Assembly: GCA_003023725.1 (NCBI GenBank)
Contig: PXYT01000002.1
Span: forward strand, 1 to 64,000
DNA: 64,000 nt
From: Sulfobacillus benefaciens
GTDB lineage: Bacteria; Bacillota; Sulfobacillia; Sulfobacillales; Sulfobacillaceae
Reading direction: 5' to 3'
Shown: in pieces, positions 1 to 64,000 of the stretch
How the letters are laid out: the number at the start of each line of letters is the position of its first letter
Numbering within the stretch: the stretch's first letter is position 1
Notes under the pieces: model-generated
What the model saw: only the letters and a program-made list of their open reading frames with translations
What the model was told of the DNA's origin: nothing
The model's database searches: none
Made by a program: the position numbers and the translations under genes

Positions 1-505
1 TCATTTGACCCAGCGTTTCCACAATACCTTCCCGACTGTCTTTGGGACTCGGGATTACATAACAGTTAAAATACGTTAACTGTTGATCGGTTCCGGCACC
101 TGCCCAGATTCGGCCACCGGGAACAAAGTGCAGAGCGGCAATTTCCTTGGCAAAACTGTCTTCGACGTCCTGCCGCACGTTCGATTTCTCCACTTTCGCC
201 ACGCCCCGAGCGATACGTCTGGCCACTTCATCAATAGTCCCCTCGACCGGCCGATCACAATCGACCACACGGCGTTCAATGAAATCGCCTTTTTGCGGTC
301 CGGTCAGTAGTTCAATCGACAACTGCCCATCGGGTAGAATGCCGCGCACAACTCCCACATCTTTCTTTGGCCATTTTGGATGTGGTTCCACCAAGGCAAT
401 AGCGAGATCACCAACTTGAAAGGCACGATTGGGATCTTTCACAGTGTAGCGATCAAGAAATATTTTCCAGCTAAGTTCTGATGGAAACCCTGTAGATAAT
501 TGCAA
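1..505 (-). CDS. nrdJ: B12-dependent ribonucleotide reductase, N-terminal part (runs off left edge)
   Basis: This is the first 168 codons of a class II (adenosylcobalamin-dependent) ribonucleoside-diphosphate reductase, which reduces NDPs to dNDPs in the cytoplasm. Read on the minus strand, the residues FVPGGRIWAGAGTDQQ followed by LTYFNCYVIPSPKDSREG match the conserved start of the catalytic barrel, including its N-terminal redox cysteine in NCYV. The start is TTG at 505-503, with AGGAGGG directly upstream; that ribosome-binding site overlaps the stop codon of nrdR, so the two genes are very likely translationally coupled. The frame is too short and uses the wrong phase to appear as an ATG-started ORF. 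The rest lies outside the window. Confidence 0.9.
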   Translation of the reverse strand, partial: MQLSTGFPSELSWKIFLDRYTVKDPNRAFQVGDLAIALVEPHPKWPKKDVGVVRGILPDGQLSIELLTGPQKGDFIERRVVDCDRPVEGTIDEVARRIARGVAKVEKSNVRQDVEDSFAKEIAALHFVPGGRIWAGAGTDQQLTYFNCYVIPSPKDSREGIVETLGQM

Positions 506-508
506 GAT

Positions 509-979
509 TTAACCCTCCTGAGGAAACTGCGGATGAATTAATTTTTCCAGTTCTTGCCGAAACCCCTCGATGTCGGTGAACTGCCGATATACCGAGGCGA
601 ACCGAACATAAGCCACCTGGTCGACTTCTTTAAGCTGGTTCATAACGAATTCGCCTATCCAGCGTGAGGACACTTCCCCGAAATGGTGGTCTTGAATTTC
701 CCGTTCAACACCATCGGCAATAATTTCAAGTTCGTTCAACCCCACGGGACGTTTTTCACACGCCGTGAGCAGACCCCGAAGAATTTTGGTGCGGTCAAAC
801 GATTCGCGTTGCCCATCCTTTTTCACAACCCAAATCGGAGTTTCCTCCACCCGTTCATATGAGGTAAACCGTTGGTGACATTGCAGGCATTCCCGCCTGC
901 GCCGAATTTCACGCCCCTCATGGGCTGGGCGGGAATCTAACACTTTGCTGTCGTGATAGCCGCAAAATGGACACCGCAT
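509..979 (-). CDS. nrdR: Transcriptional repressor NrdR
   Basis: A 156-residue protein of the usual NrdR length. It has an N-terminal zinc ribbon (MRCPFCG at residues 1-7, then CLQCHQRF near residue 33) followed by an ATP-cone domain beginning around [16 protein letters not shown]. NrdR senses ATP/dATP and represses ribonucleotide reductase genes. It sits three bases upstream of nrdJ on the same strand, so the regulator and its target form one operon. Its own promoter region carries two NrdR-box-like palindromes (988-1003 and 1020-1035), which predicts autoregulation. The ATG start follows a promoter with a short leader. Identification is secure. Confidence 0.96.
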
Positions 980-987
980 AATTCAAA

Positions 988-1035
988 CCCCTTTATGTAG
1001 TACATGCCTTATTATATAACCACTATATGTTGATG
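988..1035 (-). promoter_or_regulatory. Pair of NrdR boxes upstream of nrdR-nrdJ
   Basis: Two sites resemble the published NrdR box consensus acaCwAtATaTwGtgt. On the plus strand they read CCACTATATGTTGATG (1020-1035, about 12 of 16 positions) and CCCCTTTATGTAGTAC (988-1003, weaker). Their starts are 32 bp apart, about three helical turns, which is the typical spacing of paired NrdR boxes. The first lies in the spacer of the promoter and the second between the -10 and the gene. Confidence 0.75.
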
Positions 1036-1039
1036 TCGA
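1011..1039 (-). promoter_or_regulatory. Sigma-A-type promoter for nrdR-nrdJ
   Basis: On the minus strand TCGACA (1039-1034, five of six bases of the -35 consensus) is followed by exactly 17 bp and then a perfect TATAAT (1016-1011). One NrdR box overlaps the spacer, so bound NrdR would block RNA polymerase. Confidence 0.8.
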
Positions 1040-1164
1040 GCGGCTTGGCGGTATTTATCTTCTTTTTGTCCAACGCTGGAGGCCATGTATTGTCATAACT
1101 CCATCTAGTCTCATCACGGACGTTTCTTACACAATGGTGTTCTGGGTTATCTTGTCCCCGCGCT

Positions 1165-2136
1165 TTACCGAACCACTGCCGTCCTCTTATTTTTAGTTTT
1201 TTTATTCATCGACAAAATAACAACCGCCGCCACAATTGAAAATGCTCCGATATCCTGAAAGACGTTCAGCCGCACGCTCAACCACGCCACCGACGCCAGC
1301 GTTGCAACGAGCGGTTCGGCACTAGTAATGATACTGGCCGGTCCCGGCTCAATGAAATTGAGACTGGCCAAATACAGCCAAAACGCTAAAAACGTGCCCA
1401 CAAACACGACAAATCCGATAAAAATCCATGCCGGCCACTGTCCCAACCCCGCTGATACAGGCCACACAGGGAAAATCAATTGCGATCCAGCGGCTCCGAT
1501 TAGCATGCCCCAGCCAACCACAATGCCCGATCCCCATCTTTGTAGCAAGTCTTGAGGATATAGCGTATAAAAGGCGAGCGCTAGCGCTGACAACAAACCC
1601 CAGGCCACGCCCCCAAACGCGACATGCAACGTGTCTAGGCGACCACCCGATACCAGTAGCCATGTTCCTACTAAAGAAAACCCGACAGCAACAAGCTGAC
1701 GGGGAACAGGGCGCTCACGGCGCCGTAGAATAATATAAACAGTGATCAGTGAAGGACCCGTATACTGGAGCAAAGTGGCTGAAGCAGCATTTCCGTCGTG
1801 AATAGCTGCCAGATACGAATATTGCACACCGAATAACCCTACAATGGCAAAAATGACTAACTGTAATCGCCACTTTGCATCCCGCCACGGAAGCCAGAGC
1901 TCATGGATCCCCTGTTTCCATGCTGCAACTGCCAATATCAGACATCCTGAAACTCCCATACGGGTTGTCACCAGCCAACCTGCCATAACATGGTCGACGG
2001 TAAACAACCACTGAGCCGATACACCCGACAGTCCCCAAAATATGGCGGCCAAGAGAGCCATACTAAATCCTTGCCACGGCTTGCGCCCATAGACCCCGTC
2101 CACGAGGTGGGTCGAGGAAGTTACCATGTCAACCAT
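1165..2136 (-). CDS. EamA/DMT-family transporter
   Basis: A 323-residue integral membrane protein with about ten hydrophobic segments arranged as two repeats, as in EamA (drug/metabolite transporter superfamily) proteins such as RhaT and YdcZ relatives. The second half carries FIEPGPASIITSAEPLVATL, the characteristic motif of the second EamA repeat, and the first carries LLQYTGPSLITVY at the matching place. Such proteins export or import small metabolites through the cytoplasmic membrane; the substrate cannot be told from sequence. The start is uncertain because no strong ribosome-binding site precedes either ATG (codon 1 or codon 4). The C-terminus ends in a short basic tail. Confidence 0.88.
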   Translation of the reverse strand: MVDMVTSSTHLVDGVYGRKPWQGFSMALLAAIFWGLSGVSAQWLFTVDHVMAGWLVTTRMGVSGCLILAVAAWKQGIHELWLPWRDAKWRLQLVIFAIVGLFGVQYSYLAAIHDGNAASATLLQYTGPSLITVYIILRRRERPVPRQLVAVGFSLVGTWLLVSGGRLDTLHVAFGGVAWGLLSALALAFYTLYPQDLLQRWGSGIVVGWGMLIGAAGSQLIFPVWPVSAGLGQWPAWIFIGFVVFVGTFLAFWLYLASLNFIEPGPASIITSAEPLVATLASVAWLSVRLNVFQDIGAFSIVAAVVILSMNKKTKNKRTAVVR

Positions 2137-2203
2137 TCATCCCGTTTACCAATTGCCCAAGGGCACATATTGTAGGGCACAACTAATAGAAGAGCCATTA
2201 AAG

Positions 2204-2395
2204 TCAGTCGTGAGGTTTAGACAAAATACTGTATCCGTAAATCCCGAACCCAAGAATCAAAAGAATTCCCAGCCACAAACTGTGGAAGCCCAATAATCCT
2301 CCCGCCGTAAAGAACGCTCCGGCAAATTCGCCCCATTTCACCCACTTTAACTGCGGGCGCTGCCTCTCTAATGTTGCCCATCTTTTTGTCAACAT
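2204..2395 (-). CDS. Small membrane protein of unknown function
   Basis: A 63-residue protein with a basic N-terminus and hydrophobic stretches from about residue 25 to 57 (GAFFTAGGLLGFHSLWLGIL and on), consistent with one or two membrane segments. GGAG lies eleven bases upstream of the ATG. It is in the same orientation between the PMT-like gene and the transporter gene, so all three may be transcribed together. No family was recognised. Confidence 0.55.
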   Translation of the reverse strand: MLTKRWATLERQRPQLKWVKWGEFAGAFFTAGGLLGFHSLWLGILLILGFGIYGYSILSKPHD

Positions 2396-2428
2396 GGTTG
2401 CGCCATCTCCTTCGTTGAATTTACTCTC

Positions 2429-5062
2429 TCACCTGACTGGAATCATCGCCACATTGCCGGTCATACTCGCGACCAATAGCGCATGGGGAAACGAAATAAA
2501 TGCCGCTGGCCCGAACCCTCCCAAATATTCTTGGGTAGTTCGAATAATACGCCCCGTCCCAAGCTGGATTTGCATGATCATTCCATTTTGCAAACCAATC
2601 CACAGGTTGGATCCGACTAAAATCGGATTAGCCGTAGCCGCCGCCGGTAACGACACCCTCCATATCAGCTTACCACTTTTCGCGTTGAACGCACTGAAGT
2701 TTCGATTAGCCGGATTAGCAATAAACAGTTCATGGTTAGCGGCGAACGGAATGCCCTCTTCTTCCTTATCTTGCGGGTAAAGCCCCCCTCCGGTTTGGTG
2801 CTTCCACGCGATATGGCCATTTTCTATGTTGATAGCAAACAATTCATTGTTCAACCATGTTTGTCCCGTCTTTAAATCCACTATACGAGGGACTCCGGCG
2901 ATATACAACAGGTGGCCGGAAATTACAGGAGTATTATCGGACAACCCGCTGGTTACGGGTAAATCTGTACGCCAGAGAACGTCACGGTGCACCAGACTGA
3001 TGTCCCACACTGTGGAAGTTTTCGCCGGGTAGGCCGTCTTATAAAGGTTCGTGGCTACAAACACATTACGGCCGTCAATCACTAGAGACGACATGCTGTC
3101 GAAACCGGACAGCCCCAACGACCACAAAATCTTTCCTGAAGCTGCGGAAATGGCAAGAAACCGTCCTGATCCCGTTGCTTCATAAATGACACCATTAAGG
3201 AGTGCGGGCGTTGGCATGTCCTCCCCGACTGTGGGAGTAAACCATAACTCCCGTCCTGTCTTCTCATTTACCGCCATAATGCCGTTGGTGCCACTTCCCC
3301 GTGTCCAGCCGCTCCCTTTCGTATAACCCCGAAACGCCTTGTTCCCCAAGCCGACCACCACCTCATCATGCCACACGAGCGGAGTCGTCATAACCATATT
3401 AGGCAAGGTATCATTCCACAGACGTTGACCTGTGCCCAGGTTCCAGGCGATGAGACGATCACCATTGGTGCCGACATATGCATCTCGTCCTACCACGGCC
3501 GGTTGATCGACAACGGGAGCAGCCCCCGTATGTAAGATGTACCCAGTTTTCAGAAGCGGCGTCTTATTCCCGGTAAACACCGTATTTCGGTTCAATCCGG
3601 TCTCGAATTCCGTCCATTGTCTGGGGAGAGTCCGTCCGGTAACCCGAGAGACTGGTGCAGTTATCGCCACCATCCTGGGCGGACTTGAAGCGGCTTGACT
3701 TTTTGACGGTTTGAGTCTCGCGTTCCAAGTGGGTGACCAGAACACACTATGGTAGAAACCGTTGGGTAGGGGTAGGGCAACCCACAATGGAAACAAGTAG
3801 AGAGTGCTCAGGCCTACCAATACCCCTTCAATGCCAGCAATCCAACGCCAGTGTCTTTGCACCCGACTCGCCAATGTTACTATACTGTAGGCCGTACAAA
3901 TGATGAGCATGGGCATCATCGACAGAAAATAATAATTGAACTTGGAACGAGGCGTAGTAAGCCACGTTCCATAAAACACCAGAAACCAGACAATGAAAAA
4001 AATCGTGGCGGGTCTGAGACGGCGCTCATGAATGTCCCGTACTATCATCACCAATAGGCTAAGAGAGCCAAGCCAAATGACCAGCGGATCTGAGAAGGCG
4101 AGTAGCCGTATAGTGACATGAGCTTTGGTAATCCAAAGATAAGCCGTAGGACGCGGCAGGCCCAGCCAAGTCCACGCATTAGCTGTCCAAGGATGATAAA
4201 ATTGCAACGCCCACATATTTTTCAATATCAACCACTGCAACTTGCCCCATGCCAGAAATACATTTTTTGGAAGATAAGATTGGTGAAACCCGCTGGGAAA
4301 CGCATAAGCATAGGTCAAAAAATACACTAAGAGAGGAATGACGGTAACCGAAGCCAGATAAAGCCACCGCTTCCGGTCCGACCAGATCCGGCGCCATGAC
4401 ACGGAAAAAATAATCCACGACATAAGAATCGTCTGCGCCCCAATCCATTTAGCCGAGAATCCTAATCCCAGCGTAATCCCAAAAGCCCAAAGGGTTTTCC
4501 GCTTAACGTCTGTATCATGCACCAAGTCGTCCCATATCTGCCACAGAACCGCCAGATTCCATATAACAAACGGGAAGGCAATGGAATCCAATAAGGCCAG
4601 TCTGCTGGTGCTAACCATTAACCCGTCGACCGCAGACAGCGCAGCCGCAATCCATGCAATGTTCCGGTTGTGGAACATTGCATCGGCAAGTCTATATACC
4701 ACCAGAGGCACTATTGCCCCTAAAAGTGCCCCAGGAAGACGCCATACCCACGGATTGTTGCCAAAGGCGGCAATGGCGCCAGCGATTACCTCCTTGGCGA
4801 ATGGCGGAGCAGACAAAAGATTGGGGTCGATCCCGTAGACCAAGTGCTTGACGAGAACCGGAGGGCGCCGGTGCAACAAGACATCCGCTGCGGTGACATA
4901 ATAATATTCGTCATATATCAGCCCGTGATAGCTGCCTAAACCGATAAACCGCGCTAAGAAAGCAATCAATTCAATAGGAATCAAAACCCACCAGAAAGGC
5001 ACCACCCCGGGGCGGAGGCGGAGGCGAAGTCGGTGACTTTGCTCTCGGGAAAGTAGTGCCAT
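2429..5062 (-). CDS. PMT-family glycosyltransferase fused to a PQQ-like beta-propeller
   Basis: An 877-residue protein in two parts. Residues about 1-430 form a polytopic membrane domain of the protein O-mannosyltransferase/ArnT type (GT39, GT-C fold): the acidic motif DEYYY at 51-55 in the first outside loop and SAPPFAKE at 84-91 match the catalytic loop of phospholipid-linked sugar transferases. Residues about 470-877 hold repeated TGxxLW and NGVIYEA-type blades (for example TGQRLWNDTL, ASGKILWSL, NGHIAWKHQTGG, SGKLIWRVSL) of a PQQ-like/WD40-like propeller, probably on the outer face. The expected role is transfer of a sugar from a polyprenyl-phosphate carrier to a protein or glycan. The fusion partner is not what such enzymes usually carry. 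Confidence 0.82.
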   Translation of the reverse strand: MALLSREQSHRLRLRLRPGVVPFWWVLIPIELIAFLARFIGLGSYHGLIYDEYYYVTAADVLLHRRPPVLVKHLVYGIDPNLLSAPPFAKEVIAGAIAAFGNNPWVWRLPGALLGAIVPLVVYRLADAMFHNRNIAWIAAALSAVDGLMVSTSRLALLDSIAFPFVIWNLAVLWQIWDDLVHDTDVKRKTLWAFGITLGLGFSAKWIGAQTILMSWIIFSVSWRRIWSDRKRWLYLASVTVIPLLVYFLTYAYAFPSGFHQSYLPKNVFLAWGKLQWLILKNMWALQFYHPWTANAWTWLGLPRPTAYLWITKAHVTIRLLAFSDPLVIWLGSLSLLVMIVRDIHERRLRPATIFFIVWFLVFYGTWLTTPRSKFNYYFLSMMPMLIICTAYSIVTLASRVQRHWRWIAGIEGVLVGLSTLYLFPLWVALPLPNGFYHSVFWSPTWNARLKPSKSQAASSPPRMVAITAPVSRVTGRTLPRQWTEFETGLNRNTVFTGNKTPLLKTGYILHTGAAPVVDQPAVVGRDAYVGTNGDRLIAWNLGTGQRLWNDTLPNMVMTTPLVWHDEVVVGLGNKAFRGYTKGSGWTRGSGTNGIMAVNEKTGRELWFTPTVGEDMPTPALLNGVIYEATGSGRFLAISAASGKILWSLGLSGFDSMSSLVIDGRNVFVATNLYKTAYPAKTSTVWDISLVHRDVLWRTDLPVTSGLSDNTPVISGHLLYIAGVPRIVDLKTGQTWLNNELFAINIENGHIAWKHQTGGGLYPQDKEEEGIPFAANHELFIANPANRNFSAFNAKSGKLIWRVSLPAAATANPILVGSNLWIGLQNGMIMQIQLGTGRIIRTTQEYLGGFGPAAFISFPHALLVASMTGNVAMIPVR

Positions 5063-5171
5063 TCGCTCTCCCCCTATCCATAAAGTTCATCTAACGCAAT
5101 TAGACATATTATATCGTGATCCTTCAAAACATCAGACCAACAATAATTTCCTGCCTTGTTGAAAATCTCCC

Positions 5172-5331
5172 TCGGTCTTCACGAAAGAGATCTTGGGGGA
5201 GCTACGGACCATCCTTTCCGATGTGTGCCAGGACTTTGAAGCCACGCTAGAAGAATTCGACGGGGAGCGGGACGATGTGCATGTGCGTATCACTTACCCG
5301 CCTAAGGTCGCGATTTCTCAACTGGTGAATA
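5172..5331 (+). pseudogene. Fragment of an IS200/IS605-type transposase (TnpA)
   Basis: On the plus strand the frame reads VFTKEILGELRTIL, then FEATLEEFDGERDDVHV and YPPKVAISQLVN. This matches the middle of Y1 transposases of the IS200 family, where DHVHLLVxYPPKVxLSxLVNSLKG is typical. The first histidine of the HUH motif is replaced by aspartate (DDVHV), both ends of the protein are missing and homology stops after LVN. It is a dead remnant lying between the PMT gene and the next gene. Confidence 0.75.
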
Positions 5332-5390
5332 CCTGTGTAAGGCAGTACCCTCCTCACGGAACTTCTAGGATTTTGGGCGTCACAAAGTGC

Positions 5391-6050
5391 CTAACGCCAC
5401 AGATCCGTAACAGACTGCAACAAAATGGATGCGTTTTTTTCGGTGACAGATTCCCCCGAAATTCCCCAAGACAGCGTACTCCAGTACCATGGCCATTCCC
5501 GCAATTGAGGAAGCCGGGCAAACAATTCTTTGAGGCTAGTGACTTCTTGAAGACGCCCCACTTCACTGACATCGAATACGGCTTCCGCTAAGGCCATTTG
5601 TCCCTGAGCGTTGATTGCCCAGTGAAATCGATGGTGAAAAGTCCCGGTCAGTGGATTAAATCCGGGAACGACCCCGTTCGTCACCTGCAGCCACACGTGC
5701 AATGGCATCTGACGTGCTGTGTCCACGATCTGCTGAATGCGGACTTCGTCATCTGTTAGGCGTACGTACGCCCACGGCTCATACATAATAAACTGCGCCG
5801 GCACGTTATAAGCTCGAGATTGCCGTCCTAAGCCCTTGTCGAGTCGAACCCTCAAGCTTCCTTCGGTTTTTTCCTCCACGATATGAAGCTTGACGCAATC
5901 CAAACACCGCTTGAGAGGCCTAGGAGAAAAAAACCACTGTGCCACATCATGGCCGGAGATGGATTCTATCTCCACTGGGGTAATCTGGTTGCGTTTGAGA
6001 AGATCATCCACCATTACAACCTTCGGATTTGATTCCATTAATGCCATCAT
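5391..6050 (-). CDS. Protein of unknown function (219 aa)
   Basis: A soluble-looking 219-residue protein that I do not recognise. It has no signal peptide and no membrane segment. A CxxC pair (KRCLDCVKL, residues about 48-56) could bind metal or be redox-active, although a partner pair is not visible. The middle has a W-rich stretch (PLHVWLQVTNGVVPGFNPLTG) and the C-terminus is rich in Trp/Tyr. The presumed ATG follows GGAAG at a loose distance. It stands alone, downstream of an IS200 fragment and separated from the CoA-binding gene, so context gives no function. The continuous frame and normal codon use argue that it is real. Confidence 0.6.
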   Translation of the reverse strand: MMALMESNPKVVMVDDLLKRNQITPVEIESISGHDVAQWFFSPRPLKRCLDCVKLHIVEEKTEGSLRVRLDKGLGRQSRAYNVPAQFIMYEPWAYVRLTDDEVRIQQIVDTARQMPLHVWLQVTNGVVPGFNPLTGTFHHRFHWAINAQGQMALAEAVFDVSEVGRLQEVTSLKELFARLPQLREWPWYWSTLSWGISGESVTEKNASILLQSVTDLWR

Positions 6051-6171
6051 ATTAGCCGTCTTCCGTCTCCGCCATTACCGTCAAGAAACGACACGCCAGA
6101 GTTAGACTGCCGACTTTGGAGTCTCTCTCAGCGAATTTGAGACGTCCTCCTTTCTAAAGATACCCTCAAGT

Positions 6172-6579
6172 TTAACGATGGTTAAACAGTCTCGCGTATT
6201 CAATTTTCATGCAGCGGTCTTCAATGACCCGCAGCCCACCGGCTTCTGCAATGGACCGGGCCACTTCGTTCTTAATTCCGAGCTGAAGCCATAAAACTTT
6301 TGCTCCAATCCGCACCGCGCTCTCGGCAACATCCGGAGTATCTTCAGGACGCCGGAAGACGTCGACGATATCTACCGGAAAGGGAATGTCTTCCAGGCGA
6401 TGGTAAACCTTTTCCCCGAGAATAGTCTCAGCCCGAGGGTGAACCGGAACAATATGAAACCCGTGTTCTTGAAGAAATTTTGATACTTCGTAACTCGGCC
6501 GGTCTTCCTTCGGAGACAAGCCAACAACCGCCACATGATGGTATTCATCTAAGATTTGGCGAATTTCCTCGTCGTGCAC
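6172..6579 (-). CDS. CoA-binding (YccU-like) protein
   Basis: A protein of about 135 residues with a Rossmann-type CoA_binding domain. HHVAVVGLSPKEDRPSYEVS is the nucleotide-binding start, followed by GFHIVPVHPRAETILGEKVY and a C-terminal CMKIEYARL that is typical of the YccU/YneT family. The domain is the same as in succinyl-CoA ligase alpha subunits, but these stand-alone proteins have no assigned reaction. I chose the GTG start at 6579 because AGGAGG lies seven bases upstream; that site overlaps the stop codon of the aminotransferase gene, so the two are coupled. A longer reading starting at 6612 lacks this support. Confidence 0.88.
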   Translation of the reverse strand: MHDEEIRQILDEYHHVAVVGLSPKEDRPSYEVSKFLQEHGFHIVPVHPRAETILGEKVYHRLEDIPFPVDIVDVFRRPEDTPDVAESAVRIGAKVLWLQLGIKNEVARSIAEAGGLRVIEDRCMKIEYARLFNHR

Positions 6580-6590
6580 AACAATCCCTC

Positions 6591-7496
6591 CTAATTTACG
6601 AGAGTCAGCCAATCGAGGTATTCGGGAACATCACCTCTAACTGCTTGACGGTAACGGGAGTGAATATGTTCTGTCACGGGACCAACAGTCCCTGGTCCGA
6701 CATTACGGTGATCAATCCGGGTTACCGGCGATATCTGAACTCCTGTCCCCACCAAAAAGAGTTCATCACAGACGTAGAGTTCAGTGCGGTCAATGGGCCG
6801 AACTGATACGGGCAACCCCTGGTCCCGGGCCAAAAGCATAATGATGTTCCGCGTGATACCCTCAAGAATATTATCACTCACAGCAGGGGTAACCAGGGTC
6901 CCGTCCCGCACCATAAATAAGTTTGCAGCACTTCCTTCAGCCACATGACCGCTTTCGGTCAAAAATATGGCATCATCAAATCCTGCCAGATGGGCGTCCG
7001 TGACAGCCAATGCCGTGTTCACATAGGACCCCGTTACCTTGGCTCGGGAGGGTATGGCGTTGTCCTCCAATCTTCGCCATGCCGATATCATCACATGAAT
7101 CCCGTTGGTAGGAAGATAATCTCCCATGGGCACCGCAAAGACCGCAAATTCGTCATGAATTCCTTCTAAGGTCACTTTGATGACGGGATCCGCCTTAAAC
7201 GCCAAAGGGCGAATATAAACGTCTTGATGAAAATTCTGCCTTCGAAGCAATTCCACCGTCTGCGTAATCATCTCGTCAACGCTGTGTCCCGGATCAATTC
7301 GCATAATGGAACAGGATCGCACAAATCGTTCGTAGTGCTCTCGTAGTTTCAAAATATAGAGTTTTCCCTGCGCCTCGTTGTAATAAGCACGAATTCCTTC
7401 AAAACATCCCGTACCGTAATTCAGCCCATGAGTCGCAACTGACACCGTAGCCTGATCGAGAGGCACGAATTCATTTTTGAAATATGCTAAGGGCAC
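6591..7496 (-). CDS. ilvE: Branched-chain amino acid aminotransferase
   Basis: A PLP-dependent class IV aminotransferase of 301 residues, the usual IlvE length, catalysing the last step of Val, Leu and Ile synthesis (or the first of their breakdown). Recognisable blocks are THGLNYGTGCFEGIRAYY near the N-terminus, SRAKVTGSYVN with the PLP lysine, FLTESGHVAEGSAANLFMVR, and TPAVSDNILEGITRN. The start is GTG at 7496, preceded by AGGAGG with seven bases spacing; an overlapping ATG two bases upstream is in another frame and the longer upstream reading to 7607 is not needed. It is followed without a gap by the CoA-binding gene. No T-box leader was found. Confidence 0.93.
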   Translation of the reverse strand: MPLAYFKNEFVPLDQATVSVATHGLNYGTGCFEGIRAYYNEAQGKLYILKLREHYERFVRSCSIMRIDPGHSVDEMITQTVELLRRQNFHQDVYIRPLAFKADPVIKVTLEGIHDEFAVFAVPMGDYLPTNGIHVMISAWRRLEDNAIPSRAKVTGSYVNTALAVTDAHLAGFDDAIFLTESGHVAEGSAANLFMVRDGTLVTPAVSDNILEGITRNIIMLLARDQGLPVSVRPIDRTELYVCDELFLVGTGVQISPVTRIDHRNVGPGTVGPVTEHIHSRYRQAVRGDVPEYLDWLTLVN

Positions 7497-7716
7497 ACAT
7501 ATTCCTCCTAATTTTAGAAGAGTATATTCAAGACAAATAATAACAGGAAGTTCTCTATTGTGGAAACTCAGCCCATATACGAAATATTCTTGTTGGCCTA
7601 ATTCCAACGCCTTCGCATTAGGATTTTTAGCGTGATTTTGATATTATGTAAGGTACCATCCACATAATAGGGATCGTAACAACCGACTCATCATGACGAA
7701 AGGAGCGCTGCGTCTT

Positions 7717-8328
7717 ATGTCCAAGAAGCCTATTTCCTTCAAGAGCCAAAGCCGTCGCCGCCGCCTGGAAAAACAATACCGTCCCCGGCCGCGCAAACAA
7801 GTCCATGAATGGGACGACTTGGTTGACTATTGGCGTATCTTTATTCGCAACCCATTCCAGTTAGCGGGACGAGCGGCGTGGACAGAGCGCATGTTGTGGA
7901 GCAACGCTATTCTGGCGGGCTTGCTTGCGGCGCTCCGAATATTAGTGTTCTCGGGCTTTCACCTCCTCGTCCTCCTAAGTGTAACTATTAATCGGTTGTT
8001 CGATGCATTTCTTTTTTATTACGCCCTCACCTGGCTCGTCGTCTGGGTGCTGAACCGCACTGAACCAAGTCAAAGACGTTATGACGTGGACATATTGCGC
8101 AGACAAGCTATCGTGTATTCGGGATGGCTCGTAATCATCGTGCTGGCTCAGTGGATTCCGTTTCCGTATATCCCTAGCTTGCTGAGCATTGTGGTTGCCT
8201 TCTTTGGGGTGCGGGCTGTTCGCTGGCTGTATAATGTCACGTGGGTCCGCTCCGCTGTCAGTGTCCTCACTGGGACGGCCACCATTTGGGTGCTCATCGC
8301 AATCCTTAACCGAGTATCCGGGTTATAA
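7717..8328 (+). CDS. Membrane protein of unknown function
   Basis: About 203 residues: a very basic N-terminus (SQSRRRRLEKQYRPRPRKQ), an amphipathic stretch, then about four to five hydrophobic segments from residue 70 on. The layout resembles Yip1/DUF1282-type membrane proteins, but the match is not firm. The chosen ATG at 7717 has AAAGGAG eleven bases upstream; another in-frame ATG at 7693 lies before that site. It is divergent from ilvE. Function unknown. Confidence 0.6.
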   Translation: MSKKPISFKSQSRRRRLEKQYRPRPRKQVHEWDDLVDYWRIFIRNPFQLAGRAAWTERMLWSNAILAGLLAALRILVFSGFHLLVLLSVTINRLFDAFLFYYALTWLVVWVLNRTEPSQRRYDVDILRRQAIVYSGWLVIIVLAQWIPFPYIPSLLSIVVAFFGVRAVRWLYNVTWVRSAVSVLTGTATIWVLIAILNRVSGL

Positions 8329-8688
8329 GTTTGTGGTGAAGGATTTTTCAACCCCAACATACCTCATAAGATGGCTCAGGTTGAAAGACAGCCCAGTAGA
8401 GGAATTGGTATCAGAGGAGACCAACGCAAGGCGTAGTGGAAAAGACAGGGGGTCCTCCTCCGCGCAAGCGAAAGACCTGGCCCACCGGGGATTGGCTTGC
8501 ACTTCGCACACGGGCTAAATGACCTTGCGTGATGATTTTTGACGGCGTTCTCGTTATGCCACTTAATGCTAACATTGATACTGTCTTGGGCCTGAGTGAT
8601 CTTATCATGTATGAACCCAAAAGAGTCATTCTCAGAACCTTTCTTCCCGTATCACGTTCCCAACACTTGTGAGGAGGTCCCGCACTCA
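8329..8688 (+). other. Intergenic region, no gene recognised
   Basis: About 360 bases between the membrane protein and the glycosyltransferase. Reading frames here are short and have no family resemblance. A GC-rich, partly self-complementary stretch lies around 8445-8475 (GGGGGTCCTCCTCCGCGC). The only assignable element is the ribosome-binding site GAGGAGG at about 8670-8677 for the next gene. Confidence 0.5.
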
Positions 8689-9756
8689 ATGAATATTGCC
8701 ATTGTCAGCCGCAAGTTGTCCGGCCGCGGTGGCATGGAAACCGCCATTCAAACGCTCGCGCACACCGCCCGGGCCAAAGATGTTCCACTGATGCTCTGGG
8801 CGATGGGACACCTCGAGAATACGGAGTGGCTTGTTGATATTCCCTACCGCTCTGCGAAGATTGATCGGGGCACTGGACACCGATTACAACTTAGAGCCAA
8901 ACTTCCCTTTTATATCGTGGCTTTAGCTCGTATGTTGAACCAAAGTCAGGTCGATACGCTTTTGATAACCGATCCCATATTTGCTGAGGCCGCCTACAGA
9001 GCTCGTTATCTCACGGGGCGCCGGGTTCGGATTCTCTCATGGCTTCACTTTTCGCTCGACAAGTTGGCCAATGTTTCCAGTTTAGCAAGAGCGGACGGAC
9101 ATCTGGCCATTTCGCAGGGAATCAAGCGCCAACTGCAAGCACTGAATATTTCGCGGCCTATCCACGTCATTCATAATCCCCTGCCTTTTGCCTTTAATCC
9201 GCCGAAACCGCAACATCCCGCACCGGGGCGGCTCTTATATGTGGGCCGGTTAAGCAACCACCAAAAGCGGCTCGATCTGTTATTCCAGGCGCTTTCACAG
9301 ATTGACGGTGTCTGGACATTGGACATCGCGGGTGACGGTCCCGACTTAGCCTGGCTGCGGGACAGGGCTAATCAACTCGGCATCAACGACAGAATCGCCT
9401 TTAGGGGCTGGCAATCAGATCCGTGGAGCATCTGCCAACCGTCTGCCTTGGTCCTCACCTCTGATTTTGAGGGATTTCCCATGGTTCTGGTCGAAGCCTT
9501 GGCACGCGGAATTCCCGTGGTAGCGACGAATTGTCCCACTGGGCCCGAAGACATCGTAGAAAATCATAAGAATGGACTGTTGGCGGAACCGGGTTCGGTT
9601 ACAGCCATTCGCGATGCGGTGCAAATGGCCTTGGATCCCGAATGGCCGTGGGAATGGACCGCACAAGACATTCAAAAGAACACGCTCACACACTATAATG
9701 CTTCGCGCGTTTTTGACAAAATGTCCGAGGCCATTGTCTCTATTCCCGAGCGGTGA
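8689..9756 (+). CDS. Glycosyltransferase family 4 protein
   Basis: A 355-residue cytoplasmic GT-B enzyme that transfers a sugar from a nucleotide donor, most likely in envelope polysaccharide or glycolipid synthesis. N-terminal MNIAIVSRKLSGRGGMET is the acceptor-domain start; RLLYVGRLSNHQKRLDLLF opens the donor domain, and VLTSDFEGFPMVLVEALARG is the E-x7-E type donor-binding motif. The start ATG at 8689 has AGGAGG eleven bases upstream; a longer frame from 8596 is unsupported. Its end overlaps the convergent galE by 17 bases. Acceptor and sugar cannot be told. Confidence 0.9.
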   Translation: MNIAIVSRKLSGRGGMETAIQTLAHTARAKDVPLMLWAMGHLENTEWLVDIPYRSAKIDRGTGHRLQLRAKLPFYIVALARMLNQSQVDTLLITDPIFAEAAYRARYLTGRRVRILSWLHFSLDKLANVSSLARADGHLAISQGIKRQLQALNISRPIHVIHNPLPFAFNPPKPQHPAPGRLLYVGRLSNHQKRLDLLFQALSQIDGVWTLDIAGDGPDLAWLRDRANQLGINDRIAFRGWQSDPWSICQPSALVLTSDFEGFPMVLVEALARGIPVVATNCPTGPEDIVENHKNGLLAEPGSVTAIRDAVQMALDPEWPWEWTAQDIQKNTLTHYNASRVFDKMSEAIVSIPER

Positions 9757-10711
9757 GAAGTTCCCACGTATCTTGAATCATACGGTCGATATCGTGCGAA
9801 TAGCGTGGCTTGAACCGTAGTTCCGTTTGGGCTTTATGGATATCCGCGACTAAAACCGGTGGGTCTCCCGCTCTTCGTGGCAACCTGGCAGGATTAACCG
9901 GGAGACCGGTAACCCGAGCAAACCCATTCATGACCTCTTGAACCGAATGCCCGTGACCAGAGCCCACATTAAAGGCTGCCGACACGCCGCCCTCTTGTAG
10001 GTAATGGGCTGCCAGCAAATGAGCCTCTACCAAATCATGCATATGAATATAATCCCGAACAGCGGTTCCGTCTGGCGTGGGGTAATCGGTCCCATAGATC
10101 TCGGGTTGTTCGTGCTGCGTCAATGCCATCGCAATCCGCGGCAACAAATGAGTTTCCGGGATGTGGGATTCCATGACCCCTTCCACGCTCCCGGCTACGT
10201 TAAAGTAGCGGAGAGCCACCCATGGTTGGACATAAGCTTTATCATAACACCGCAGTATTTCCTCAAATTGCCATTTAGTGATTCCATACGGACTGATTGG
10301 TGCTTTCACTGTCTCCTCCGGTATCGGAACAACCTCCGGAGTGCCATAGACAGCCGCAGACGACGAAAAGATTACTGGAATAGATCCCTTTTTTCGAATG
10401 TAATTGAGCATAACCAACGGGGCCACGAGATTTTCCTGAAAATATGTCGCCGGTTCCCGAACGGATTCAGACACTACGATCAACCCGGCACAATGATAAA
10501 TCACGTCAACGTGATACGTCTCGAAAATGTTCTCCCAAATCTGTTCATCGGCTATCGAGCCATGAAAAACCGGAACATCAAGAACCTGGCTGGGAATATT
10601 CCGATAATCTAGCACGACGGGAATTTCCCCGCGTTTCTTTAACACAGCTGCTAGCGACTGTCCCACATACCCAAGCCCACCCGTAATAACAACGGCATCA
10701 GATTTAGACAT
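9740..10711 (-). CDS. galE: UDP-glucose 4-epimerase
   Basis: A 323-residue extended short-chain dehydrogenase that interconverts UDP-glucose and UDP-galactose (or the N-acetyl forms) with bound NAD. GGLGYVG near residue 12 is the NAD motif, FSSSAAVYGTPE and SPYGITKWQFE contain the catalytic Ser/Thr and YxxxK, and ALRYFNVAGS and NVGSGHGHSVQEV are typical of GalE. It is a little shorter than E. coli GalE (338). GGAGG precedes the ATG. Placement next to a glycosyltransferase and a few kilobases from other envelope genes supports a role in supplying sugar donors for surface glycans. Confidence 0.93.
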   Translation of the reverse strand: MSKSDAVVITGGLGYVGQSLAAVLKKRGEIPVVLDYRNIPSQVLDVPVFHGSIADEQIWENIFETYHVDVIYHCAGLIVVSESVREPATYFQENLVAPLVMLNYIRKKGSIPVIFSSSAAVYGTPEVVPIPEETVKAPISPYGITKWQFEEILRCYDKAYVQPWVALRYFNVAGSVEGVMESHIPETHLLPRIAMALTQHEQPEIYGTDYPTPDGTAVRDYIHMHDLVEAHLLAAHYLQEGGVSAAFNVGSGHGHSVQEVMNGFARVTGLPVNPARLPRRAGDPPVLVADIHKAQTELRFKPRYSHDIDRMIQDTWELLTARE

Positions 10712-10770
10712 TTCCCGGAAAGCCTCCCCTCGCTTAATATCGCTATGGTATCACGCTTTTTCAGGCGAAG

Positions 10771-11520
10771 CTATGTTCCCGCCAAACCCAGCAGCCAACC
10801 AATACCCGCCCCCACCGCTGCCGATAGCGAGGCTAGAACGCCGAACTGCAGGCTGCTCACAACGACGGGGCTGCCCGTGAGTCGGCCCTTAATGGCTCCC
10901 ACGGTAAGGGCCGCCATGAGAGAAAGGAACCAGGCCAAATCCCTAGCCAGTAACGTGGGAAGCGGGAGCAAGAACGGCAAGATAGGAGGGCTGGATCCCA
11001 CCGCCACGGCAATAGCCATGGTTACCGCATTCGCGAGGGGAGTCTCGTGATGACTAGGATGAACACCTAGAGCTTCCCGAATCATAAATTTCAACCAGCG
11101 TGGACGGCTGGAGATGATGTCTTGGCGGATCCCCGCGATCTCTCTGTCTGGAATACCAATTTCCTCTAACAGTTCCCGCACTTCATGCGCTTCCTGATGA
11201 GGGTGGTCCTGAATGTCTGCACGTTGTTCTCTAATTTGTTGCCGCACCCAGTCGTTCTGTGACGTGGTAGCTAGATAGGAACCCATGCTCATAGACACCA
11301 TCGCAGCGCCTACGGACGACAGACCGGCGATCACAATGGATCCGTGGGGCTGGTGCGAGAGCGCTTCGCCTGAAACCAGGCCCACGGTCGCGACAAGGCC
11401 ATCGTTGACACCAAAAATGGCTTCTCTCAATAGCACTCTGAGATTCAAACCGAGTTTCCGCGGCTTGTTTCCTTCACCGGCTGTCACTGGCTTCGTGCCG
11501 TTGCCGCGCAATATGGACAT
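10771..11520 (-). CDS. VIT1/CCC1-family (DUF125) iron or manganese transporter
   Basis: A 249-residue protein with an N-terminal VLLREAIFGVNDGLVATVGL motif and GLSSVGAAMVSMSMGSYLATTSQ, both diagnostic of the VIT/CCC1 family of divalent-metal exporters. A cytoplasmic, charged middle part (residues about 85-150) and three C-terminal membrane segments complete the fold. Plant and yeast members move Fe2+ or Mn2+ into vacuoles; bacterial members probably export these metals, which would fit an iron-rich acidic habitat, but that is inference. GAGGAGGGG precedes the ATG. It is unlinked to the flanking genes. Confidence 0.9.
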   Translation of the reverse strand: MSILRGNGTKPVTAGEGNKPRKLGLNLRVLLREAIFGVNDGLVATVGLVSGEALSHQPHGSIVIAGLSSVGAAMVSMSMGSYLATTSQNDWVRQQIREQRADIQDHPHQEAHEVRELLEEIGIPDREIAGIRQDIISSRPRWLKFMIREALGVHPSHHETPLANAVTMAIAVAVGSSPPILPFLLPLPTLLARDLAWFLSLMAALTVGAIKGRLTGSPVVVSSLQFGVLASLSAAVGAGIGWLLGLAGT

Positions 11521-11814
11521 ACCAACCCCTCCTCAAGGGGATTGTCTGCCATTTGAGCTTCCCTTATTCCCGATCTTATGGATCGGATTGCCTGAGAGAA
11601 GATCCGCGAAACATCGTCAAGAACTTGAGAGCCCGTCTTCCGCTCCAAACAGGCGCCGGCGACCGCTGATCACAGAATAGGGGCGAACCAGTCGCCCACA
11701 AGCGCGGAACAATGGGTGCAAAGAGGATGGAATGACGACTTCCTGAACCCAGTTTGTAACGACATTCCCCTATCAGCGGATGGCCAAAGCGGCCGTCGAC
11801 AGACCCCGAAACAA

Positions 11815-12294
11815 CTATTTCAGGGCCTGACGGATTATGTCCAGGTCATCCTCGTTCATCCTAGACACCGGGATGGCATGGAGATCCCACCATTTCAAAT
11901 CCAATAACTCCTGCGATTCGGGAACCAGTGATTCCGGCAATTCCGATCCTGTTTGAACTTGATAGTAGAAACGCAAGGAATGAAATGGATAACGAAAAAA
12001 GGTTATGAAGCTCTCTCGCATTCCGATCATAGTCTTGATCTGAACAGTGAGACCAGTCTCTTCGAAGAACTCCCGAACGAGTCCGGATTCCAAGGACTCC
12101 CACGGCTCGGTTCCCCCTCCGGGCAAGTCCCATTTTTCGGTAAACTTTGATAGGGATAAGAGAATTTTATCATCTTGGATTAAGAGACCATACGCCCCGG
12201 GACGAAACCGAACTTCCTGGGGAGGAAATTCATGAATACGGCCAGACAAATCCGGGATTTTAATCGGTTGTTTAGGTGGGTGAGGTCTTGGCAT
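11815..12294 (-). CDS. NUDIX hydrolase
   Basis: About 159 residues with a complete Nudix box: the signature GGGTEPWESLESG continues into LVREFFEETGL, giving the G-x5-E-x7-RE-x2-EE-x-G pattern. Such enzymes cleave nucleoside diphosphates linked to another group; the substrate is unknown. The ATG at 12294 lies inside the last codons of glcF (23-base overlap) behind GAAGGGG, so it is the last gene of the glcDE-glcF-nudix operon. A longer frame reaching 12459 is only overlap with glcF. Confidence 0.9.
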   Translation of the reverse strand: MPRPHPPKQPIKIPDLSGRIHEFPPQEVRFRPGAYGLLIQDDKILLSLSKFTEKWDLPGGGTEPWESLESGLVREFFEETGLTVQIKTMIGMRESFITFFRYPFHSLRFYYQVQTGSELPESLVPESQELLDLKWWDLHAIPVSRMNEDDLDIIRQALK

Positions 12295-13522
12295 AATTAG
12301 CCCCTTCTCTCTGAGTGCGTTTCTCTGCGCGTTCGGCAGCCCGTTCCAAGTAGACAGCAATATGCTGCACAGATTCAGTGTTCCCATTGAGTCTTGACAT
12401 GCCCTGGCGCATTTGCAAATGACACCCGGGGTTGTTGACAATAAGGACATCCGGTGCAATGGTCGTTAACAGCGCCATTTTACTCTCCAATATCTCCGAC
12501 GCCCACGCGGGATGTTCAATGTTATAGGTGCCCGCTGATCCACAGCAACGATCCTGTTCAGGGTAGGAAATAAAAGTGTCCCCGGCAACCGTGCGAAGAA
12601 GCGCAACCGAGTCCTCACCAGCGTGTTCGACGTTAACCAAGTGACACGAATTCTGCAAAACGACGCGCTGCCCTTGACCTTCCAAAGGGACTTTTTGAGA
12701 CACCTCCCGAAAAACGGTAGCCCAATCGCGAACGCGTTGACTGAATCGCCGGGCCCTTTCGGACCACAACGGGTCGTCGGCCAGCAGCTCGCCGTACTGC
12801 ATCAGCATTGCCCCGCAACCCCCAGCCGTGTTGACAATAAGGGAGTCGTTGACGTCTTCAAATGCTTCAATATTATTCCGGGCCATCGCTTTGGCATCTT
12901 CAGTATATCCGCTGTGCAGATGCAATGCCCCGCAACAGCCCTGTCTTTCTGGGCTCACTGTCGCAATTCGGCCCCGCCCCAGCAAATTTTTCGCCGACTG
13001 ATTCGCATCCGAAAATTGCGCCTGCATCACACAACCTTCAAAAAATTGAACGGAAGCCTCCGGCGAAGCATTCGCGGTCAACGGAGGAATGTTCTGTTCC
13101 TTGTAGCCCAGTAATGGAATTAACGGTTTCAAAGGCCTTGGCTGAATGACACGCATTATCCGCTCACCAAGTCTAACGGCCGTGCGTAATCGACCCGGCC
13201 GTTTAACAAGCCGCAGAATCTGTCTCACGGCAAAAGACATGGGGCGCGCCCGGGTTTTCCGGAGAAGATTGCGGCCCGATTCCAAGACACGATGATACCG
13301 CACCCCTGACGGACATGCGACTTCACAAGCTCGGCAATCCAAACAGTAGGTTAGGGATTCTTCCAAACCCCGTCCTACATCGATTTCACCGTGAATGGCG
13401 GCCTCGACCATGGCAATCCGTCCTCGGGGCGAGTGCAACTCGTTGCCGGTTAGCTGATAAGTCGGACAAGCAGGCAGACAAAATCCGCATTTATTGCAGT
13501 GTTGAATTTCTTCCATGGCCAC
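12272..13522 (-). CDS. glcF: Glycolate oxidase iron-sulfur subunit
   Basis: A 416-residue protein with two 4Fe-4S clusters near the N-terminus (CNKCGFCLPACPTY at about residue 9 and CLDCRACEVACPSG at about residue 58) and two CCG domains (FEGCVMQAQF with CCGALHLHSG, and NSCHLVNVEH with CCGSAGTYN). In glycolate oxidase it passes electrons from the flavin subunits towards the membrane quinone pool. It follows the fused glcDE gene by 36 bases, and the NUDIX gene overlaps its end. Length is normal for GlcF (about 407). Confidence 0.95.
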   Translation of the reverse strand: MAMEEIQHCNKCGFCLPACPTYQLTGNELHSPRGRIAMVEAAIHGEIDVGRGLEESLTYCLDCRACEVACPSGVRYHRVLESGRNLLRKTRARPMSFAVRQILRLVKRPGRLRTAVRLGERIMRVIQPRPLKPLIPLLGYKEQNIPPLTANASPEASVQFFEGCVMQAQFSDANQSAKNLLGRGRIATVSPERQGCCGALHLHSGYTEDAKAMARNNIEAFEDVNDSLIVNTAGGCGAMLMQYGELLADDPLWSERARRFSQRVRDWATVFREVSQKVPLEGQGQRVVLQNSCHLVNVEHAGEDSVALLRTVAGDTFISYPEQDRCCGSAGTYNIEHPAWASEILESKMALLTTIAPDVLIVNNPGCHLQMRQGMSRLNGNTESVQHIAVYLERAAERAEKRTQREGANYAKTSPT

Positions 13523-13558
13523 AGGCCATGATGGCTGCGCGTTGATAATGCATACCCC

Positions 13559-16156
13559 CTACTCCTTAACGATTTTTGAGAAAATACCATGGGGATCGAA
13601 AACCTTTTCCAGCCGGGACGTGATCTTCTGCCATGCCGATTCCACCGACTCTTGCCAGTACCCATCTCGGCTTACACCCCGAGTCAGTCCCGGCACCACC
13701 GGCAGTGTACACTGAGACGAATAGAGTTCGTAAGCCCCGCTCCCCGGATAAATGATCGCCGACAGATCTGGAACCGCTTCTATCTCTTTCACCACGTCCG
13801 TAAGTTGCGCCGTTTTTGTTCCGCCTTCCCCCCAACTGCCATGCCGCAAGCTCTCATCCTGCAGTTTTTGCCGAGTCTCTTCCCATTCCCTCCATGGCTC
13901 AATATCGTTGTCGCTCCAATGGACATCGAGCCCATTTTGCCCACAAAGTGACTCCACCGTTTGCTGGGTGACACTGACTCCCCCAGCCTGGTGAGCCATC
14001 CACAGACGAGGCTGCTCATTATTCCACCGGGTCAATACCATACCCTCTGGACGATTGGGATGATGACTCATTTGAACGCCCAGTTCCAACAATGGCTGAA
14101 TTTGAGGGTTCATAACATAGCCCCATAACCGGCGGGCAGGGTATGGCCTGAGACGCAAAATCACCCGGGAAATGACACCGAGCGTGCCCCAGGAACCAAT
14201 TGCCAATTTAGCCACATCGTACCCTGCCACGTTCTTCATCGTCTTGCGACCAAAATGCATGGAATCTCCCAAGCCGTCCACCCATTCGAGTCCCAGCACC
14301 ACATCGCGCCATCCCAGCAAAAAACTGTGACGCCAATGGCGGGCATTGGACGCAATCAACCCTCCGACAGTGTCATTTCCCGAACTGGGAAGAAAAGGAA
14401 TATCCAGTCCATCTGCCCGCAGCAACTGTAATAGCTGTTTTCCTTGCATCCCCGCTTGCACCTCAATCGTGAGGTTATCCCGATCATAGTCCATGACCCC
14501 ATTCAACGCGGATGTAATTAAAGGGGTGTCTGGGGCTCCCCCTACCAAGCGCCATCTTTGAAAACCGCCCCCAATGGAAAGGCGGAGACCATCTTGTCTC
14601 GCCTGCACAACCGCATCCCGAAGCTGCTGCAGATTTCCGGGATTCCAGTTATGCACCCTGTTTCGCAATTCCTTTGGTGGTGGGGAATCCGCAGGGGATC
14701 CGGAAGGGGGAAACACCACTTTTAGAGGGTTAAATAAACCCTCTGGGTCGAAGGCTCTTTTGATGTTCGCCATCACCGAACGTTCCTTGTTCCCATACAT
14801 GAGTTCCAAATTTTCGATCTTATCAAGACCAATACCGTGTTCTCCGGTAATCGCCCCTCCCCGCGCCACGCAGGCTCGCAGGATCGCACGATCGGCTTGC
14901 TTCATGCGCCGCAGTTCGTCGGCATCCGCTGGATCATAAGTAATAATCGGATGAAGATTACCATCGCCCGCGTGAGCCGCACAAAAAATATCAAATCCGA
15001 ATTCACGGCCGATATTTAAAACATCGTTCATCATATCGGCCAACAAGGGGCGGGGAACGGTGACATCTTGGATCCATAAGTGGGGAGCCAGCCTTGCCGC
15101 AGCCCCGTAGTGAGCCCGGCGGCCACGCCAAAAGGCATCCGCTTCCAAATCCGTCGCAGCAATTTTTAGTTCCTGTACCCCTTGTTGACTCAGTATCGCC
15201 CGGATTTTTCCCACCTGCGCTGAAATTTCTGCTGAATCCCCATCCACCTCGATTAACAAAACAGCGCCAGCATCCACTGGATAGCCCGCATGCACGAACG
15301 ATTCGACCAACTGTAACGACTTTTTGTCCAGGAGTTCTAGCGTAGAGGGCACGACCTGGCCGGAAATTATTGCCTGAACCGCCTCGAGAGCTTGTTCCGG
15401 TGAGGCAAAGACCGCTAGCATCGTTTGCGTCGTCTCGGGTTTGGGCCAGATATCAAGCACTATCCGCGTTATCACAGCCATAGTTCCCTCGGAACCTGTC
15501 AAAATGCCGGTAAAGTCCAGTCCGGTTCGAAAATCTCGTGCCGTGGGCGTCCAGAGCAGACTGCCATCTCCCAGTACCACCTGCAAACAGACTACGTGAT
15601 TCGTCGTCACGCCATATTTTATGCAATGCGGTCCCCCTGAATTTTCTGCAACATTCCCCCCGAGAGTCGAAATTTTATGGCTCGCGGGATCCGGAGGATA
15701 GAAAAAGCCGTGTGCCGACAACGCTTGTTGCAGATCGGCATTGATGACCCCAGGTTCCACTTCCGCCACCCGGCTCACTGTATCCAGATCAAGAATGCGA
15801 CGCTGCCGGGTCAAAACCAGAATCAGTCCCCCTAATACCGGAGTGGTGCCACCGCTCAAATTGGAGGATGAGCCTCGGGCAATAAGATAAACATGGTGGC
15901 GAGCGCACATCGTGACCACTTGTTGCACTTCTTCACTGCCAGTGGCAAACACGACCACATCCGGAACACATCTCTCGCCGGTGGCATCGTAACTAAAAGC
16001 GAGACGCTGGTCGTAATCATCCAGAATCTGAGAAGACTCTACCACCTGTTTCAACTCCCGGATGAGGGCCGCGAGTTGATCGCCATCGACACGTTGTTGA
16101 TGCGCAGTGAGATAGCTACGATCAACCTGACCGGTGAGAACCTTTGTATCCATCAA
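13559..16156 (-). CDS. Fused glycolate oxidase subunits GlcD-GlcE
   Basis: An 865-residue protein joining two FAD-binding type 4 (VAO-family) modules. Residues about 1-490 are GlcD-like (RGSSSNLSGGTTPVLGGLIL, PPDPASHKISTLGGNVAENS, GEHGIGLDK near residue 450, ending FDPEGLFNPLKVV). Residues about 500-865 are GlcE-like (LSIGGGFQRW, SSGNDTVGGLIASNARHW, MHFGRKTMKNVAGYDVAKL, ending VFDPHGIFSKIV). Together with GlcF it should oxidise glycolate to glyoxylate, or possibly another 2-hydroxyacid. In most bacteria glcD and glcE are separate genes, so the fusion is noteworthy. The start is uncertain: a good ribosome-binding site is not visible at 16156. Confidence 0.9.
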   Translation of the reverse strand: MMDTKVLTGQVDRSYLTAHQQRVDGDQLAALIRELKQVVESSQILDDYDQRLAFSYDATGERCVPDVVVFATGSEEVQQVVTMCARHHVYLIARGSSSNLSGGTTPVLGGLILVLTRQRRILDLDTVSRVAEVEPGVINADLQQALSAHGFFYPPDPASHKISTLGGNVAENSGGPHCIKYGVTTNHVVCLQVVLGDGSLLWTPTARDFRTGLDFTGILTGSEGTMAVITRIVLDIWPKPETTQTMLAVFASPEQALEAVQAIISGQVVPSTLELLDKKSLQLVESFVHAGYPVDAGAVLLIEVDGDSAEISAQVGKIRAILSQQGVQELKIAATDLEADAFWRGRRAHYGAAARLAPHLWIQDVTVPRPLLADMMNDVLNIGREFGFDIFCAAHAGDGNLHPIITYDPADADELRRMKQADRAILRACVARGGAITGEHGIGLDKIENLELMYGNKERSVMANIKRAFDPEGLFNPLKVVFPPSGSPADSPPPKELRNRVHNWNPGNLQQLRDAVVQARQDGLRLSIGGGFQRWRLVGGAPDTPLITSALNGVMDYDRDNLTIEVQAGMQGKQLLQLLRADGLDIPFLPSSGNDTVGGLIASNARHWRHSFLLGWRDVVLGLEWVDGLGDSMHFGRKTMKNVAGYDVAKLAIGSWGTLGVISRVILRLRPYPARRLWGYVMNPQIQPLLELGVQMSHHPNRPEGMVLTRWNNEQPRLWMAHQAGGVSVTQQTVESLCGQNGLDVHWSDNDIEPWREWEETRQKLQDESLRHGSWGEGGTKTAQLTDVVKEIEAVPDLSAIIYPGSGAYELYSSQCTLPVVPGLTRGVSRDGYWQESVESAWQKITSRLEKVFDPHGIFSKIVKE

Positions 16157-17471
16157 CTTCGCGGCGCGCAGGCTCCGTCCTTCAAGGCGGAGGAGAGCGC
16201 CGCTTCCCCCCTTCTTAGGGATTCACAGGCCACTTTGTCCCCTGCCAGTCGTCTCCTCGTTGTTGTGAGCGGCAGTGTTTGGCTTGTCTCCGGGTTAGCC
16301 CGTCCGCGCGCTTTTGGCATGGTCTGTTCAGATGCCCGTCTGCTTCTCGCGTGCAATCAAAGCGGCGATGAGCTCCCGACTTTGAAACCCCAATATCATC
16401 TTTACTACCGTACCAAATGCCGAATCGGGAACCCGTATCGCTCCGTCCGACAGGATTGACAGGTGTTCTCGCCTGGGCTTGCCCAACTTTGCACACGTGA
16501 AAGGACAGACGCAACATGTTCCGGTGTGCTTTTGTCGACGCACAGAGCATCGTCGTCACGCGCGTTCGAAAAATTGGGGTCAGAGGCGTCTCCATCCGGG
16601 CCCGGTTCTCCACAGGGCTTTCGACAACCAACTCGGCCGCATTTAACTGGTCATGGAACCACCGTCGGAAGGCTGCTATCAGGGCCGCATTTTGTAACGG
16701 CCTGTTCGTCCGGGCCCGAATTTCAGGATAGCCACACTCTCCCGCCGCACAATGTTTGTTCCCGAGATTCAAGGGCCGTCTCGCCAGAACCAAGTTTTCG
16801 AACTGAGTCGTTCCTCCCCGACGAAGGGCTCTACGGCCATCCGGCCGGGCCAGGATATTCGCCTCGTGAACACTCTCTCCAAAGGAGGTGGCTTTGGGAT
16901 CTTGTGTCCCGTCCCAGATTATGACTACCCCCATCGCCTTGCTCCCATGATCGAACCGGGTCTGCATCGGCTGAAAGATGGATGGCCGCGCCGTATGCTC
17001 CTTAAGATCACAGTGAACGGCTCCCTTCTGTGAGTGACGCTCCGGCCACGTTCGGACAACTGGCGGACCCCTTTGTCGGCGCAGGGTATCAGCTGTCTCT
17101 TCGGTCGAGCGACAATAACAACCAGCGAAATGGGAAATTTGCCTCCCTCGTCACTCCTCGTAGGAAAATGCGTGGCGGACCCGTTCGAATCCAGACTTCC
17201 GTCGGCTCGCCTAAGACCACCGTGCCGTTTGCACAGGCTATTAATGGCGGCCCCCAAAACGCGGAATCAGAGAAGTGGACCACGGCATGTTCTGACTGAA
17301 GGGGTCCTAATAGACGAGACGAATTCCGGCCAGCAAACTTCCCTTGCGCGATTCCCCCATTCTTGATATGAGAAAGCCCGGCTTTGGGGACGTTCTGTGT
17401 CGGTGAGCCAAGGAGTCCCTAGTTGAACACCAGCATAATCCAGGGCGACACAGTATAGGAAATTCCCATGG
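16157..17471. other. 1.3 kb without a recognisable intact gene
   Basis: Frames of up to 250 codons exist here on both strands (for example minus 16215-16967 and plus 16463-16924), but their translations are low-complexity, Arg/Ser/Pro-rich and match nothing I know. Base composition is GC-rich. On the minus strand around 17250 a short stretch GAAINSLCKRHGG vaguely recalls the C-terminus of TnpB-type transposases, but this is not enough for a call. Most likely it is decayed mobile or pseudogene DNA between the glycolate operon and def. Confidence 0.45.
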
Positions 17472-18071
17472 CTACCAGATGAGAGCGTAACCCGGCAAGG
17501 GTCGGCGGCGCATTTCAATGAACCGCCGCAGATCCTCCGTTAAGGGTGTTTTCTGGTATTCCGGATCCTCATCCTCATCCTCGGTGTCTTTGGAGATTTC
17601 CTCCATAGTATAGAGCTCATCCAGTGTATCGATGCGGTCGATAAAAAGTACCCCTTCCAAATGATCCACTTCATGCTGAATAATACGTGCATCAAACCCT
17701 TCAAAGCCCCGGCGCCAGGGACGCCCCTGTGTATCGGTACCGGACAGTTCAATGTACTCCGCCCGGCGTGTCGGACCATATATTCCGGGCACGCTCAAAC
17801 ATCCATCATAATCTTTGACTTCGCCTCGTGCCCTAATGATTTTCGGATTAACGATAATTTCAGGCGTCTCCATTTTGGTTCCTTTCCAAATAAACAGCCG
17901 CTTGGGAGACCCGATTTGCGGCGCAGCGATTCCATACGCAGCCACAGTCGGCCAGGTATCGAAAAGGTCCGTGAAAAGCCGTTGGATGTCGGTTGAAAAG
18001 GTTTTAATCCGTGTCGTTCGAGTCCGCAAGAAATCGTTTTGTGTAGAAATTGACCAAATAGCCTGTTTCAA
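17472..18071 (-). CDS. def: Peptide deformylase
   Basis: Removes the formyl group from the N-terminal methionine of new proteins. The three metal-site motifs are present with small changes: AYGIAAPQIG (motif 1, usually GxGxAAPQ), YDGCLSVPG (motif 2, usually EGCLS), and HEVDHLEGVLFIDR (motif 3). I favour the TTG start at 18071 because GAGGGGAG lies just upstream, giving 199 residues; the longer frame to 18116 overlaps the Toprim gene. The C-terminal tail has an acidic run (DTEDEDEDPE) not usual for Def. The changes in motifs 1 and 2 suggest a divergent paralogue; a second def elsewhere in the genome is likely. Confidence 0.88.
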   Translation of the reverse strand: MKQAIWSISTQNDFLRTRTTRIKTFSTDIQRLFTDLFDTWPTVAAYGIAAPQIGSPKRLFIWKGTKMETPEIIVNPKIIRARGEVKDYDGCLSVPGIYGPTRRAEYIELSGTDTQGRPWRRGFEGFDARIIQHEVDHLEGVLFIDRIDTLDELYTMEEISKDTEDEDEDPEYQKTPLTEDLRRFIEMRRRPLPGYALIW

Positions 18072-18106
18072 TAGACTCCCCTCATCTGCAACGGTGCTTG
18101 CTATTC

Positions 18107-18439
18107 TTACTCCCATTCGAGTATACCTAAACGTCTAAAACGCTCCATAATGTAATCGACCGGAGTATGTTCCACTCCATTATACCCGGGTTTGGTGTAA
18201 ACGTTCAGGGCATCCGGAAAGGCCTCCCGTAATATCCTTCGGATACGACGGCCTGCAGCATCCGCATCCGTAAAGATTACAACAGTATGGTGCTTTACCG
18301 CTTTGCGAATACGCTCTAAACGATCCTGGTTTGGAATTCCGAAGGTCGGAATAATAGGAACTTCAGGAGGAAGAACGGCTTGCAGGCGTGAACGATCATT
18401 TTTCCCTTCGACAATAATCGCGAAATTTTCGTCACCCAT
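18107..18439 (-). CDS. Small Toprim-domain protein (RNase M5-like)
   Basis: A 110-residue protein consisting almost only of a Toprim fold: IIVEGKND supplies the catalytic glutamate, and VVIFTDADAAGRRIR supplies the DxD metal site. RNase M5 (RnmV), which matures 5S rRNA, begins with a similar domain but is longer (about 185 residues). AAGGAGG precedes the ATG. It lies just upstream of def in the same direction. It may be a minimal RNase M5 or an unrelated small Toprim nuclease/primase-like protein; sequence alone does not settle this. Confidence 0.8.
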   Translation of the reverse strand: MGDENFAIIVEGKNDRSRLQAVLPPEVPIIPTFGIPNQDRLERIRKAVKHHTVVIFTDADAAGRRIRRILREAFPDALNVYTKPGYNGVEHTPVDYIMERFRRLGILEWE

Positions 18440-18483
18440 AGCAAAATGACCTCCTTAGGAGCAGTGCAACTGTAACGCCGTAT

Positions 18484-19552
18484 TCAAAAATGGCACTGTT
18501 CCAAAGTCAATCCCACTTGTACTGCGGCTTCTGGCACAAAATCCCGGGCATTGACCATGGCTTCTTCCAAAGTCATAGGCCCCGGTGTCACCGGATAAAT
18601 CAGCTTCATGCCCTTACGATAGAAATCCTCCATCAGTCCTTCACGACTTCCTACAATCGCCGCCACGGACTTTCTGGCCCTATGGGTCCGTATGATAATG
18701 CTGTCTACCAGCTTTCCTCGCAAAGTCTGCGATCCAGCCGCCCTTCCCCGGTTATAATGCACTCAGCCCACTTTATCCATTTATCTAGTGAAAGCCCCCT
18801 CGGCAATGGTCTCGGACCCGAACCGCACTGAAGGCTGCCATCCAGGGCCAGTACCGCAAAACCCATTCCTCCGGCGGGCAGATTCTTCTTGAATCACTTG
18901 GGCATAATGTTTCATGTGCCGGTCCAACTTGGACAATCGTTCACGAGCTACACCCTTCTGAGGGCCAAACATGAATACCGCTCCGAAATCTCCGGTCCAA
19001 GGAACCTTCACATCAATAAGTCCCGTCAAAGCAATAGAGAAGGTTTGGATCTTCGCAGTGCTCACATCTTCTAGTGATCGGCCTTCCGGAGTCAACGGGC
19101 AGTGGCGGGAACCCAAGAACCCAGAGCCGAGTGCCGCCGTCAGTGCACCCCGTCCCCCCTAACGCCACCACAATCCGTTTCACTCGAGGATGATGCAGAG
19201 CCTGTTCGATCAGTTGACCCGTACCGTAACTCGTGGTTGCTTCGCCTCCACGAATCCGCTCTTGAGCATCCACAAAACCTGAGCTCACTGCCGCATCAAC
19301 TACTGCGGTATCATTCCACAGCACCCAGTGGGCTGAATAGCGACGTTCATAAATGTCCTGCCACTGAGAGAAAATGATCTCGCCGCCCAAGAACTGGGCG
19401 ACACACGCCGTCCCTTCACCACCGTCCGCCACCGGGAGTGTGTGAGCCGGCCAAGACGGAAAGACTTCCAATAACCCGGCTTCAACCGCATTGCCGGCTT
19501 GTTGGAAAGATAGGGAACCTTTAAAGGAATCGACAGCAACCAGTACTTTCAC
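18484..19552 (-). pseudogene. Glycerate kinase, broken by frameshifts and stops
   Basis: The gene starts well: GTG at 19552 with AGGAGGGG upstream, then MKVLVAVDSFKGSLS, PVADGGEGTA and VALGGTGCTDGG, which are the hallmarks of glycerate kinase type 1 (GarK/GlxK). After about residue 145 the homology jumps to another frame (EGRSLEDVSTAKIQTFSIAL, FGAVFMFGPQKGVARERLSK), and then, past further stops around 18785, to a third piece (AGSQTLRGKLVDSIIIRTHR, near 18700) that ends the family. At least two frame changes are needed, so the enzyme cannot be made as read. It would phosphorylate glycerate downstream of glyoxylate, which links it to the neighbouring glycolate oxidase genes. Confidence 0.8.
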
Positions 19553-19603
19553 CTTAAAGCCCCTCCTGCTGACTATTTTACCATTGCTAAGTTTCGTTTC
19601 CAC

Positions 19604-19980
19604 TTGGGTCGGCTTCAGTATTCATTTTGTAAGAGACATATATTCTTACAGAATCCCTCTGGTATACTTAAAGACGGTTTGGCGCAACTGATCGTCTTTT
19701 GCGGAAAGACTTCCCTGTCAAGAGTCAACCACCCCGGCCTAAAGGCTGGGGCGTGTGAAAGCTCCATCGGTTGACCAGCTTAAACTGCTTGAATCGACAA
19801 AGGCTTCACGGCCTTGGGGAGCGATCGGGTCCGGGCGACCGACAAAGCTAGCGCACAGATACTCATCACGACCGATACACAGATCCATCCAACGACGAGC
19901 TATTAACACTGTCGTATTATCCAACGTGGTAAGGGCTCGGGGGACCAGAAAACACGTAAGCGAAGGAAGGAGAACACACT
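19604..19980 (+). other. Intergenic region with IS605-like end hairpin
   Basis: About 380 bases upstream of the aldo/keto reductase. It contains the inverted repeat TGTAAGA-N9-TCTTACA (19629-19651) and an eight-pair hairpin CCCCGGCC-TAAA-GGCTGGGG (19732-19751), which looks like the terminal palindromes of IS200/IS605 elements; the bases that follow look like decayed element DNA. The ribosome-binding site AAGGAAGGAG precedes the next gene. Confidence 0.45.
19629..19651. promoter_or_regulatory. Inverted repeat, possible operator
   Basis: TGTAAGA and TCTTACA form a perfect seven-base dyad around nine A/T-rich bases, about 77 bases upstream of the glycerate kinase start. The form and place fit a dimeric repressor site, but no regulator is identified. 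Confidence 0.35.
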
Positions 19981-20832
19981 ATGCACGCAATCACATTTGG
20001 AACCCAGAATGCTTATGCTCCATTAGGTCAGGGAACATGGAGAATGGGAACCGACCCGTCGTTATTCGCGCAGGAAGTCGAAATACTGCGCGACGGCATA
20101 AGGCAAAATTTGCGAGTCATCGATACGGCTGCCATGTATGCCGATGGAGGCGCCGAAAAAGTGGTCGGAGAAGCGGTACGCCCTCAACGCGATACCGTGT
20201 TCATCGTCACGAAAGTTTGGCCTACACACGCGAGTTACGATGGCGTTCTTTCTTCCTTGAAGAACTCCCTGGAGAGACTCGGAACCGACTATGTCGATTT
20301 GTTTCTTCTGCACTGGCCGAGCGCTCATTATCCCTTAAAGGAAACCATGCGTGCTATGGCGGCAGTTTATGACAAAGGCTGGGCCAAAGCCATCGGAGTG
20401 AGTAATTTCAATGTGGATTTACTGAGACAGGCCCAACAGTTGCTCGGGTCAATCCCTTTGACTGCCAATCAGGTAGAGTACTCTTTAATGGCCCGGGCAG
20501 CAGAGATCACGGTCATTCCCTACTGCCAGGATCACAACATGACCGTGATGGCCTATTCGCCCATCAAGCACCTGAATTTGCTGCCCCACCACAGTGCGGA
20601 AAGAACGACTCTCAAAGATATTGCTGCGCAGTACGGTGTCACCGAACAAACCATAGCTCTAGGGTGGGTGATCCGCCACTCCGGCGTTATTGCCATCCCC
20701 AAAACATCCCACAAAGACCATCTTCTCTCCAATTTACGAGCAATCAATATCCATCTAACCAAGGAAGACATCAAACGCTTAGACCGAGTCTTCCCCCCGT
20801 CATCCGAAGATTTGCCTGTCCAGAGGCTCTGA
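19981..20832 (+). CDS. Aldo/keto reductase
   Basis: A 283-residue (alpha/beta)8 barrel NADPH-dependent oxidoreductase. The catalytic tetrad is visible: Asp and Tyr in VIDTAAMYADGG, Lys in FIVTKVWPTH and His in LFLLHWPSAH. IGVSNFN and IAIPKTSHKDHL are the usual cofactor-binding strands. AAGGAAGGAG lies close upstream of the ATG. It reduces aldehydes or ketones; the substrate is unknown. It is convergent with the padR gene and stands alone. Confidence 0.93.
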   Translation: MHAITFGTQNAYAPLGQGTWRMGTDPSLFAQEVEILRDGIRQNLRVIDTAAMYADGGAEKVVGEAVRPQRDTVFIVTKVWPTHASYDGVLSSLKNSLERLGTDYVDLFLLHWPSAHYPLKETMRAMAAVYDKGWAKAIGVSNFNVDLLRQAQQLLGSIPLTANQVEYSLMARAAEITVIPYCQDHNMTVMAYSPIKHLNLLPHHSAERTTLKDIAAQYGVTEQTIALGWVIRHSGVIAIPKTSHKDHLLSNLRAINIHLTKEDIKRLDRVFPPSSEDLPVQRL

Positions 20833-20858
20833 AAACTCCCTGAATTCACGCCTTGGAT

Positions 20859-21248
20859 TCAATCGTCCGTCGCATTATTCTGTTCCCACCACGACAGGAA
20901 CAAGTCAAGAGACTGACGCCGCACACGAATTTCGTCGGCACGTTCTTTTAAACACTCAATCCCCTTCTGGGTAATATGATAATAACGTTTGGGGGCCCCT
21001 TGCTCTTCCGTTACCCATGAAGACGTTAGGGCTCCCTGGCTCTCTAAATCACGCAATAATCTGTAAACTCCACCACTGTCGATGCTCCAAACCGGAGGAA
21101 GCTCGTCTTGCAGTCTTTTAAGAATTGCTCCCCCATGCATGGGCTGCTGATATATGAATAATAAAATAAATGCTTCTAAATGTTTGCCGGTTTGATACCG
21201 TCGTGTCGGTTCTATTGGGTTTGGCATCAAAAGCCCCTCTTTTTTCAT
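20859..21248 (-). CDS. PadR-family transcriptional regulator
   Basis: A 129-residue winged-helix protein. AFILLFIYQQPMHGGAILKR, SGGVYRLLRDLESQGALTSS and APKRYYHITQKGIECLK correspond to the helices and wing of PadR repressors, and the C-terminal helix would form the dimer. Two starts are possible: ATG at 21248 (GGGAGAG upstream) or ATG at 21227 (GAGGGGC upstream). It lies directly downstream of the acyl-CoA dehydrogenase gene in the same direction, so it may control the gcdH-aminotransferase-aldehyde dehydrogenase set. The inducer is unknown. Confidence 0.9.
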   Translation of the reverse strand: MKKEGLLMPNPIEPTRRYQTGKHLEAFILLFIYQQPMHGGAILKRLQDELPPVWSIDSGGVYRLLRDLESQGALTSSWVTEEQGAPKRYYHITQKGIECLKERADEIRVRRQSLDLFLSWWEQNNATDD

Positions 21249-21320
21249 AGAATTCTCTCCCTACCTTAACAAAAAGTTCGCTCTGATGCCATTGCCCCAC
21301 CAGGTTCTTACTCCGCGCGC

Positions 21321-22514
21321 TCAAAAAGCGCTCTGACCCAGAATGCCCCGTCCCACAATCAACGTGTGAATTTCGTAAGTTCCTTCATAAGTATCAACAG
21401 TCTCCAGGTTGGCCATATGACGAATTGCGGCGTAATCCGTGCTGATTCCGTTGCCTCCCAGCAATTCGCGGGCCATACGGCCAACTTCCAAGGCCGCCCG
21501 AGCATTATGCCGTTTGGCCAGGGAAACCTGAGTATAGGCCAATTGGCCTGATTGATACAAGATCCCCAATTGCCTCGCCATTAATTGCATATTTAATAAA
21601 CGGGTTTGCATGTCGACAACCCGTTCCTGGACCAATTGCTTGGTCGCAATAGGCTGTCCGAAGGCAATTCGGGTTGTCGCGTATCGGGCGCATTCTACTA
21701 AACAGTCCATCGCGGCACCAATAGTCCCCCACACAATGCCGTAACGTGCCTGGGTTAAGCAGCTTAAAGGCGCCCCCAAACCCTCAGCATGAGGAAGACG
21801 CATATCCTTGCCCACTCTCACATCATCCAAATAAAGTTCCGATGTCGCCGACATACGCATGGACGCTTTAGTTTTAATTGGGCGTGCCGAAAATCCTTGT
21901 GTTTCTGTGGGCACAATAAAACCCCTTACCGCTCCCGCTTCATCTTTTGCCCAGACGATAGCCACATCGGCTATGTGTCCGTTGGTAATCCACCTCTTTG
22001 CTCCGGAAATCACATAAGCATCTCCATCTTCGCGACACCGGGTCAGCATAGATCCAGGGTCTGACCCCGCATCGGGCTCAGTGAGACCAAAACATCCAAT
22101 AATCTCACCGCGCGCCATAGCGGGGAGATACGTTCGGCGCTGTTCTTCCGATCCGTACCGATATATAGCGTACATTGCCAAAGCCCCTTGAACCGAAGCA
22201 AAGGATCTTAATCCCGAATCTCCTCGTTCCAATTCCTGCATCATCAGTCCATATACTAAAGGCGAGACGCCGCTGCCTCCATATGCTTCTGGTAAGTTAG
22301 GACCGAACACCCCTAAGTGGCCGAGTTCAGGAATAAGCTCACGGGGAAATTCTCCTTGTTGCCACCATTGCCCGGCATACGGCTTCACGTGCTCATCAAC
22401 GAATTGGCGAATCATATGTTGAACGTCCCGTTCCTCATCGGTCCATAGGCTGGACACTTGAAAAAAATCCTCAATCTTTTCGGTGATTTCAGCTTCTGTC
22501 ATTTTCATTGCCAT
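21321..22514 (-). CDS. gcdH: Glutaryl-CoA dehydrogenase-like acyl-CoA dehydrogenase
   Basis: A flavoprotein of about 397 residues. LTEPDAGSDPGSM, KRWITNGHIADVAIVWAK, LTQARYGIVWGTIGAAMDC and HMANLETVDTYEGTYEIH are closer to glutaryl-CoA dehydrogenase than to other acyl-CoA dehydrogenases; the glutamate in TYEGT is the catalytic base. It would convert glutaryl-CoA to crotonyl-CoA with loss of CO2, passing electrons to ETF. The ATG at 22514 has AAGGAAGG just upstream; the frame continues to 22646 but those codons have no family match. It follows the aminotransferase and aldehyde dehydrogenase genes on the same strand. Confidence 0.9.
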   Translation of the reverse strand: MAMKMTEAEITEKIEDFFQVSSLWTDEERDVQHMIRQFVDEHVKPYAGQWWQQGEFPRELIPELGHLGVFGPNLPEAYGGSGVSPLVYGLMMQELERGDSGLRSFASVQGALAMYAIYRYGSEEQRRTYLPAMARGEIIGCFGLTEPDAGSDPGSMLTRCREDGDAYVISGAKRWITNGHIADVAIVWAKDEAGAVRGFIVPTETQGFSARPIKTKASMRMSATSELYLDDVRVGKDMRLPHAEGLGAPLSCLTQARYGIVWGTIGAAMDCLVECARYATTRIAFGQPIATKQLVQERVVDMQTRLLNMQLMARQLGILYQSGQLAYTQVSLAKRHNARAALEVGRMARELLGGNGISTDYAAIRHMANLETVDTYEGTYEIHTLIVGRGILGQSAF

Positions 22515-22623
22515 AAACCTTCCTTTCTTCTCTGGCGAGTCAAAACGGTACACATCTCCAAATTTCGACGAACGGTATTCCTCTGGCTTTAACTTCTTTC
22601 CTGGCCAGGCGCAAGAAGAAGGC

Positions 22624-23979
22624 CTAGCGGCCATTCTCCTCGGCAAAAGCTAAGTCTAAAATACTCATCGCCTCCTCCAGCATATCAGGCGGTGTGTTAA
22701 GCGGAGCCAAAAAGCGGATCACGTTGCCATAAATACCCGCTTTCAACAGGATTACTCCATGCGTCAAAGCACGGCGCAAGATTCTGGTGGTCATTTCGCT
22801 ATCAGGTTCTTTTGATTGCGGATCTTTGACAAGCTCAATACCCACCATAGCTCCGAGTCCCCTGAGATCTCCAATCACCGGATACTGTGTTTGCATAGCA
22901 CCCAGACGGTTCATAAGGTATTCTCCCTGACGCTGAGCTTGACTTAGCAAATCCTCCTCCTCAAAAATGTCTAAAACCGCGTTTGCCGCCGCTGTCGCCA
23001 AAGGATTACCAACATAAGTTCCCCCGAGTTGCGAGTCATCGGGTCCATTCATGACTTCTGGCCGTCCCATGACTCCCGACAATGGCACTCCGTCCGCAAT
23101 CGATTTGGCCATGGTCAGCAGATCGGGACGAATACCGGCATGTTCAGTGGCAAAAAACTTTCCGGTACGCCCAAAGCCCGTCTGAATTTCATCCACAATC
23201 AGGAGAATCCCATGGCGTTGTGTGAACTCGCGAAGCCACGGCAAAAACCCCGACGGCGGCACGACGAACCCCCCTTCACCTTGCACGGGTTCCACAATGA
23301 CAGCAGCTACATCTTCTGGCGCCACCTGCAACAACAACGACTGTTCAATGGCCTGAAAACACTTTTCAGTACAGTCGTGCGAACCACGACCGTCAGCGTA
23401 GGGACAGCGAAACGGATAGGGATACGGAGCGCGATAGACTTCCGGAGCAAAAGGTCCCATGCCCGCTTTATATGGATGGACTTTACTGGTTAGGCTCATG
23501 GCCATCAGCGTGCGGCCGTGAAACGCCCGTTCAAAAGCAATAATTCCACTGCGCCTGGTATAAGCCCGAGCAATCTTAATCGCATTCTCCACGGCCTCCG
23601 CACCAGAATTCAGAAAAACGGTGGTGGCCGGACCGCCACCGGGAAACCGGGCATTCAATCGTTCGGCTAATCTCACATAGCTTTCATAGGGAACCATGGT
23701 AAAATCGGTATGTAAAAATCGGTCGACCTGTTCGTGAAGGGCTTTCCTGACCTTGTCGTGAGTGTGTCCGACGTTTAATACGCCAACACCACCCGATAGG
23801 TCAATAAAAGTATTGCCGTCAATATCGGTCAAGAGACTGCCGTGAGCCCTATCCACGGCAATCGGCGCATAAACTGATGTGGCGCGAGGTGTTGCTTGAT
23901 CTATACGCGATACCACCGATCGTGAGCCGGGACCCGGAATTTCCGTCTTTAATGCAATATATTTTGTGGTCGTTGCCAT
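22624..23979 (-). CDS. gabT: Class III omega-aminotransferase (GabT/DavT-like)
   Basis: A 451-residue PLP enzyme. VFLNSGAEAVENAIKIARAY, AFHGRTLMAMSLTSK, IVDEIQTGFGRTGKFFA and the PLP lysine in TMAKSIADGVPLSGV are all present, as is GGTYVGNPLA. The family moves the terminal amino group of 4-aminobutyrate or 5-aminovalerate to 2-oxoglutarate, giving a semialdehyde. Because the neighbours are an aldehyde dehydrogenase and a glutaryl-CoA dehydrogenase, 5-aminovalerate is an attractive substrate, but GABA cannot be excluded. The ATG follows GAGGAGG. Confidence 0.9.
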   Translation of the reverse strand: MATTTKYIALKTEIPGPGSRSVVSRIDQATPRATSVYAPIAVDRAHGSLLTDIDGNTFIDLSGGVGVLNVGHTHDKVRKALHEQVDRFLHTDFTMVPYESYVRLAERLNARFPGGGPATTVFLNSGAEAVENAIKIARAYTRRSGIIAFERAFHGRTLMAMSLTSKVHPYKAGMGPFAPEVYRAPYPYPFRCPYADGRGSHDCTEKCFQAIEQSLLLQVAPEDVAAVIVEPVQGEGGFVVPPSGFLPWLREFTQRHGILLIVDEIQTGFGRTGKFFATEHAGIRPDLLTMAKSIADGVPLSGVMGRPEVMNGPDDSQLGGTYVGNPLATAAANAVLDIFEEEDLLSQAQRQGEYLMNRLGAMQTQYPVIGDLRGLGAMVGIELVKDPQSKEPDSEMTTRILRRALTHGVILLKAGIYGNVIRFLAPLNTPPDMLEEAMSILDLAFAEENGR

Positions 23980-24037
23980 AAGGATCCTCCTCTAAAGTCA
24001 GTATTTTAGAATGCCGGGAAACACCGGCCAAGGTTTT

Positions 24038-25519
24038 CTAATCATCAATCTGAGCTCTTTGCAGCCTGCCGCTATAATCCACATACACCGCTTTCCATTC
24101 AGAAAAGAAGTCTAAAGCGGCGGTGCCGGATTCCCTGTGCCCGTTTCCGGTACCCCGGGTACCTCCAAAGGGCAGATGAATTTCCGCGCCGATTGTGCCC
24201 GCATTAATATAGATGAGGCCGGTAGCCAAGTCCCGGATGGCCTCAAAGGCAGCATTCACGTTGCGGGTGAAGATCGAAGAGCTCAAACCATACGTTACCT
24301 GGTTATTAGCCTCAATAGCCTCTGGCAACGACTTCACCTTAATCATGGATAATACGGGGCCAAAAATCTCTTCCTGGGCTATGCGCATTTTCATGGACAC
24401 ATTCGTAAACAAGGTTGGCAGGAAGAAATGCCCCGACGCTAAACCAGGGTCATGGGGAACGTCGCCGCCTGTTTCCAGATAGGCCCCTTCCTCCTTGCCA
24501 ATTTGGATATACTTCTTGACCTTTTCTACAGCCTGTTTATTAATTAGAGGTCCCACGTCGGTTTTTTCGTTCAGTCCGGAACCCAGCGTTAATTTTTCAA
24601 TGCGTTCTTTTAAACGATCTCGCACAACATCATAAATTCCTTCTTGGACAATCAGACGTGAACAAGCTGTACATCGCTGGCCAGTGGTGCCAAAAGCGCT
24701 CCAAATGATCCCGTCGACAGCCAAATCCAAATCTGCATCATCCATCACGATAATGGCATTTTTCCCGCCTAATTCCAAGGACACCCGCTTTAGTTCTCTT
24801 CCCGTCACCTCCGCCACGTGGCGCCCAGTTTCGTTGGATCCGGTAAAAGATATTAACGGCACATCGGGATGATGAATCAAAGCCTCGCCAATCTCCGTCC
24901 CCGACCCAAAGACTAGATTGACGGTGCCGGCAGGCATCCCCGCTTGTTCCAAAATTCTTACCAGTTCATATGCCAAACGCGGAGTTTCAGACGCCGGCTT
25001 AAAGACCACCGTATTCCCCATGACCAGTGCCGGGAATATTTTCCATGTTGGAATAGCCATGGGAAAATTCCACGGAGTAATAATTCCCGCCACGCCAATC
25101 GGATCCCGCACCGTCATTGCAAACTTATTTGGCAGTTCTGAAGGCGTCGTCTGGCCAAAAGATCGGCGTCCCTCACCAGCCATGTAAAAGGCCATATCTA
25201 TCCCTTCTTGCACATCCCCTTCCGCTTCCAGCAACACTTTACCCATTTCTTGAGTCATTTTTGCGGCGAGCTCGGCCTTGCGTTCCAACAACAACTGCCC
25301 CACACGGAATAATATTTCTCCCCGCTTGGGCCCGGGAACAAGCCGCCATGATGAAAAAGCCGCCCTGGCCGCTTCCACCGCCTGATTTAAATCCTCGGGT
25401 GTGGAGCGTGGAACCTCCCATAGAGGTTCACCAGTCGCGGGATCATAAATATTACGATACTGCCCCTTTACGGGTTCAGACCATTGGCCGTCAATAAAAT
25501 TGAGTAGTCGCACACTCAT
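24038..25519 (-). CDS. NAD(P)-dependent aldehyde dehydrogenase
   Basis: A 493-residue aldehyde dehydrogenase. GIITPWNFPMAIPTWKIFPA binds the cofactor, VSLELGGKNA contains the general-base glutamate and FGTTGQRCTACSR the catalytic cysteine; QEEIFGPVLSMIKV is also typical. The C-terminal GTGNGHRESGTAALDFFSEW is shared with a subgroup of Bacillota/archaeal enzymes acting on small semialdehydes. It lies upstream of the aminotransferase on the same strand and would oxidise the semialdehyde made by it (succinate or glutarate semialdehyde). AGGAGG is placed so that either the annotated ATG or the GTG two codons later could be used. Confidence 0.92.
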   Translation of the reverse strand: MSVRLLNFIDGQWSEPVKGQYRNIYDPATGEPLWEVPRSTPEDLNQAVEAARAAFSSWRLVPGPKRGEILFRVGQLLLERKAELAAKMTQEMGKVLLEAEGDVQEGIDMAFYMAGEGRRSFGQTTPSELPNKFAMTVRDPIGVAGIITPWNFPMAIPTWKIFPALVMGNTVVFKPASETPRLAYELVRILEQAGMPAGTVNLVFGSGTEIGEALIHHPDVPLISFTGSNETGRHVAEVTGRELKRVSLELGGKNAIIVMDDADLDLAVDGIIWSAFGTTGQRCTACSRLIVQEGIYDVVRDRLKERIEKLTLGSGLNEKTDVGPLINKQAVEKVKKYIQIGKEEGAYLETGGDVPHDPGLASGHFFLPTLFTNVSMKMRIAQEEIFGPVLSMIKVKSLPEAIEANNQVTYGLSSSIFTRNVNAAFEAIRDLATGLIYINAGTIGAEIHLPFGGTRGTGNGHRESGTAALDFFSEWKAVYVDYSGRLQRAQIDD

Positions 25520-25724
25520 CCTCCTCTATCATCGCGCAATTTGGACAATTCATTAGGTGAAGGGGAACCTTCCCCACTTAACCAGTATACTGAATCGGAG
25601 CGTTTTTGGCTTCCCAAATGGCCGTCTTTCAACCACTTGGCGTATTGCCTGCACCGTTGTTCCTTGATACAATTTTCTTATACTAAGGTACACTTCTAAT
25701 CCATACTGACTGAGGAGGATTCCA

Positions 25725-26027
25725 TTGATTCATCATTTAACGTCGGAACGTGTAGAAAGCATGGCACGAAACGGCCAAGCCGTGATCGTGGATGTTCGGG
25801 AATCCAGCGAATATCGAGAGGGACACATTCCCCGCTCACGCCACATTCCATTGGGGCAATTACTTCATCGGTTGAAGGAAGTGAACAAGGCGCACACCGT
25901 TGTCGTGGTGTGCCAAAGTGGTAACCGCTCAGCGCGTGCGTGCGAAATGTTGCAACAGGCCGGATACAGTAAAGTCTTTAACCTGTCCGGTGGCATGAAG
26001 AACTGGAAAGGCCCAGTGGAACGATAA
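25725..26027 (+). CDS. Rhodanese-like sulfurtransferase
   Basis: A 100-residue single-domain rhodanese. VIVDVRESSEYREGHIP is the CH2A motif and VVVCQSGNRSARA holds the active-site cysteine in the six-residue loop CQSGNR. It transfers sulfane sulfur from thiosulfate, persulfides or polysulfides; single-domain forms often work in sulfur oxidation, fitting but not proving a sulfur-oxidising lifestyle. The start is TTG at 25725, six bases after AGGAGG. It is convergent with the YbjQ-like genes. Confidence 0.92.
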   Translation: MIHHLTSERVESMARNGQAVIVDVRESSEYREGHIPRSRHIPLGQLLHRLKEVNKAHTVVVVCQSGNRSARACEMLQQAGYSKVFNLSGGMKNWKGPVER

Positions 26028-26033
26028 AACGAA

Positions 26034-26073
26034 ACCAACCCGCTTGGGCGCAAGAGTGTTGAAGCGGGTTGGT
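26034..26073 (-). terminator. Rho-independent terminator for the YbjQ-like operon
   Basis: ACCAACCCGCTT (26034-26045) and AAGCGGGTTGGT (26062-26073) pair perfectly over 12 bases with a 16-base loop. Read on the minus strand, the hairpin is followed by a T-rich tail (TTTCGTTTT), so it should stop transcripts coming from the gene ending at 26106. It may also end the rhodanese transcript. Confidence 0.8.
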
Positions 26074-26105
26074 CTGCCTGCCTTATGGGCTAGCAGCGCC
26101 CTGGT

Positions 26106-27104
26106 TTAGGTCATCAGCAAATATTTCGCAATGTCGCTCGGGGACAGCTTCCCGGAGCTCAAGCGTACAATGCTCGCCCCCGTGGCAAAAAACTCCGTAT
26201 TATAAGCAGGCACTTCAGCCTTTCCGACCTCGTCGTATGGGAAGAATGCTCCCCCAATGTTAATGCCGTTGTCAAACATCCCACTACGCATGAACACGAT
26301 CTCGGTTTCTTCGACAGAATAGTCGACTTTGACACCAACAAATCCTGTAATCGGATAATCACGGGATCCGTCTTGCCGCATTTTCCGGATGGCCAACTGA
26401 CGGCTTTCCATAAATCGGTCGGTGACATCCCCAAATTCCTGGTTGTACCAACTCTGCTGAATGCCAAATTTAGTGGAAAACCCGACCGGCATACAATGCC
26501 AATGGTAACCCAACGCTATACTGACGGGTAACCACCCTCGATTAAGCAACTTATAAGTTTCCTCGCCACTTAAAGGACTGATCAAGGGCCGTTTGGGAGG
26601 ATTCAACCCCAAAAAGCGCACCGCCGTGCCCAGGATCGTGAAGGACACAACCGTTCCCTCCCGGCGGAATCGGTAACGGGCATTAAGAACCGCATGAGCC
26701 CCCACCGCCGAGGCTTCCTGGATCAGGCGTTCCAGAGCATCATCCTTTGCCCGGTAGTAGGCTCGGACCAGGTTTGCGGCGTCTAAATTGCTGTCAAGAA
26801 AAATATGCCCCTGGTTGTCCGTCGCAGCATGGAAATAACAAGCGCCGGTTACTTGAGCCAAAGGGTCAATTCGCAACTGTTCCACCAGAACAAAATCGGG
26901 GATGGAATAGGTACTCATCCACGGCAGTTCACCGGAAGTCGTACGGTTCAGCCGAACTTCGGCTCTTTTGGGCAACTCTCCGGATTCCAGCCGGCGCTGG
27001 TCGGCTTCAACATCTTCCAAGCTCTCGCTCTCGTATATCTTTTTGGTTAGAGGCGTCATCGCCGAATCGGGGGGCGGTTTGGACGGCCGTCGAAACAACG
27101 GCAT
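26106..27104 (-). CDS. Protein with two YbjQ/DUF74-like domains
   Basis: A 332-residue protein of two related halves. Each begins with a phrase of the type 'gxxLVEQLRIDPLAQVTG' or 'LLNRGWLPVSIALGYHWHC', and the first half has ALERLIQEASAVGAHAVLNA, the hallmark of YbjQ-type heavy-metal-binding domains (DUF74, PF01906). Each half ends with a GTAVRF- or ATGASIV-like strand. YbjQ proteins form pentameric rings; function is unproven, and metal binding is a database label rather than a demonstrated property. GGGAG precedes the ATG. It is followed by the terminator at 26034 and preceded by a second gene of the same kind. Confidence 0.75.
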   Translation of the reverse strand: MPLFRRPSKPPPDSAMTPLTKKIYESESLEDVEADQRRLESGELPKRAEVRLNRTTSGELPWMSTYSIPDFVLVEQLRIDPLAQVTGACYFHAATDNQGHIFLDSNLDAANLVRAYYRAKDDALERLIQEASAVGAHAVLNARYRFRREGTVVSFTILGTAVRFLGLNPPKRPLISPLSGEETYKLLNRGWLPVSIALGYHWHCMPVGFSTKFGIQQSWYNQEFGDVTDRFMESRQLAIRKMRQDGSRDYPITGFVGVKVDYSVEETEIVFMRSGMFDNGINIGGAFFPYDEVGKAEVPAYNTEFFATGASIVRLSSGKLSPSDIAKYLLMT

Positions 27105-27133
27105 GTGAACATCTCCCTTCCCGGAATAATGTA

Positions 27134-27940
27134 TTAATCCACAGAATTATCATTCATAGGCAGCATCAACCCGGGAGCATTCATAGTCGCTTCCTTGAAT
27201 TTTACTACGGAAGTGCCCACGGCGAAGAATTCAAGGACATGCGAATCCCATGTGTGGTTACTTTCGTGCAAGTGAACTCCGACGATCCCTTGCGCCTTTA
27301 ATTCGGCCGCTTCCGTCTGCATGCGCTCCATTGAACGCTCCCGTGCGTCATAAAGTCCTTGGGTATACGGCAATAATTCACGATTTTGGCCCAACTGTCG
27401 GATAGCCGCCAAAGTCCCCTGGTGTGCCACGTGATAAACACACGATCCCATCACCAGACTCACCGGACGGTATCCCGCCTGCATCAATAAATAAAAATCC
27501 TGACCCGATAAATCGGAAGTAAAGGGTTTATCCTTTATGGTGCGATGACTCGAACCGTCCTTGGCTTTGACAGCCGTCCCGATTGCGACAAATTCGGCAA
27601 TGTGCTGACCCCATTCGCGATGACTGACTTGAAGGCGGACTCCTATAATCCCGTCGGCCTTCAACGCATCCGCTTCCTCTTCCATCCTAGTCATGGCCAA
27701 TTCGCGAGCGTTATACATCGCCTGCGACAAAACCGTCATTTCCTGATTCTTCGTCCAATTGGCCTGTTGATAGCCGATATGATAGATCGACGACCCCATC
27801 ACCATTCCCAATGGCGTGAAGCCCGCCTCTTCCACAAGAATGAACTCGTTCACGGATAAATCGCTGGTAAAAACAAAGTGTTCCGCTTCTTGATGAAGAC
27901 GCGATAACGCGTCCTCGGGCAAATCCGAGTATTCTGCCAT
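27134..27940 (-). CDS. Second protein with two YbjQ/DUF74-like domains
   Basis: A 268-residue protein made of a clear internal repeat. FTSDLSVNEFILVEEAGFTP with MVMGSSIYHIGYQ in the first half matches FTSDLSGQDFYLLMQAGYRP with LVMGSCVYHVAHQ in the second, and each is followed by a RMEEEADALKADGIIGVRL-type helix and a strand EFVAIGTAV or EFFAVGTSV. Together with the next gene (29 bases downstream) this makes four copies of the domain. No signal peptide or membrane segment is visible, so both proteins are probably cytoplasmic. Function unknown. Confidence 0.75.
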   Translation of the reverse strand: MAEYSDLPEDALSRLHQEAEHFVFTSDLSVNEFILVEEAGFTPLGMVMGSSIYHIGYQQANWTKNQEMTVLSQAMYNARELAMTRMEEEADALKADGIIGVRLQVSHREWGQHIAEFVAIGTAVKAKDGSSHRTIKDKPFTSDLSGQDFYLLMQAGYRPVSLVMGSCVYHVAHQGTLAAIRQLGQNRELLPYTQGLYDARERSMERMQTEAAELKAQGIVGVHLHESNHTWDSHVLEFFAVGTSVVKFKEATMNAPGLMLPMNDNSVD

Positions 27941-28089
27941 AATTCATTTGACCTGTGTGGTGTTCAGGTCACCCTCCCTTCAGGATTCATGACTACCAGT
28001 ATAACAAATTACCTTTCCCAAGATGTGAGCACACGTATGATATACTGATTGGGATACTACATAGCATATAGCGGAGGGAAACAATCATC

Positions 28090-28833
28090 ATGGCAGATGC
28101 AATCGAAACCCTAGAGGGTTGGTACGCTTTTCATGACTTTCGGCAGATAGCCTGGCCGTCATGGAACTCCTCGTCTCAAAATGATCGAAGCGAGGCCAGA
28201 AATTCTCTGGCCTCAATCATTGCCAACTGGAATCAGACCGAGGAGGCCGGGTTAGGCAGTACAGGCGTTTATCAGATTATCGGTCATAGAGCCGATTTGC
28301 TCTTTATCAATTTGCGTTCCACCCCGCAAGAACTAATGCAAGCGGAGACGGATATTGACAAGTCGGCCATGAACCGTTTTCTGGTTCATTCCTATTCGTA
28401 TTTTTCTGTCGTGGAATTAAGCAAATACCTAGTTAAAGATCAAGTCGATCCTCTCGCATTGCCGGGAACGAAAGAACGGCTGTACCCGCGTCTTCCCCAT
28501 AGCCAGTTTATCTGTTTTTATCCCATGGACAAACGGCGTCAGGGGGCAGACAACTGGTACATGCTGACGACCGAAGAGCGCAGAGAAATCATGAAAAGCC
28601 ACGGCGTTATTGGCCATAAATACCGAGAACGGGTTACCCAGATTATTACCGGTTCCCAGGGACTCGACGAATGGGAATGGGGAGTCACGCTATACGCTGA
28701 TGACATGGTCGATTTCAAGAAATTGATTTACGAGATGCGCTTTGATGAAGCCAGCGCGAAATTTGCCGATTTTGGACCTTTTCTGGTGGGAAAACGCCTG
28801 TCTATGCAGGAACTCACGGCGTTATTAAGTTGA
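28090..28833 (+). CDS. hemQ: Coproheme decarboxylase (HemQ, chlorite-dismutase family)
   Basis: A 247-residue protein of the usual HemQ length. SYFSVVELSKYL, RLYPRLPHSQFICFYPMDKR, DNWYMLTTEERREIMKSHG with the proximal heme histidine in HGVIGHKY, and DEWEWGVTLYADD are family signatures. It removes two carboxyl groups from coproheme III to give heme b, the last step of the coproporphyrin-dependent pathway used by Gram-positive bacteria. GGAGGGAAAC precedes the ATG. It is monocistronic here and followed by a strong hairpin. Confidence 0.94.
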   Translation: MADAIETLEGWYAFHDFRQIAWPSWNSSSQNDRSEARNSLASIIANWNQTEEAGLGSTGVYQIIGHRADLLFINLRSTPQELMQAETDIDKSAMNRFLVHSYSYFSVVELSKYLVKDQVDPLALPGTKERLYPRLPHSQFICFYPMDKRRQGADNWYMLTTEERREIMKSHGVIGHKYRERVTQIITGSQGLDEWEWGVTLYADDMVDFKKLIYEMRFDEASAKFADFGPFLVGKRLSMQELTALLS

Positions 28834-28898
28834 ATCGTTCTTCACACCCTAAGTTGCCCAAACAATCGCCCACCTTCATAAACAGGTGAACATGCTTG

Positions 28899-28935
28899 TT
28901 CGAGACCGGATCCGGATAGCGGGTCCGGTCTCGAA
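28899..28935 (+). terminator. Strong hairpin after hemQ
   Basis: TTCGAGACCGGA (28899-28910) pairs perfectly with TCCGGTCTCGAA (28924-28935) over 12 bases. It lies 65 bases downstream of the hemQ stop. A good T-tract is missing, so termination is likely but not certain. Confidence 0.6.
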
Positions 28936-29035
28936 ACATTGTCGACGCAAAAGAACCTCAAATTCTCAAAATAGTTGAGCACATGGCATAACCTATGCTA
29001 GCATGTTAACAACCTTTCGCAGGAGTGTGCCCATC

Positions 29036-30061
29036 ATGCATATTGGATTGATTAACCGCTATCGTCAGTGGTTGGGTCTACCGGATTTGGAACCTGTGAC
29101 CTTGGGTGAAGGCAATACGCCCATGGTCCACTGGGCTACATGGAATTCTTGCCGTATATGGCTGAAACTGGAAGGTTGCAATCCCACAGGCTCGTTCAAA
29201 GACCGCGGGATGACCGTTGCGGTCAGCCAGGCTCGCCATGCAGGGGCGAAAGCGGTCATTTGTGCTTCGACTGGGAACACCGCGGCATCCGCTGCCGCGT
29301 ACGCAGGCCGGGCTGGACTCAAGGCGTTTGTCGTGATCCCCAGCGGCCAAGTTGCCCTAGCCAAGATGATCCAAGCTAGTGCCTATGGTGCAACGATTCT
29401 CGCTATTGAGGGAAACTTTGATCAGGCTTTGCAAGCAGTCCGAACGGTTGCCGAGCAAGAGTCATGGATTGCTCTGGTAAACTCCGTAAATCCATGGCGG
29501 TTACGAGGACAGGAAACCGGAGCCTATGAGATTCTGGACGATTTGGGGACGATGCCTTCAGCCTTAGTGTTACCCGTGGGCAACGCAGGAAACATTTCTG
29601 CCTATTTTCACGGATTTCGCAGAAGAAACGAAGGCGTTCCGCAGATGTTTGGAATCCAGGCTCAGGGCTCAGATCCGCTGGTTCAAGGACGTGACTTGGA
29701 TAACGTCACGACGATTGCGTCCGCTATCCGCATTGGCCGGCCCGCCAGTGCACATTTAGCTAAAGAAGCCGTCAGAGAATCCCACGGACAATTTCATTCC
29801 GTTCCGGACTCTGCAATTCTTCATGCCCAAGAGGAATTGGCCCACGGGGGAATATTTGTTGAACCAGCTTCTGCCGCAGCTTACGCCGGATTGAAAGTCT
29901 TGTACCGCAGAAATCTGCTTCCGACGGGGGATGTGGTCGCAATTTTAACAGGAAATGGACTGAAGGATTCCCAAACTCCAACAATGTGGGCGCATGTTGA
30001 GCCTCAGCTTGTCAAGAGCCAGCATCTCATAGAATCTATTGGACAATTCATGAACCCATAG
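29036..30061 (+). CDS. thrC: Threonine synthase
   Basis: A 341-residue fold-type II PLP enzyme converting O-phosphohomoserine to threonine. LGEGNTPMVH, the PLP lysine in NPTGSFKDRGMTVAV, STGNTAASAAAYAGRAGL, ALVNSVNPWRLRGQETG and LPVGNAGNISAYFHGF identify the short threonine-synthase form of Gram-positive bacteria. I chose the ATG at 29036, ten bases after AGGAG, rather than the in-frame ATG at 29003. thrB follows after 18 bases, so the two form an operon. A homoserine dehydrogenase gene is not in the window. Confidence 0.95.
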   Translation: MHIGLINRYRQWLGLPDLEPVTLGEGNTPMVHWATWNSCRIWLKLEGCNPTGSFKDRGMTVAVSQARHAGAKAVICASTGNTAASAAAYAGRAGLKAFVVIPSGQVALAKMIQASAYGATILAIEGNFDQALQAVRTVAEQESWIALVNSVNPWRLRGQETGAYEILDDLGTMPSALVLPVGNAGNISAYFHGFRRRNEGVPQMFGIQAQGSDPLVQGRDLDNVTTIASAIRIGRPASAHLAKEAVRESHGQFHSVPDSAILHAQEELAHGGIFVEPASAAAYAGLKVLYRRNLLPTGDVVAILTGNGLKDSQTPTMWAHVEPQLVKSQHLIESIGQFMNP

Positions 30062-30079
30062 AAAGATGGTAGAGAACGC

Positions 30080-31018
30080 GTGTTAGAAATTCGAGTTCCA
30101 GCCACCAGCGCCAATCTTGGTTCGGGTCTAGACAGCTTAGGTCTAGCTTTATCGCTTTATTTAAAACTAACCTATGCTTCCCAGCCCTCCTTGATCATCG
30201 AACCCCTGGGAGATGGTGCGGATGAATTGCCGCGGAACAAGGACAATCTGATTTGGAAAACGGCCGACCGATTTTACCGGGAAATGACCGGCCGCACCAT
30301 CCCCTCTGGACACCTTACGGTGTCCAGTCACATTCCCTTGAGCAGGGGATTAGGCTCAAGTGCCGCAGCGGTAGTGGCCGGTTTGTTGCTGGCCAACGCC
30401 TTGTTACCGGAACCCTTAAGCCGAGAACGTCTGCTTCATACGGCCACAGCTATTGAAGGACATCCAGACAATGTTGCAGCCGCTCTCTTCGGGGGATTTG
30501 TTCTCGTTTATCAAGACTATCAACAAATCATTCGTGTCCGGAATTACCCGCCGCCCGATTTGGAATGCCTACTCGCAATCCCCCCGTATCCCGTTCCCAC
30601 AAAAGACTCGCGGGCCGTTCTTCCCTTGCAGGTCCCGCGCGATGACGCCATCTTCAACGCTCAGCGCGTCGCCTTATGGATTCACGCCGTTTCTCAACGT
30701 GATTGGAGTGTGTTGCGCGACGCCGCGGATGATCGTTTACATCAATCCTACCGAACAACTCTGGTCGAAGGGCTGGACGATTTAATTTATGCCAGTTACG
30801 AGGCTGGCGCCTCGGCAGCAACCCTTTCCGGTTCCGGACCGACTGTCATGGCTCTGTCCGAAAAGAATCATGTGGACTCCATTCTTCAACGGTGGACAAC
30901 TTTGGCCCATCGCTACGACTGGCCTCTCACGGTGCGCCATGTTCGCCTTGTGGGCCCCGGAGCTCAAGTAAAACATATTTATCCTGTTAACCACGAAGTT
31001 GCCGCAAGCGACGACTGA
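30080..31018 (+). CDS. thrB: Homoserine kinase
   Basis: A 312-residue GHMP-family kinase making O-phosphohomoserine for ThrC. VPATSANLGSGLDSLGLALS is the N-terminal motif, IPLSRGLGSSAAAVVAGLL the ATP-binding glycine/serine loop and EGHPDNVAAALFGGF the third conserved block; SGSGPTVMAL near the C-terminus completes the family pattern. The start is GTG at 30080, with only a weak ribosome-binding site, so translation may depend on coupling to thrC. The last 32 bases overlap the convergent glycosyltransferase gene. Confidence 0.95.
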   Translation: MLEIRVPATSANLGSGLDSLGLALSLYLKLTYASQPSLIIEPLGDGADELPRNKDNLIWKTADRFYREMTGRTIPSGHLTVSSHIPLSRGLGSSAAAVVAGLLLANALLPEPLSRERLLHTATAIEGHPDNVAAALFGGFVLVYQDYQQIIRVRNYPPPDLECLLAIPPYPVPTKDSRAVLPLQVPRDDAIFNAQRVALWIHAVSQRDWSVLRDAADDRLHQSYRTTLVEGLDDLIYASYEAGASAATLSGSGPTVMALSEKNHVDSILQRWTTLAHRYDWPLTVRHVRLVGPGAQVKHIYPVNHEVAASDD

Positions 31019-32009
31019 CTGGTTCCCCGTTCTCTTCGACAGCATTGAATCCGGCTTGAGCTCGTATCACATAGAGTGCAGGGTCCTGCAGCAAACGCAG
31101 TTCCCTTAGCCATTCTTGCCAGGTGGCTGCACAAGCGGCACCGGCTTGAATATTCTGAGGCAGTGTCTGATACGCGTTGGGCCCAGTAATCACAGGACGT
31201 CCATAACCCAGAGCTTCCAAAATCTTGTTCTGGGTGCCGGTTCCAAGTTCGACAGGACTGATACTAATCCCGGTTCGAAGGTAAAGCGAGCGCAAATCCT
31301 CGACAAAGCCGTGAGCCACCACTCCGTCTGCATGAACAGATTGCGTGCCGGCTCCGGCTACATGAAGGACATACCCTTCATCGCGCAATGATGGCCAAAC
31401 TGTGCGTAAAAACCCCTCAAGTCCCAGCCGGTTCGGCAGGTAAGCCAAATTGGCCACGAACAATAATTCGTGCGGGTTACCCGGCGGCAGTAAATCCTTT
31501 TGATGCACGGCATTGGCCACGACCTTCGCATCGATCTTCCGATCGGTCAACCATTTTTGATCCTGCCACCCGCTAACCCACGTTTCCGTAAAGCGCCTGG
31601 CCCAGTAAAGTTCCACTTCTTCGATATTCCAGAGTAACATTCGCCGAACGAGGCCGGTGTGAAACTTCTTAAGGCGGTGCCGGAACAGCCCCAGGCTATC
31701 GGTCAGATCCAGGATATGCACAGCCCCTGGACACATTATGGCGTAAGGAGCCATCCGTAACTGAAACGCAATGACAACGTCGTAAGAACCGGATGGCCGT
31801 CCCAAATGCAAATATGAGTGACGCAGCATATAAGGCGATCGTGAATGAACCGCTTTCGTTGCACGTGTCAGCGGATTGGTGTTTTTCCGAGGATGCCATA
31901 AGTCTACATCACCCTGAGCCATAGAGCCCCGAATGAGATTTTCCAAACGCAGACGCTCTCCTTGCATGGGGCCATGGGCTGTAAGCGCTGACACAAGCAA
32001 GATTCTCAC
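30987..32009 (-). CDS. Glycosyltransferase (GT4-like)
   Basis: A 340-residue GT-B type glycosyltransferase. MRILLVSALTAHG opens the first domain, LLFVANLAYLPNRLGLEGFL and GVVAHGFVEDLRSLYLRTGI build the donor domain, and SISPVELGTGTQNKILEALG is the C-terminal donor-binding region typical of GT4 members that make capsule or exopolysaccharide. Its GTG start overlaps the stop of the upstream glycosyltransferase (GTGA), so the pair is translationally coupled. Sugar and acceptor are unknown. Confidence 0.88.
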   Translation of the reverse strand: MRILLVSALTAHGPMQGERLRLENLIRGSMAQGDVDLWHPRKNTNPLTRATKAVHSRSPYMLRHSYLHLGRPSGSYDVVIAFQLRMAPYAIMCPGAVHILDLTDSLGLFRHRLKKFHTGLVRRMLLWNIEEVELYWARRFTETWVSGWQDQKWLTDRKIDAKVVANAVHQKDLLPPGNPHELLFVANLAYLPNRLGLEGFLRTVWPSLRDEGYVLHVAGAGTQSVHADGVVAHGFVEDLRSLYLRTGISISPVELGTGTQNKILEALGYGRPVITGPNAYQTLPQNIQAGAACAATWQEWLRELRLLQDPALYVIRAQAGFNAVEENGEPVSRRLRQLRG

Positions 32010-33064
32010 GCCTGTACCGCTAGAGTCAGGGTCTCTATGGTCCGTTTTAACTGAATGTCAAGATCGTAACGAACTTTCACCAGTTCATAGCATGCACGGG
32101 CGAGGGACCCATAATTGTCAAAAACAAAGGCAACCGCTTTGATCAGCCCCTGAGCATCGCCAACCGGGCATAAAAGGCGCCGGTCGACTTGCCCCAGTAT
32201 TTCCGGTAAAGCCCCCACCGGCGTGGCCACGACAGGAAGGCCCCAGCCCATCGCATCCAGCACCGTATAGGGAAGTCCTTCTTTATAGGACGGCTGAACA
32301 ATAATATCAACGTCTCGAAAGAATTGTTCGGTATCGTCTACCCATCCCAACCACTCCACATTGCTCAGCTGTCTCCGGGTCCGTTCCAGGTCCCGAGACA
32401 GACCACCGTCTCCGGCAATAAGCCAACGCCACCCGGGAGTCATCGCCGCAGCGGTGGTAACGACATCCAAACCCTTTTCCGCAGTAAATCGTCCAATGAA
32501 GCCGATGTTTCGGCGAGCACTTGGGAGCCGCGGACCTTCCGGTCTAACGGACACGCCGTTAGGAATCTTGCGGACTACGGCTCTGGTTCCCGCTTTTTGG
32601 GCGAATTCCATGTCTAAATCACTTAAGGTAATAATACCCCGGCTGTGTCGTGCACCCCATGTTTCGAGCAACCGGTACAAGCCCCGACTCCATATCGAAC
32701 GAGTTGGGTCAAAAAAAACAAACCCATGAACCGTATAAACAACGGGAATCTTTACCTGCCATCCGACCAGCCGACACAAAATACCCGCCTTCGAACTGTG
32801 AGCATGGATGACGTCCGGGTTGAGATCGCCTATCAGTCGGCCGAGTGCCCAGAGCGTCCGGACATCGCGGACGGAAATTTCCCGGCGCAAATGGGGAAGA
32901 TAGTATATATCCGCGACACCGTCCACGGCTTGAGTCAACCATTTTCCGCCGCCGTGGATAACCCTCACCTCATGCCCTTGGCGAGCGAGATAAGTCACGA
33001 GCTCCGCAACATGACGCTGAGCCCCGCCTTGCTCTCCTCCGGTGATCACTTCCACAATACGCAC
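32006..33064 (-). CDS. Glycosyltransferase family 4 protein
   Basis: About 352 residues. VRIVEVITGGEQGGAQRHVA is the glycine-rich acceptor-side motif, VVYTVHGFVFFDPTRS resembles WcaL/EpsD-type enzymes, NIGFIGRFTAEKGLDVVTTA opens the donor domain, and IIVQPSYKEGLPYTVLDAMG holds the donor-binding acidic residue. The GTG start at 33064 has TAGGAG seven bases upstream. With the next gene it forms a two-gene unit for a surface polysaccharide. Divergent from gltB. Confidence 0.92.
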   Translation of the reverse strand: MRIVEVITGGEQGGAQRHVAELVTYLARQGHEVRVIHGGGKWLTQAVDGVADIYYLPHLRREISVRDVRTLWALGRLIGDLNPDVIHAHSSKAGILCRLVGWQVKIPVVYTVHGFVFFDPTRSIWSRGLYRLLETWGARHSRGIITLSDLDMEFAQKAGTRAVVRKIPNGVSVRPEGPRLPSARRNIGFIGRFTAEKGLDVVTTAAAMTPGWRWLIAGDGGLSRDLERTRRQLSNVEWLGWVDDTEQFFRDVDIIVQPSYKEGLPYTVLDAMGWGLPVVATPVGALPEILGQVDRRLLCPVGDAQGLIKAVAFVFDNYGSLARACYELVKVRYDLDIQLKRTIETLTLAVQA

Positions 33065-33274
33065 CGCGCGACTCCTACCCTTCCACAACTATCAATACAT
33101 TTTACTGGAGAATCCTTTGATTCGCCACAGGTTCCACGCCGCCTAATTAAATCGGCCATAAGCCCAAATATTTTCATAAAATATCACAAAATCCTTCTCT
33201 CTACCTCTTGGAATGTCAGATCCCTCATGGTATTCTTAGAATAGTTTCATTCTCATGTAATTTTATTCGAATGA

Positions 33275-33302
33275 TTGCATCGCTCTGAGATTATGGTATA
33301 GT
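33275..33302 (+). promoter_or_regulatory. Likely promoter of gltB
   Basis: TTGCAT (33275-33280) is followed after 16 bases by TATAGT (33297-33302). It lies in a roughly 400-base A/T-rich gap between the divergent glycosyltransferase and gltB; the long 5' leader that results (about 170 bases) has no structure I recognise. Confidence 0.5.
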
Positions 33303-33478
33303 ATTATAATTAAGTGTATTTTTGCGTCCTTCAAATTGATTGTCCGCGATTTCCAACTTTAAGAAAAATTTATTAGGCACGTTCGTTCGCGGTATCGCTT
33401 AGTCTTTTCTTGTATTTTCATGCACGTTTATGCAATTTTATTTATGTTACCATTACGTCCCAGAAAGAAGGTTCTAGC

Positions 33479-36400
33479 ATGAATTCTCGTTCATTTTCGT
33501 CGCTTGCATATTTTGGCATGGAACATGATGCGTGTGCCATCTTCGCGGCCATTGCCAAGAAAGCTCTTTCCGACCAACCAGCCGACCAACAAGCAGCCCC
33601 GCTCTGGCAAATCGGCATCAATGCTTTGCGCCGAATGGATCACCGTGCCGGTTGGATTGACGGGCGGAGTGACGGAACCGGTCTTTTGGTTGATATCCCG
33701 CGAAAAATCTGGGATGACCGCCTTAAAAGCCAAGGGGTGTCCGCTTACTCGGTACACGATTCCCGATTCTGGGTCTTACAACTGGTAACACCCGTTTCAT
33801 CTCGCCGCGAATTTTTGGGCACTTTGAGTCAGTTGTTACCGTCTATCGGCTTTCACAGAATTCTGTCTCATATAGAATTAACCGATAGCGTGCAAATTTT
33901 GGACTCCCATGCCTTATGGTATGAAGGCGACCCGGTTCATACGGAAGCGATCTATGCCGCGTTAGAAGAGCTGGAGAAGCACTTTGCTGGTCTTATCGCG
34001 TCCTTTAGCAACTCACACATGGTCTTGAAGGTGACCGAAGGCCCAGATACCCTTGAATCGCAACTGACCGAACTGTTTGGAGCGGATTTCCAGCCCCGTG
34101 CCATTATTGGCCACAATCGGTTCTCCACTAATACGGCCACGGACTTGTCCCGAGTACAACCCTTTGTCGGACTGGCTCATAATGGCGAAATAGACACGAT
34201 TGACCGCCTGCAACATGAGATGGCAGCCCACGGAATTAGTCCCATTCCCGAGGGCAGCGATTCACAAAATTTGGATCGGCTCTTATCAGCGCTGGTCCTG
34301 CGGGATAAACTCAGTCACGCAGAAGCCGTACGTGTGGCGATAAGTCCCTCTCCAGCGATAATTAGCCAGTTACCGGCCGAACACCAGGCCTTATGGGCCA
34401 AAATTCGCACGATTTGGGGTCCCTACGCCCAGGGACCGGCAGCGATTGTTCACCGCCTCGGCAATAGCATTGTAGCCGCTGTGGATGCTATGGGCCTGCG
34501 ACCCTTATGGATTCTCGAAACTGAAGACCACTTTATTCTCTCATCAGAACCGGGAATCACCTCACCTGATACTTGGATTCACGAACCCCGAGTCTTGGGG
34601 CCTGGAGAAATGATGGCGTTCGAGTGGACCCCGCATGGAGAGGTTGTGGTCGTAGATGATGACAAAGTGGTTCAACGTCTGTCTAACAGGTTGAGTAATG
34701 TGGCTCAAGAACCTAAAGTGTGGGCGGCTGCAACGGATGTCAAAATTCATGACCCGTACCCAACTTGGTTTTACCGGATGAACGGCTGGCGTAAGGACGA
34801 TGAGCAGCTCATCCGCACTTTCGTTAATGACCATCGTGAACCTATTGCGTCTTTGGGATTTGACGGGCCATTGGCTCCTTTTTCCGAAACACCCGTGAAT
34901 ATTAGCGACTATTTACAAGAAACGGTAGCGGTTGTGACCAATCCAGCACTGGATCGTGAACGGGAAGCGGAACATTTCTCCGTGACCACCATTTTGGGTG
35001 CCCGTTTTGATTGGCGTGGGGCCGATCCAACCGTTCCACCAGTGGTATTGCTGGATTCCCCGTGGATTAACGATGGTGATGTGGACAGTCTCAAACAATA
35101 CTTTTCTCACCGAGCGGTTCAACTCAGTCTCTCCCTGGACACTTATCAGGAGGAGTTGGAAGCTGCCGCACACATATCCCGGCAAGCCGTTCGAGCAGTG
35201 AAAGGAGGCGCTTGCCTCGTCATTCTTGATGACGGCCCCACCCTCCACAACGACCAGCCGGGACTTGATCCGTTGCTAGCCGTAGCCGCGATTGACAAGT
35301 CCTTGATTGAGCACGGGCTGCGGAGGCGCTGCGCTTTGGTCGTCCGTTCAGGAATGATTCGTAACCTTCATGACGGCGCCGCATTACTGGGCCTAGGAGC
35401 AAATGCTCTGAATCCTTATTTGATCTGGAATCTCGCCCAGGAGCAATATAGTGCCGTCAAAACCGTCATGAATCAGGGATTGGAAAAAATTATTTCCACT
35501 ATGGGCATTCACGAGCTTCAGGGTTATGGCCGCGTCTTCTCTGCTATTGGCCTTCCAGAAAATGTTGCTCAGCTCCTTCAGGTCAAAACCTTCGCCGCTC
35601 CTCCCTACGAATTATGGCTCGAGCTTAGAATGGACCATCTTAAACACCGTCACTCTTTTCGAAACGAAAACACACGGTTGCAGATGATACCTCGGGCCAC
35701 CAATCATGTTTTTAAGGCCGTGACAAAATTGGCCAACCGCTCTCTAAATGCGCGGGAATATGAGGAACACCTACGCCATGTAGAGACCAAACATCCTATT
35801 GCCCTGCGCCACACTCTTACCTTCGATGGCTCACAGCCTCTGAACGACGATGCAACGGTGTCACTCGAGGTGGGTGATCATTCTTTGCCCTTTGTCATTT
35901 CCTCCATGTCCTTCGGCTCCCAGGGAGAAACGGCCTTCCGAGCGTATGCTGAAGCCGGAAAGCGTCTCAACATGTTGTCGATGAACGGAGAAGGCGGGGA
36001 AATTCCCGACATGATCGGTCGGTACTATTATTGGCGTGGACACCAAATCGCGTCTGGGCGTTTTGGCGTCAACACCAACTTGCTTAACGGAGCGCGCTAC
36101 GCCGAAATCAAAATCGGGCAGGGAGCAAAACCCGGTGAAGGAGGTCATCTTCCCGGTAAGAAAGTTTCCGTGAAAGTGGCACATGCCCGTAATGCAGTGC
36201 CCGGCGTAGACCTGATTTCTCCAAGCAACAATCACGACCTCTATTCAATTGAGGATTTGAAAGAACTCATTGACGAACTCAAAGAAGCGAACCCCGAGCT
36301 TCTCGTGTCTGTGAAAGTTCCCGTTGTGCCGAACATCGGGACAATTGCCGTGGGCATTGTCAAAGCGGGAGCCGATGTCATTAGCCTGTCGGGATTCGAA

Positions 36401-37789
36401 GGGGGCACCGGTGCAGCCAGGGCCCATGCACTGCACCACGTCGGACTTCCTGTAGATATCGGAGTTCCCCTGACTCACAGCGCACTCACTCTGGCAGGAC
36501 TGCGAGACCGAGTGGAAATATGGGCCGACGGTGGTTTGCGCAGTGCGGCCGATGTCGTGCGAATGATTTTGCTGGGAGCAAATCGCGTGGGCTTTGGTAC
36601 TTTAAGTATGATGGCTTTGGGATGTACCGCATGCCGCGGCTGTCAGCTGGACACCTGTCACGTTGGCATCACCACCCAGATCGAATCGGTTGAGGAGGCA
36701 CACGAACGCGGACTCAAACGATTCATTCCCCAAGACTATGACGCTGCTGTCGAGGGTTTAGTCAACGTGTTTAAAGGTCTGGCAGAAGGAGTCCGGATGC
36801 ATCTTCGCACCCTGGGTTTCCATTCGGCACAGGATGCCGTAGGACAAATGCACTTGCTTCGACAAACCGCTGCCCAAGATCGCGTGGGTTACGAAACCTT
36901 TTTAGCTGAACTAAGCGAGATGGTGCAACAAGACGAATTGGTCGCGGAGGGGGGTAATCAGGCTGTAGGCATTCTCGCCAAACCGGATTTGCGGAGAACC
37001 TCGATGCGAATCCTTCGAAACAGCCGGTCTATTGGTACCAATGTATCCGGACAGCGGATCCGTTACAAAGATCTTAAGACACCGATTGTCAATCCTGTCG
37101 AGCGTGTAGCGGGTCAGGGCTTTGGAGCCTTTTTGAGCCATGGCGTTCACCTGATAGCCCATGGCGGGGCCCAGGACGGCGTGGGTAAAGGAGCTTCGGG
37201 AGGGCTCATTGCCGTTGTCAAGGCACCCAATAACCAAGGTCGGTATTATGGAGGGCACGTGGGCAAGAGCATGGCCTATGGCGCTCAGGCTGGAACATTC
37301 ATTGTTCAAGGGGGAGCCGATGCCCGGGCAGGCATACGCTTGGCTGGGGCTGACGTGATAATTTTAGGAGAAGGAATTCCTTCGCCCAAATATTCTCGGT
37401 CATCATGGGAATGCGCTGCCATCAAAGGATTCGGTTTCGAATATATGACACGCGGACGTGGATTGGTCTTGGGGGATCCCGGTCCGTGGCTGGCATCCGG
37501 AATGACGGGTGGGGTGATCTACCTGCTTCACGATCCTGAAGAAGGTCTATCACATTCCTATTTGGCCCAGCGTCTGGCACGTTCGGCTAAAGTCACGTTG
37601 CTTCCCATTACTGCCAACGATGTCAGGGACATTCACACTTTATTGGACCCCGCCGTGCGTGCACTTACTGCCACAAAACAGCACGAAGCGCTGTCCCGGA
37701 TCCGCTCAATTATGTCACAAGCACAAGAGCGTTTTCTGAAAGTGGTCCCGGCTTCCGAGCAAATGGACCCGAGCATTTCCACCGAATGA
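33479..37789 (+). CDS. gltB: Glutamate synthase large subunit
   Basis: A 1436-residue glutamate synthase that makes two glutamates from glutamine and 2-oxoglutarate. Domain order: N-terminal glutaminase (catalytic Cys19 in MEHDACAIFAAI, preceded by an unprocessed 18-residue leader), central domain, FMN barrel (SSMSFGSQGETAFRAYAEAG; NGEGGEIPDMIGRYYYWRGH; INLLNGARYAE region; KPGEGGHLPGKK; SPSNNHDLYSIEDLKELI), 3Fe-4S cluster (GCTACRGCQLDTCHVGI) and C-terminal GxGxG helix domain (GAQDGVGKGASGGLI). The ATG at 33479 follows AAGAAGG; the longer frame from 33410 is unsupported. No gltD is adjacent, so the electron donor may be encoded elsewhere or be ferredoxin. A terminator follows. Confidence 0.95.
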   Translation: MNSRSFSSLAYFGMEHDACAIFAAIAKKALSDQPADQQAAPLWQIGINALRRMDHRAGWIDGRSDGTGLLVDIPRKIWDDRLKSQGVSAYSVHDSRFWVLQLVTPVSSRREFLGTLSQLLPSIGFHRILSHIELTDSVQILDSHALWYEGDPVHTEAIYAALEELEKHFAGLIASFSNSHMVLKVTEGPDTLESQLTELFGADFQPRAIIGHNRFSTNTATDLSRVQPFVGLAHNGEIDTIDRLQHEMAAHGISPIPEGSDSQNLDRLLSALVLRDKLSHAEAVRVAISPSPAIISQLPAEHQALWAKIRTIWGPYAQGPAAIVHRLGNSIVAAVDAMGLRPLWILETEDHFILSSEPGITSPDTWIHEPRVLGPGEMMAFEWTPHGEVVVVDDDKVVQRLSNRLSNVAQEPKVWAAATDVKIHDPYPTWFYRMNGWRKDDEQLIRTFVNDHREPIASLGFDGPLAPFSETPVNISDYLQETVAVVTNPALDREREAEHFSVTTILGARFDWRGADPTVPPVVLLDSPWINDGDVDSLKQYFSHRAVQLSLSLDTYQEELEAAAHISRQAVRAVKGGACLVILDDGPTLHNDQPGLDPLLAVAAIDKSLIEHGLRRRCALVVRSGMIRNLHDGAALLGLGANALNPYLIWNLAQEQYSAVKTVMNQGLEKIISTMGIHELQGYGRVFSAIGLPENVAQLLQVKTFAAPPYELWLELRMDHLKHRHSFRNENTRLQMIPRATNHVFKAVTKLANRSLNAREYEEHLRHVETKHPIALRHTLTFDGSQPLNDDATVSLEVGDHSLPFVISSMSFGSQGETAFRAYAEAGKRLNMLSMNGEGGEIPDMIGRYYYWRGHQIASGRFGVNTNLLNGARYAEIKIGQGAKPGEGGHLPGKKVSVKVAHARNAVPGVDLISPSNNHDLYSIEDLKELIDELKEANPELLVSVKVPVVPNIGTIAVGIVKAGADVISLSGFEGGTGAARAHALHHVGLPVDIGVPLTHSALTLAGLRDRVEIWADGGLRSAADVVRMILLGANRVGFGTLSMMALGCTACRGCQLDTCHVGITTQIESVEEAHERGLKRFIPQDYDAAVEGLVNVFKGLAEGVRMHLRTLGFHSAQDAVGQMHLLRQTAAQDRVGYETFLAELSEMVQQDELVAEGGNQAVGILAKPDLRRTSMRILRNSRSIGTNVSGQRIRYKDLKTPIVNPVERVAGQGFGAFLSHGVHLIAHGGAQDGVGKGASGGLIAVVKAPNNQGRYYGGHVGKSMAYGAQAGTFIVQGGADARAGIRLAGADVIILGEGIPSPKYSRSSWECAAIKGFGFEYMTRGRGLVLGDPGPWLASGMTGGVIYLLHDPEEGLSHSYLAQRLARSAKVTLLPITANDVRDIHTLLDPAVRALTATKQHEALSRIRSIMSQAQERFLKVVPASEQMDPSISTE

Positions 37790-37806
37790 CAACAAGACAT
37801 TAGCAT

Positions 37807-37853
37807 AAAGCCCGACGCCTTCCTCATTTATCTTTTGAGAGCGTCGGGCTTTT
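37807..37853 (+). terminator. Rho-independent terminator after gltB
   Basis: AAAGCCCGACGC (37807-37818) pairs with GCGTCGGGCTTT (37841-37852), 12 pairs, followed by T residues, 17 bases after the gltB stop. Confidence 0.9.
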
Positions 37854-37856
37854 CGC

Positions 37857-38357
37857 ACACATAACCCCACGTGCTCCCCTTTGCCGTCTTTAGCCCTCAA
37901 CTGACCCTCTTTTTGTCGTAACAGCGAAAGACCACCGGCCACCAACGTCACCGCCTCCATAACATCGCCCCCACCTGTTCGCGGCCTTATTTTGCTGCTC
38001 CCGCGTGCCAAGTCCCCGGAGGGCCGCCGGAAGCACCACATTAAAAGCCTAAAACTTGTCGTTTTTTCAAATTGCCTCTTGTTTTAGGAAATCTTCTGCT
38101 TTATAATACGAACAAATGTTCCTATCTAGTCAAAATCGAACTGTCTCTCCTCTCATAAGGGAGGAGTCCCCAAGATATGGTCGTGACGGAATTCTGAAGT
38201 TCAAAGCCGCCATAATGGCCGGCTGGGTATACGGACGATGAGTCAAATCGGTTCCCACAAGGCGCCTAAAAGCCTGAGGAAACTCCGTCATGCTGAAATT
38301 CTTTGAAAGCCGTCCTCATACAGTTGTTTTATTAGGAGATAAGGAGGAAAAAAGAAA
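37857..38357 (+). other. Gene-free leader with possible structured RNA upstream of radical SAM gene
   Basis: Some 500 bases without a credible gene. From about 38130 to 38330 the sequence has several self-complementary parts: CTCCTC/GAGGAG (38148-38166), AGCC-GCCAT/ATGGC-GGCT around 38205-38225, and the long-range pair TGACGGA (about 38184) with TCCGTCA (about 38286). It ends close to AGGAGATAAGGAGG before the next ATG. This could be a cis-acting RNA of the downstream gene, but no known riboswitch class was matched. Confidence 0.35.
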
Positions 38358-39308
38358 ATGGCTGATATCCTGCACGTCTCTCCCCATCAGGTATTAAACA
38401 GCAATCATGAGTTGTCTATGGGATTTGACTGGTCTGTCAATCCTTACCGCGGCTGTTCCCATGGCTGTCATTACTGTTACGCGCGCGATACTCACCGATA
38501 CCTGAATTTGGATATCGGCCGGGACTTTAGCAAAAAGTTATTCGTAAAAGACCATTTCAGCGATGTGCTGAAGAAAAATCTTCGACACGTGCCATTAAAT
38601 GATGTTATAACCCTCGGCACCGCGACCGACCCTTATCAACCGCTGGAGTCAAAGTACCGGGTCACCCGGTCTATTCTCGAAATTCTCATAGAAACCGGTC
38701 ACGCTATAAGCATTACAACCAAATCTCCCCTCATTCTCCGGGACCTTGACCTCCTCTCTGTCCTGGGGCAACGGAAACAGTTACAGGTACACATCAGTCT
38801 GATATCACTTGATGCGCAAGTGATAAAGATTCTGGAACCGGGCGCACCCAATGCTAACCGGAGGATTAAGACAATGGCAGAACTCCTCCATCATGGTGTT
38901 CCGACAGCCTGGTTCTTGGCTCCCATTCTTCCCTTTATAACTGACGATGACGAGACGCTCGAATCCATTTTTTCTCAGGCCCGTTCTCTTAATGTGCGAT
39001 GGCTTATGGCCAGCGTCGGTCATTTTACCCCCTCTGTGTATCACTACTTTTTCCAGACCATGGCCCAAACACCCTTACGGTCACGGCTCAAGCAGTTCGC
39101 TGAAGTGTATCACAAGCCGGGATATAAGATTGATCCGGCATACCGAATTAAGCTTCGTCGTCGCCTTGCTCAATTTTATCTCCGCTACGGTATTGCCTCC
39201 TCTACGGAATCCCCGCAAGGTTTCGAATCGATCCGTCAGACCGAATTCTCCTTCGTAACAACCGAGAGTCAGTGCAGTTCACCAGATCCTATGAGCATTC
39301 AAGCATAA
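38358..39308 (+). CDS. Radical SAM protein (Rv2578c/SPL-like family)
   Basis: A 316-residue radical SAM enzyme. NPYRGCSHGCHYCYARDTHR supplies the CxxxCxxC cysteines for the 4Fe-4S cluster that cleaves S-adenosylmethionine, and ITLGTATDPYQPLESKY and ISITTKSPLILRDLDLL are conserved in the Rv2578c/PA0069 group, which is related to spore photoproduct lyase but lacks its substrate residues. Function is unknown; a role in nucleic acid modification or repair has been suggested for the wider family. AAGGAGG lies about 13 bases before the ATG. Confidence 0.88.
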   Translation: MADILHVSPHQVLNSNHELSMGFDWSVNPYRGCSHGCHYCYARDTHRYLNLDIGRDFSKKLFVKDHFSDVLKKNLRHVPLNDVITLGTATDPYQPLESKYRVTRSILEILIETGHAISITTKSPLILRDLDLLSVLGQRKQLQVHISLISLDAQVIKILEPGAPNANRRIKTMAELLHHGVPTAWFLAPILPFITDDDETLESIFSQARSLNVRWLMASVGHFTPSVYHYFFQTMAQTPLRSRLKQFAEVYHKPGYKIDPAYRIKLRRRLAQFYLRYGIASSTESPQGFESIRQTEFSFVTTESQCSSPDPMSIQA

Positions 39309-39785
39309 AGGCTCTGTGCTCCTCGACAATTTATTTCAGTCGAACCACATAATAAGCCTGGGGTTGTTTACTGTATTCAGATTTCGGCCACACCCCACAT
39401 AGCGCCCCCGGGAAATTTATCATTTTGTATGCCGCTCCCGAGTCGTCTTCAAATTGATTCCGATAACCCATGCGAGTCATAAGTTATTCCACCGGACCGA
39501 ACTTCTCCCATATTCTCCCTCGTCCCTCGCGGATCCGCGCACAGGCGGGCCGCGAACCTGACCACTGTTCGATAAAGCGTCCTAAACCCGGTCAGTGTCA
39601 GCCATGGCCAATACATAACGCGCCACAAATCCCGAAAGGCCGGAGAAAGATACCAGTTGTTCCCATACAGATTCGGAATAAATGCGACCAGGCAAAGAGA
39701 AAAGCCGTGAATTGATAATATGGGGGGATTATGGCATCATAAAACATTAAGAAATCATAGTGTAACGCAGGAGGGCGAAAAGGTC
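39309..39785 (-). other. Intergenic region with decayed coding sequence
   Basis: About 480 bases. On the minus strand one frame (roughly 39710-39450) reads like the end of a membrane protein (NNWYLSPAFRDLWRVMYW), without start or known family, and a 49-codon frame lies at 39331-39480 (MTRMGYRNQFEDDSGAAYK...). Neither has convincing support, and they are best seen as remnants. The ribosome-binding site AGGAGGG near 39768 belongs to the next gene. Confidence 0.4.
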
Positions 39786-40895
39786 GTGCAGAAAATCGTG
39801 GTTGTAGGAGGCGGTTATGCCGGTTTAGGAGCCATTGGCGCCTTGCAAAAATTGCAAGACGCGGAACTGGTCCTGATTGAGCCGGGAAGCGGCCACCAGT
39901 TAATTCCGGAATTGCCGGAGGCTCTAGCGAAGCATGGTAGTATCGACAATCACGTCGTACCGTACGACAACCTCCTGGCCGAAACCCAGGTCAAACACAT
40001 CCGGCATTATGTGACAAACCTAAACATCGACCGCCATGTGGTCTATTTGGATAATGGCGAGGAAATATCATACGACTGGCTAATTTTAGCTCCGGGTTCC
40101 GAACCGTCGATGCCGCCCATTGCGGGCTTGCGCGACGTCGCCCATACTCTGCGCGATTCCCATGATGCCCGAAAAATCAAAAGTGAACTGCAATATGCCA
40201 AGGAACAGCGGGTAGCAGTGATTGGGGGTGGATTAACCGGTGTGGAGGTTGCCGGTATGTTGTCCGAAGATCACGATGTAATCTTGGTGGAGGCATTTGA
40301 CCGGCTGTTGCCTGCGTTGGGCCTCGGATTGTCCCAATATGCCTACCGCCGACTCATTGCTGCAGGAGTCCATGTGGTGATGGGACAGAAATTGGTACGG
40401 GTTAATCCACCGCGCATTGAACTGGAAAGAGATCATTATGAATATGGCATTCTCATCTGGGCTGGAGGCATTTCTCCACCAAAATGGATTAGAAACACAG
40501 AGTTGCCGTTGGACCCGCAAGGCTATCCTGTAGCCGATGCCTACGGACAAGTACTGCCCCACATTTTTGTTGCGGGCGATTTGTGGCATGTCGTCATCGA
40601 TGGTCAGGAGATTCCGGCAACGGCCCAATTGGCCGCAATTGCGGGAGATTTTATCGGCAATACGATTGTCAGCCGTATAACTACCGGCACGCCGGGACCG
40701 GAATTCCGTCCGCGTATACGTGGCATGCTGATATCGTTGGATGAAGGCCAGGGGGTTGGCTGGGTCCTTCACGGAGGGATTCCCTTGCGGGGATTCAGCG
40801 CCCGTACCTTGAAAAATATTTCGTTTCAACAATATCGTTTAAAATTATCAAAAATCTTCGATCGTCCTTGGCCTTTATTAGAGAGTGGGGACTGA
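39786..40895 (+). CDS. NDH-2-like FAD-dependent oxidoreductase
   Basis: About 369 residues of a pyridine-nucleotide-disulfide oxidoreductase-type flavoprotein. KIVVVGGGYAGLGAIGAL is the FAD motif, RVAVIGGGLTGVEVAGML the NAD(P) motif and HIFVAGDLW the second FAD contact. This matches type II NADH:quinone dehydrogenase or sulfide:quinone reductase relatives; the cysteines that define sulfide:quinone reductase are not seen, so NADH dehydrogenase-like is preferred. It would feed electrons to quinone at the membrane. The start is taken as GTG at 39786, after AGGAGGGCGAAAAGG; spacing is loose, and ATG at 39720 remains possible. Confidence 0.82.
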   Translation: MQKIVVVGGGYAGLGAIGALQKLQDAELVLIEPGSGHQLIPELPEALAKHGSIDNHVVPYDNLLAETQVKHIRHYVTNLNIDRHVVYLDNGEEISYDWLILAPGSEPSMPPIAGLRDVAHTLRDSHDARKIKSELQYAKEQRVAVIGGGLTGVEVAGMLSEDHDVILVEAFDRLLPALGLGLSQYAYRRLIAAGVHVVMGQKLVRVNPPRIELERDHYEYGILIWAGGISPPKWIRNTELPLDPQGYPVADAYGQVLPHIFVAGDLWHVVIDGQEIPATAQLAAIAGDFIGNTIVSRITTGTPGPEFRPRIRGMLISLDEGQGVGWVLHGGIPLRGFSARTLKNISFQQYRLKLSKIFDRPWPLLESGD

Positions 40896-40922
40896 GAGCG
40901 CCAGAAGCCTAAGAGGAGTCAA

Positions 40923-41279
40923 ATGACGATGAAATATCTCGCCTTTGCGCTAGGTGTCATAGGTGGCATTGTCGGCATTTTAGTTGGCCTGTTTGAACAC
41001 ATCCCAGGTGTTTACGATGCTCTGTTGAAGCATTTGAGCGGCTATGGCGTCACATTTTCTCATATCACCGTGGCCATGGGTATCTTAGGCCTAATTTCCG
41101 GTATCTTATTTCTGGTCAACGCCAGATGGGCTGCTTGGCTTGGACTGATTGCCACAGTTGGAGGTGCTATTGGTTCCTTTACGCTATGGCTCTTACCGGG
41201 AAGCTTCCTCTTCATGGCATCGATCCTGGGGTTTTTCGATCTCGACCAGAGCCAGAGAAATAACAAGGCAGTCCACTAG
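40923..41279 (+). CDS. Small four-helix membrane protein (DUF4064-like)
   Basis: A 118-residue protein with about four membrane helices (YLAFALGVIGGIVGILVGLF; ITVAMGILGLISGILFLV; AAWLGLIATVGGAIGSFTLW; GSFLFMASILGFF). The pattern resembles DUF4064 proteins of Gram-positives. AGGAG lies seven bases before the ATG, and the gene follows the NDH-2-like gene by 27 bases, suggesting one transcript. Function unknown. Confidence 0.7.
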   Translation: MTMKYLAFALGVIGGIVGILVGLFEHIPGVYDALLKHLSGYGVTFSHITVAMGILGLISGILFLVNARWAAWLGLIATVGGAIGSFTLWLLPGSFLFMASILGFFDLDQSQRNNKAVH

Positions 41280-41296
41280 TTCCCGTTGGACAGTGT

Positions 41297-42799
41297 TCAT
41301 GGTCTGGAAAAGGGGGGCAATTGAAAAGCTTTTGCAAACCACCCTTCTAGCATGGCGTGCACACCCAACTGGCTTGCCGAGTTGTTGATGGCCTCTTGCT
41401 GTGGCATCAAGGCCCGCACTGTAGAGGCCCTGACCGAATTGGGGTGGTCCAAGGCCTGGATGACGCGCATGCCCAATTGAGCTTCATGCTGATAAGTGCT
41501 GACCCATGGCTTGATTTCTTCGTAAAACGTGGGGGGTAGGCTGCGGTGCAATACCGTGGCCGCCTTGTCCCAACGTACGAACTGCTTATATAAGGCAGTA
41601 TCCATCAAGTTTTTGTGGTGTGCGTAGCTTTGCCAGAACGATGTCATATGGCTCTGAATACTGTCCGTCGGTGTGGCATCCAAATAACTCACAGAGTTTG
41701 CACCCGCGAAACTTTTTAGAGCCTGTTCCGTAGGGCCATGCCACTCCCCCAGCGCTTGTAGCCAGGCGGACTGCGGTCTGTACATCGCGGGATTGCGAAG
41801 ATAGCTGGCGCCGGTGGCGAGGGCCAACTCGGAGGCATAAGGTTGTAGCATGGGATTAAACAGGTATCCTCTCACCGCGCTTACCACGTTTGGGCCGCGT
41901 CCCCTTAAGGGTCCCATGAATAGCTGGGGATGATGTTCGATAACATAAGTGTAATCGTTGACAGGATAATTATCCCAGATGATGAGGGGGTGGCCAATCT
42001 GGCGCTTGACACTCAAAACCTCGCGTCGAGTAATAGTCTTGGACAACACCCAAGGTCCGGTCCAGATGACGGGAATTTGCGCATTTAAGTGCGCCTTAAG
42101 AGTTTCCCAATAGACATTATCCTTCACGCCCCAATATGCCGTCGGGGTAAACAACATTTCAATAGAATGACCTTCGTGGCGCTGCTCACGGTAGATTTTG
42201 TCCACCAGTGTGCTCTGCGCCAGAGCCAGGTTGTTGTGGTATTCTGCTGCCTGGCTTGGCGGCAATTGACCGGGAATGTCGTCGAAGCTTAACATAAAGG
42301 AATGAATCCCCACCGACCACAACTGATTGATCTTTGCCATTAACTGGTCCTGCGCGCGAACCGACCCATATTGAATCGACAAACCCGGGCTGATAGAACA
42401 GATAAATTGAATCTGATTGCTCTGCGCGGCGTGAACCAGATCCGCCACTCTTTTCAGAACGCTGGGAGGATATAGCTGATCCCACCGAGCCCGCAGATAC
42501 GGTGCATTCTTGGGAGCATAAACAAAAGTGTTAAAACCTTCTCGCCGCATAAAGCGGAGCACGTGCTTCGTTTCAGCATCCGACCATTGGGGTCCATAAA
42601 ACCCTTCAACTACCCCCGCCATGAGCCTGGATTCAGGTATTTGAGGAGAAGCAAGTCTCCTGGATTGCATTGGCCTACCCTGTGTCTGTACTCTGTCCGA
42701 TAATCCGTGCGACTGCGAAGGTCCATACTGCCATACGGCCAGGGCCCCTACTAATGCCAGCGGAATCAGGCCCAAAAACGATTTTTTTCTTTTAGTCAC
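41297..42799 (-). CDS. Secreted beta-N-acetylglucosaminidase-like protein (GH84)
   Basis: A 500-residue protein with an N-terminal signal peptide or anchor (KRKKSFLGLIPLALVGALAVW). From about residue 60 it has the GH84/O-GlcNAcase barrel: VVEGFYGPQWSDAE, FNTFVYAPKNAPYLRARW, FICSISPGLSI, and the paired catalytic aspartates in MLSFDDIPG. GH84 enzymes remove N-acetylglucosamine from proteins, hyaluronan or cell-wall fragments using substrate-assisted catalysis. The GTG start at 42799 follows TTGGAGGG; a longer frame begins at 42811. It lies beside exopolysaccharide genes, so a role in glycan turnover is plausible. Confidence 0.85.
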   Translation of the reverse strand: MTKRKKSFLGLIPLALVGALAVWQYGPSQSHGLSDRVQTQGRPMQSRRLASPQIPESRLMAGVVEGFYGPQWSDAETKHVLRFMRREGFNTFVYAPKNAPYLRARWDQLYPPSVLKRVADLVHAAQSNQIQFICSISPGLSIQYGSVRAQDQLMAKINQLWSVGIHSFMLSFDDIPGQLPPSQAAEYHNNLALAQSTLVDKIYREQRHEGHSIEMLFTPTAYWGVKDNVYWETLKAHLNAQIPVIWTGPWVLSKTITRREVLSVKRQIGHPLIIWDNYPVNDYTYVIEHHPQLFMGPLRGRGPNVVSAVRGYLFNPMLQPYASELALATGASYLRNPAMYRPQSAWLQALGEWHGPTEQALKSFAGANSVSYLDATPTDSIQSHMTSFWQSYAHHKNLMDTALYKQFVRWDKAATVLHRSLPPTFYEEIKPWVSTYQHEAQLGMRVIQALDHPNSVRASTVRALMPQQEAINNSASQLGVHAMLEGWFAKAFQLPPFSRP

Positions 42800-42929
42800 A
42801 ATTCCCTCCAAAATACTGCACTAAAATTCCCGCAAAGAATGTATCATATTTTGTATATGTTGTTGCCCGACTACGTCATTTGCGCGAAAATGTAGTCGAA
42901 CCAAGTACCTTTTCAGGGGAATTAATTTA

Positions 42930-44228
42930 ATGAAACGAACATTGCATAATTGGTTTTTCGTAGCGTTAGTCGATATTCTGGCCTTTAATGCCGCAAATAT
43001 CGTAGCATTCATGATACGTTTTGTATTTCGCTTACCCCCGTACAATTTTGACGCCTTCTTGCGGTTGTTTCCGTTTGAAACCCTTTCTTTGATTTTGTTG
43101 TTTTTTTTCTATGGTCTTTATGATCGACCAGTGTCAAAAACGTCCCGCGAACTCATCAGCGCCGTCGTGACAGCAATTATCGTGAACACATTTTTTGCCG
43201 CAATGGTTTCCTTTCTGATTGTCAACATCGGCTTTCCACGCAGCGTCTTTGCCATTTCCGCTGGCCTTCAAATGGTCGTCTTTGTAGGATGGCGGCTTCT
43301 GTACCGTTCTTGGTCATTACGTTCATCTCCACATGTTCACGTCCTCGTGGTAGGACCGAAAAGGGAATGGCCCGAACTGACAATTCGTGCGGGTAAGTAT
43401 CTTCCCAGAATCCATCTCCACTTTCTCCAAGCCGAAGATGAATTGCCTTCCGGCTTAGTTCCCCGAATCGGTGCGGTTGTGCTAGGGACAGTGGACCAAG
43501 ACACCAAATCCCGCTATTTTATCGAATGCATGCGACATAACATACCCTGCCTGTGGAGACCCGATACCTATGATTTGCTTGTTGCAGGTTCGGAACTAAC
43601 CTCCTTAGGCGAAACTCCCATGTTTTCTCTGGCTTCTATTCGGACACGTCACGGATCAGCGGCTGTTAAGCGATTAGCCGACATAGCGGTGTCCTTTTTC
43701 GGGCTCATTGGAATCTCTCCTTTCCTGTTGCTGATAGCCCTAGGAATTGTCATCGACTCGGGGCGTCCCGTTCTTTACTGGCAGGAGCGCATTACTGCAG
43801 GCGGCCGGCGCTTTATGCTCGTAAAGTTCCGAACTATGATTCCCGACGCTGAAAAAGCCACAGGTCCGGTGCTGGCCACGGCCGACGACCCTCGAATAAC
43901 TCGCTTGGGCAAGTTTTTACGGGCTGCACATTTTGATGAGTTGCCCCAGCTGTGGAACATTCTGAAAGGAGACATGTCCCTGGTCGGCCCCCGCCCCGAA
44001 CGTCCCGCCTTTGTGGATCAGCACCGGCGTAATATTGACTTCTATGAATTGCGTCATCTCAGTACCCCGGGGTTGACCGGTTTGGCACAGGTAGCAGGCA
44101 GCTATTCCTCAACCCCCGAAGAAAAAGCGGCCTATGATTTGGAATACGCCAAAACCTGGTCGTGGCTCAAAGATTTGTCCATCCTCATTCGCACCATCAT
44201 TCAAATTCCGTTCAAAGGAGACAAATAG
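42930..44228 (+). CDS. Undecaprenyl-phosphate sugar phosphotransferase
   Basis: A 432-residue polyprenyl glycosylphosphotransferase that starts repeat-unit synthesis by moving a sugar-1-phosphate onto undecaprenyl phosphate. The first 280 residues hold membrane helices and a CoA-binding-like domain (GPKREWPELTIRAGKYL); the last 190 form the bacterial sugar transferase domain: VKRLADIAVSFFGLIGISPF, QERITAGGRRFMLVKFRTMI, FDELPQLWNILKGDMSLVGPR and STPGLTGLAQVAG. It resembles WbaP/WcaJ/EpsL types. It is divergent from the GH84-like gene and convergent with the O-antigen ligase-like gene, fitting an exopolysaccharide locus. Confidence 0.95.
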   Translation: MKRTLHNWFFVALVDILAFNAANIVAFMIRFVFRLPPYNFDAFLRLFPFETLSLILLFFFYGLYDRPVSKTSRELISAVVTAIIVNTFFAAMVSFLIVNIGFPRSVFAISAGLQMVVFVGWRLLYRSWSLRSSPHVHVLVVGPKREWPELTIRAGKYLPRIHLHFLQAEDELPSGLVPRIGAVVLGTVDQDTKSRYFIECMRHNIPCLWRPDTYDLLVAGSELTSLGETPMFSLASIRTRHGSAAVKRLADIAVSFFGLIGISPFLLLIALGIVIDSGRPVLYWQERITAGGRRFMLVKFRTMIPDAEKATGPVLATADDPRITRLGKFLRAAHFDELPQLWNILKGDMSLVGPRPERPAFVDQHRRNIDFYELRHLSTPGLTGLAQVAGSYSSTPEEKAAYDLEYAKTWSWLKDLSILIRTIIQIPFKGDK

Positions 44229-44270
44229 ATCGCTTGCCGTATCACAGTGCCGTGTTCCGGTCTGTCTGTG

Positions 44271-45614
44271 CTAAATCCGCCGGGACGGGATGCGCTGGGA
44301 CACGGATCCGCGTGGTGTGTTATGAGACCAGGCCTTCCGGTTCTTAGGAACCACCCAAACCCTGTACCAAGCGATTCCCAGTAATACCGTAAAAAAGAAA
44401 TCGCCGAAAGACACCCCGCCGATCAAAATGGACTCCACCATTTGCTGTGCCAAGCTGGCGAGCATGACGGAAAACAGGGCATTATCCTCCCAGTTGCTAC
44501 GCCGCCACGGATATCGGGTTAGAAGCCCAATCATCCCCACTCCGATGAAAACCAACCAAAATAGCAATCCGACGATGCCCAGTTCTACAGTCGAGCGCAG
44601 AATCGAGTCCGAGGGCGTCAGGCCCACGAAGATATGAGGCACAAACGGCTTTAAAGCCAGCGGAGAATTTCCCGGACCCACGCCCCATACCCAGTGATGA
44701 TTCAACGCCTTAAGGCCAGCTTTCCACAACACGATCCGGCCGTTGAGCCCTTTTTTCCAAAGAAGTTCCCACTTATGGATACCCGTTTTGGCTATCAGCG
44801 CCCCTAGCAGCACGACTCCAATGCCCAGGATGCTAAAAAATCCACGCTTACCGTAATAGAAAGTCACAAACATGACGATCCCAATTAAACTCGCGATCCA
44901 CGAGGAACGCGAATAGCTGAGTGCCACCCCAACCAGTAACAAGACACTCGCCACAAACCACAACATGCGCACCAGACTGTCCTCATTCTGGTCAAGAGCC
45001 AGATAGAACGCGGCGGGAAACGCAAAGGTTAGCAGCATACCGAAGGTGTTCTTGTTGGCAAAGGGCCATTGCCACGCCAACAGGATATGATGGCCCACCG
45101 GTACCGGAAAGCCCGAATGGTAGCCAATAGCCGCCACGCCGCCGGCAATAGCCACGATAACCCCCGTCACCGCAATAATACGAAGGATTGTGGGGAAATT
45201 GATTAACCGATTATGAATGGACCAAGGAATAATCACAACCGAGACAAGCAAGACGGCTGGTACTCCCAGAACATAACGGATAGAAGTGGATAGGTGAATT
45301 CCCATAAACGTCGAAACCACCATACCTGCAAAGTACAAAACAAAGACGCCCATCCAGCCAAGATGTTCTTGAATAAATCGCCACCACTTTCGCCATTCAG
45401 GGACTCCGGCTCGAAAGACACCCGACAGAAAAACCAATGCCCATGGAAAGTATTGACCGATTCCTGCATACCAATGATGAATGACCTCGACGACTACGGC
45501 GGCAATCAGCAGCATTGCAATAAAGACGCGAGGATACACCCAAACCACAATCCCCATCAGGACTCCAATTAAAGCACAGATAGCGAGAGCCACTTTTTCA
45601 CCCCAGTATTTCAA
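44271..45614 (-). CDS. O-antigen ligase/polymerase-like membrane protein
   Basis: A 447-residue protein with about twelve hydrophobic segments and a large outside loop between residues about 290 and 345 (MGLKALNHHWVWGVGPGNSP-like; GLTPSDSILRSTVELGIVGL), which is the Wzy_C domain of WaaL ligases and Wzy polymerases. The sequence VALSYSRSSWIASLIGIVM carries the conserved arginine. It would polymerise or ligate the repeat unit whose first sugar is loaded by the adjacent transferase. WaaL and Wzy cannot be told apart by sequence alone; in a Gram-positive, polymerase is more likely. Confidence 0.88.
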   Translation of the reverse strand: MKYWGEKVALAICALIGVLMGIVVWVYPRVFIAMLLIAAVVVEVIHHWYAGIGQYFPWALVFLSGVFRAGVPEWRKWWRFIQEHLGWMGVFVLYFAGMVVSTFMGIHLSTSIRYVLGVPAVLLVSVVIIPWSIHNRLINFPTILRIIAVTGVIVAIAGGVAAIGYHSGFPVPVGHHILLAWQWPFANKNTFGMLLTFAFPAAFYLALDQNEDSLVRMLWFVASVLLLVGVALSYSRSSWIASLIGIVMFVTFYYGKRGFFSILGIGVVLLGALIAKTGIHKWELLWKKGLNGRIVLWKAGLKALNHHWVWGVGPGNSPLALKPFVPHIFVGLTPSDSILRSTVELGIVGLLFWLVFIGVGMIGLLTRYPWRRSNWEDNALFSVMLASLAQQMVESILIGGVSFGDFFFTVLLGIAWYRVWVVPKNRKAWSHNTPRGSVSQRIPSRRI

Positions 45615-45637
45615 ATATCAGACATGAATCTCTATAA

Positions 45638-45678
45638 TTGTAGCATGCCATAATCTGTCGGATTATGGCATGCTACAA
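45638..45678. repeat. Perfect 18-bp inverted repeat with 5-base loop
   Basis: TTGTAGCATGCCATAATC (45638-45655) and GATTATGGCATGCTACAA (45661-45678) are perfect reverse complements separated by TGTCG. It lies 24 bases upstream of the O-antigen ligase-like gene at the edge of decayed DNA. It lacks a T-tract and is not GC-rich like the terminators in this window. Confidence 0.9.
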
Positions 45679-45689
45679 AGAAATATAGA

Positions 45690-46620
45690 GTATGGGGATT
45701 TTACAGCGCTCCCAACGTGGCATTCTCTCCATGTTGTTGGAATGATGGACTCATCAATAATTTCGACTTGTGCGACACCTTAAATTCGGATCAATACGCC
45801 TCTAATGAAATGCGTCACATCCTCTGGTGACATGCATATCGCTTTTCGCAGCGTCTCGTCAAAGCTTCTCCGCGAAGAGGCCGACCGGTTGCCGCGCTCA
45901 GAACCGCATACGGGGTTCAGTAGTCCAGGGCACTGTGGCACGGGCGCAACTCAATCCATAAGCCAGCACTCTTGTCTGCGGCTCGTGCTGGCCATCATGT
46001 GACAGTGTACGAATCGGTGCTGATAGACCAGGGCGACGACTGGCGCCGACGCGATCCGCATAATCCCCCACACAACCCTGCTCTTCGGCACTCTGTAGCG
46101 GCTTACCTTTGGTCTACGGATCGAATGACAAGGTTCTGGGTCATTGCGTTCGCCCATGTGACCCATCCACGCTCGCTACGGACAGCCATCCTTCATCGGC
46201 CCAGCAATAGGTAATATTCTATCATCCATCCCAGTGGCCGTTCGACTGCAAACTGGCCACTGAGGACATTCTCGGCGCGGACTATGATAAGGTCGCTTTC
46301 GACTTTTTGACCACCCGTGACCGTAACTATTAATCGCGCATTCCCCGTCCATCCGGGCAGCGCCATGATTCCCTCTAACCCATTTATATGCCTGATGCAG
46401 CCGTCTTTTTTCGGGGGCATGGGACCTGGGTTTGTATCTATGTTCCTCTGTACGGGTTGACGATCTCAACACTCTTGCGATACAAGCTCCTTCATGGGCT
46501 ACACTTATAGGGTTTTCAGTGCATTCCCGGCCAGATTCACACGATTCACGTAATACTCCGATCCCACTCGTACCTTGTTTGTAAGCCGTACGTCTTCTTA
46601 AACCCGGGGGCATATGGATA
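45690..46620 (-). other. Decayed element, possibly group II intron remnant
   Basis: About 930 bases with no believable protein. Read on the minus strand it contains RNA-like phrases such as GTGTGAATCTGGCCGGGAAT (near 46540) and AACCCTATAAGTG (near 46510), and a hairpin TGGGTCA/TGACCCA (46137-46165). To my eye it resembles domain I to III text of bacterial group II introns, but this is recall rather than alignment. A D5-like piece (CGTATGCGGTTC, near 45905) does not form the complete 34-base domain, and no reverse transcriptase frame is present. If the reading is right, the element is dead. Confidence 0.35.
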
Positions 46621-46656
46621 CCCGAGTTATATCGCCATCCCTCCCCCTACAAGCTC

Positions 46657-47439
46657 CTATGCATTAAGGGTCAGCATGTAAATACCCACGATAATGACCA
46701 CTCCCGAAAACACAAAATTCAAGGTCCGCTTATGCTTGCTCAACTGATTGGCCAACCGGGTTCCCAGAATTCCTCCGGCGGCACCTCCGATCACATACTC
46801 CAACACCACCAACCACAGAACCAGGCCCGACACAGCATAGTTAATGGCTGTCGTTAACCCAAATGTTCCCACGGAAAACAATGAACTGCCGATCGCGTAT
46901 ATCATGGGCATCCCGGTGGACATGACCAATCCAGGCACAATTAAGAAGCCGCCTCCAATCCCAAAAAATCCGGACACCGCGCCCACCAGGAACCCGGCAG
47001 GAATTACGCGCCAAAACATCTTGCGATTCCAGTGAAACTGCGTGCCATCTCCGGATTTTTTCGGTCTCAGCATCAGGATCGCAATGACTATCATAAGAAT
47101 GGCAAAGAGAAACAACAGATCTTTTCCGTTGACCGCTTTACCTATGGAAGACCCGACGAAAGCCCCGATGGCACCGGGGATCGCAAAGGCAATGGCTGCC
47201 ACCCACCGAACGTTACCGCTTCGCCAATGAGGAAGTAAATTAAAATACGCATTAACCCCCACGGCTAGCGCGGTGGAGCCGATCACGAGATGCGGATCGT
47301 GGATACCAACGAAATAGAGTAAGAGCGGCACTGCCAGAATAGATCCGCCACCCCCGATTAGCCCCAGACTAAACCCTACTATCAGGCCCGAAATAACGGC
47401 CAATACTTGTTGTACGGCCGTGACATGTATCATATGCAA
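46657..47439 (-). CDS. TauE/SafE-family anion exporter
   Basis: A 260-residue membrane protein of about eight helices with two copies of the family motif: GFSLGLIGGGGSILAVPLLL near the N-terminus and GAVSGFFGIGGGFLIVPGLV in the middle. TauE/SafE proteins export sulfite, sulfoacetate or related organic anions. In a sulfur-oxidising organism sulfite export is an obvious possibility, but the substrate is inferred. It stands alone, with a strong hairpin (47584-47619) upstream that insulates it. Confidence 0.93.
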   Translation of the reverse strand: MHMIHVTAVQQVLAVISGLIVGFSLGLIGGGGSILAVPLLLYFVGIHDPHLVIGSTALAVGVNAYFNLLPHWRSGNVRWVAAIAFAIPGAIGAFVGSSIGKAVNGKDLLFLFAILMIVIAILMLRPKKSGDGTQFHWNRKMFWRVIPAGFLVGAVSGFFGIGGGFLIVPGLVMSTGMPMIYAIGSSLFSVGTFGLTTAINYAVSGLVLWLVVLEYVIGGAAGGILGTRLANQLSKHKRTLNFVFSGVVIIVGIYMLTLNA

Positions 47440-47583
47440 ACATCCCCCAGCACTCTTTGTTCCTATTTTACTCCGATATCATCCTAACGCGACACCATTT
47501 CAATAAATTTCAATATGTGTGCTGCTTTATTGAATTATTTAGATCTCTCTGTCCACTGAGATCCTGACTCCTTATACCTACTC

Positions 47584-47619
47584 AAAGGCGCCCCCGGAAA
47601 GGTTTCCGGGGGCGCCTTT
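47584..47619. terminator. Very strong bidirectional terminator hairpin
   Basis: AAAGGCGCCCCCGGAAA (47584-47600) and TTTCCGGGGGCGCCTTT (47603-47619) are perfect complements around two bases. A- and T-flanks exist on both sides, so it can act in either direction. It sits between the TauE gene and the IS200 remnant. Confidence 0.85.
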
Positions 47620-47676
47620 ACCTTATTTCACCCGCACTCCGTTTAGGTATTCCACGAATTGTCACGAGTCACAATA

Positions 47677-48320
47677 CCACCCGTTCAACGGGTGGCTTGA
47701 ATTTAGCCCTATAAGGGCATGGTGCTTGCTGCGCCTAAAGGCGCGATTTCGCCAGTCTCTTTCCCTGACTACCCCTCAAGGGCTTTATTGACTGGCCTTG
47801 TCGTCAATAATATCCGCTTCTTCGTGTTCCTCAATGTACTTTTTGATGACATCCTTATTGACGCCTACCGTACTCACGTAATATCCCGACGCCCACAAGT
47901 GCCTCCTTCGCCCCGGCTTCATTTGCGGAAACCGATCCAAGATCATCAGGGCACTTTTCCATTTGAGGTCACCCATAAACTCGGATACACTCAACTTCGG
48001 CGGGATTTTCACGTAGATCTGTACGTGATCCACACGGATACTGCCTTTCACCAATTCCACACTCTTGTACTCACAGAGCCTCCTCAATATTTCCCCTATT
48101 TCCTTGCGAATCCCTGTGAAGAAAGCCTTGCGGCGATATTTCGGGATAAATATGACAGGATAGCTGCAATCCCAACGGGTGTGGGACAGACTAACCCACG
48201 GGCATCGTGCTCCCTTGCTTGAGAATGGGCTCGCGAAACCATTTCTCCGTATAGCAAGGGAGGACTGTTACATCACGCCCGACGGCTTCTCCTGTTCAGT
48301 TCTCCCACGCATAGCGTGGG
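47677..48320 (-). mobile_element. IS200/IS605-type element, decayed
   Basis: The tnpA pseudogene lies between subterminal hairpins as expected for IS200-like elements: CCACCCGTTCAACGGGTGG (47677-47695) on one side and CCCACGCATAGCGTGGG (48304-48320) on the other. Two further small hairpins lie just after tnpA (AGCCCTATAAGGGC near 47706 and GCGCCTAAAGGCGC at 47731-47744). Exact ends cannot be set because this family makes no target duplication. Confidence 0.6.
47785..48189 (-). pseudogene. tnpA: IS200-type transposase TnpA without HUH motif or clear start
   Basis: The frame reads SHTRWDCSYPVIFIPKYRRK, then GEILRRLCEYKSVELVKG, DHVQIYVKIPPKLSVSEFMG and HLWASGYYVSTVG. This is a nearly full-length (about 134 residues) Y1 transposase with the catalytic tyrosine in GYYVSTVG. 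The HUH metal motif that should read HxH is HVQ, which would abolish metal binding, and there is no ATG, GTG or TTG at the expected start (only CTG at 48189). It is therefore probably inactive, although it might still act as a target for related transposases in trans. Confidence 0.8.
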
Positions 48321-48791
48321 GCTTAATGTTTGAGTTATTCATAGGGTATAGTGACATGTATGGCACATATTTCTTCATGGAATGGCTCAGATTGAATTGG
48401 TCCTGTGGAGAACAATTGACACCAGAGAAGTCAAATACCCGCCGTGGCGGAGAAAACCTACAAGCAAGCATCATCGTAACCGAAAGACCCTACAGGACCT
48501 GATTTGCGCTCATTCATCATCGCGGGACGCACAACGGGGACACAGGGAGAATATCGGTGAGCAGCCTGGCATGAAGACTCTCAAGTAGTCTTTTCTCGAT
48601 ATCAATTGCCAGCACTCATGGTAATCCCTAGAGCATGACTGGTCTTATGGTGCGGGTTCTGATCCGCTATGATACGGCATCCTAGAATTGTCCAAACCCA
48701 GAAGCCGATACACAAAAGGGGTCCGACCAACTTCGAAAGTGGGCCGAATCCCTTGCCAAAGCAGCGTCTTATAGTGGTTTGGAATGAATCT
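48321..48791. other. Gene-free region, decayed
   Basis: About 470 bases between the IS200 remnant and the thioredoxin-fold gene. Short frames are present on both strands, but none resembles a protein family. No promoter, hairpin or RNA could be assigned. Confidence 0.5.
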
Positions 48792-49397
48792 CTACACAAG
48801 TTCCGTACCATCGCTTACGCCGTATCGCCTAATTACTTGGGCTAATATCCATTCATTTGCGGTCAGAGTCAGTATGTCATCGTTCAAGGCAAAAGACGGA
48901 ACACTTCGTATCGACAACAGCTCCAGCAGCTCTGTGACTTGGTTCAAATCAATGACATAAAGTGAAACAAGTGGATTGCAAAGACTCATTGCGCCGATCA
49001 GGCGAACTGCCTGCGCACACTTGGGTCAGCTAGGAGTCGTAAACACCGCCACGTTAACCGGCTTAACGATTTCTGCAGCCATTTGTTCAGCGACCGGCGT
49101 CAGGAGTTTTTTCCCCCGTCCCACGGCCAGCATTAAATCGCGCCAGCTGGCCTCTTCCTGGCCTACAGGTTGGCCAGCGAACCAGATATGAACCTTTTCG
49201 CCTGGTCTCCCGATTCCGTAAATGGAAATATTTTGGGGAAACCATGGCCACGGCTTGTCGCGTCGCTCACAGCCTTTCTTCCAAACAATTAACCTGTGAT
49301 CTTGAAACACTTCCGTAAATGCCGAGTTTTCCGGACCATCAGTTACAATCACTACAGGCTGAACCAAGTCTTCCAGCCAATCCCAAGCCGACATCAT
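48792..49397 (-). CDS. Thioredoxin-fold oxidoreductase with in-frame TGA at active site: candidate selenoprotein
   Basis: Two frames, 49026-49397 and 48792-48989, are in the same phase and are interrupted only by the TGA at 49028-49026. Read through, they give 201 residues: an N-terminal thioredoxin-like half without CxxC (VQPVVIVTDGPENSAFTEVF) and a C-terminal half with VNVAVFTTPS-TGA-PKCAQAVRLIG, then SIRSVPSFALNDD with the cis-proline Val-Pro. The layout is that of protein disulfide oxidoreductases (PDO, AhpF N-terminal domain), where this site is CPxC. TGA replaces exactly the nucleophilic cysteine (residue 124; resolving Cys127). The ATG follows GGGAGG, two bases after the stop of the upstream gene. 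The alternative is a nonsense mutation. Confidence 0.6.
48990..49028 (-). promoter_or_regulatory. SECIS-like hairpin after the in-frame TGA
   Basis: Starting right after the TGA, CAGGC (49013-49009) pairs with GCCTG (49003-48999) around the loop AGTTC, and TGCG (49017-49014) pairs with CGCA (48993-48990) below a 3' bulge. The loop begins 17 bases after the TGA and has G as its second base, both inside the limits published for bacterial SECIS elements. Small hairpins are common, so this is support, not proof. Confidence 0.4.
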
Positions 49398-49399
49398 GT

Positions 49400-50308
49400 C
49401 TAATCCTCCCGCATCGGACTAATCTGTACTGTCTTTCCACTAACTTCCTCAACAACACGCCGCCATACACGGGACACCGACTGTTTTTCGTGTGATTCAG
49501 CAAATTCAAGCCCACGACGAATGAGAATCTCACGGAACCGGGTGTTGAGGATGGCCTCTTGAATAGCTTCCCCCCATGCTCCGCCGTCGTCCCCTTCCAC
49601 GAGCAAAGTGGGATACCCCCATATGTTCCTGGCATCGGGGGTATCGCGCAATAAGACTGGAAGGCCATGGGCAAACACGTCTAACAACTGATAACAAAGA
49701 TCCGTGTCCCGTTCGGGGTATACCAGAAGATCGGCCGAGCGATACAATCCGGAAAGTTGATTTTGGGATAGAGAAGGGGCAAATACGATCTTTTGCGCTA
49801 GGCCCAAATTTGCCACCACTGGTGCCAGCCGATCGCGATGTTCAAGCCCTCCTAACAAGATTCCTTCTCCCTGGTCCGACAAGACACGTTTCAGTGCCGA
49901 AAAAAATATCGATACACCGGAACCATCCCGGTACGCTCCCAAATACAAGACACGCGGTCTCTCGGATAGGCGCAAGTCCTGAGTAACAGTAAACACATTG
50001 CCATCGAGCCCTCCCCCTGTAGGGCCGTTAGCCGGAATACGCAACAAACCATCACCATCTGGAACAATGCCCCAACCCAGGCCTACGGGACCGGGCCACT
50101 TGGCCCAGGGATCACCCAAGGGGTGGATCAAGAGATCTGAACTTCGCACGCGTTCGCCGATCCCTATCGTGAACGGGCGAGGAGACAACCACGAGCGTTT
50201 TGGTTCGGTTAAACGCCACTTTGCCATTAAGGAACCCAGTCTCTGCGCCACGGCTTTATCCAGTTCTGTCGCGTGTGATCCGGTCGAGATGCGGATTAAC
50301 CGAACCAT
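49400..50308 (-). CDS. Glycosyltransferase-like protein (GT4 C-terminal domain)
   Basis: A 302-residue protein. RPRVLYLGAYRDGSGVSIFF opens a GT-B donor domain and LSGLYRSADLLVYPERDTDLCY with LLDVFAHGLPVLLRD matches the donor-binding end of GT4 enzymes; the usual ExxxxxxxE region is replaced by PERDTDLCYQLLDVFAHG. The N-terminal half is short for a full acceptor domain. Its stop lies two bases before the ATG of the thioredoxin-fold gene, so the two are co-transcribed, which is an odd pairing. Substrates unknown. Confidence 0.7.
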   Translation of the reverse strand: MVRLIRISTGSHATELDKAVAQRLGSLMAKWRLTEPKRSWLSPRPFTIGIGERVRSSDLLIHPLGDPWAKWPGPVGLGWGIVPDGDGLLRIPANGPTGGGLDGNVFTVTQDLRLSERPRVLYLGAYRDGSGVSIFFSALKRVLSDQGEGILLGGLEHRDRLAPVVANLGLAQKIVFAPSLSQNQLSGLYRSADLLVYPERDTDLCYQLLDVFAHGLPVLLRDTPDARNIWGYPTLLVEGDDGGAWGEAIQEAILNTRFREILIRRGLEFAESHEKQSVSRVWRRVVEEVSGKTVQISPMRED

Positions 50309-50471
50309 GGATCAAATCCCCTTTCCGGTTGGCGTGAATGTCGCAACGACTGGGTTATCCAGCCTAGTCATAGTCAGCCCCCCATAGAATGCAGTATAAT
50401 GCTATTGATGATTTCATTTTACATGTGCCGCTATGAACTATGCCGCCAGCTTTCAATTCAAGGAGTCAATA

Positions 50472-51380
50472 ATGAACGAGCAACTGTGGACCACGTTTAA
50501 AACCGTCGCCGAAGTGGGAACACTGTCCCAGGCCTCTCGTTCCCTGAACCTGTCGCAATCGGCGGTTACTCAACACATACAACAACTCGAGCAATACTAC
50601 CATAGCTCCCTGTTTGTCAGAACATCGCAAGGCGTTCACCTGACACCCGCAGGGGAAGTGTTGTACCGCTATGTCAACGATCTCTTGCGAATGGCCCACG
50701 AATCGCGCGATGCCGTTATCCGCACACACAACGCCCGGCCTCAACGGTTCACCATTGGAGCCAGTTTCACCATTGCCGAGTATATTTTGCCAGAAATTCT
50801 ACCTACATATTGCAGAGTGCACCCCGACAGCGATGTGTCAGTCATGATGTCCAATTCGCGGGCTGTTTATGAGCACGTACTGCACAAAGAATGCGACGTG
50901 GGCCTCATTGAGAGCACTCTGCAGCATCCACAAATCACCGTGCAACCCTTTTTCTCGGACTGCCTGCAAGTCATTGTCGGAAAGAATCATCCTTGGTTTA
51001 ATCGCCAGCATGTTGAACTGAATGAATTTATGGCTGAACCGTTATTGATCCGGGAACCTGGGTCCGGTACGCGGTCGGCCTTAGAAGACGCCCTGAAAGT
51101 TGTGAACGTCGACGTCCAGCAACTCAATATCCGTCTGGTTCTTTCGACCACTCAAGCCATAAAATCGATGATAAAAGAGGGATTCGGGGTAAGCGTTCTT
51201 TCTCCTTTGGTTATTGCGCCCGAGGAGCAACACATTTTTCGACAAGTCACAATAAAGGGACTCAGCATTCTGCGAAATTTTAGCATCATCGCTCACAGTG
51301 ATACGCTGCCGTCCCTCATTAATCCCTTCGTGCATCTGGTCCTTGAGTCCTCATCCCGTATTAATTCACGCCTTTATTGA
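50472..51380 (+). CDS. LysR-family transcriptional regulator
   Basis: A 302-residue LysR-type regulator. LWTTFKTVAEVGTLSQASRS and LNLSQSAVTQHIQQLEQYYH form the winged helix-turn-helix, and RFTIGASFTIAEYILPEILP begins the effector-binding periplasmic-protein-like domain. The ATG at 50472 lies after AAGGAG; an upstream in-frame ATG at 50433 is unsupported. Divergent from the glycosyltransferase-like gene, which it may control. The CysB/CysL-like form hints at small-anion effectors, but this is not established. Confidence 0.94.
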   Translation: MNEQLWTTFKTVAEVGTLSQASRSLNLSQSAVTQHIQQLEQYYHSSLFVRTSQGVHLTPAGEVLYRYVNDLLRMAHESRDAVIRTHNARPQRFTIGASFTIAEYILPEILPTYCRVHPDSDVSVMMSNSRAVYEHVLHKECDVGLIESTLQHPQITVQPFFSDCLQVIVGKNHPWFNRQHVELNEFMAEPLLIREPGSGTRSALEDALKVVNVDVQQLNIRLVLSTTQAIKSMIKEGFGVSVLSPLVIAPEEQHIFRQVTIKGLSILRNFSIIAHSDTLPSLINPFVHLVLESSSRINSRLY

Positions 51381-51673
51381 CTAAAAAGATCCTGAACCTC
51401 GTCGATGCCGGAAGCGCTGACTATCTGGTCCATCCAGGCATATAGTTGTTCCGCCCGGTTTTCCGATGCCACCCGCAGCCTAAAGGAATTATCTGTCGAT
51501 CCGAAACGATGGTTCGTCATGCGCAACAAAGCAGCACGCAGGGCGAGAAGTGTTCCTTCTTGCAAACCCGTCTCCAACCCCTCTTGCAACCCATCCGCAT
51601 GTCCTTCCATGTAGCCGTTTTGACGTGCTTCATCCAGTGCCAGTTGCGACAAATGATCGAATTCACCAGCCAT
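51374..51673 (-). CDS. Small protein resembling C-terminus of Rpn/YhgA-type nucleases
   Basis: A 99-residue protein with GLQEGLETGLQEGTLLALRA, a glycine/glutamate-repeat helix, followed by LRMTNHRFG and YAWMDQIVSASGIDEV. This resembles the C-terminal tail of PD-(D/E)XK transposase-like (Rpn) proteins, without their nuclease domain. GGAGGGAGG lies upstream of the ATG, so it may be expressed. Its end overlaps the LysR gene by seven bases. It may be a leftover of a larger mobile gene. Confidence 0.55.
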   Translation of the reverse strand: MAGEFDHLSQLALDEARQNGYMEGHADGLQEGLETGLQEGTLLALRAALLRMTNHRFGSTDNSFRLRVASENRAEQLYAWMDQIVSASGIDEVQDLFSQ

Positions 51674-51790
51674 TCGTCTCGCCTCCCTCCAAACTTGGGC
51701 CCAACAGCCATCGAATCAGGGTTCGTTAATAGGGTAAGCTTAATCAGTGTTAGCATACCACCTTTATCACTTTTTTTGCATCCTCCTGTG

Positions 51791-51928
51791 CTAACGGATA
51801 AATAGCGACATGAATCCCCCAAACATCAATGACAGAAAGATCACTGCCGTAATAATGGCAAACCATTTTTGCCAACCAAATTGCTTTTTGGGCTGCCATT
51901 CTTCGCGATTACGTTCGTGGTGCCGCAT
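51791..51928 (-). CDS. 45-residue membrane peptide
   Basis: ATG at 51928 behind AGAAGGGC opens a 45-codon frame ending at 51791. It reads a charged start (MRHHERNREEWQPKKQFGWQ) and one hydrophobic helix (WFAIITAVIFLSLMFGGFMS). This is the layout of small single-pass membrane proteins common in Bacillota (DUF4044-like). Function unknown; too short for standard ORF calling. Confidence 0.6.
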   Translation of the reverse strand: MRHHERNREEWQPKKQFGWQKWFAIITAVIFLSLMFGGFMSLFIR

Positions 51929-52169
51929 CTGCCCTTCTCTTCACCCCTTCTACTGAACGCTTCGCCAAATTCCATTGGCGCCCTGTGCAAGGACAGGTTC
52001 ATGGAAACGTTGGCTAACTCTCTTGACACATGCTAATTAAAAATATAAGCATATCATAGAGATTCTTTCCATATGTGACGTTATGCCCGAATTTCCAATC
52101 TTTTCTTTTCACATTCGACAGGTATTGCGTTAAGATAGATTATAGAATTGTTCCTAGGGGAGGAAGTTT

Positions 52170-52496
52170 ATGACAACTTACCAGTATCTTGTCGGCTCTC
52201 ATATCTGGGTTAAACAGACCCCTCAGTGGAACGCGGTTATCGAGGCCCTTTCCTTGCCCATGTTTTCGGATAGTCACCGTGCACAACTGATGCAATGGGT
52301 AGATCTCGATAATCGGTTTGTCGACTGGGAAGCAATACATGAACAGGCTTCCCAATACAGTCCCGAACAGCGTATTTTATTGCGAATCGCCCATGCTCTT
52401 CACCAAGACGGCGATTGTCAGCTCTCCGAACTCGGGCAATTGTCCAGCGCAGGCCGTTCTGCAGCCATTATGCTCATTGGCTTACGCTACCGTTAA
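52170..52496 (+). CDS. Protein of unknown function (108 aa)
   Basis: A soluble 108-residue protein with a good ribosome-binding site (GGGGAGGAAG) ahead of the ATG. It has no motif I recognise. It is rich in Trp/His/Gln (for example YQYLVGSHIWVKQTPQWN) and its second half (SPEQRILLRIAHALHQDG, then LSSAGRSAAIMLIGLRYR) looks helical. It stands alone downstream of small divergent genes. Real by ribosome-binding site and codon use; function unknown. Confidence 0.6.
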   Translation: MTTYQYLVGSHIWVKQTPQWNAVIEALSLPMFSDSHRAQLMQWVDLDNRFVDWEAIHEQASQYSPEQRILLRIAHALHQDGDCQLSELGQLSSAGRSAAIMLIGLRYR

Positions 52497-52875
52497 ACAT
52501 AGTACGAACATAGTACGAGGGTTTTTCTTGGCTCGCTGGGACCTCGAGATGACGCAACATAGCGTTTAACGAGGTCCTGCAAGCGATCATTGGCCCTAAA
52601 AGAATTAGCTATTCGATACCTCAAATGCATGTCCCCGTTCAAACAACTTGCGGGGACAATAATTTTGTGACCATGAAAACCTTAGCTATCACACTGCCAG
52701 CAGAATTGATTGAGAGATTTATTGCGGAACCGTTGGCTGCCCGACAATGACCAACTCCTCCCCCACCTAAAAGTGAATGCTATGGTAACATATCAATAAG
52801 AGGAGGAAAAGGTTCGTCCTCAAGCGTCGAAAATCGCCAATGCTAAACTCTTAACACGCGCTAAGGGAGATATCA
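52497..52875 (+). other. Intergenic region with a hairpin
   Basis: About 380 bases. TGTCCCCG (52630-52637) and CGGGGACA (52651-52658) form an eight-base-pair hairpin followed by ATAATTTTG, a possible weak terminator. A 25-codon frame at about 52674 (MKTLAITLPAELIERF) is too short to call. AGGAGG-like sequence near 52801 is followed by the true site, AAGGGAG, before the next gene. Confidence 0.45.
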
Positions 52876-54276
52876 ATGCCACACATTTATGCGGTGACAA
52901 ACGTTCCACCGGAAATTCTTGCCTATGGTATGGCCAAATACTCGCGTTCCAATCGATCATTGGAAGACAACCTCCGCGAACTGTCCGACGATCAAGCGGC
53001 AAAATTTCTCCAGACTTTTTATTTCGATTATGGCCATGCCTCCATTGCCGACCTGGCTCATGTCGCGGTTGCCATAGAAGACATTTCGATTTTGGCAGCC
53101 ATGGACATCGTCGACGAACCCCTGTGGGATGGACAGGAACGATCGACACGCTATCAAAATTTTGATGGCTCAGCATATTACCGTCCCGAGGATGTTCCGG
53201 CGGATTATGACCTTGCCACCCATGAACTATTTGACTTGTATCGCCGCGTTCAAGAACAAAGCCTGGCCATTCTCACTGACGAGTACCCCAAACCCCCCGC
53301 CATGCTCGAAAAGACCTATAGACGGACAATACGGGCACGAGCCTTTGATATTGCCCGTTATTGTCTGCCGCTCAACACCTTGACGAGCCTTGGGCAAATC
53401 ACTAGCGCGCGTGTTCTGGAACAGCAAATCCGGCGGCTCATGGCATCTCCTTTACCAGAGATCCGAGAGATTGCTCAGCAGCTAAAAGACGGTATTACTG
53501 AGCGTCCTGCGGTGGATATATCGGCGCCAGACCAAAGCCATCCAGTATTGCCGACACTGGTTAAGCATAGTGAAGCCGATTCCTATCGTGTAAGCTTGCG
53601 CAACATTTTTGAGCCGTTGGCCAAAAAAGTGCCCTCGCTGCCATCCACAAATGTGGAACTGACAATTGATGCTCCCATCACGGAATCCCAAATAGCCCAG
53701 TTACTCTATGCTCACGGCCAAGCCTCGTACCACTCTTGTCTAGTTTATGCCCAAGATATGTCAAATGCGGAAAAGGACGAGCTTCTTTCAGTGGCTCTCG
53801 CAGAGCGGGGAAAACATGACGCTTGGCCCCGCTACCTGCGCCAAGCGCCGCTACAGTTCGATTTAGTTGTGGATGTCGGAGCCTTCCGAGACTTCAACCG
53901 TCATCGCCGGGTCCAGAAAATTGCTCAACACCTCAATCCGGAAATGCTATTTGCCGTTCCAGAACCATTGATTCGGTCCCGATCCGAGGACGAGTATAAA
54001 GCAATCTTGACTCAGCATTATCGCTGCTTATCGGCCTTGCCTGACCCTCAATTGGCGTCTTATGTTCTGCCGTTGGCCCATCGCCGGCGCTTTCTTATGA
54101 GCATGGACCTGCCTGAAGCGGCCTACATCATCGAACTGCGCAGCCGCTCACAAGGTCATTTCAGCTACCGCCACATTGTTTGGAAGATGTATGAGGCAAT
54201 ACAGTCACGCTTGCCTGAATTCGCCCGTCACATTCGGGTAACTCCTCCCGAGGATTTTAATCCCTTTCAGCGGTGA
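52876..54276 (+). CDS. Double-domain ThyX-like flavin-dependent thymidylate synthase
   Basis: A 466-residue protein made of two ThyX-like halves; ordinary ThyX has about 220-250 residues and acts as a tetramer. First half: HASIADLAHVAVAIEDISIL, GQERSTRYQNF and RTIRARAFDIARYCLPLNTL correspond to the substrate-binding part. Second half: FRDFNRHRRVQKIAQHLNP carries RHR as in the ThyX signature RHRxxSxNxxSxR, and RSRSQGHFSYRHIVWKM the rear part. The signature is split between halves: the first has the ERSTRY piece but not RHR. It would make dTMP from dUMP using FAD and methylene-tetrahydrofolate, if active. Overlaps the convergent glgB by 20 bases. Confidence 0.8.
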   Translation: MPHIYAVTNVPPEILAYGMAKYSRSNRSLEDNLRELSDDQAAKFLQTFYFDYGHASIADLAHVAVAIEDISILAAMDIVDEPLWDGQERSTRYQNFDGSAYYRPEDVPADYDLATHELFDLYRRVQEQSLAILTDEYPKPPAMLEKTYRRTIRARAFDIARYCLPLNTLTSLGQITSARVLEQQIRRLMASPLPEIREIAQQLKDGITERPAVDISAPDQSHPVLPTLVKHSEADSYRVSLRNIFEPLAKKVPSLPSTNVELTIDAPITESQIAQLLYAHGQASYHSCLVYAQDMSNAEKDELLSVALAERGKHDAWPRYLRQAPLQFDLVVDVGAFRDFNRHRRVQKIAQHLNPEMLFAVPEPLIRSRSEDEYKAILTQHYRCLSALPDPQLASYVLPLAHRRRFLMSMDLPEAAYIIELRSRSQGHFSYRHIVWKMYEAIQSRLPEFARHIRVTPPEDFNPFQR

Positions 54277-56158
54277 GTTTTTCCAAAAACAATGCACCCA
54301 GGGGTGGCAACGTCAAATTCAAGGACACCGGCCGCCCTTGCCACGGTGTATGCTCACTCTGCACGTGTCCCCCATTTCCCTGATTGCTCCCTCCGTATTC
54401 AACACTGTCCGTGTTGAGGATCTCTCGCCAATCAGCGTGACTAGACACGCCTAAACGATAGCCGTACCGTGGAACCGGAGTAAAATTGAAGACGCACAAA
54501 ATTTCCTCTGCACGACTCTGACGAACGAAACTCAATACGCTGGCGTCACGGTCATTCAGCTCACGCCACTCAAATCCCTGCGGGTCATAGTCGAAAGCAA
54601 ATAATGCATCGTGTTGGCTATAAATGAGATTTAAATCCTCTACGAATCGAAATACTCCGTGGTGTCCCGGGTCATCCAGCAAGTCCCAGTCAATCTGACG
54701 GTCATGTGACCACTCGCGCCACTGTGCAAGCTCGGCCCCCATAAACAGGAGTTTTTTTCCGGGAGTCGCATACATGTAAGCCAGAAGCAAGCGTAAATTG
54801 GCCAATTTTTGCCATTTGTCACCGGCCATCTTACTGAACAGAGATCCTTTCCCATGAACCACTTCGTCATGGGACAATGGAAGGATAAATCGTTCACTCA
54901 GGGCATACATCGGGCGAAAAGTCAGCAAATCATGATGATACCGCCGATATATCGGATCTTTGCTCATGTAGACCAGGGTGTCATGCATCCAACCCATATC
55001 CCACTTAAAATCAAAATCCAATCCGCCATCGTCCGGTTTTCCTGTTACGCGAGGCCAGGCTGTAGACTCTTCGGCAACCATAATCACCCCGGGAAAAGTC
55101 TGATGGACCACCTGATTGACTTGCTGCAAAAAACTAATGGCCTCCAGATTTTCGTGGCCGCCATACCGGTTCGGTATCCATTGACCGGGTTCACGGCCAA
55201 AATCCAGATAGAGCATGGAACTCACCGCATCCACCCGCAACCCGTCCGCATGATAGTAATCCAACCAAAACACGGCACTCGAAAGCAAGAAACTGCGCAC
55301 TTCATTGCGCCCATAGTTGAAAAGGTAACTATGCCACTGAGGATGAACTCCTTGCCGGGGATCAGCATGTTCATAGAGGTGAGTCCCATCAAACTCACCC
55401 AGTCCAAAATCGTCCGTGGCAAAGTGGGACGGAACCCAGTCCAGAATAACCCCGAGTCCATTTTGGTGACAACGGTCGATAAAATACATCAAGTCTTGAG
55501 GCGTTCCAAAGCGAGATGACGGTGCAAAATAAGAGGTGGTTTGATATCCCCAGGACCCATAGTAAGGATGTTCCATGACCGGAAGCAGCTCAATATGCGT
55601 AAACCCGCGTTGTTTCACGTAAGCAATCAAATCGTCGGCCAGTTCCCGGTAACTTAAAGACGTACCGTCAGGATGTTTTTTCCAGGAACCCAGATGAACC
55701 TCATAAATACTCAACGGCTTGACCCTAGCATCAAAACGAGCACGATTGTCAAGCCACTCGCGATCTTGCCAGACGTAATCCCACCGAATAACAACCGACG
55801 CGGTTTTCGGCGGGACTTCCATGGCAAAAGAGACGGGATCCGCCTTTTCTTTTGACACACCCTGTCTCGAATTTTCAACATAATATTTATATAAGCTTCC
55901 GGGTTCGACATCGTCCAGGGTTGTAACATAGATGCCGGAACTCCCCAGTGGTAGCATAGGATTTTGGGATCGGTTCCAGCCGTTGAAATCCCCGATGAGC
56001 GATACACGCGTTGCCGCTGGAGCCCAAACGGCAAACCGCACGGTCTTGGACTCCGGGTCAATATATTGTGCGCCAAAATGACGATACATCTGGCTCAACG
56101 TGCCTTCGTTGAACAGATACAGTGTTTCATCATCCAACGTCTTTGGCATTATTCCCAC
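54257..56158 (-). CDS. glgB: 1,4-alpha-glucan branching enzyme
   Basis: A 633-residue GH13 branching enzyme. An N-terminal CBM48 region (VRFAVWAPAATRVSLIGDFN) precedes the barrel with catalytic Asp in DGLRVDAVSSML, Glu in IMVAEESTAWP and Asp in LPLSHDEVVHGK. It adds alpha-1,6 branches to glucan chains. The start is GTG at 56158 or ATG at 56149. It is the last gene of the glgE-treS-glgB run, 162 bases after the treS stop, so it completes the GlgE glucan pathway. Confidence 0.95.
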   Translation of the reverse strand: MGIMPKTLDDETLYLFNEGTLSQMYRHFGAQYIDPESKTVRFAVWAPAATRVSLIGDFNGWNRSQNPMLPLGSSGIYVTTLDDVEPGSLYKYYVENSRQGVSKEKADPVSFAMEVPPKTASVVIRWDYVWQDREWLDNRARFDARVKPLSIYEVHLGSWKKHPDGTSLSYRELADDLIAYVKQRGFTHIELLPVMEHPYYGSWGYQTTSYFAPSSRFGTPQDLMYFIDRCHQNGLGVILDWVPSHFATDDFGLGEFDGTHLYEHADPRQGVHPQWHSYLFNYGRNEVRSFLLSSAVFWLDYYHADGLRVDAVSSMLYLDFGREPGQWIPNRYGGHENLEAISFLQQVNQVVHQTFPGVIMVAEESTAWPRVTGKPDDGGLDFDFKWDMGWMHDTLVYMSKDPIYRRYHHDLLTFRPMYALSERFILPLSHDEVVHGKGSLFSKMAGDKWQKLANLRLLLAYMYATPGKKLLFMGAELAQWREWSHDRQIDWDLLDDPGHHGVFRFVEDLNLIYSQHDALFAFDYDPQGFEWRELNDRDASVLSFVRQSRAEEILCVFNFTPVPRYGYRLGVSSHADWREILNTDSVEYGGSNQGNGGHVQSEHTPWQGRPVSLNLTLPPLGALFLEKLTAERD

Positions 56159-56320
56159 CAGCCTTTCCGACCCTTTTCAGGGACCTGCCGAGGTTTGTCG
56201 TATCCATCCCGTATTCCCACTCTTCCATGCACTTCGAGCACACGCTCTGATACTCCTTTCGCCTTCCGGTCGCAGAGGGTTTTTCAACCTGCCTTCCAAA
56301 ATTCGCAGCCGCGTGGCCTT

Positions 56321-59300
56321 TCAGGTTTCCGGTTCCAAGAGACTCATGACACCTTCCACTGGAATATGGACCCAGTCGGGACGATTGTGCAATTCATACT
56401 GGAGTTCATAAAGAGCCTTTTCTAAAAGGAACGCGGTTAACCAATGCGAATCTCTGTCCGGAACCAGCCTCGGGTCCATATTCTCTTGATAAGCTTCTAA
56501 AAATTTGCTAGTGGTCAATTCAAACCAGACCTTAGCCCAACGCTGAAGTTTTTCGCCTTGCATCCCAAAGCTTCGTTGATGAACACTTTGGGTAAAAACA
56601 GCGTAATGAAAAGACCGAATCATTCCCGCCACGTCTTTCAGTGGTGAACGCTTTATCCGGCGACGGCTTAGAGGCACTAACGGCTCTCCTTCAAAGTCTA
56701 TCACTACGAAGTCTCTTCCGGTGAAAAGCAATTGCCCCAGATGATAATCTCCATGACACCGAAATTTGGCTCCTTGAACGGTCTTCCTAACAGCTTGTTC
56801 AAAAATTTTTTGAATTTGGCTGCGTCGTTCGAGAATCTTCTGGGCTGCTTTGACTGTATCCTCATGCCGCAACAGTGATAAGGATTGTTCCAGGTCTGTT
56901 AATGCCCTGTCAGCATTTTGACGCATGGACTGATACATAGCGCGCTGATCGAGCGCAGAAAATGGTTCCGGCCGGAAATCCGGACTGGTAACATCAGACG
57001 CGAGCAACATGTGCATCTCCGCGGTTTTCCGACCCAACAACACGGCCTGACCGCTATACTCACCCATAGCGGCCAACACGTCGTCGCCATACATCGGAAG
57101 CGAAGGATTAGCCCACCAATTCCGGTATGAGACGGGATGTACGATCAAACCCTGCGCGGCGATCGTCTCAAAATACCTGCCCAGATGGTCCAGCGTATAG
57201 CTCCAACCGTCACCTTCATTCGTGACATACTCCTGAAGGATGGCAAGCTGCGCTTCCATGTTGTGGTGGCGGTAGTTAAAACCCAGCAAAGTTTGAGGCG
57301 TGATATGTCGGCCGCGGTGCTCGGTCATAAACTGTCCAATTTCCCAATCGGGATTGACTCCGTCCTCCAGACGGCGAAAGATTTTGAGGATCCATCGATC
57401 GCCATACACGACCGAGGTATTGCTCTGTTCCACTTTGAGAGGCGTGGGTTCGATATGTCCGGATGAAAGACGGTGATTCTGGCCCCGCCATCCCTGAGTG
57501 GCTCTCCGTTCAATTTGCCGACCCGCCAAACGTTCCGAAAGAATCCAGCTTTGAGCGAGATGGCGCCAAAATCTCGGACTGTCCGTTGCCTCAATGAGAT
57601 TCCACTCTTCTCCTTTCAACACGAATTTGCCAAGAGCCGAGTCATCTTCACCCTGTTGACACAACATAGGCAAAACATAACGTTCTTCCGATCCGCCCTG
57701 GTATCGGACGCGCAGAACCCAAAATCCTCCGCGTTCCCACGCGGGGGCCCAAGCTTCATGCTTCACTCCCATAATCCGACGACCTTTACCTGCAAACCAC
57801 CGCTGATAAGGCAGGTAGCCGATCAGAGGTTTTTCCAGAGCTTCCAGAACCTCTGAAAGCTGGCCGAAATCATCAATTTCCATTATTTCCGACGGCAATG
57901 ACGGCGTTATTTCCTCGACGACATTGATATCCTGCAGTTGAAACAAATAAAAATCGTGAGGCCCTAGGGTATAAACAGTGTTCGGTTGAGTAATGGCGGG
58001 AAAGTTGCTGCGGGAAAACAGTTCGATTACCGCCTGTCCCATCAGTTCCTGGCTTTCGATCGTCACGGCCTGAACAAAGCGCGATAAGTTGGCCACAATA
58101 AGAAACCTGTCATCTTCAAATTCCCGCACGAAGGCCAAGACCTTCGCGTTATCGGAATTCAGAAAGCGTACAGTTCCCCGCCCAAAGGCCTGGGAAGATT
58201 TTCGTAACGCAATCATACGCCGGGTCCACCACAAAAAACTGGACGGATTATTTTGCTGTGCCTCCACATTGACTGATTCATAGTGGTATTCCGGATCCAC
58301 AATCACCGGCAGGCAAAGACGCTGAGGATTGACCCGAGAAAATCCGGCGTTGCGGTCCGGACTCCACTGAAAGGGTGTCCGCACGCCATCTCGATCACCC
58401 AAATACACATTGTCGCCCATCCCAATTTCGTTTCCATAATACAGGACAGGAGTCCCCGGCAGTGTCATTAACAGGGCATTCATCAGTTCCATACGTCGCC
58501 TGTTGTTGTCCAATAAGGGAGCAAGTCGCCGGCGGATTCCGACATTAATGCGAAATTGTCGTTCCTTTCCATAGACACGGTACATATAATCTCGCTCTTC
58601 ATCCGTCACCATTTCCAAGGTCAATTCGTCATGATTCCGTAAAAAAATGGCCCACTGGCAACAATGCGGAACCGGCGGCGTGTGCTCAAGAATATCAATA
58701 ATCGGGTAGCGGTCCTCCATGTAGAGTGCCATAAACATTCGTGGCATCACGGGGAAGTGGAAAGCCATATGACACTCATCACCGTTGCCAAAATACAAAG
58801 CAGCATCCTCAGGCCACTGATTCGCTTCCGCTAACAGCATCCGATTGGAATATTTTGAATCAATATGTGCCCGCAATTCCCGCAGAAAAGCATGAGTTTC
58901 TGGTAAATTTTCGCAATTTGTTCCCTCACGTTCGAACAGGTAGGGAATGGCATCCAGTCTGAGACCGTCCACTCCCATATCCATCCAGAAATCCAAAATT
59001 TTGAAGACTTCTCTCTTGACGGCAGGATTGTCAAAATTCAGATCCGGCTGATGCGAGTAAAACCGATGCCAATAATATGCTTGGGCCACATCATCATAAG
59101 TCCAGTTGGACCGTTCAAAATCTGGGAAAATGATGCGCGCATCCGCATATTTGTCAGGTGTGTCACTCCACACGTAATAATCACGGTAGCGACCATGTGG
59201 CGGAGATTGCCGGGCTCGCTGAAACCATGGATGCTGGTCGGAGGTATGGTTTATGACTAATTCGGTGATGACTTTCAAACCCAGTTCGTGCGCACGCTTC

Positions 59301-59578
59301 AAAAAGCGACGAAAATCTCGCAGCGTGCCATATTCGGGATTAATGTTCATATAATCGGAAATATCATAACCATCGTCCTTCCGAGGGGAAGGATAAAACG
59401 GAAGAAGCCACAGGGCCGTGACTCCAAGTTCGGCTAGATACTCAAGCTTCTGGGTAAGCCCAACAAAATCGCCAATTCCGTCCTGATTGCTATCATAAAA
59501 AGTACGAACGTGCAATTCATAAATAATAGCGTCCTTGTACCAGTCAGGACGTTCTTCAATACGTTGGCCGTTGCGCAA
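56321..59578 (-). CDS. treS: Trehalose synthase-maltokinase fusion
   Basis: About 1085 residues. Residues about 1-560 are a GH13 trehalose synthase (DAIIYELHVRTFYDSNQDGI; catalytic Asp in VDGLRLDAIPYL, Glu in LLAEANQWPED, Asp in FLRNHDELTLEM), converting trehalose to maltose. Residues about 620-1085 are a maltokinase (Mak/Pep2) with phosphotransferase motif CHGDYHLGQLLFTG and VVIDFEGEP, making maltose 1-phosphate with ATP. The start is TTG at 59578 with GAGGGGATTTAAG upstream, directly after the glgE stop, so the two genes are coupled. Fused TreS-Mak is known in several phyla. It supplies the donor for GlgE. Confidence 0.94.
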   Translation of the reverse strand: MRNGQRIEERPDWYKDAIIYELHVRTFYDSNQDGIGDFVGLTQKLEYLAELGVTALWLLPFYPSPRKDDGYDISDYMNINPEYGTLRDFRRFLKRAHELGLKVITELVINHTSDQHPWFQRARQSPPHGRYRDYYVWSDTPDKYADARIIFPDFERSNWTYDDVAQAYYWHRFYSHQPDLNFDNPAVKREVFKILDFWMDMGVDGLRLDAIPYLFEREGTNCENLPETHAFLRELRAHIDSKYSNRMLLAEANQWPEDAALYFGNGDECHMAFHFPVMPRMFMALYMEDRYPIIDILEHTPPVPHCCQWAIFLRNHDELTLEMVTDEERDYMYRVYGKERQFRINVGIRRRLAPLLDNNRRRMELMNALLMTLPGTPVLYYGNEIGMGDNVYLGDRDGVRTPFQWSPDRNAGFSRVNPQRLCLPVIVDPEYHYESVNVEAQQNNPSSFLWWTRRMIALRKSSQAFGRGTVRFLNSDNAKVLAFVREFEDDRFLIVANLSRFVQAVTIESQELMGQAVIELFSRSNFPAITQPNTVYTLGPHDFYLFQLQDINVVEEITPSLPSEIMEIDDFGQLSEVLEALEKPLIGYLPYQRWFAGKGRRIMGVKHEAWAPAWERGGFWVLRVRYQGGSEERYVLPMLCQQGEDDSALGKFVLKGEEWNLIEATDSPRFWRHLAQSWILSERLAGRQIERRATQGWRGQNHRLSSGHIEPTPLKVEQSNTSVVYGDRWILKIFRRLEDGVNPDWEIGQFMTEHRGRHITPQTLLGFNYRHHNMEAQLAILQEYVTNEGDGWSYTLDHLGRYFETIAAQGLIVHPVSYRNWWANPSLPMYGDDVLAAMGEYSGQAVLLGRKTAEMHMLLASDVTSPDFRPEPFSALDQRAMYQSMRQNADRALTDLEQSLSLLRHEDTVKAAQKILERRSQIQKIFEQAVRKTVQGAKFRCHGDYHLGQLLFTGRDFVVIDFEGEPLVPLSRRRIKRSPLKDVAGMIRSFHYAVFTQSVHQRSFGMQGEKLQRWAKVWFELTTSKFLEAYQENMDPRLVPDRDSHWLTAFLLEKALYELQYELHNRPDWVHIPVEGVMSLLEPET

Positions 59579-59579
59579 C

Positions 59580-61559
59580 TTAAATCCCCTCTTCGATTCG
59601 CAATAAATGAGCATTATATCCATCGGGACGAAGTTCCACGTAATTATATGGTCCCTGCCATGCGTAACGCGCTCCTGTTAGCAAGTCATGGACTACAAAA
59701 TGTGCATCTTCTTTCAGGCCCAAAGCACGCATATCCAGCGCTGTCCAGCCTGATTGCGTATACATTGGATCAAGATTTATCACCATGAGCAAAACTGACT
59801 CATTATTCTGATCCCGTTTGCTGTACACAAGAATCTGCGGATTGTCTATCTGATGGAAAGCCAGAACCGATCCGTGCTTCAACGCGGCCTCATGGTGCCG
59901 AATTCCGTTGACTTTGCGGATGATGTTCTGAATATTGGGTTCCCGGCTCAAATCCCAGGACCGCACCTCGTATTTCTCCGAATGATTATATTCTTCGCCA
60001 CCGACAAACAGGGGCTCATGCTCCAAAAGTTCAAAAGCCGGCCCGTATATACCATAATTCGGCGACAGAGTCGCAGCGAGGATGAACCGCACCGTAAAGG
60101 CAGAGGGCAAACCCGTCTGTAAATATGACGTCAAAATGTCGGGCGTATTCGGCCAAAAGCTAGGCCGGAAATATTCCTTCTTGTCCCCGAAAACCAACTC
60201 AGAGACATAATCCCGCAGTTCTTGCGCGGTGTTTCGCCATGCGAAATACGTATAGGACTGAGAAAATCCGAGTTTGGATAAAGCCTCCATCAACTTGGGC
60301 CGCGTGAATGCCTCCGACAGAAAGATCACGTCGGGAAAGCGGTCTTTCATCTGCGAGATAAACCACTCCCAGAACGGCAACGGCTTTGTATGGGGATTGT
60401 CCACCCGGAAAATTCGCACCCCTCGTTCCGCCCAAAATATCGTTACGTCCAGCAAAGCCTGCCATAAAGCCGGCCAGTCCTCGCAGTCAAAATTCAACGG
60501 GAAAACGTCCTCATATTTCTTCGGCGGATTCTCAGCATACTGAATGCTCCCATCAGGAAAATGACGGAACCACTCGGGATGTTCCACGACCCAAGGATGA
60601 TCCGGTGAACATTGAAATGTCAAATCGAGGGCTAACTCCATGTTTAAAGTATTCACGCGTTGAACAAAATGATCGAAGTCCTCTAGCGTGCCCAATTGAG
60701 GGTGAATGGCTGTATGTCCTCCTTCCGGACCTCCTATGGCCCAAGGGCTGCCTGGATCCCCGGGGGAAGCTACTGTGTGGTTATTGGACCCCTTTCGGTG
60801 TTTCAGTCCAATGGGATGAATAGGCGGAAGGTAGACAACATCGAATCCCAAGTCAGCAACGTAGGAGAGAAAGTCCTCGCATTCTCTCAAGTTTCCGTGA
60901 CTACCTTTCCGGGAAGGGCAGGAACGGGGGAAAAATTCATACCATGCTCCGAAACCCGCCCGTTCCCGGTCAACCCGGACGGAAAAAATCCGCGAACTCG
61001 CAATGTGAGACACATCGGGACATGACCGCATAATCTCCTCTAGCCGTGAAGAGCGAAGCAGGGATTCGCATTCGTCTCGGGGGGCGCGATCAAAACGGTT
61101 GATCCAGCTTTCGAGTTCCTTGATAGTATGCACAACAGGTGCCGAATCTTGGTAGGGTCGAGAATATAAAGCCAGACGCTTTCCGACGATTTCTCTGCCG
61201 ATTTGCAACTCCACATCGATATCTTGATTCAAAGACAATTTCTTGTTGAAGCGTTGGCCCCAGCTCAGAAATTCGTCAATCCACCCCTCAACCACATATT
61301 CGTACAATCCCAATTCTCGAACATCAAATTCTGCTCGATAGCGGTCGTTATCGAGAGCCTGGAGCGGTACATATGACCAGGATGTGTTGGGAACTCGTCT
61401 ATACCCCAAACGCCCGCCCACAATATCGTGGCCGTCAGCCACCAAATCTGCCTCAACGCTTACCGTATCGCCGATAATCCGTTTAATAGGATACCGCCCA
61501 CCGTCGATGGTTGGTACGACATGAAAGATATAAACACGCATGCGCCCGTCCTGCGTCAT
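59580..61559 (-). CDS. glgE: Maltosyltransferase GlgE
   Basis: A 659-residue GH13_3 enzyme (alpha-1,4-glucan:maltose-1-phosphate maltosyltransferase). The N-terminal domain (RVYIFHVVPTIDGGRYPIKR) has the typical start PxIDGGRxPxK; the barrel has catalytic Asp in FRVDNPHTKPLPFWEW and Glu in VIFLSEAFTRPKLM, and WPNTPDILT. It extends glucan chains two glucoses at a time from maltose 1-phosphate. Upstream and downstream genes (GH57, TreS-Mak, GlgB) make up the whole trehalose-to-glucan path. Confidence 0.96.
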   Translation of the reverse strand: MTQDGRMRVYIFHVVPTIDGGRYPIKRIIGDTVSVEADLVADGHDIVGGRLGYRRVPNTSWSYVPLQALDNDRYRAEFDVRELGLYEYVVEGWIDEFLSWGQRFNKKLSLNQDIDVELQIGREIVGKRLALYSRPYQDSAPVVHTIKELESWINRFDRAPRDECESLLRSSRLEEIMRSCPDVSHIASSRIFSVRVDRERAGFGAWYEFFPRSCPSRKGSHGNLRECEDFLSYVADLGFDVVYLPPIHPIGLKHRKGSNNHTVASPGDPGSPWAIGGPEGGHTAIHPQLGTLEDFDHFVQRVNTLNMELALDLTFQCSPDHPWVVEHPEWFRHFPDGSIQYAENPPKKYEDVFPLNFDCEDWPALWQALLDVTIFWAERGVRIFRVDNPHTKPLPFWEWFISQMKDRFPDVIFLSEAFTRPKLMEALSKLGFSQSYTYFAWRNTAQELRDYVSELVFGDKKEYFRPSFWPNTPDILTSYLQTGLPSAFTVRFILAATLSPNYGIYGPAFELLEHEPLFVGGEEYNHSEKYEVRSWDLSREPNIQNIIRKVNGIRHHEAALKHGSVLAFHQIDNPQILVYSKRDQNNESVLLMVINLDPMYTQSGWTALDMRALGLKEDAHFVVHDLLTGARYAWQGPYNYVELRPDGYNAHLLRIEEGI

Positions 61560-61604
61560 CCCACCGCTCCTTACAAGCTAATTACTGCTTGCACCCCGAC
61601 CCCG

Positions 61605-64000
61605 TTAATCCCTTCGGATTGCCAGCAAGGTGTCGAGTTGCATCACATACTGCTGCCACTGCTTGGTTTCATCCGGATCCTCTAGAGCTGTGCCGGTTAA
61701 CCGGAACACAGCCAACTGAGCTTCCTGAAGGTCAATCTGCAGAGATTCATGTTGTGCGAGTTCCACGGCGTGCGTCAAAATTTCGAGCCATTGTAACCGA
61801 TTGGGTTCCAGGTTAAGCTGCCTGCTGAGTCTTTTAATAAACATCTCGTAATGATAGGCCAAATCATCCCAATCATCAAGAAGGTTCCATTCCCGAGCTT
61901 CCGCCAGCAATCGCCGGACTTCCTCGATATTGACGTTCTCACTGTTTAGTTGCTTCTGAAACTGGTCACGAATTGACACCGCTGCCGCATTCCAGAGGAC
62001 ACCGGGAATATTCTGGTCCATGTCTTTCAAAAACCGCATAAAAGATATGCTGTGTTCATATATATGACGGTTGTACGTTAGAGCTTCTTCCAACGAATTA
62101 CTCACGAGTTGATGAATAACCAATTCCTGTTCGTCGGGGAATAAATGGCGCAACGAATTGGTATGGCCTTGGAAAAATTGGTCCAACAAGCGAATGACCT
62201 CAGGGAATTCCGCCGCGTGAAACGCACGGGAAAGCTGTTCCAACATAGTCTGATAGAGCTCAGGGCCACGATAAGTCCTCACCCCTGCAATCACATTATG
62301 GTCACCCAAATGCAGTACGGCATAATTAAACGTCCCTCGATCGAGTGTCGTCTCGGAGATAACCTGCACTTGTCCCACAGCCATTTTGACTGGCCCCGAC
62401 CGCCATAACACCTCTTCCCCGGCATAAACGTCATAGCAATAAATAGTGGTCGTGCTGCCGCGATCATAAGGCATCAACAGGTGCATCATACTATAATGTA
62501 ACGCGACTCGGGGCAGACTGACCATATGTTCTGTGACGGCATTATCGAAAATAGTGCGACCATCCTGATTTCCCTCATTGCTTCGAGCCTGCTCGAGAAT
62601 CTCCCTAAAAGACGCCTCCATCGGCACGTCAAAGAGTCTCTCTCCTAGTTGAATAGCCCGCGCCGCGTACTTCATCACTTGAATCGCTTCTAACCCGCCG
62701 ATATCGTCAAAAAACCAACCGCAACTCGTGTACATAAGCAAGATGTGACGGTACAACTCCATTAACTGGAAGACGCGGATCGTATCCTCCAAATCCAAAG
62801 ACTGCGCCTGATGTTGAAGAATAAAGGCATTGAGCGTGTTTTGCTCCCGGTTCAAAATGACGTCAATATAATCCTGGAATGCCTGAGCAGGGTCCTTGAG
62901 CCATCGGGGGGCCAGGGCATCAAACAGCGGGGTTACCGTATCCCGAACATAGTCCATGGCTTGCCTTAAAGGAGTGCGCCATTTTTGCGTCCAGGCCGGA
63001 TGGAGCCCGCTCTGGCATCCGCAGTCGCTACGCCATCTTTCAATCCCGTGCGCACAACTCCATGATGTATTTTCGATAATTTCGGCCTTCCACACCGGAG
63101 GATTCAAGGCCAGATACTCACCATAATTGGTCAAACGCACGTCATCACGCCCGGATATGACATCCAATGCATAGGCCAGGGCCATTTCACCAAACCGGTG
63201 GTGATGACCGTAAGTCTCCCCATCAGTAGCAATATGAACAAGTTGATTGCCCGTCTCACTGGGATCGAATCCTTCCATGAGCCGACTGGCAAAATATGGA
63301 CCGTCATTGAGTAGTCCTTCGAATGCCACAGCCCGGGAAAGGGCGGCATGATAGAAGAACACGGCGATGGTTTGCCTATCGGGCAATTCTACGAGATAGG
63401 GGCGGCTCGTAGAAATTTTACCGCCTTCAACATTGATGCATTCGCCTCTCGGATCCCGTATGCGTAAGGCTTGGTCAGGACTCAAGATCGTAAATTTAAT
63501 GCCATGTTTCGCCAAAAGCCACAGAGTTTCATAATCGACAGCCGTTTCGGCCAGCCACATGCCTTCAGGATAACGCTGAAAACGGTGAACGAAGTCCCTT
63601 ATACCCCATATAATTTCAACTTCCTTGTCTCGTGAAGTGGCCAGAGGCATGATGATATGGTTATAGACTTGGGCTAATGCCGAGCCATGGGAACCAAAGC
63701 GTTTTTGACTCCACTGGTCCCCCTCCAATATCGCAAGATAGGTCTCTGGTTCATGGCGTTGAAGCCATGCTAGCAAGGTAGGTCCAAAATTGAAGCTGAT
63801 ATTCGAATAATTATTGGAGACGCCACAAAGGCGCCCATTCCCGTCCAAGATCCGAGCATGAGAATTCGGAGCGTAGCACTCTTCGGTGATGCGTTGATTC
63901 CAGTCATGGTAGGGTCTCGCCGACTCTTCCTGTTCCACACTGTCTAGCCACGGATTTTCGCGCGGTGGCTGATAAAAATGGCCGTGAATGGTAATATAAC
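61605..64000 (-). CDS. GH57-family glycoside hydrolase (N-terminus beyond window)
   Basis: The frame is open from the right edge (HGHFYQPPRENPWLDSVEQE) to 61605; at least 798 residues are visible. The N-terminal fold is a GH57 barrel: HGHFYQPPRENP is the first motif, RYPEGMWLAETAVDYET holds the nucleophile Glu and HIATDGETYGHHHRFGEM the catalytic Asp. The C-terminal half (from about 300 residues in) matches DUF3536. GH57 includes 4-alpha-glucanotransferases, amylopullulanases and branching enzymes acting on alpha-glucans, so action on the product of GlgE/GlgB is likely. The gap to glgE is 45 bases, so it heads the operon seen here. Confidence 0.92.
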   Translation of the reverse strand, partial: YITIHGHFYQPPRENPWLDSVEQEESARPYHDWNQRITEECYAPNSHARILDGNGRLCGVSNNYSNISFNFGPTLLAWLQRHEPETYLAILEGDQWSQKRFGSHGSALAQVYNHIIMPLATSRDKEVEIIWGIRDFVHRFQRYPEGMWLAETAVDYETLWLLAKHGIKFTILSPDQALRIRDPRGECINVEGGKISTSRPYLVELPDRQTIAVFFYHAALSRAVAFEGLLNDGPYFASRLMEGFDPSETGNQLVHIATDGETYGHHHRFGEMALAYALDVISGRDDVRLTNYGEYLALNPPVWKAEIIENTSWSCAHGIERWRSDCGCQSGLHPAWTQKWRTPLRQAMDYVRDTVTPLFDALAPRWLKDPAQAFQDYIDVILNREQNTLNAFILQHQAQSLDLEDTIRVFQLMELYRHILLMYTSCGWFFDDIGGLEAIQVMKYAARAIQLGERLFDVPMEASFREILEQARSNEGNQDGRTIFDNAVTEHMVSLPRVALHYSMMHLLMPYDRGSTTTIYCYDVYAGEEVLWRSGPVKMAVGQVQVISETTLDRGTFNYAVLHLGDHNVIAGVRTYRGPELYQTMLEQLSRAFHAAEFPEVIRLLDQFFQGHTNSLRHLFPDEQELVIHQLVSNSLEEALTYNRHIYEHSISFMRFLKDMDQNIPGVLWNAAAVSIRDQFQKQLNSENVNIEEVRRLLAEAREWNLLDDWDDLAYHYEMFIKRLSRQLNLEPNRLQWLEILTHAVELAQHESLQIDLQEAQLAVFRLTGTALEDPDETKQWQQYVMQLDTLLAIRRD

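Follow-up and report, generated by a model that had tools for sequence, protein, structure and literature searches.

The question raised by this locus is whether a TGA that separates two open reading frames (ORFs) of the same phase is a stop codon, or the selenocysteine (Sec) codon of a single gene for a thioredoxin-fold protein. The locus lies in a stretch of 64,000 nucleotides of Sulfobacillus benefaciens (contig PXYT01000002.1), referred to here as the window.

The original prediction, made from the sequence of the window, placed the split gene correctly; its strand, which had been left unstated, is minus. The frame from 49397 to 48792 contains a single internal TGA (49028..49026), and reading through it gives 201 residues, MMSAWDWLEDL...VAVFTTPS-U124-PKCAQAVRL...IRSVPSF...ANEWILAQ..., so that the two ORFs, the TPS-TGA-PKC motif and the downstream SVPSF are all present as described. 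The N-terminal half was also rightly said to lack CxxC; none occurs in residues 1–110. A good ribosome-binding site precedes the start codon (GGGAGGATTAGAC-ATG), which lies 2 nt past the stop codon of the preceding gene, a group-1 glycosyltransferase.

Table 1. Features of the locus, in window coordinates
Feature	Position	Strand	Basis
Selenoprotein gene, 201 aa plus stop, AhpF-NTD/PDO-like double thioredoxin fold	48792..49397	−	ORF reading, homologues, AlphaFold2 fold
In-frame TGA, read as Sec-124 of the TPS-U-PKC active site (UxxC)	49026..49028	−	TGA or Cys in 30/30 distinct homologous loci
Resolving Cys-127 (TGT) of UxxC	49017..49019	−	Invariant in 22-sequence alignment
Part before the UGA (product if UGA terminates): N-terminal thioredoxin-like fold without CxxC, W50xW52 and GQE81 motifs	49029..49397	−	Sequence, alignment, profile, fold model
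Part after Sec: resolving Cys, cis-Pro motif SVP167SF, EW182-183 motif; purifying selection	48795..49025	−	dN/dS, alignment
bSECIS upper stem-loop CAGGC-AGUUC-GCCUG, apical loop from 17 nt after UGA	48999..49013	−	Comparative RNA analysis
Group-1 glycosyltransferase, upstream	49400..50308	−	Adjacent in 7/7 congeners examined
TauE/SafE sulfite-exporter family gene, next conserved gene downstream	46657..47439	−	7/7 congeners

Conservation of the TGA and the means to decode it

A random stop at precisely this codon had been considered unlikely. That argument is weak by itself, because the pattern is not rare: in-phase ORFs of at least 100 and at least 70 codons with one stop between them occur 15 times among the 4532 stop intervals of the window. 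Homology was therefore needed to decide on the TGA, and it was conservation across homologous loci that settled the matter against chance.

Sampling of 61 genomes and three named loci gave 30 distinct homologous loci. The two outcomes that the prediction had named as informative, Cys in some homologues and a conserved TGA in others, were both found: the aligned codon is TGA at 25 loci, TGC or TGT at five, and nothing else at any. The in-frame UGA thus aligns with the catalytic Cys of homologues, and the same UGA recurs in independent relatives, two of the marks by which bacterial selenoproteins are recognised. Among the five Sec-bearing congeners, dN/dS after the TGA is about 0.1–0.2 where dS could be estimated; judged from these ratios, strong purifying selection acts on the part that follows the TGA.

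A pseudogene, in which the TGA would be a nonsense mutation or a sequencing error, fits the frequency of single-stop patterns in the window. It is opposed by the same TGA in 25 distinct homologues of several genera, by the low dN/dS past the TGA, by Cys as the sole alternative codon and by the covarying hairpin described below, and we give this reading practically no credence. A sequencing error in particular is not credible, since the TGA is shared by independently assembled species of several genera.

Sec decoding requires its own machinery, and the prediction had been made to depend on finding it. All four components are present in the genome: SelA (482 bits), SelB (358 bits, over cut-off), SelD (358 bits, over cut-off) and a tRNA-Sec (68.9 bits, anticodon tca), a full set being a third mark of a bacterial selenoprotein. 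The selD gene itself has one internal TGA. The genome also carries two TGA-containing formate dehydrogenase genes; Sec formate dehydrogenases have been reported for all Sulfobacillus genomes (PMC4378227).

Genes of the window type (at least 200 bits) were found in 23 genomes, and all 18 with TGA have SelA, although under the stricter filter one of these (G006) yielded no match for tRNA-Sec. Both sampled members of one genus (g4; G010 and G019, 96–97% complete) have neither SelA nor tRNA-Sec, and both have Cys at the site, an apparent loss of Sec decoding. Nearly all other members of the family have SelA. Two more distant TGA carriers gave no SelA hit; one is a 400-contig assembly that does have a tRNA-Sec (G023), and the other is 71% complete (G028).

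Exchange between Sec and Cys also occurs within the genus. Of the seven Sulfobacillus congeners, which share a common gene neighbourhood here, five have TGA and two have Cys. The Cys codon is TGT in S. thermotolerans, the nearest named relative that bears the gene, and TGC in the second species, and both Cys congeners have kept the Sec machinery. Overall, the tree of homologues requires at least four Sec/Cys changes.

Could suppression or local reassignment instead put Trp or Cys at the UGA, or could the UGA serve as a regulated terminator with the 123-aa N-terminal part as main product? Dual products of termination and readthrough are common at bacterial Sec-UGA codons. Reassignment of UGA throughout the genome was rejected, because the neighbouring LysR, ThyX-like and NAGidase genes end at ordinary TGA stops. 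Among the homologues, Cys is the only replacement for the TGA, and it is Cys that stands there in the genus devoid of SelA and tRNA-Sec. A product of 123 aa would lack the whole redox centre. Insertion of another residue, or termination as the main outcome, is therefore very improbable, and comparison of sequences gives good support to codon 124 as selenocysteine. None of the checks made on the refuting conditions of the original prediction went against it.

A hairpin downstream of the UGA

Bacterial SECIS elements (bSECIS) are described as having a stem of 4–16 bp and a loop of 3–9 nt, with G in one of the first two loop positions and the loop 16–37 nt after the UGA (PMC13188914). The window hairpin falls within all of these limits, with a 5-bp stem and a 5-nt loop, AGUUC, of the form NGUNC at 17 nt. 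The stem was recovered unprompted by RNAalifold. Across the 25 TGA genes, the cells of the stem pairs were paired in 95.2% of cases versus 79.5% after shuffling, covariation was 0.443 versus 0.169, and stem registers slid along the alignment were at most 44% paired.

Since the stem sits inside a conserved protein motif, a control was needed in which the protein is held fixed and its codons are redrawn. Against this synonymous-codon null, the TGA genes formed 119 of 125 pairs (86.8 expected, sd 4.0) and 20 complete stems (2.9 expected), figures that come from codon usage pooled across species and count related sequences as independent, so that little weight belongs on the exact p-value. The Cys genes showed no enrichment, with 18 of 25 pairs against 16.4 expected. 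The 5-bp stem is imperfect in five of the 25 TGA genes. The hairpin is seen only comparatively: folding the 59 nt after the UGA as a single sequence gave a different, unremarkable minimum-energy structure (z −0.86). An Rfam search of the window gave no match. Both formate dehydrogenase genes of the genome also have a hairpin about as far from the UGA, with GGUCU as its loop.

Fold, family and paralogues

The protein had been assigned to the AhpF N-terminal domain/PDO type, and this assignment holds. The nearest NCBIfam model is TIGR02187 (PDO_seleno_TRX), which the window protein matches at 66.7 bits, well below the equivalog cut-off of 185; the model is matched by 22 of 22 subfamily members, the best E-value among them being only 1.5e-22. 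Profile comparison (hhalign) gave 99.6% over 178 columns with a canonical PDO of the same genome and 96.2% over 161 columns with the E. coli AhpF N-terminal domain. An AlphaFold2 model, built from only four sequences, reached pLDDT 87 and pTM 0.86. Its best Foldseek match in the PDB is the AhpF N-terminal domain 1zyn (TM 0.72–0.74 over the whole chain), with PDOs next; whole-chain TM values of about 0.72–0.77 and two consecutive thioredoxin folds place it in the double-fold superfamily. The model thus describes two fused thioredoxin-like folds, with the redox pair Sec124–Cys127 in the second fold only.

The protein differs from each of the known systems that it resembles. With the TIGR02187 selenoproteins, or 'homolog of AhpF N-terminal domain', of Carboxydothermus and Symbiobacterium (PMC1794560, PMC13188914), it shares the double thioredoxin fold, UxxC in the second fold with Sec at the same catalytic position, and a bSECIS directly downstream; unlike them, it scores below the cut-off, forms its own group in the tree, has a shorter N-terminal fold and carries the W50xW52, GQE and EW motifs, and its gene shares a genome with two over-cut-off members. 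With the AhpF N-terminal domain of E. coli and Salmonella (PDB 1zyn, 1hyu, 4o5q), it shares a first fold without CxxC and the GxPxGxE motif, whose E81 is nearly invariant and aligns with AhpF Glu86, a residue for which an acid–base role has been proposed in AhpF. However, it ends at 201 aa as a stand-alone protein, with no fused flavoprotein (the FAD/NADH thioredoxin-reductase-like domain at the C-terminus of AhpF), and has Sec-Pro-Lys-Cys where E. coli has Cys-His-Asn-Cys. The archaeal and Aquifex PDOs (PDB 1a8l, 1j08, 2ayt, 2hls) share the CPxC region of the second fold and the overall architecture, but a canonical PDO such as that of P. furiosus has CxxC in each fold, and the window protein has none in the N-terminal one. 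Finally, Sec thioredoxins, glutaredoxins and UXX-star proteins have the same UxxC nucleophile in a thioredoxin fold but are single-fold proteins of other families.

Window-type proteins form a separate group in the tree, have their own conserved residues (W50xW52 and EW182-183), and were seen only in this family and order. They also stand apart in score, at 200 bits or more versus about 145 or less, a gap that is partly built in because the profile was made from the same group. A plasmid search (PLSDB) returned distant AhpF-like matches only.

The genome contains four PDO-like TGA genes, namely two over the TIGR02187 cut-off (contigs C90 and C1), one below it (C65) and the window gene. The C65 gene (L073; G000:C65:21251-21664, minus) is divergent, with SPT-U-TRC at the active site and a hairpin, CCAUGU-CGUGA-ACAUGG, 11 nt after the UGA. 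Beside the canonical PDO gene on C90, near position 1214 on the minus strand (L071), lies a further TGA readthrough ORF, VLVYTTPT-U-PHC..., of the YruB/UXX-star glutaredoxin type (68.4 bits to NF041212, cut-off 66); from its sequence it is likely to be another selenoprotein, and a simple scan found no SECIS-like GU-loop hairpin in it. In two other genomes (G003 and G004), a PDO paralogue is of the Cys type (L080 and L081), with CRWC versus UPYC in close relatives.

Function, gene neighbourhood and significance

Taken together, the gene probably encodes a cytosolic selenoprotein thiol:disulfide oxidoreductase. Most likely it would act as a selenothiol:disulfide reductase, taking electrons from thioredoxin reductase and handing them on to peroxiredoxins or other disulfides. 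SelB and Sec-tRNA-Sec would decode the UGA as Sec, assisted by the hairpin. The Sec124 selenolate would then attack substrate disulfides or peroxiredoxin intermediates, and Cys127 would resolve the mixed selenosulfide. Re-reduction would fall to a thioredoxin reductase-type flavoprotein, because no flavoprotein of AhpF size was found in the genome, the full-length matches lying in ORFs of 322–346 aa, which are too short; a full-length thioredoxin reductase is encoded on contig C108. The PDO of S. solfataricus provides a precedent, receiving its reductant from an NADPH-dependent thioredoxin reductase and reactivating Prx (PMC7278568). The Sec peroxiredoxin PrxU of S. thermotolerans is induced under ore stress (PMC7409299), which makes a Sec–Sec relay conceivable. 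For an acidophile of the iron- and sulfur-oxidising type, a habitat deduced from relatives, the benefit of Sec is plausibly a nucleophile that stays reactive and resists over-oxidation.

A dedicated role tied to the operon, in surface polysaccharide synthesis or in the handling of sulfite or sulfur compounds, would replace general peroxiredoxin and disulfide reduction. The upstream glycosyltransferase is a probable operon partner, and together with the TauE/SafE gene it accompanies the selenoprotein gene in all seven congeners; the residues peculiar to the subfamily and the presence of canonical PDO selenoproteins in the same genome also favour such a role. However, the order glycosyltransferase–selenoprotein–TauE is kept in the seven Sulfobacillus species and not in other genera that have the gene, and for this reason the operon, probably incidental to the biochemistry, was given little weight for function. 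As a point against general reduction, the conserved neighbours suggest no redox partner. On balance we regard a dedicated role as unlikely and retain general selenothiol:disulfide reduction as the preferred reading.

Two other genes of the region were noted. Between the selenoprotein and TauE genes lies an IS200/IS605-type transposase gene (Y1_Tnp; 47785-48087, minus), apparently incomplete at its N-terminal end. On the plus strand, 52876-54276 encodes a ThyX-like protein of 466 aa, about twice the standard ThyX length (the model has 211 positions); it falls below the thyX cut-off, matches Pfam Thy1 on two stretches and is present in 7/7 congeners.

The original prediction had suggested that the selenoprotein might be new to such an organism. 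The kind is not, as lists of selenoprotein families from 2006 (PMC1794560) and 2026 (PMC13188914) both include a UxxC-bearing 'homolog of AhpF N-terminal domain'. New here are a divergent subfamily too distant for the existing model to recognise, its repeated occurrence in one genome and the clear Sec/Cys exchanges. No earlier description of the subfamily was found in the searchable literature text. Two reviews of prokaryotic selenoproteins do not mention Sulfobacillus, AhpF and Sulfobacillus are both absent from the text of the deep-Sep paper, and the Sulfobacillus literature found covers only the formate dehydrogenases and PrxU cited above. It is conceivable, though rather unlikely, that the proteins constitute a selenoprotein subfamily, so far without a model and belonging to Sulfobacillus and its order, whose dedicated function and partners are distinct from general reduction of the PDO/AhpF type, and in which Sec and Cys changed places several times, once inside the genus, where the operon is syntenic, and once where the whole Sec machinery is absent.

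Where UGA is taken for a stop, automatic gene calling would truncate this gene or break it in two, and the subfamily is at present covered by no NCBIfam model. The selenoproteome of Sulfobacillus, bacteria of bioleaching and acid drainage, is for these reasons probably under-counted. The same operon carries Sec in five members of one genus and Cys in two others, both with Sec machinery retained, and a Cys-bearing sister genus has neither SelA nor tRNA-Sec; the locus thus offers a natural experiment on what Sec contributes in an acidophile.
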